A stretch of DNA of 14,426 bases from Dehalococcoidales bacterium (GTDB lineage Bacteria; Chloroflexota; Dehalococcoidia; Dehalococcoidales; UBA3254), in assembly GCA_016926695.1 (NCBI GenBank), contig JAFGOB010000127.1, positions 1-14,426 on the forward strand, written 5' to 3'. The stretch's first letter is position 1; every line of letters begins with the position of its first letter. Positions 1 to 14,426 of the stretch are shown here, in pieces. A program made the translations under genes and the position numbers. The notes below the pieces were generated by a model. That model did not search any database. It had not been told where the DNA came from and saw nothing but the letters and a program-made list of their open reading frames with translations.

Positions 1-262
1 CCCCGGCGCAGGTAGTGAAGAAGCCGGGGCTCTGAATGGATAACAATTACCGGCCTGCAACAAATCCTGTGCCTATCCGTGAGATCGCGACGCCGGTCAC
101 GAGGAGGAGAAAAAGGGCCTCGTGAGGCTTTGAATGAACCAACCACCACAACATAGCGGGAAGGCATAAGTTGTTACGTGGGTTCATTGCCTTCATAGGG
201 CAGCCCCGCTGCCTGCTTTGGCTCGCGATGACGAATTGGGATTTGTGCCTGGATTTTCAGGC
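1..262 (+). ncRNA. Large structured RNA, 3' part (possible HEARO / IsrB-type omega RNA)
   Basis: No credible reading frame covers this stretch, but it is packed with perfect complementary segments: 1-7/23-29, 36-42/74-80 (one U.G pair), 49-54/92-97, 97-104/118-125, 133-140/181-188, 155-160/205-210, 160-166/188-194, 84-90/223-229 and 247-251/258-262. Helix 49-54/92-97 crosses 36-42/74-80, and 133-140/181-188 crosses 160-166/188-194, so two pseudoknots are implied. The U.G pair would be A.C on the other strand, a weak hint that the plus strand is transcribed. The density and nesting exceed what a random spacer gives. From memory, the general look (long, multi-stem, pseudoknotted, adjacent to no required ORF) resembles HEARO RNAs, the omega RNAs of IsrB-type nickases, which also occur as ORF-less copies. 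No HNH or RuvC protein is encoded nearby. A group II intron remnant or another large RNA class is possible. The structured-RNA call is fairly secure; the class is a guess. Confidence 0.6.
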
Positions 263-296
263 TACAGTGTTATGTATTTATAATGATAAGCTTGAC

Positions 297-317
297 GGGT
301 GAGGGTCAGGGTGAGGG
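297..317 (+). repeat. Four-run G-tract (G-quadruplex-capable motif)
   Basis: GGG runs at 297-299, 303-305, 309-311 and 315-317 are each separated by exactly three bases (TGA, TCA, TGA). This fits the classical G-quadruplex pattern on the plus strand. It can also be read as short tandem hexamers of the form GGGTGA. It lies between the structured RNA and the small gene at 399. A regulatory role is not shown. Confidence 0.5.
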
Positions 318-398
318 TGAACTGAAAATATAAATAAGAAGACAGGAAAATATGTCATCACATAAGAAATTACCAAATTGAAATGAAAGGAGACACGC

Positions 399-710
399 AT
401 GGGCTGGGGAAGAATGTTTTTACTGGGAGACTGGGGACAGCAAATGGATATCGAAGACCAGAGAAGGGAGATCGAAGAACTCCGGCAGCAAATAAAAAGC
501 GAGGACAGGACAGGAGAAACAAACCTCACGAGCCGCATATCCGAGCTTGAAAAAGAGAACGGCGAACTCAGGTTGTATCTGGCGTCTCTGATAAGATATC
601 TCGGACACAAAGGGGTACTGCGCCAGAACGAGTTCAGCAGGCTGGTCGAAGCCGTGGATATCGAAGATGGAAGCGCCGATAGCAGTTTCCGTGGCAAGAT
701 CATAAAGTAA
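399..710 (+). CDS. Small conserved-looking hypothetical protein with coiled coil, 103 aa
   Basis: The ATG is preceded by AAAGGAG with a six-base spacer, a textbook ribosome binding site, which supports real translation. The product begins with a short hydrophobic Gly/Trp-containing segment (MGWGRMFLLGDWGQQ). A highly charged stretch of about 40 residues follows (roughly 16-60), rich in Glu, Arg, Gln and Leu with heptad-like spacing, and predicts a coiled coil. The C-terminal third (LIRYLGHKGVLRQNEFSRLV) looks like a short helical domain. There is no signal peptide or catalytic motif. It stands alone between the structured RNA and the liv promoter. No function is assigned. Two minus-strand frames overlap it but have no ribosome binding site and strange composition. 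Confidence 0.75.
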   Translation: MGWGRMFLLGDWGQQMDIEDQRREIEELRQQIKSEDRTGETNLTSRISELEKENGELRLYLASLIRYLGHKGVLRQNEFSRLVEAVDIEDGSADSSFRGKIIK

Positions 711-788
711 CGAGACCGTGCCGGATAAAACCAAGTCCTTAAAATCCGCAGTCGGTTGACAGTTAAACACAGGTCAGGATGCTCCTTC

Positions 789-818
789 TTGACAAAATAG
801 ACCTGCAAATGCTAACTT
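789..818 (+). promoter_or_regulatory. Putative sigma-70-type promoter of the liv operon
   Basis: A perfect TTGACA (-35) lies at 789-794. Eighteen bases downstream is a weak -10, TAACTT (813-818). A second TTGACA at 756-761 has no good -10. An imperfect dyad, TGCTAA-N5-TTAGCA (810-826), overlaps the -10 and could be a further protein site. Predicted transcription start is about 825-830, immediately ahead of the shared operator. The -35 is convincing; the -10 is not. Confidence 0.45.
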
Positions 819-830
819 AATTAGCAATAC

Positions 831-849
831 TACCTAGAACCTCTAGGTA
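831..849. promoter_or_regulatory. Operator copy 1 (TACCTAGA-N3-TCTAGGTA), liv operon
   Basis: Eight-base arms are perfectly complementary around a three-base centre (ACC). The same arms recur at 6985-7003 and, with one mismatch, at 10317-10335, each time at a promoter of a metabolic gene here. Position just after the -10 suggests repression by a dimeric regulator. The regulator is not encoded in the window, and the site is not one I can match to a named family. Confidence 0.8.
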
Positions 850-889
850 TTGAGTCCGATAAGGAGCGTCATTCTGCAATGTAATTCCA

Positions 890-934
890 GGGGTACGGTT
901 TTTCCCGCTTGCAGGGCAAGATCAACCGTACCCC
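890..934 (+). promoter_or_regulatory. Hairpin in the liv leader
   Basis: GGGGTACGGTT (890-900) is perfectly complementary to AACCGTACCCC (924-934). The 23-base loop can form a smaller inner stem (CTTG 908-911 with CAAG 917-920). A short second stem, AAACAG/CTGTTT (958-963/967-972), runs into a T-tract ending at 975, before the livG start. The order, strong stem then weak stem plus T-run, would allow attenuation or RNA protection. The stems are seen; the function is inferred. Confidence 0.5.
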
Positions 935-988
935 GGATAAATAATAGTGGAGAACATAAACAGGACCTGTTTTTTCAGGCCTGAAGTT

Positions 989-1759
989 ATGGAGAATCAG
1001 GATAAAACCTTATTGCACTTGCAAGACTTGAGCCTGTATTTTGGGGCTGTCAAATCCCTTGAAAAGGTGCGTTTTTCTGTTCAAGAAAATGATATTCTGG
1101 CCATCATCGGTCCCAATGGCGCCGGTAAGACCAGTGTTATCAACTGCGTTACCGGCTATTACCAGCCGCAAAACGGTCAGATTTTCTTCAAGAAACAAAA
1201 CATAGCCGGACTGCCACCCAATAAAATTGCCAGGATGGGGATCAGCCGTACCTTCCAGAACCCGACCACCTATCCAAGCATGACCACACTGGAAATATTA
1301 ATGGCAGCCCGCTACATGCACACCCGCTCAAATCTCCTGGAAAACCTGATTTACCTGGGAAGAAGCCGCCGCGAGGAAATAGAGAGCCGCCGGAAAGCCG
1401 AGGAAATCATCAGTTTTACCCATATTGAAGACCTGCGAAAGAAGCCTATCGGCATGTTATCTTACGGCCAGCGAAAGCAGGTCGAGATTGCCCGGGTCCT
1501 GACGATGGAACCTGAACTTCTGCTGCTGGATGAGCCGATGAGCGGGCTTGATGACGTAATGAAGGAAATCATGACCGAGCTGATCATGAACGTGCATCAA
1601 AGCGGAACGACTATTGTCATGGTTGAACATGACATGCAATTTGTAATGGGTATTTCCCGTTCAATCGTGGTCCTTAACTTCGGTGAAAAAATTGCGGAGG
1701 GGTCGCCTGAGGAAATTTCACGGAATACCAGAGTGGCTGAAGCCTATCTGGGTAAATAA
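989..1759 (+). CDS. livG: Branched-chain amino acid-type ABC transporter, ATP-binding subunit LivG
   Basis: ATPase subunit of a Liv/HAAT-type importer, energising uptake through LivHM at the inner face of the membrane. Seen in the 256-aa product: Walker A GPNGAGKTS (41-49), Q-loop Gln90 in the LivG-typical RTFQN context, signature LSYGQ (157-161), Walker B LLLLDE (177-182) and switch His214 (VEHD). The C-terminal end AEAYLGK is characteristic of the family. An in-frame GTG at 947 would add 14 residues but has no ribosome binding site and lies close behind the leader hairpin. The ATG at 989, with a weak AGG upstream, gives the usual N-terminus and length. It is first gene of a tightly spaced operon, 11 bases before livH. 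A Liv-type system next to CoA-ester genes may carry another organic acid rather than leucine/isoleucine/valine. Confidence 0.93.
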   Translation: MENQDKTLLHLQDLSLYFGAVKSLEKVRFSVQENDILAIIGPNGAGKTSVINCVTGYYQPQNGQIFFKKQNIAGLPPNKIARMGISRTFQNPTTYPSMTTLEILMAARYMHTRSNLLENLIYLGRSRREEIESRRKAEEIISFTHIEDLRKKPIGMLSYGQRKQVEIARVLTMEPELLLLDEPMSGLDDVMKEIMTELIMNVHQSGTTIVMVEHDMQFVMGISRSIVVLNFGEKIAEGSPEEISRNTRVAEAYLGK

Positions 1760-1770
1760 GGGACAGTAAA

Positions 1771-2661
1771 ATGATAAATCTGACACAACTGGTGATGTCC
1801 GGGATAATGGTAGGCGCACTTTACGGTCTGGTGGCCATGGGCTTCGTTATGATCTACAGGGGCACCCGGGTTTTCAACATGGCCTACGGCCAGTTTGCAG
1901 TTATAGGGGCCTATATAGCCTGGACCTTCCTGGGATCGCCCAGCGCTCCCCGCCTGCCTTTACCACTGGCCCTTTTTCTGACTTTTCTCAGCTCGATAGC
2001 TTTCGGACTGTTAATCGAGCATTTTATTTTCCGGCGCATGATCGGCCGGCCGCTGTTTTCCACCTTTATCCTGTCTCTGGGGCTCTGGTCCATTCTTTAC
2101 GGCGTGGCGCTTCAGGCCTGGGGGCCAGAGCCAAGAGTATTTGCCTATTCTCTGCCCAAAGGACCGGTTAACCTGGGGTCTGTAGTGCTGGCCAAAGAAT
2201 ATATCTGGAGCTTCGGACTGGCGGTGATTATCCTGATCGCCTTTATGTTCTTCTTCCAACGTACCAAACTGGGACTGGCCATACGGGCCTCCTATGATAA
2301 TGAGGTTGCCGCCCGGTGCCTGGGAGTAAATGCCGGTACTAACTCGAAAATATTCTGGGTACTGTGCGCCCTGCTGGCTACCCTGGGAGGATTCGTTATC
2401 GCCTCCGCCCGCGGCGTCAGCCTTTCCCTGGGAGACCTGGTAATGGTGGTACTGGCCGTGGCATTGATGGGCGGACTGGACTCGCTGATGGGCTGTGTGG
2501 TAGGCGGGCTGATACTGGCAATTGGTGAGAACCTGGCCGGCTTTTATCTGAATTCGTTTATTCCAGGTATAGGCGGTATTTTTGGCATGATTCTGATATT
2601 ACTGGTGCTTTTAACCAGGCCCAGGGGGCTTTTCGGCGCCAAACCAATAGAGAGGGTCTGA
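1771..2661 (+). CDS. livH: Branched-chain amino acid-type ABC transporter permease LivH
   Basis: Integral membrane permease of 296 aa, the usual LivH size. Several hydrophobic segments are separated by short loops. The N-terminal half has the family-typical GALYGLVAMGFVMIYRGTRV (residues 15-34) followed by a FNMAYGQF motif, and a conserved cytoplasmic segment RTKLGLAIRASYDNEVAARCLG lies near residues 165-186. This Glu-Ala-containing loop is the region that contacts the ATPase in this transporter class. The ATG follows the livG stop by 11 bases, with GGGACAG as a modest ribosome binding site. It pairs with LivM to form the translocation path. Family assignment is secure; substrate is not. Confidence 0.93.
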   Translation: MINLTQLVMSGIMVGALYGLVAMGFVMIYRGTRVFNMAYGQFAVIGAYIAWTFLGSPSAPRLPLPLALFLTFLSSIAFGLLIEHFIFRRMIGRPLFSTFILSLGLWSILYGVALQAWGPEPRVFAYSLPKGPVNLGSVVLAKEYIWSFGLAVIILIAFMFFFQRTKLGLAIRASYDNEVAARCLGVNAGTNSKIFWVLCALLATLGGFVIASARGVSLSLGDLVMVVLAVALMGGLDSLMGCVVGGLILAIGENLAGFYLNSFIPGIGGIFGMILILLVLLTRPRGLFGAKPIERV

Positions 2662-2664
2662 ACG

Positions 2665-3720
2665 TTGCCTGCAAGAGGGAAATTGAGAAAAGACTATACC
2701 AGGGAGGTTGCCCTGATACAAACCCGGGGGCAATGGGCTGCCCTGCTGGTCTTCATGGTCATTCTGATTATACTCCCCTATGCACTGGTGCAGTCCAGCA
2801 ATATGGCCTGGCTGAGCTTCGTCAACTTTACCATGATCACCATTGTAGCGGTCCTGGGGCTGAATGTGACTACCGGAATGGCCGGACAGGTGAGCATGGG
2901 CCACTCGGCTTTTGTGATGGTAGGCGGCTATATTACCGCTATTTTAACAACACAGTTCGAATGGGCATTCTGGGCAGCGCTGCCGTTGGCCTCGATCCTT
3001 ACCGCCGTTATCGGACTCCTGGTAGGAGCGCCCTCGGCCAGGATAAAAGGTTTCTACCTGGCAGTCGCCACCTTCGCCTTCTTCTTTGTAGCCCAGTTTA
3101 TCATAAAAAACCTGGACATCGCCGGAGGAATTAACGGGATCATCGGCATTCCGGCGCCCTGGATCGGAGGACTGAAGATTAACACCGATCTTGAATGGTA
3201 CTTTCTCCTGCTGGGAGTACTGATAATTAGCTGTCTGCTGTCCTCCAATTTAATACGCTCCCGGTTAGGAAGAGCTTTTATGCTGGTAAAAAATAATGAT
3301 ATCACGGCCAGCAGCATGGGAATTGATGTATACCTGACCAAACTGAGCTCCTTTTTTATCGGGGCGCTGCTGGGGGGTCTGGCCGGAGGCCTGTGGGTAA
3401 GCTATGTGACGGTGGTCAGGGCCGATCAGTTCATCATCTGGGACTCAATCTGGTACCTGGGTATGATAATCATCGGCGGCGCCGGGTCAACCACCGGGGC
3501 GATACTGGGAGTAATAGCCCTGCGTTTACTCAGCCAGGTAGTGCATGTAGTAACCACCACCGGAGTCTTCGCTGCTATGAGCAGCAGCCTTTCGGTAACA
3601 CTGAACTATATCCTGTACGGCCTGGTGATTGTGCTCTTTATTTCGCTTCAGCCGAACGGGCTGCTGGCTATGTGGAACAAGATAAAGCTAAACTATAAAC
3701 GCTGGCCTTTCGGCTATTAA
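2665..3720 (+). CDS. livM: Branched-chain amino acid-type ABC transporter permease LivM
   Basis: Second permease, 351 aa, with multiple membrane segments and the LivM hallmarks: LGLNVTTGMAGQVSMGHSAF (near 64-83), PSARIKGFYLAVATFAF (near 123-139) and the ATPase-contact segment SRLGRAFMLVKNNDITASSMGID (near 199-221). It starts with TTG at 2665, three bases after the livH stop; GAGAGGG upstream can act as ribosome binding site. A second in-frame TTG at 2683, behind AGAGGG, is an alternative that removes six residues. Non-ATG initiation with close spacing suggests translational coupling to livH. The C-terminal tail is basic and probably cytoplasmic. Confidence 0.93.
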   Translation: MPARGKLRKDYTREVALIQTRGQWAALLVFMVILIILPYALVQSSNMAWLSFVNFTMITIVAVLGLNVTTGMAGQVSMGHSAFVMVGGYITAILTTQFEWAFWAALPLASILTAVIGLLVGAPSARIKGFYLAVATFAFFFVAQFIIKNLDIAGGINGIIGIPAPWIGGLKINTDLEWYFLLLGVLIISCLLSSNLIRSRLGRAFMLVKNNDITASSMGIDVYLTKLSSFFIGALLGGLAGGLWVSYVTVVRADQFIIWDSIWYLGMIIIGGAGSTTGAILGVIALRLLSQVVHVVTTTGVFAAMSSSLSVTLNYILYGLVIVLFISLQPNGLLAMWNKIKLNYKRWPFGY

Positions 3721-3732
3721 GGACTGTGGGAT

Positions 3733-4503
3733 ATGCTGGTTTTGAATAATATCGAGGCGGTCTACGGGGGGGTGGTACTGGCGCTGAGCGAGGTATCGCT
3801 GAAGATCGAATACGGCCAGGTGATGGTACTGCTGGGAAATAACGGCAGCGGCAAATCAACGACCTTAAAGAGCATATCCGGCGTGCTGAAAACCGAAGAA
3901 GGGAAGCTGACCGAAGGCAGTATCGAATTTGAAGGCCGGCGCATCGATAACCAGACGCCTGAAAAAATAGCCAGGTTGGGCATTTGCCATGTCCTTCAGG
4001 AACGCTCGGCATTCCTGAACCTGACGGTAGAAGAAAATCTGCAAGTAGGAGCTTACCTGCGCAAGGATAAACCAGCAATAAAAAGGGATATGGAAAAAGT
4101 CTATGAGTACTTCCCCCAACTGGTAAACCGCCGTCAGCAAAAGAGCGGCTATCTCTCCGGCGGCGAGCAACAGATGCTGGTCATCGGAAGAGCTTTGATG
4201 GCCCGCCCCAAATTGATAATGCTCGATGAGCCTTCGCTGGGACTGGCTTCCGGACTGGTAATCGAGCTATTCAGGATACTGAAACAAATCAACCTACGGG
4301 AGAAGACCACGCTCCTGATAGCTGAGCAAAATGCGGCTGTCTCCCTATCCATAGCCGATCACGGGCTGATCCTGCAAAACGGTAAGGTGGGTTTCAGCGG
4401 TACAGCGGCAGAGCTTATGGACCGCAGCAACATCAAGGAGTATTACCTGGGAGAAAAATCCGAAGAGAGTGAGAACCTGCTGAAGAAGGTATTTTTCAGA
4501 TAA
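3733..4503 (+). CDS. livF: Branched-chain amino acid-type ABC transporter, ATP-binding subunit LivF
   Basis: Second ATPase, 256 aa. Seen: Walker A GNNGSGKS (35-42), Q-loop Gln89 (HVLQE, where LivF proteins often have VPEGR-like sequence), signature LSGGE (141-145), Walker B LIMLDE (161-166), and Gln199 in the IAEQN switch position, where most ABC ATPases have His. The Gln is normal for LivF. The tail after YYLGEKSEE (from about 236) is slightly longer than usual and basic. The gene follows livM by 12 bases and is last in the operon; a strong hairpin lies 20 bases beyond its stop. It forms the ATPase pair with LivG. Confidence 0.93.
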   Translation: MLVLNNIEAVYGGVVLALSEVSLKIEYGQVMVLLGNNGSGKSTTLKSISGVLKTEEGKLTEGSIEFEGRRIDNQTPEKIARLGICHVLQERSAFLNLTVEENLQVGAYLRKDKPAIKRDMEKVYEYFPQLVNRRQQKSGYLSGGEQQMLVIGRALMARPKLIMLDEPSLGLASGLVIELFRILKQINLREKTTLLIAEQNAAVSLSIADHGLILQNGKVGFSGTAAELMDRSNIKEYYLGEKSEESENLLKKVFFR

Positions 4504-4522
4504 AGACGGTATAATAGCGGCT

Positions 4523-4551
4523 CGGGATCGTCCCGGAGCGGGACGATCCCG
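4523..4551. terminator. Hairpin between convergent livF and substrate-binding gene, probable bidirectional terminator
   Basis: CGGGATCGTCCC (4523-4534) and GGGACGATCCCG (4540-4551) form a perfect 12-bp stem with a five-base loop, placed exactly between two convergent stop codons. There is no proper T-run on either side (CCTTATCTTAC on the plus side), so intrinsic termination may be imperfect. It may act mainly as a 3'-end stabiliser. Confidence 0.65.
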
Positions 4552-4568
4552 CCTTATCTTACTTTACA

Positions 4569-5945
4569 CTATTTATCGATTCCTTCAAAAATCCTGGGCA
4601 ATGTAATCCAATCGCTTACTGACTCGGTCCCTGTTTTTGTGTAACAGGATATTTTCATGGTAGAAACACCCATACGTCTGGTATCGCTATATCCCAGTGC
4701 TCCCACGTTCCCAGCGGTATCAATATCCGAAAGCCTGGTCAGAGCGTTGTACAGGGCCTCGCCGTCGAGCTTGTCCGCACCTACGTCCGCGGCGGCCTGT
4801 TTCACAGCCGCTGTCAGGACTGCCTTGACATTCAACGTCAGGCGGTTGTCACACCAGCGGTCATCACCCGTGTTAATCTTCCAGATCTCACTCCACAGTT
4901 TGGAAGCTTCCGATCCGTCGGCAGCCGGACTTTCCGAACGGGTCTGGTAAAAGCCTTCAGCCTCTTCACCTACCAACTCCAGTAATTTATCCGACTCGGT
5001 CCATTCCATAAAAACAGGTTTAATCTTACCTGAAAGACCCAGACCGCGGAAATCGCGGATGATGACGGCGGCCTGCTGGTTATTGGCCTGTATCCACATA
5101 TAGTCGGAGCCCGCATCCCGTAAGGTCATAAGCTGGGGTTTTACGTCCAGCGCGGCCATGGAATAGGGTGCTGTGGCTATGATATCGACGCCTTTGTTCC
5201 GCACATAATTTTCTGCCAGCTTCCAGGAGAGACCTGAGGGTAAATCAATGTGCAGCATGCCAATTTTAGGCTTGCCTTCACCCTGCCAGTCGTTCACGAT
5301 CCATTCGGAGAGAGCGGCAAATCCGTCGGCGGTAGCCATTGAAACGCCGAATACGCGCCCCGGCGGCACATACATACGGCTGTCCAGGGCTGATGTAACG
5401 ATAACCGCAGCTTTGTCCTCTATGAAGGCATCGCGCAGCCCCAGCATATAATAGTCTTCCACGGCAATATAGATATGGGGTTTATAGGAGTCGCGCAGCT
5501 CTTTATAGGCCATCACCGCACCATCAGGAGTACCCTTATTGTCCACAATTTTCCAGTCCAGCTTTATGCCGTCAATTCCGCCCTCGTTCTCATTGACATA
5601 CTTGAAAACATATTGAAATTCCTTCATTATGGCATTTACAGCCGGAGCGGCAACTCCGGTAAGACCGCCCGTCAGTCCGATTCGCAGCGTAGTAGCAATT
5701 GCCGGCGCAGACGAAGCAGGGGGAGGGGGAGGAGCCTTGGATGTCGAGGGAGCCTGCGCTGGCTTAGCAGCAGTAGATGCCGGCGGGGCCGAGGCCGGTT
5801 GTGAAACCGGCGGCGCCGATTTGGCCGGAGCAGGAGCAGGGGCTGATGATGTTGTTGGGGTAGATTCACTACAGGCTGTTAAGGAGACGATAAATACCAG
5901 GCAGAGAACGACCGCAAGACTGATTGATACAATTTTTTTATGCAT
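4569..5945 (-). CDS. Extracellular substrate-binding lipoprotein, Liv/type-1 periplasmic-binding family
   Basis: Captures the ligand outside the membrane and hands it to a Liv-type permease. The 458-aa product has a lipoprotein signal: positive start MHKKI, hydrophobic core, lipobox LTAC with Cys25. A Ser/Pro/Ala/Lys-rich linker follows to about residue 85, then the Peripla_BP_6-type domain beginning LRIGLTGGLTG, with the usual alternating segments through NAIMKEFQYVFKYVNE and VTSALDSRMYVPPG. The linker resembles cell-surface tethers in anaerobes lacking a conventional periplasm. The ATG has GGAGG with a seven-base spacer. It is the probable partner of LivGHMF but is transcribed separately and convergently, and I see no copy of the shared palindrome upstream. 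AT-rich sequence with a TTGACA (6036-6041) precedes it, without a clear -10. The ligand is unknown. Confidence 0.9.
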   Translation of the reverse strand: MHKKIVSISLAVVLCLVFIVSLTACSESTPTTSSAPAPAPAKSAPPVSQPASAPPASTAAKPAQAPSTSKAPPPPPASSAPAIATTLRIGLTGGLTGVAAPAVNAIMKEFQYVFKYVNENEGGIDGIKLDWKIVDNKGTPDGAVMAYKELRDSYKPHIYIAVEDYYMLGLRDAFIEDKAAVIVTSALDSRMYVPPGRVFGVSMATADGFAALSEWIVNDWQGEGKPKIGMLHIDLPSGLSWKLAENYVRNKGVDIIATAPYSMAALDVKPQLMTLRDAGSDYMWIQANNQQAAVIIRDFRGLGLSGKIKPVFMEWTESDKLLELVGEEAEGFYQTRSESPAADGSEASKLWSEIWKINTGDDRWCDNRLTLNVKAVLTAAVKQAAADVGADKLDGEALYNALTRLSDIDTAGNVGALGYSDTRRMGVSTMKISCYTKTGTESVSDWITLPRIFEGIDK

Positions 5946-6074
5946 TTATTCCTCCGCACTTATACTCATAACCAGTGTCATATTTATAAAAGTTGCTTAA
6001 AAAATATTTTCACTTCACTGTTTTTATTTTTATCCTGTCAATGGAGAGGAAAGAGGATATGCCACAGCCAGGTA

Positions 6075-6932
6075 CTAGGAATAGAAGGATATTCCGCACA
6101 TCGGACCGGTAGTACTGACCATAACCGGGGAAAATTCGGTTAAGTAGACCTCAGAGCACCGGTATCTGGATGTGATCAGATCTTTCAATTTTTCGGCATC
6201 TTCCCTGCAATTTGAATAGTGAACAATTACATGCAGGGGTTTACGGGTATCCGAATATTCTTTTACCAGATCGACCAGCTTGGGGATGGCGTTTTCCTTT
6301 CCTCTCACACGCGAGATGACCTCAATAAAGCCGGAATCATCAATAAAGCCGATAATCGGCTTGATGTTCATCATATCGCCGAATCCGGCGCCCTTTAAAG
6401 CGCGGCCGGTCTGAATCAAATACTTCATGGTCTCAATTGACGAAAGGTAAATTACTCTTGAGCTGATGTCCTGGACAACGCTTTTGACCTCTTCCAGGCT
6501 CTTACCGGCTTTGGCTGCCCGTGCCGCTTCCAGCACGATAAATCCCAGCGCTCCCGCCGAGCTCCGGCTGTCGACAATTTCAATATTCAGTTTGCTGTTA
6601 TTCTGCGTCCTGATAATTCTGCGGGCCAGATAAGCCGATTCCTGTGTGGCCGTTAATACTTTGGAGACCAGAATGCAGACGATATTATCGGTAACCTTGC
6701 CCAGCTCAGAAAAAATACTCATGAATTCCCCCGGACTGGCCGCAGTAGTGGTGGTCTTCCACTCCTGGTCTTTGAACATATCCAGAAATCCCTGGCAGGT
6801 TATATCGATGTTATCACGATAGACTTTATCTTTGATTACCACACCGACGGGCACCACGGATATCTCAAGCTCCTTGATTAATTCCGGCGGCAGGCAATGC
6901 GTACTGTCGGTAACAATTTTAACTACTGAAAT
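6075..6932 (-). CDS. DegV-family (fatty-acid-binding) protein, probable ATT start
   Basis: DegV proteins bind a long-chain acyl group; FakB members present it to the kinase FakA. Seen here: N-terminal VKIVTDST (residues 4-11) typical of the family, TTTTAASPGEF in the acyl-binding region, an INIKPIIGF-like segment, and a C-terminal TTGP motif. An ATG at 7040 lies in frame but upstream of the predicted promoter -10 and the operator, so it should not be in the mRNA. The only well-placed ribosome binding site, AAGGAGG at 6939-6945, sits six bases before an ATT (6930-6932). Starting there gives 285 residues and the family's normal N-terminus. ATT initiation is rare (known for infC). No FakA is encoded in the window. 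It is 129 bases from the binding-protein gene downstream and has its own operator-controlled promoter. Confidence 0.85.
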   Translation of the reverse strand: MSVVKIVTDSTHCLPPELIKELEISVVPVGVVIKDKVYRDNIDITCQGFLDMFKDQEWKTTTTAASPGEFMSIFSELGKVTDNIVCILVSKVLTATQESAYLARRIIRTQNNSKLNIEIVDSRSSAGALGFIVLEAARAAKAGKSLEEVKSVVQDISSRVIYLSSIETMKYLIQTGRALKGAGFGDMMNIKPIIGFIDDSGFIEVISRVRGKENAIPKLVDLVKEYSDTRKPLHVIVHYSNCREDAEKLKDLITSRYRCSEVYLTEFSPVMVSTTGPMCGISFYS

Positions 6933-6977
6933 AGCTGCCCTCCTTGTTTTAATACAATCTATCCGGGTACATAGCTC

Positions 6978-7010
6978 ATCAAGATACCTAGAAGTTCTAG
7001 GTATCTTGAT
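6978..7010. promoter_or_regulatory. Operator copy 2, perfect 33-bp palindrome, degV
   Basis: The core TACCTAGAAGTTCTAGGTA (6985-7003) has the same eight-base arms as the copy before liv. Here symmetry extends further: the 16-base arm ATCAAGATACCTAGAA (6978-6993) is exactly repeated in reverse complement at 6995-7010, with one central base. It starts at the predicted transcription start and lies between promoter and ribosome binding site, a classic repressor position. Confidence 0.85.
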
Positions 7011-7017
7011 AGATAAT

Positions 7018-7047
7018 TTAATACCACACTGGAATCGCACTTGTCAA
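7018..7047 (-). promoter_or_regulatory. Putative promoter of degV
   Basis: On the minus strand, a perfect TTGACA (7042-7047) is followed after 18 bases by TATTAA (7018-7023). Predicted start of transcription is about 7010, directly at the edge of the 33-bp palindrome. This placement is the main argument against the in-frame ATG at 7040. Confidence 0.6.
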
Positions 7048-7122
7048 ATGGTTTTTTATCGTTCCGGGGTCTCCGGCCCGGTCCGGCATGCGGCGCGAAA
7101 AATCAGATACAATTATTATCTA

Positions 7123-7884
7123 TTATTTAGTGGAGCCCATTGCCAGTCTGGAGACCCCACCGTCAACCACGAAAACGCCGCCGGTGATGTAATCGGACTC
7201 CGGCAAAGCTAAAAAGACGACCACAGCGGCGATATCCTCGGGCTTCCCCAACCTTCCCCAGGGAATAACGCGCAGAGACCTTTCTTTCATGGATTCCGGG
7301 ACAGCCCCGGAATCGATGGTTCCGGGACAGATAACATTGACATTAATCCCGAAGGCTGCCAGCTCCACTGCCATGGCTTGCGAGAGGGATTTCAGACCGC
7401 CCTTGGTGGATACATAGGACGCCATCAAAGGAGGACAGCCCCCGCCTCCCCCCGAAGCAACCGAGGAGATGTTGATGATACGGCCGCCGCCGTTCTTGAT
7501 CATATTTTTGGCTGCCGCCTGCGAGCAGAGGAATGCTCCTTTGATATTGACGCCGTAAACCCTGTCCCAGTCTTCTTCAGTCAGGCGAACGAAAGGCTTG
7601 ATTACCCCGTATGCCGCATTGTTAACCAGAATATCCACTCTGCCGAACTCCTCGATTGTTTTCGCGACCATCTCCTGGACTTCGGCTTTCACCGAAACAT
7701 CGCACTTTACGGCAATAGCCTTGCCGCCGGAGCCCTGTATTTCAGCGGCCACAGCCCGGCAGTCCTCCAGATCAACATCGCAGATTACCACAGATGCCCC
7801 TTCGCGGGCCAGAGCCGCGGCAATAGACTTTCCGATGCCCCTCCGGGAACCTGTAATGATAGCGGTCTTACCGGATAATCTCAT
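7123..7884 (-). CDS. Short-chain dehydrogenase/reductase (SDR), likely hydroxyacyl-CoA dehydrogenase
   Basis: NAD(P)-dependent oxidoreductase of the classical SDR family, 253 aa. Seen: cofactor motif TGSRRGIG (11-18), Asp36 at the end of the second strand (favours NAD), NNA at 88-90, Asn113, Ser141 in INISS, Tyr157 and Lys161 (YxxxK), and CPGTI after the active site. A run of five Gly (145-149) extends the substrate loop. It is last gene of the dehydratase operon, 15 bases after its neighbour's stop, with GGAG upstream of the ATG. The context suggests oxidation or reduction of a 3- or 2-hydroxyacyl-CoA or an alicyclic hydroxy-CoA, as done by BadH-like or FabG-like enzymes. The exact substrate is inferred from neighbours only. 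Confidence 0.9.
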   Translation of the reverse strand: MRLSGKTAIITGSRRGIGKSIAAALAREGASVVICDVDLEDCRAVAAEIQGSGGKAIAVKCDVSVKAEVQEMVAKTIEEFGRVDILVNNAAYGVIKPFVRLTEEDWDRVYGVNIKGAFLCSQAAAKNMIKNGGGRIINISSVASGGGGGCPPLMASYVSTKGGLKSLSQAMAVELAAFGINVNVICPGTIDSGAVPESMKERSLRVIPWGRLGKPEDIAAVVVFLALPESDYITGGVFVVDGGVSRLAMGSTK

Positions 7885-7899
7885 TTCCTTTTACTCCTC

Positions 7900-9153
7900 T
7901 CACTGGTCCCGCCGGTCATCCAGCAGCTCCAGAAATTGCTCCACCCTGTCCGTGATTTCCTCCTCGCTGACCACGGTGGCATCAGCCATATCGCAGTCCA
8001 CCACCAGCATGGGAACATCGATCCCGGCCAGGGCGTCCTTAATAATCTTGATAGTTGCGCAGGTCTGGCGGCAGCCCAGATGCGCCCAGTAAATCGCCCC
8101 TTCCGCTTTGTACTCAAGGGCCTGCCTGACCATTCTATCGGCCACCCCCTTTAGCGGCCCCGTATCCGTAAGAGCAAAGGCCTTGTCAGCCAGACTTTCG
8201 AGCGGCCTGGAGGGATCGATCTCAGCCTCAGCCCAGAGGGACAGATGCGGTTCGGCTACCATCGAGGCATGGTACTCGGTCTCCATGGTATTAAGAAATT
8301 TCCAGAGATAGCCGGGATAGAAAAAGAAATTCATAAGCCTGTAATTCTCCGCAGGCCGGACCGGTTTTTGCATCTCGGCCTTCATCTCGTCCCTGATAAC
8401 CTCGTAAAAGTTCACCAGCTCGGGAGCCCCGGACAGCAGAAGCTGGGCCAGTGTCATTTCGATCAAATGGTGGCTGCGCATGGGGGAAGGAACAGACTTT
8501 CTCAACTCGCAGATTTCGCGGAAGACCAGCGTGGAACGGCGGGTATTCTCCATAACTTCAGACAAACGGTCATAGTCCATCTTGCGGTGCGAGAGGTCTT
8601 CCAGGAAACAGATCATACCCTCCAGCTCCCGTTTATAGTACCGGCGGTCTTCCGGAGTATCATGGTAAGGCCTATCCAGGTATAAACCCGGCCGGTCATA
8701 GGTCTGCGTCAGGTAATCTCCGGTTTTGGCTGTTAAATCGCAGACCAAGTTGCTCCAGATAAAGGCATCCGCCCGGGGTAACCATCCCTGATAGGTCATG
8801 GCATTCAACAGACGGTGTCCCGAGCATATTTCACCGGCGAAACCGGCTGTTTTGGCCACGGCAAAGGAATCTTCCAGGTCAAGCATGCGCGCCATGATCT
8901 CCCCGGTACCCTCCAGGTACATGGGGATAATATCCATGGCATAAAGCAGCTCGGTGGGGACAAATATGGTATGCCCGACAACCAGCCGTTCCTCTTCACG
9001 GGCCTTCTGTACCTTTTGAAAACATCCGGCCAGCAATGAATAATACAGCCATTCGCCCTTCCGGTCAGACTGGTTCCGGCACATGCGGGCCAGCATCTCC
9101 AGGATGCGTACGACCTTGTCGAATTTGGCTTTATCTATGGTAGTGACTTTCAT
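7900..9153 (-). CDS. 2-hydroxyacyl-CoA dehydratase / benzoyl-CoA reductase-type subunit, 417 aa
   Basis: Resembles the D-component (HgdB/BcrB-like) family that carries a [4Fe-4S] cluster and eliminates water from 2-hydroxyacyl-CoA, or reduces aromatic CoA esters, by ketyl-radical chemistry. Seen: an N-terminal helical part, the PTELLYAMDIIPMYLEG segment (67-82) matching the family's PxELxxAxGxxP pattern, and a C-terminal half ending HLGCRQTCATIK (358-369) then a VVDCDMAD strand end. Cys110, Cys138 and Cys361 are the best candidates for cluster ligands by spacing. The ATG overlaps the previous stop (ATGA), indicating translational coupling and a 1:1 heterodimer with the upstream subunit. Whether it is a dehydratase or a reductase cannot be told by eye. 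Confidence 0.85.
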   Translation of the reverse strand: MKVTTIDKAKFDKVVRILEMLARMCRNQSDRKGEWLYYSLLAGCFQKVQKAREEERLVVGHTIFVPTELLYAMDIIPMYLEGTGEIMARMLDLEDSFAVAKTAGFAGEICSGHRLLNAMTYQGWLPRADAFIWSNLVCDLTAKTGDYLTQTYDRPGLYLDRPYHDTPEDRRYYKRELEGMICFLEDLSHRKMDYDRLSEVMENTRRSTLVFREICELRKSVPSPMRSHHLIEMTLAQLLLSGAPELVNFYEVIRDEMKAEMQKPVRPAENYRLMNFFFYPGYLWKFLNTMETEYHASMVAEPHLSLWAEAEIDPSRPLESLADKAFALTDTGPLKGVADRMVRQALEYKAEGAIYWAHLGCRQTCATIKIIKDALAGIDVPMLVVDCDMADATVVSEEEITDRVEQFLELLDDRRDQ

Positions 9154-10298
9154 CGGGCCGTCCTCCCTTCCAGCATCTCAAAAAAGGCCTGCAGCCGTGT
9201 GGTGATTTGCCCGGTACCGCCCATACCGTACTCGATATCCAGCTCCAGAACGGGCAGACCGATCTCTTTAAGCAGGTCCCTCACCAGGGGCTGTTCCATG
9301 GTCTGAGGTACGCAATATCGTACCATCTGTGCTATCACAGCCTCAACCCGGTAATCTTTAACCAGCCGCACGATGCGCTGAAGGCGGTCATCGGATGGCT
9401 CCATGCGCGGACAGGCAAAATTGTGCAGGTAGCGGCGGGAGAGGGCCTTCACCGGGTCGGCATCCGGGTCGACTCCTTCCCACCAGTAACGCACCCCGGT
9501 GCAAAGCTCGTCAATAACAACCAGACCGCCCTGTTCCTCTATAGCCCGGATGAAGGCCGCATTATTCAGAGGGGAACCTCCTATCATGATTCTGAACCTG
9601 CCTTTGACCCGGCGCGGATTCGCCTTGAGATCCTTCAACAATCGCTCCAGAAGGTTGTTGAACTGATCGGGTGGAACGGTTACACTGGCGTTAAGAATAT
9701 CCATCAGTTCGCTTCCTTTAAGGGGCGGACTATCCAGCTTGTTAAGGTCATATAATTCGCGCAAAAGCCTGCGCCTCTGGTTATAGAGGGCAATGGCATC
9801 CTGTAGAGCATCCGCAGTAATGGTCACATTCAGGTATTCGGATAATCGTTCCATGAAGCGGCGCAGCTCGATCTCATAAAGCTCGTATGCCTCCGGAGAG
9901 ATTTTCCGCGGCACCCCGATGGTATGAATAAAAGGTGTGAAGCTATAGTGTTCCCAGACATCCGCCAGACGGCGGGAACAATCGCAGGTAGCACCGGCTG
10001 CGAATCCATCCAAAAAGTTGTAGCGGCCTTTCAGCACAAGCTCCAGGCAATTCCTGATAAATGAACAGGTATTCTGGTACATATAAGCGTTGGCTTCATC
10101 ATAGTTGGATATCCCTGAATCGCCGACCAGCCGGACCGGCAGGGCTCCCGCCGCATAAATGATCTCTTCGGGAACATAGGTACATTCAAAAGCTATAATC
10201 TTTTTCCCGGATTTCTTCCAATCCCTTATGGCAGCATTATCCGGGGATAAAGTACCCAGGGTTTGTAGTTCAACCAGAGCCGCCGGGACTTCGTTCAT
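9150..10298 (-). CDS. 2-hydroxyacyl-CoA dehydratase / benzoyl-CoA reductase-type subunit, 382 aa
   Basis: Partner subunit of the same superfamily (HgdA/BcrC-like size). Seen: YVPEEIIYAAGALPVRL (41-57), the best-known family motif; CSFIRNC (78-84); ATCDC (103-107); IGGSPLNN (239-246) opening the second domain; DELCTGVRYWWE (263-274); and Cys329 (RYC) near the C-terminus. Cys78, Cys105 or Cys107, and Cys329 are plausible [4Fe-4S] ligands. It is first gene of the operon: the ATG has GGGAAGGAG with a six-base spacer, and operator copy 3 ends 17 bases upstream. These enzymes need an ATP-hydrolysing activator (HgdC/BadF type), which is not in this window, so it must be supplied from elsewhere. Confidence 0.87.
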   Translation of the reverse strand: MNEVPAALVELQTLGTLSPDNAAIRDWKKSGKKIIAFECTYVPEEIIYAAGALPVRLVGDSGISNYDEANAYMYQNTCSFIRNCLELVLKGRYNFLDGFAAGATCDCSRRLADVWEHYSFTPFIHTIGVPRKISPEAYELYEIELRRFMERLSEYLNVTITADALQDAIALYNQRRRLLRELYDLNKLDSPPLKGSELMDILNASVTVPPDQFNNLLERLLKDLKANPRRVKGRFRIMIGGSPLNNAAFIRAIEEQGGLVVIDELCTGVRYWWEGVDPDADPVKALSRRYLHNFACPRMEPSDDRLQRIVRLVKDYRVEAVIAQMVRYCVPQTMEQPLVRDLLKEIGLPVLELDIEYGMGGTGQITTRLQAFFEMLEGRTAR

Positions 10299-10314
10299 TT
10301 GAATCTCCTTCCCA

Positions 10315-10337
10315 TATACCTAGAGATTCTAGGCATA
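10315..10337. promoter_or_regulatory. Operator copy 3 (TACCTAGA-N3-TCTAGGCA), dehydratase operon
   Basis: Core 10317-10335, with one mismatch in the right arm (GGCA for GGTA). Two flanking bases on each side extend the symmetry to 10315-10337. It lies between a TTGACA element and the ribosome binding site of the first dehydratase gene, the same arrangement as at liv and degV. Confidence 0.75.
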
Positions 10338-10350
10338 ATATATAGAAATA

Positions 10351-10380
10351 ACAATAAATCACTACTCCAACGGATGTCAA
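10351..10380 (-). promoter_or_regulatory. Putative promoter of the dehydratase-SDR operon
   Basis: On the minus strand, TTGACA (10375-10380) is followed after 18 bases by TATTGT (10351-10356). Predicted transcription start is about 10344, just ahead of operator copy 3. Other AT-rich -10 candidates (TATTAT at 10335-10340) would overlap the operator. Confidence 0.45.
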
Positions 10381-10432
10381 TAGCCGTACCGGGAACCGGG
10401 CCGGAGTAAATCCTGGAAAGGTATGAGATATC

Positions 10433-10459
10433 GCAGTATGACATGCATTTTCATACTGC
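10433..10459. repeat. Perfect inverted repeat in the dehydratase/synthetase intergenic region
   Basis: GCAGTATG (10433-10440) and CATACTGC (10452-10459) are perfectly complementary around 11 bases. It lies about 100 bases after the synthetase stop and upstream of the dehydratase promoter. There is no T-run, so it is either a weak terminator or 3'-end stem for the synthetase mRNA, or a protein site. The rest of the 10381-10559 spacer shows no gene. Confidence 0.4.
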
Positions 10460-10559
10460 ATGGTGCTGGTGGCAAACAAGCTCAGATGATGAACACGAAA
10501 GTGAACTATAGACAACCTTCGTGGTCTCTATATGAAGTAGATCACAGGAATAATATTAT

Positions 10560-12116
10560 TCATGAATTAGCGTATTTAGCCCTCAATTCCCTTTTGACCA
10601 CTTTCCCCATGGCATTACGCGGCAATTCGTCTGCAAAGATGACACTGCGAGGCCTTTTAAAACTGGCCAGGCGTATTCTACAGTATTCCATGATCTCTTC
10701 AGGGGTACAGGTTGTTCCTTTCCTTAGAACACAGACAGCTACGGGCAACTCTCCCCACTCCTCGTCCTGAACGCCGATAACCGCCACATCTTCAACCTTG
10801 GGATGACTATACATCACATTTTCAAGCTCTTCGGGAGAAATATACTCACCAGCCCTTTTTATGAGGTCGGTCGACCTCCCCGCCAGGTAGAAGTAGTTGT
10901 CTTCATCACGGTAACCCATGTCGCCGGTATGCACCCAGCCGTCTTTATCTATCGTTTTCGAAGTCTTTTCCTCATCCTTGAAGTAGCCGGTCATGACGCG
11001 GGGTCCCCTGGCGAGTATTTCCCCTATTTTCCCGGCGGGCAAATCCATGCCGGACTCGTCCGTTATTTTCATTTCAACATCGGGAAGTGGCCTGCCTATG
11101 GAAATAAGTCTTTGCAGCTTCTTCTCCCTTTCTGCCCCGCTGCCGCTGATGACATGGTCCTCCGGTCCCAGCATGGTGATGGTTGAAGCTGTTTCAGTCT
11201 GTCCGAAAGCGTTAATAAAACCCGCCTGGGGAAAGGCCTCGAGAGCCCTGGTTATAACGGAAAGGGGCATCGGAGCGGCTCCGTAGGTTATTACCTTCAG
11301 ACTGCTTAAATCATGCTTGTTGAAGTCCGGATGGTCCATGAGCTGTTTAAGCATGGTAGGCACCATCATGGCCCTGTTGACCCGCTCTTTTTCCACCAGC
11401 TCCATCCAGTCTCCGGCTTCAAACTGCCGCTGTATCACCAGCGTCCTGGCGCCGTAGACAGCAGACATCATGGCCTGAATCCCGGCAATGTGGTAGAGGG
11501 GCACTGTCAGGATATTTTTCTCTTCGATTTCCGGGTCCGGCGGACTGACGTTTTCCAGCACGTAAACCGAAAAACTGTTGTGGGGCAGTATCACTCCCTT
11601 CGGCCTGCCGGTCGTCCCCGCGGTATACATTAAAATGGTAGCAGACCCTTCATCGATATCCGTTTCAGTCTCGCCAGATTCCGCTGATTTAATGAGGTCC
11701 TCGTAAAGCAGCATACCGTTATGGGGTACTTCAAGGGATACATAATTCAAGCGCGAATCCAGTTTGCTCCTTATGGAATCCACCAGGTCCAGGTATCTGT
11801 CTCCCACGAAAAAAGTATGGACCTCGGCGAAATTGATCATGTATTCAAGCTCTTCCGCCTTGGCCCGATAATTAAGGGGCAGGTATACGGCACCTATCTT
11901 GGCGACTGCGAAATAGACCTCGATACATTGAATGCAGTTTACCTGGAGCAGGGCGACTTTATCCCCTTTCTTCACTCCCATCTTTCTCAGGGCAACGGCA
12001 AGACGTTCAACCCTCTGGTTAAGTTGATCGAAGGTATTGCGCTTACCTTCGAAAATAACAGCCAGCCTGTCAGGACAAATCGCTGAAGAGATGGACAAGA
12101 ATTCTCCTGTATTCAT
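10560..12116 (-). CDS. Acyl-CoA synthetase (AMP-forming, FadD/CaiC-like)
   Basis: Activates a carboxylic acid to its CoA thioester via an acyl-adenylate. In the 518-aa product: P-loop TAGTTGRPKG (165-174), adenine-binding YGAAP (278-282) and NAFGQTET (302-309), HTGD (396-399) ahead of the hinge, GRSTDLIKRAGEYISPEELE (413-432), and catalytic Lys505 in LPRNAMGK. All are intact, and the length is normal. An in-frame ATG at 12182 would add 22 untypical residues but overlaps a TATAAT promoter element. The ATG at 12116 has AGGTGGAGG just upstream and gives the usual N-terminus. Substrate class (short/medium chain, aromatic or alicyclic acid) cannot be told. It is separately transcribed and has no copy of the shared operator, but is the obvious supplier of CoA esters to the dehydratase/SDR operon. 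Confidence 0.92.
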   Translation of the reverse strand: MNTGEFLSISSAICPDRLAVIFEGKRNTFDQLNQRVERLAVALRKMGVKKGDKVALLQVNCIQCIEVYFAVAKIGAVYLPLNYRAKAEELEYMINFAEVHTFFVGDRYLDLVDSIRSKLDSRLNYVSLEVPHNGMLLYEDLIKSAESGETETDIDEGSATILMYTAGTTGRPKGVILPHNSFSVYVLENVSPPDPEIEEKNILTVPLYHIAGIQAMMSAVYGARTLVIQRQFEAGDWMELVEKERVNRAMMVPTMLKQLMDHPDFNKHDLSSLKVITYGAAPMPLSVITRALEAFPQAGFINAFGQTETASTITMLGPEDHVISGSGAEREKKLQRLISIGRPLPDVEMKITDESGMDLPAGKIGEILARGPRVMTGYFKDEEKTSKTIDKDGWVHTGDMGYRDEDNYFYLAGRSTDLIKRAGEYISPEELENVMYSHPKVEDVAVIGVQDEEWGELPVAVCVLRKGTTCTPEEIMEYCRIRLASFKRPRSVIFADELPRNAMGKVVKRELRAKYANS

Positions 12117-12149
12117 AAACCTCCACCTAATAATTGATTTCAAGTATAA

Positions 12150-12177
12150 CCGGATTCCGGCAACAAGTAATATTATA
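12150..12177 (-). promoter_or_regulatory. Promoter -10 and small palindrome before the acyl-CoA synthetase
   Basis: On the minus strand a perfect TATAAT (12172-12177) is preceded by TGGG; no good -35 is visible. The small palindrome CCGGATTCCGG (12150-12160) lies where transcription would begin or just after. It is unrelated to the TACCTAGA operator, so this gene seems to be controlled differently. Confidence 0.45.
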
Positions 12178-12350
12178 CCCATGATACCACGTTTTCACTG
12201 AAAATGGGGTTGAATTTTCCGCATTCAGATGGCGGAGGATAGAGCGCCGGCTGGCGCCCTTATCTGGCCGCGAAATAACCTTAAATTGTCTCGTTAGCTC
12301 CATCATGACAGGCAATTTTCAGCGTTTGTGGGCGGCACCATGACACGATG

Positions 12351-12370
12351 AAAAATTACTTATAATTTTT
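12351..12370. terminator. A/T hairpin after the defence-like gene pair
   Basis: AAAAATTA (12351-12358) and TAATTTTT (12363-12370) form an 8-bp A/T stem with a four-base loop, five bases beyond the DUF4276 stop. The stem is weak but ends in a T-run on either strand. The remaining gene-free stretch 12117-12350 holds the synthetase promoter and nothing else I can identify. Confidence 0.4.
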
Positions 12371-12374
12371 TATT

Positions 12375-12983
12375 TTATGCTGTAAGAGATTCAAGTAGCC
12401 TGAAAAGCCGGTCGCAGTATCCAGCTTTTTTTCTAATTTCCTGAGGATCTACCAAAGCCAGCAAATCCGCTCCATGTTTGATCTTGGCATACTCACCTTT
12501 CTGTGTGTTTTTTGAAGCACTCTGTAAAGAAATATATAGTCTGGCCTTTTCAATTAGCTCTACGTCAATAGTGTTTGGAATCGCACCAGCATTGAATCCT
12601 TGTCCGTAGTATTTGGCGAGTGCCGCTTTATCAGCAATTAACCATGCTTCCATCGTTTGTGCTATTAGTTGATAATGGTCTTCCGTGCAAACAAGTTCCC
12701 AGTTATCACTGTCCTTCAAATGCTGTTTTACATTTTTGGTAACTTCACGTTCCGCATCTACTAACATGATATTAAAAGCCTGCGGGTGACTTTGGATCGC
12801 ATTTTTAAAATCATCAAAACAGTTTTGCCGGGATCCGGACGCAATAATATTCCAACGAATTCCCTTATCTCGCACAATTTCAACTATCTGTCTAAAGAAC
12901 TTGGAATACCCCATGCGAAACGTTGCTTTTGTTTCCCTTTCATCCCCTCCACCCTCGATATAAATTCGGATTTCTTTTACCAC
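12375..12983 (-). CDS. DUF4276 family protein, putative Toprim-like effector
   Basis: The 202-aa product matches the DUF4276 pattern: IYIEGGGDE (7-15) at the N-terminus, IIASGSRQNCFDDF (46-59), MLVDAERE (73-80), then DHYQLIAQTMEAWLIADK and a YAKIKHGADLLALVDP segment. Glu10 and Asp76/Glu78 sit where Toprim-fold nucleases have Glu and the acidic DxD-type pair, so a metal-dependent nucleolytic role is plausible but inferred. It starts with GTG; the codon overlaps the end of the upstream ATPase gene, and GGAGG lies six bases before it, so the two are translationally coupled. Comparable ATPase plus Toprim-like pairs (PARIS AriA/AriB, RloA/RloB, Gabija, OLD) defend against phage. Base composition is more A+T-rich than the metabolic genes, suggesting acquisition. 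Confidence 0.8.
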   Translation of the reverse strand: MVKEIRIYIEGGGDERETKATFRMGYSKFFRQIVEIVRDKGIRWNIIASGSRQNCFDDFKNAIQSHPQAFNIMLVDAEREVTKNVKQHLKDSDNWELVCTEDHYQLIAQTMEAWLIADKAALAKYYGQGFNAGAIPNTIDVELIEKARLYISLQSASKNTQKGEYAKIKHGADLLALVDPQEIRKKAGYCDRLFRLLESLTA

Positions 12984-14191
12984 GGATTACCTCCAAGTTC
13001 TCCCATCCGCCAGAGGTCACCCAGGCTGTATTTCTTTAGCCAGGATTCTAATTGCTTTTGATCTAGCCGCCTTAATGTCGTTCCCTTACTATCACGTTCA
13101 CACACAACAATATTTTCGGGATCTCCACTTAATGCAGAAACAAGTGCATCAGAATGTGTGGTAACTATTAGCTGTGTTCGATTGGATGCTGTTGTCAGTA
13201 ATTCAGCAATATTCTTTAATACATCCGGATGCAGGCTCAATTCTGGTTCTTCGATACATATAAGAGGAGGCGGTGTAGGATGGCACAATATAGCTAATAG
13301 GCATAAATACCTTAGAGTACCGTCTGAAAGTCTTGTTGCAGGTATGGGTTCATTAAGTCCTTTTTCATGTAAGAATAATTGAACTGTACCTCCTTCTATT
13401 TTTGTCGTAAAATCTTCGATATTATGCGCAAATTGTTTAAGGTTATTTAGCAGTTCTCTTTTAGTCCCTTTATGTTCCATGGAATTTAATACCAAAGCCA
13501 GGTTACTCGCGTCTTCTAATAAGAAATCCTGGGGTAAATCCGCTTTCTGAGGCAGCCGGGGTGGGGTGTACCGACCCAGGTCCCATTCTCGATATAACTT
13601 TATTTTGGAGAGGTTATTGCCTATGAAAGTTAATTCGGGATATTGGTCAGGATCTTTTCTTTGTGAAAGAACCGATTGCTGTAAATCTATATCTTCTCTC
13701 TTGAGGTGGCGGGTAAAGGAGCTGTAGGTTGCATCTTTGTTCGTTACATCTCTAACATTTAAAGTTGGTAATCCATTATCATAGCGATAATAAAAATATA
13801 CATCATCCTCCCATTGATTCTTCTTATCCTTGTTTTCAAGAAGCTCATTGACCAATTCCAGGCGTTGTCCGACCATCGTAAAACAAAGTTTATATCTCAA
13901 TGGTTGCGGACCAGGAGGATAATCAACAATTACATTTATTTGAGCAATCGGGATTGTTTTTGATCCCTTCCATAACCATTCACTCACACCACCCCCAAGG
14001 CGTATCGGACTGCCCAAATCACTGGGGGCTGAACGTAGTATGGAAAATGCCTCTACGAGATTTGATTTGCCTGATAAATTAGGGCCTATCAGGACATTAA
14101 GAGACCTTAGTTCTGTTTCCTCACTTTCAGGCCCATAAGAAAGAAAATTGTTTAATTTTATGTTTTTGATAAAACACTTATCATTTATCAT
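12977..14191 (-). CDS. AAA/ABC-type ATPase (AAA_21, OLD/RecF-like), putative defence sensor
   Basis: The 404-aa product has the RecF/OLD-type ATPase plan: N-terminal strand IKLNNFLSYG, Walker A GPNLSGKS (36-43), long middle insertion (about 60-280) with helical and beta parts, signature LSDGT (288-292), Walker B LICIEE (310-315) with PELSLHP after it, and His346 in TTHSD. It ends about 60 residues later with no Toprim domain of its own; the following gene provides one as a separate chain. Start ATG at 14191 has AAGGGG nine bases upstream. Known relatives form oligomeric scaffolds that sense phage proteins and release or activate the nuclease partner. No phage data exist here; the defence role is inferred from architecture. 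Confidence 0.87.
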   Translation of the reverse strand: MINDKCFIKNIKLNNFLSYGPESEETELRSLNVLIGPNLSGKSNLVEAFSILRSAPSDLGSPIRLGGGVSEWLWKGSKTIPIAQINVIVDYPPGPQPLRYKLCFTMVGQRLELVNELLENKDKKNQWEDDVYFYYRYDNGLPTLNVRDVTNKDATYSSFTRHLKREDIDLQQSVLSQRKDPDQYPELTFIGNNLSKIKLYREWDLGRYTPPRLPQKADLPQDFLLEDASNLALVLNSMEHKGTKRELLNNLKQFAHNIEDFTTKIEGGTVQLFLHEKGLNEPIPATRLSDGTLRYLCLLAILCHPTPPPLICIEEPELSLHPDVLKNIAELLTTASNRTQLIVTTHSDALVSALSGDPENIVVCERDSKGTTLRRLDQKQLESWLKKYSLGDLWRMGELGGNPW

Positions 14192-14290
14192 TTAATTGAA
14201 CCCCTTAATCGACATTAATACTTAACCCAGGCCTTTTATTCAGGCTAATTTTAAGACTTTTATAAGCCCAGTACAATAGGCATCTTTTTC

Positions 14291-14309
14291 AAGTATAAAC
14301 AGGATACTT
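14291..14309. repeat. Short dyad in the right-hand spacer
   Basis: AAGTAT (14291-14296) and ATACTT (14304-14309) are complementary around seven bases. It lies in AT-rich sequence upstream of the larger inverted repeat and may be a protein site at a promoter of the gene beyond the window. Support is slight. Confidence 0.3.
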
Positions 14310-14362
14310 CAATAAATGGGATTAAATACCGGGCGGCAGCTGTCTACACCGGTCTGAGAGAG

Positions 14363-14405
14363 CCGCAGTTCCGGTTAGTATAGAGCCAATGTTCCGGAAC
14401 TGCGG
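14363..14405 (+). promoter_or_regulatory. 12-bp inverted repeat in the leader of a gene beyond the right edge
   Basis: CCGCAGTTCCGG (14363-14374) is perfectly complementary to CCGGAACTGCGG (14394-14405), with a 19-base loop. GCGGC at 14333-14337 could instead pair with GCCGC at 14362-14366, giving mutually exclusive folds. The window ends in CCGGAGGTGA, which resembles a ribosome binding site, so this is probably an mRNA leader on the plus strand. It lacks the conserved T-box AGGGTGGNACCGCG and the TPP GGATAATGCC signals. The spacer 14192-14426 contains no gene I can support. Confidence 0.5.
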
Positions 14406-14426
14406 GAACCATCCTTCCGGAGGTGA

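What the first reader, a model, noticed from the sequence alone, without database searches (positions are those of the whole stretch)
831..10337. One palindromic operator shared by three promoters defines an undescribed local regulon
TACCTAGA-N3-TCTAGGYA occurs at 831-849, 6985-7003 and 10317-10335. Each copy follows a TTGACA element and precedes the first gene of a metabolic unit: liv transporter, degV, and dehydratase-SDR. Three 19-bp near-identical dyads in 14 kb, all at promoters and none inside a supported gene, are very unlikely by chance. The site links transport, acyl-binding and CoA-ester chemistry under one dimeric regulator that is not encoded in the window. I cannot match it to a named regulator.
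Basis: seen in the sequence. Interest (0 to 1): 0.8.

Follow-up and report, generated by a model that had tools for sequence, protein, structure and literature searches.

The report
Shared switch for membrane-lipid genes
Three matching DNA control sites in this bacterial fragment belong to a conserved switch that, in related bacteria, sits in front of fatty-acid and membrane-lipid genes and in front of the gene for its own likely controller, a PadR-type repressor paired with a membrane protein; this may be how these little-studied bacteria tune their membranes.

Summary
In detail: three 19-bp dyads (TACCTAGA-N3-TCTAGGYA) at 831, 6985 and 10317, each 42-45 nt after a perfect TTGACA, against 0.12 strand matches expected by chance. 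They are not a local curiosity. Among one Chloroflexota genome and its relatives the motif occurs in 21 of 61 genomes, the reversed control in 1. I assign 27 of those 33 sites to lipid or regulator units: a PadR-HAAS-DegV operon, FakA/FakB, PlsY, dehydratase-PlsX-ACP-FabG-FabF, and HGD/benzoyl-CoA-reductase-like clusters. Each window target has a counterpart carrying the site (liv operon: one genome only). Searching by gene confirms it: PadR promoters 22 of 30, PlsY orthologues 9 of 18 (11 at a looser cut), close dehydratase homologues 6 of 7 against 0 of 23 distant ones. Best explanation: operators of an autoregulated PadR repressor with a membrane HAAS partner, running a lipid regulon functionally like FapR; no FapR passed its cut-off in 13 genomes. 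The window's genome is not held, so its regulator is unseen; 3 of 21 motif genomes show no PadR orthologue. Binding, signal and repression are inferred.

The parts
789..794 (+). -35 TTGACA of the liv promoter (-10-like TAACTT at 813-818)
   Evidence: 42 nt before the operator
831..849 (.). operator 1 TACCTAGAACCTCTAGGTA, PWM score 25.0
947..1759 (+). LivG-like ABC ATPase, first gene of the liv operon (mechanical start; the true start may be the internal ATG near 991)
   Evidence: PF00005, PF12399; 55% id to the L047 gene that also follows the operator
1771..4503 (+). rest of the liv operon: two permeases and LivF-like ATPase
   Evidence: PF02653 twice, PF00005
7042..7047 (-). -35 TTGACA of the degV promoter (-10-like TATTAA at 7023-7018)
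6985..7003 (.). operator 2 TACCTAGAAGTTCTAGGTA inside a 33-bp dyad, PWM score 26.4
6075..6932 (-). DegV / FakB-type fatty-acid-binding protein; likely ATT start at 6932
   Evidence: PF02645 8.6e-62, TIGR00762; start inferred from Shine-Dalgarno and the L053 homologue
10375..10380 (-). -35 TTGACA of the dehydratase promoter (-10-like TATTGT at 10356-10351)
10317..10335 (.). operator 3 TACCTAGAGATTCTAGGCA, PWM score 22.1
9150..10298 (-). HGD-D subunit (HgdB / BcrC / BzdN-like)
   Evidence: PF06050 1.3e-96; below the cut-off of each of the 4 NCBIfam models matched
7900..9153 (-). second HGD-D subunit (HgdA / BcrB / BzdO-like)
   Evidence: PF06050 1e-50
7123..7884 (-). SDR oxidoreductase, third gene of the unit
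   Evidence: PF13561
10560..12182 (-). acyl-CoA ligase upstream of site 3; not shown to be under the operator
   Evidence: PF00501
4569..5945 (-). liv-type substrate-binding lipoprotein, convergent, no operator of its own
   Evidence: PF13458

Best explanation
The three dyads are operators of a PadR-family repressor (not on this contig) that runs a membrane-lipid regulon in this group of Chloroflexota. A PadR dimer binds TACCTAGA-N3-TCTAGGTA (half-site variant TACATAG) over or just behind the -10 box and blocks transcription of lipid genes and of its own gene. In relatives its gene forms an operon with a HAAS-domain membrane protein (6-9 hydrophobic segments) and often a DegV (FakB) protein, so the likely input is membrane or acyl-chain status relayed by HAAS, or an acyl ligand bound by PadR. 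In the window the controlled units are a liv-type uptake system, a FakB-like fatty-acid-binding protein, and an HGD/benzoyl-CoA-reductase-like enzyme with an SDR. Shown here: the sites, their promoter geometry, their conservation before homologous genes, and the site at PadR's own promoter in most loci examined. Inferred: that PadR binds it, repression rather than activation, the signal, and that the window's organism has this PadR.
For:: 3 places; 0 of 200 shuffles as many strand matches; 21 of 61 genomes with the motif, 1 of 61 with the control; 26 places in 11 genomes, control 0 in all 11 (9 of the 11 were chosen for having the motif); exact TTGACA 26-46 nt upstream at 38 of 58 sites (window included) against 379 of 11,600 random intergenic positions. 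Search by gene: PadR promoters 22 of 30 score >=16 and 26 of 30 >=10 (19 of these 30 trained the matrix); before training, 19 of 30 were within 3 mismatches, shuffles averaging 6-7. PlsY orthologues (46-100% id): 9 of 18 at >=16, 11 of 18 at >=10, all 11 at 39-46 nt before the start; 12 more distant PlsY: 0 at >=16, 1 at >=10. HgdB-like: 6 of 7 at >=46% identity against 0 of 23 at 27-38% (Fisher 1.2e-5); without the two genomes already known to carry the motif, 4 of 5 against 0 of 23 (Fisher 2.4e-4). DegV homologues of the window gene at 42-54%: 3 of 6 within 400 bp; of 24 more distant ones, 1 scores >=16 within 400 bp and 8 about 1.3 kb upstream, in 5 of these 8 beside a PadR hit. G276 and G239 carry PadR-HAAS next to the dehydratase cluster with the site between. 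HAAS PF22564: 9 of 9 partner proteins match at E<=1, one shown over cut-off. FapR: 0 of 13 genomes over cut-off.
Against: The window's own genome is not held, so its PadR is unseen. Three of 21 motif genomes (G413, G426, G434) show no orthologous PadR. G439 has four good sites and a PadR-HAAS-DegV operon (56% id) but no site at the padR promoter; G422 (L102) also lacks it. 20 of 40 genomes without a <=1-mismatch site still have a PadR at E<=1e-23. Across the whole class the <=1-mismatch pattern is only weakly enriched: 11 of 393 genomes against 5 of 393 for the control. FakA in general is not a target: of 30 loci examined (57 of 61 genomes have FakA) only the query's own locus has a site. The >=10 cut is loose: elsewhere in the gene-ascertained loci it gave 6, 0, 4 and 9 hits in 105,546, 122,360, 91,349 and 86,657 bp. 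Three of the 6 closest DegV homologues have no site within 400 bp, though one (L217) lies in the FAS unit under a site some 5 kb upstream. The liv target rests on one other genome; three weaker liv homologues score -0.7, 3.5 and 10.8. No binding data.
Confidence: 0.76

Rival explanations
1. The same lipid regulon exists, but the operator is bound by a different regulator (TetR-, MarR- or GntR-type), and padR is only one of its targets.
For: Three motif genomes show no PadR orthologue, and in G439 and G422 padR has no site. PadR operators read here (ATGT/ACAT with an 8-10 nt linker; TACT/AGTA in C. difficile, passages of PMC5050560) differ in sequence or spacing.
Against: padR operons are the most frequent target (9 of 33 sites) and padR lies beside the dehydratase cluster in G239 and G276. 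I noticed no other regulator recurring beside the sites, but the neighbours were not all annotated. A distant PadR (L026, 38% id) also has TACCTAGTTAGTCTAGGTA at its start. FapR 0 of 13 over cut-off. Completeness of the three PadR-less genomes is not told.
Confidence: 0.17
2. The dyads act as RNA hairpins in the 5' leader (attenuation, riboswitch or transcript stability), not as DNA operators.
For: Each could form a stem of about 8 pairs with a 3-nt loop; site 2 has 16 paired positions per arm. The window sites lie downstream of the -10.
Against: In many relatives the site starts 27-31 nt after the -35 start, overlapping or abutting the -10, so it would not be fully transcribed. Variants such as TACATAGAATGTCTAAGTA break the symmetric pair yet keep the other letters: sequence, not pairing, is conserved. 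No T-run follows in the window. No folding or Rfam search was run.
Confidence: 0.04
3. Chance matches or a dispersed repeat.
For: Class-wide, <=1-mismatch hits are only about twice the control, and some lie in ORFs (L072, L023).
Against:: far above chance, at promoters, before homologous genes; the three window sites have unlike flanks.
Confidence: 0.01

Closest known systems
HAAS-PadR dyad (mSystems 2024, PMC11237479; passages read, part of the abstract among them)
   Same: Standalone PadR winged helix next to a HAAS-domain membrane protein; proposed as an alternative to two-component systems for membrane signals.
   Different: In the passages read it is tied to PspC/Toastrack envelope stress, with no operator or lipid regulon named; here the dyad is linked to an operator and to fatty-acid and phospholipid genes.
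FapR lipid regulon of Bacillus (recalled; family model NF003359 tested)
   Same: One palindromic operator before fab, plsX and related genes, repressor autoregulated (recalled).
   Different: No FapR over cut-off in any of 13 genomes tested (two sub-cut-off matches in G413, 21.7 and 18.9 of 183 bits); candidate regulator is PadR; the regulon also holds FakA/FakB, HGD/BCR-like enzymes and a liv transporter.
Listeria LltR-Lmo0600 (Sci Rep 2019, PMC6624303; passages read)
   Same: Autoregulated PadR repressor with a downstream DUF1700 (HAAS-related) multi-spanning membrane protein.
   Different: In the passages read the strongest targets are its own operon; no lipid synthesis genes are mentioned there.
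Class I benzoyl-CoA reductase / 2-hydroxyacyl-CoA dehydratase (BCR/HAD) family
   Same: HGD-D subunits, with BcrA/BcrD-type activators in relatives.
   Different: Below the cut-off of the NCBIfam equivalogs matched; sits with PlsX and ACP in some relatives; the window unit has no activator gene.
PlsA/PlsR plasmalogen synthase (BCR/HAD family; PMC12838417 and PMC9702350, passages read)
   Same: A BCR/HAD-family anaerobic reductase used in membrane-lipid modification.
   Different: Architecture and sequence not compared here; only an analogy for what the HGD unit might do.

Membership tests
PadR family (candidate regulator, in relatives) | PF03551 winged helix over the curated cut-off | tested here: met
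   L020 94.1 bits, L026 83.6 bits, cut-off 27
PadR family (candidate regulator, in relatives) | Site at its own promoter | tested here: met
   22 of 30 gene-ascertained promoters >=16 (19 trained the matrix); also G357 and G391; not in G439 L210 or G422 L102
PadR family (regulator of this window) | A PadR gene in the window's own genome | not testable with these tools
   No whole genome held; the contig is 14,426 bp
HAAS-PadR dyad | HAAS domain protein adjacent to a standalone PadR | tested here: met
   PF22564 28.7 bits (cut-off 27) on L204; 9 of 9 partners match at E<=1, but L020 only 13.2 bits and L202 none at E<=0.001; 6-9 hydrophobic segments in these 9 by a Kyte-Doolittle script
HAAS-PadR dyad | HAAS relays a membrane signal to PadR | not testable with these tools
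   proposal in PMC11237479, no experiment here
FapR regulon | FapR protein (NF003359) in the genome | tested here: not met
   0 of 13 genomes over cut-off; in the 14 control genomes 1 over cut-off, B. subtilis among the 5 with any match
Lipid regulon (functional class) | Same operator before several lipid-synthesis units in one genome | tested here: met
   G439: dehydratase/PlsX/ACP/Fab, PlsY-GT2-FakA, DegV-FakA and HGD/BCR units, 4 sites
Benzoyl-CoA reductase (equivalog) | NCBIfam equivalog cut-off | tested here: not met
   window 9150-10298: BzdN 170 of 453.8, BcrC 160.8 of 421.15 bits
FakB (fatty acid kinase binding subunit) | DegV domain model and FakB1 equivalog | tested here: inconclusive
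   TIGR00762 231.5 bits over cut-off; FakB1 88 of 350 bits

The most novel reading that the evidence does not exclude
A HAAS-PadR pair is the master membrane-lipid homeostasis system of this Chloroflexota group: the membrane-embedded HAAS protein reads the bilayer and releases PadR from one operator that jointly controls fatty-acid synthesis, acyl-phosphate and phosphatidic-acid formation, fatty-acid scavenging, and a BCR/HGD-family radical enzyme that modifies lipids anaerobically (for example ether-lipid, plasmalogen-like or acyl-chain reduction), with a liv-type transporter feeding branched precursors.
Probability: 0.3. Interest if true: 0.82.

Novelty: new variant of a known kind. Interest (0 to 1): 0.62.

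Why it matters
The HAAS-PadR dyad has been proposed as a membrane-signalling alternative to two-component systems, but I found no lipid regulon described for it; here it gains an operator and a coherent set of targets, which makes the idea directly testable. It also gives a candidate lipid-homeostasis regulator for a group of Chloroflexota known largely from metagenomes (recalled), and places HGD/BCR-type radical enzymes, usually read as amino-acid or aromatic degradation, inside a membrane-lipid regulon, which may change how such clusters are annotated.

Tried and rejected
Two close-homologue loci from the genome-contig scan (L001 49%, L002 38% identity) carry no site around the dehydratase. 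The class-wide scan is near background outside the clade; I take several single hits in ORFs or beside unrelated genes (e.g. L012, L014, L015, and L003 and L004) as chance, by reading, without annotating each. FakA in general is not a target. FapR was tested and not found over cut-off. Literature: the searches showed no PadR-controlled fatty-acid regulon and no named owner of this operator; I saw listings only (the top rows of each), except passages of PMC11237479, PMC5050560, PMC6624303, PMC12838417 and PMC9702350. The motif-letter search matched 2,206 papers, of which I saw 20 rows, none relevant. PWM caution: it was trained on 19 PadR-promoter sites; window, PlsY, HgdB and DegV sites are outside that training set. 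The relatives were drawn around genomes (G308, G422) first found through the motif. Gene calls in relatives come from a longest-ORF script, so starts and small genes are approximate. The sorting of the 33 sites is mine, by reading: 9 PadR operon, 6 DegV and/or FakA, 3 PlsY, 5 HGD/BCR, 4 dehydratase/PlsX/FAS (in L059 only the two dehydratases are seen), 1 liv, 1 SDR, 3 a small membrane protein, 1 inside an ORF.
Full report
What is there. The window is a whole 14,426-bp metagenomic contig (one search lists its protein on a contig of that length); named protein relatives are mostly from Chloroflexi MAGs. No own genome is held. Each lies 42-45 nt after a perfect TTGACA with a plausible -10 between, so the operator covers roughly +1 to +20, a place for a repressor (transcription starts are inferred). 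Site 2 extends to a 33-bp dyad. Downstream units are a liv-type ABC operon, DegV, and two HGD-D subunits plus SDR.

Is it wider than the window? One genome (G308), found by scanning 393 genomes of the class of a Chloroflexi MAG (11 of 393 with a <=1-mismatch match, control 5 of 393), has an exact copy before a FakA gene and a 1-mismatch copy before an SDR-HgdB-HgdA-BcrA-BcrD-PlsX-ACP cluster homologous to the window's unit (50% and 43% identity for the HGD subunits). Among 61 genomes (G308 and relatives), 21 carry 33 places, against 1 genome for the reversed pattern. Reading all 33 (loci; genes), I assign 9 to a PadR operon, 6 to DegV and/or FakA, 3 to PlsY, 5 to HGD/BCR clusters, 4 to dehydratase-PlsX-ACP-FabG-FabF clusters or parts of them (their first proteins are 43-51% identical to the G439 dehydratases; in L059 no PlsX is seen), 1 to a liv operon (55% and 59% identity to the window's), 1 to an SDR, 3 to a small membrane protein, and 1 inside an ORF. 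In 11 genomes scanned with a slightly wider pattern there are 26 places and no control match; 9 of these 11 were chosen for having the motif, G439 and G239 for their dehydratase. G439 alone has four: before HgdB-HgdA-BcrA-BcrD, before two dehydratases-PlsX-ACP-FabG-FabF-SDR-DegV, before PlsY-glycosyltransferase-FakA, and before DegV-FakA. One further target, in G357, is PgfA-like, a lipid-trafficking family (112.7 bits, below the 160 cut-off).

Searching by gene, not motif. A matrix was trained only on 19 sites found upstream of PadR orthologues. It scores the window sites 25.0, 26.4 and 22.1; the next best place in the window scores 12.9. In 352,761 bp of gene-ascertained loci it gives 18 hits at >=16 and 26 at >=10, against 0 and 7 in one shuffled copy. 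Upstream 350 bp: PadR 22 of 30 at >=16 (training sites included); PlsY 9 of 30 at >=16 and 12 of 30 at >=10, 9 and 11 of these among the 18 hits at 46-100% identity, always 39-46 nt before the start; FakA 1 of 30, the query's own second-paralogue locus. HgdB homologues: 6 of 7 with >=46% identity have the site within 1.1 kb upstream, before the HgdB gene or the SDR ahead of it; the seventh has only 279 bp of upstream sequence; 0 of 23 distant homologues score even 6. Two of the 6 are in G308 and G422, known beforehand to carry the motif; without them it is 4 of 5 against 0 of 23. DegV homologues of the window gene: 3 of the 6 closest have the site within 400 bp; of 24 more distant ones 1 has it there and 8 have it about 1.3 kb upstream, in 5 of these 8 beside a PadR hit. 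The liv permease has one close relative (59%) in 61 genomes, and it has the site; three at 35-38% score -0.7, 3.5 and 10.8. Exact TTGACA lies 26-46 nt upstream at 38 of 58 non-redundant sites, against 3.3% of random intergenic positions. Two registers occur: start-to-start distance 27-31 (operator on or abutting the -10) and 34-45 (operator behind it).

The regulator. PadR homologues were found in 41 of 61 genomes at E<=1e-12; at E<=1e-23, in 18 of 21 motif genomes and 20 of 40 others (Fisher 0.011; my tally). Several genomes without a <=1-mismatch site carry the variant TACATAG...CTAAGTA at the padR promoter. In G276 and G239 padR lies beside the dehydratase unit with the site between or after padR-HAAS. 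The gene after padR encodes an N-terminal HAAS-like domain plus 6-9 hydrophobic segments: PF22564 matches all 9 members scanned at E<=1, one shown over cut-off. HAAS-PadR pairs were proposed in 2024 as an alternative to two-component systems for membrane signals (PMC11237479, passages). That fits a regulator of membrane-lipid genes. Against this: G413 and G426 have sites but no PadR found, G434 only a divergent one, and padR of G439 and G422 lacks a site; incomplete assemblies or promoter rewiring could explain it, but neither was tested.

How it probably works (inferred beyond the sites). PadR dimer on the operator blocks RNA polymerase; a membrane or acyl signal through HAAS, or an acyl ligand in PadR itself, releases it. 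DegV/FakB, FakA, PlsX and PlsY form the acyl-phosphate route to phosphatidic acid (abstract openings of PMC12594616 and PMC10146087 listed, the rest recalled), and the dehydratases, FabG, FabF and ACP make the chains (recalled). The HGD/BCR unit is the odd member: the BCR/HAD family includes plasmalogen synthase PlsA/PlsR (PMC12838417, passages), so a lipid-modifying role is possible; it was not tested here, and the window unit lacks BcrA/D activators. The liv transporter may bring branched-chain precursors (speculation).

Novelty. Autoregulated PadR repressors, HAAS-PadR pairs and lipid regulons such as FapR are each known kinds; their combination with this operator was not found in my searches. 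I rate it a new variant of a known kind.

Noticed in passing
6932 (minus strand): DegV seems to start at ATT, a rare start codon, behind a strong AAGGAGG; the mechanical GTG start at 7040 lies upstream of the operator. Could also be a sequence error.
   Followed up: partly
12375-14191: Two-gene unit: AAA ATPase (12977-14191, weak match to MADS3 antiphage ATPase, 73.5 of 420 bits) and a 202-aa partner without NCBIfam match; may be a defence-type ATPase pair.
   Followed up: no
399-710: Short 103-aa ORF, coiled-coil-like by eye, between the contig end and site 1.
   Followed up: no
L060:1042-1410, L062:5689-6051, L073:6093-6455, L201:5623-5970: A conserved 115-122-aa small membrane-like protein (46-63% identical to the L073 copy) recurs right after the operator in four genomes; the L073 copy has no Pfam or NCBIfam match.
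   Followed up: partly
L026:1199-1217: A distant PadR (38% id) followed by a 278-aa protein with 4 hydrophobic segments has the same core TACCTAG-N5-CTAGGTA overlapping its start, so the operator code may be wider than this clade.
   Followed up: no
L199:4146-5291, L067:6668-7816, L069:2858-4006, L021:10566-11711: A glycosyltransferase (53-59% identical to the L199 copy; L199 HpnB-like, 165.9 of 379 bits) sits beside PlsY under the operator; may be a glycolipid step.
   Followed up: partly
L020, L063, L066, L068, L070, L071: Several padR promoters have two or three operator copies, one near the gene and one about 300-350 bp upstream with its own TTGACA promoter.
   Followed up: no
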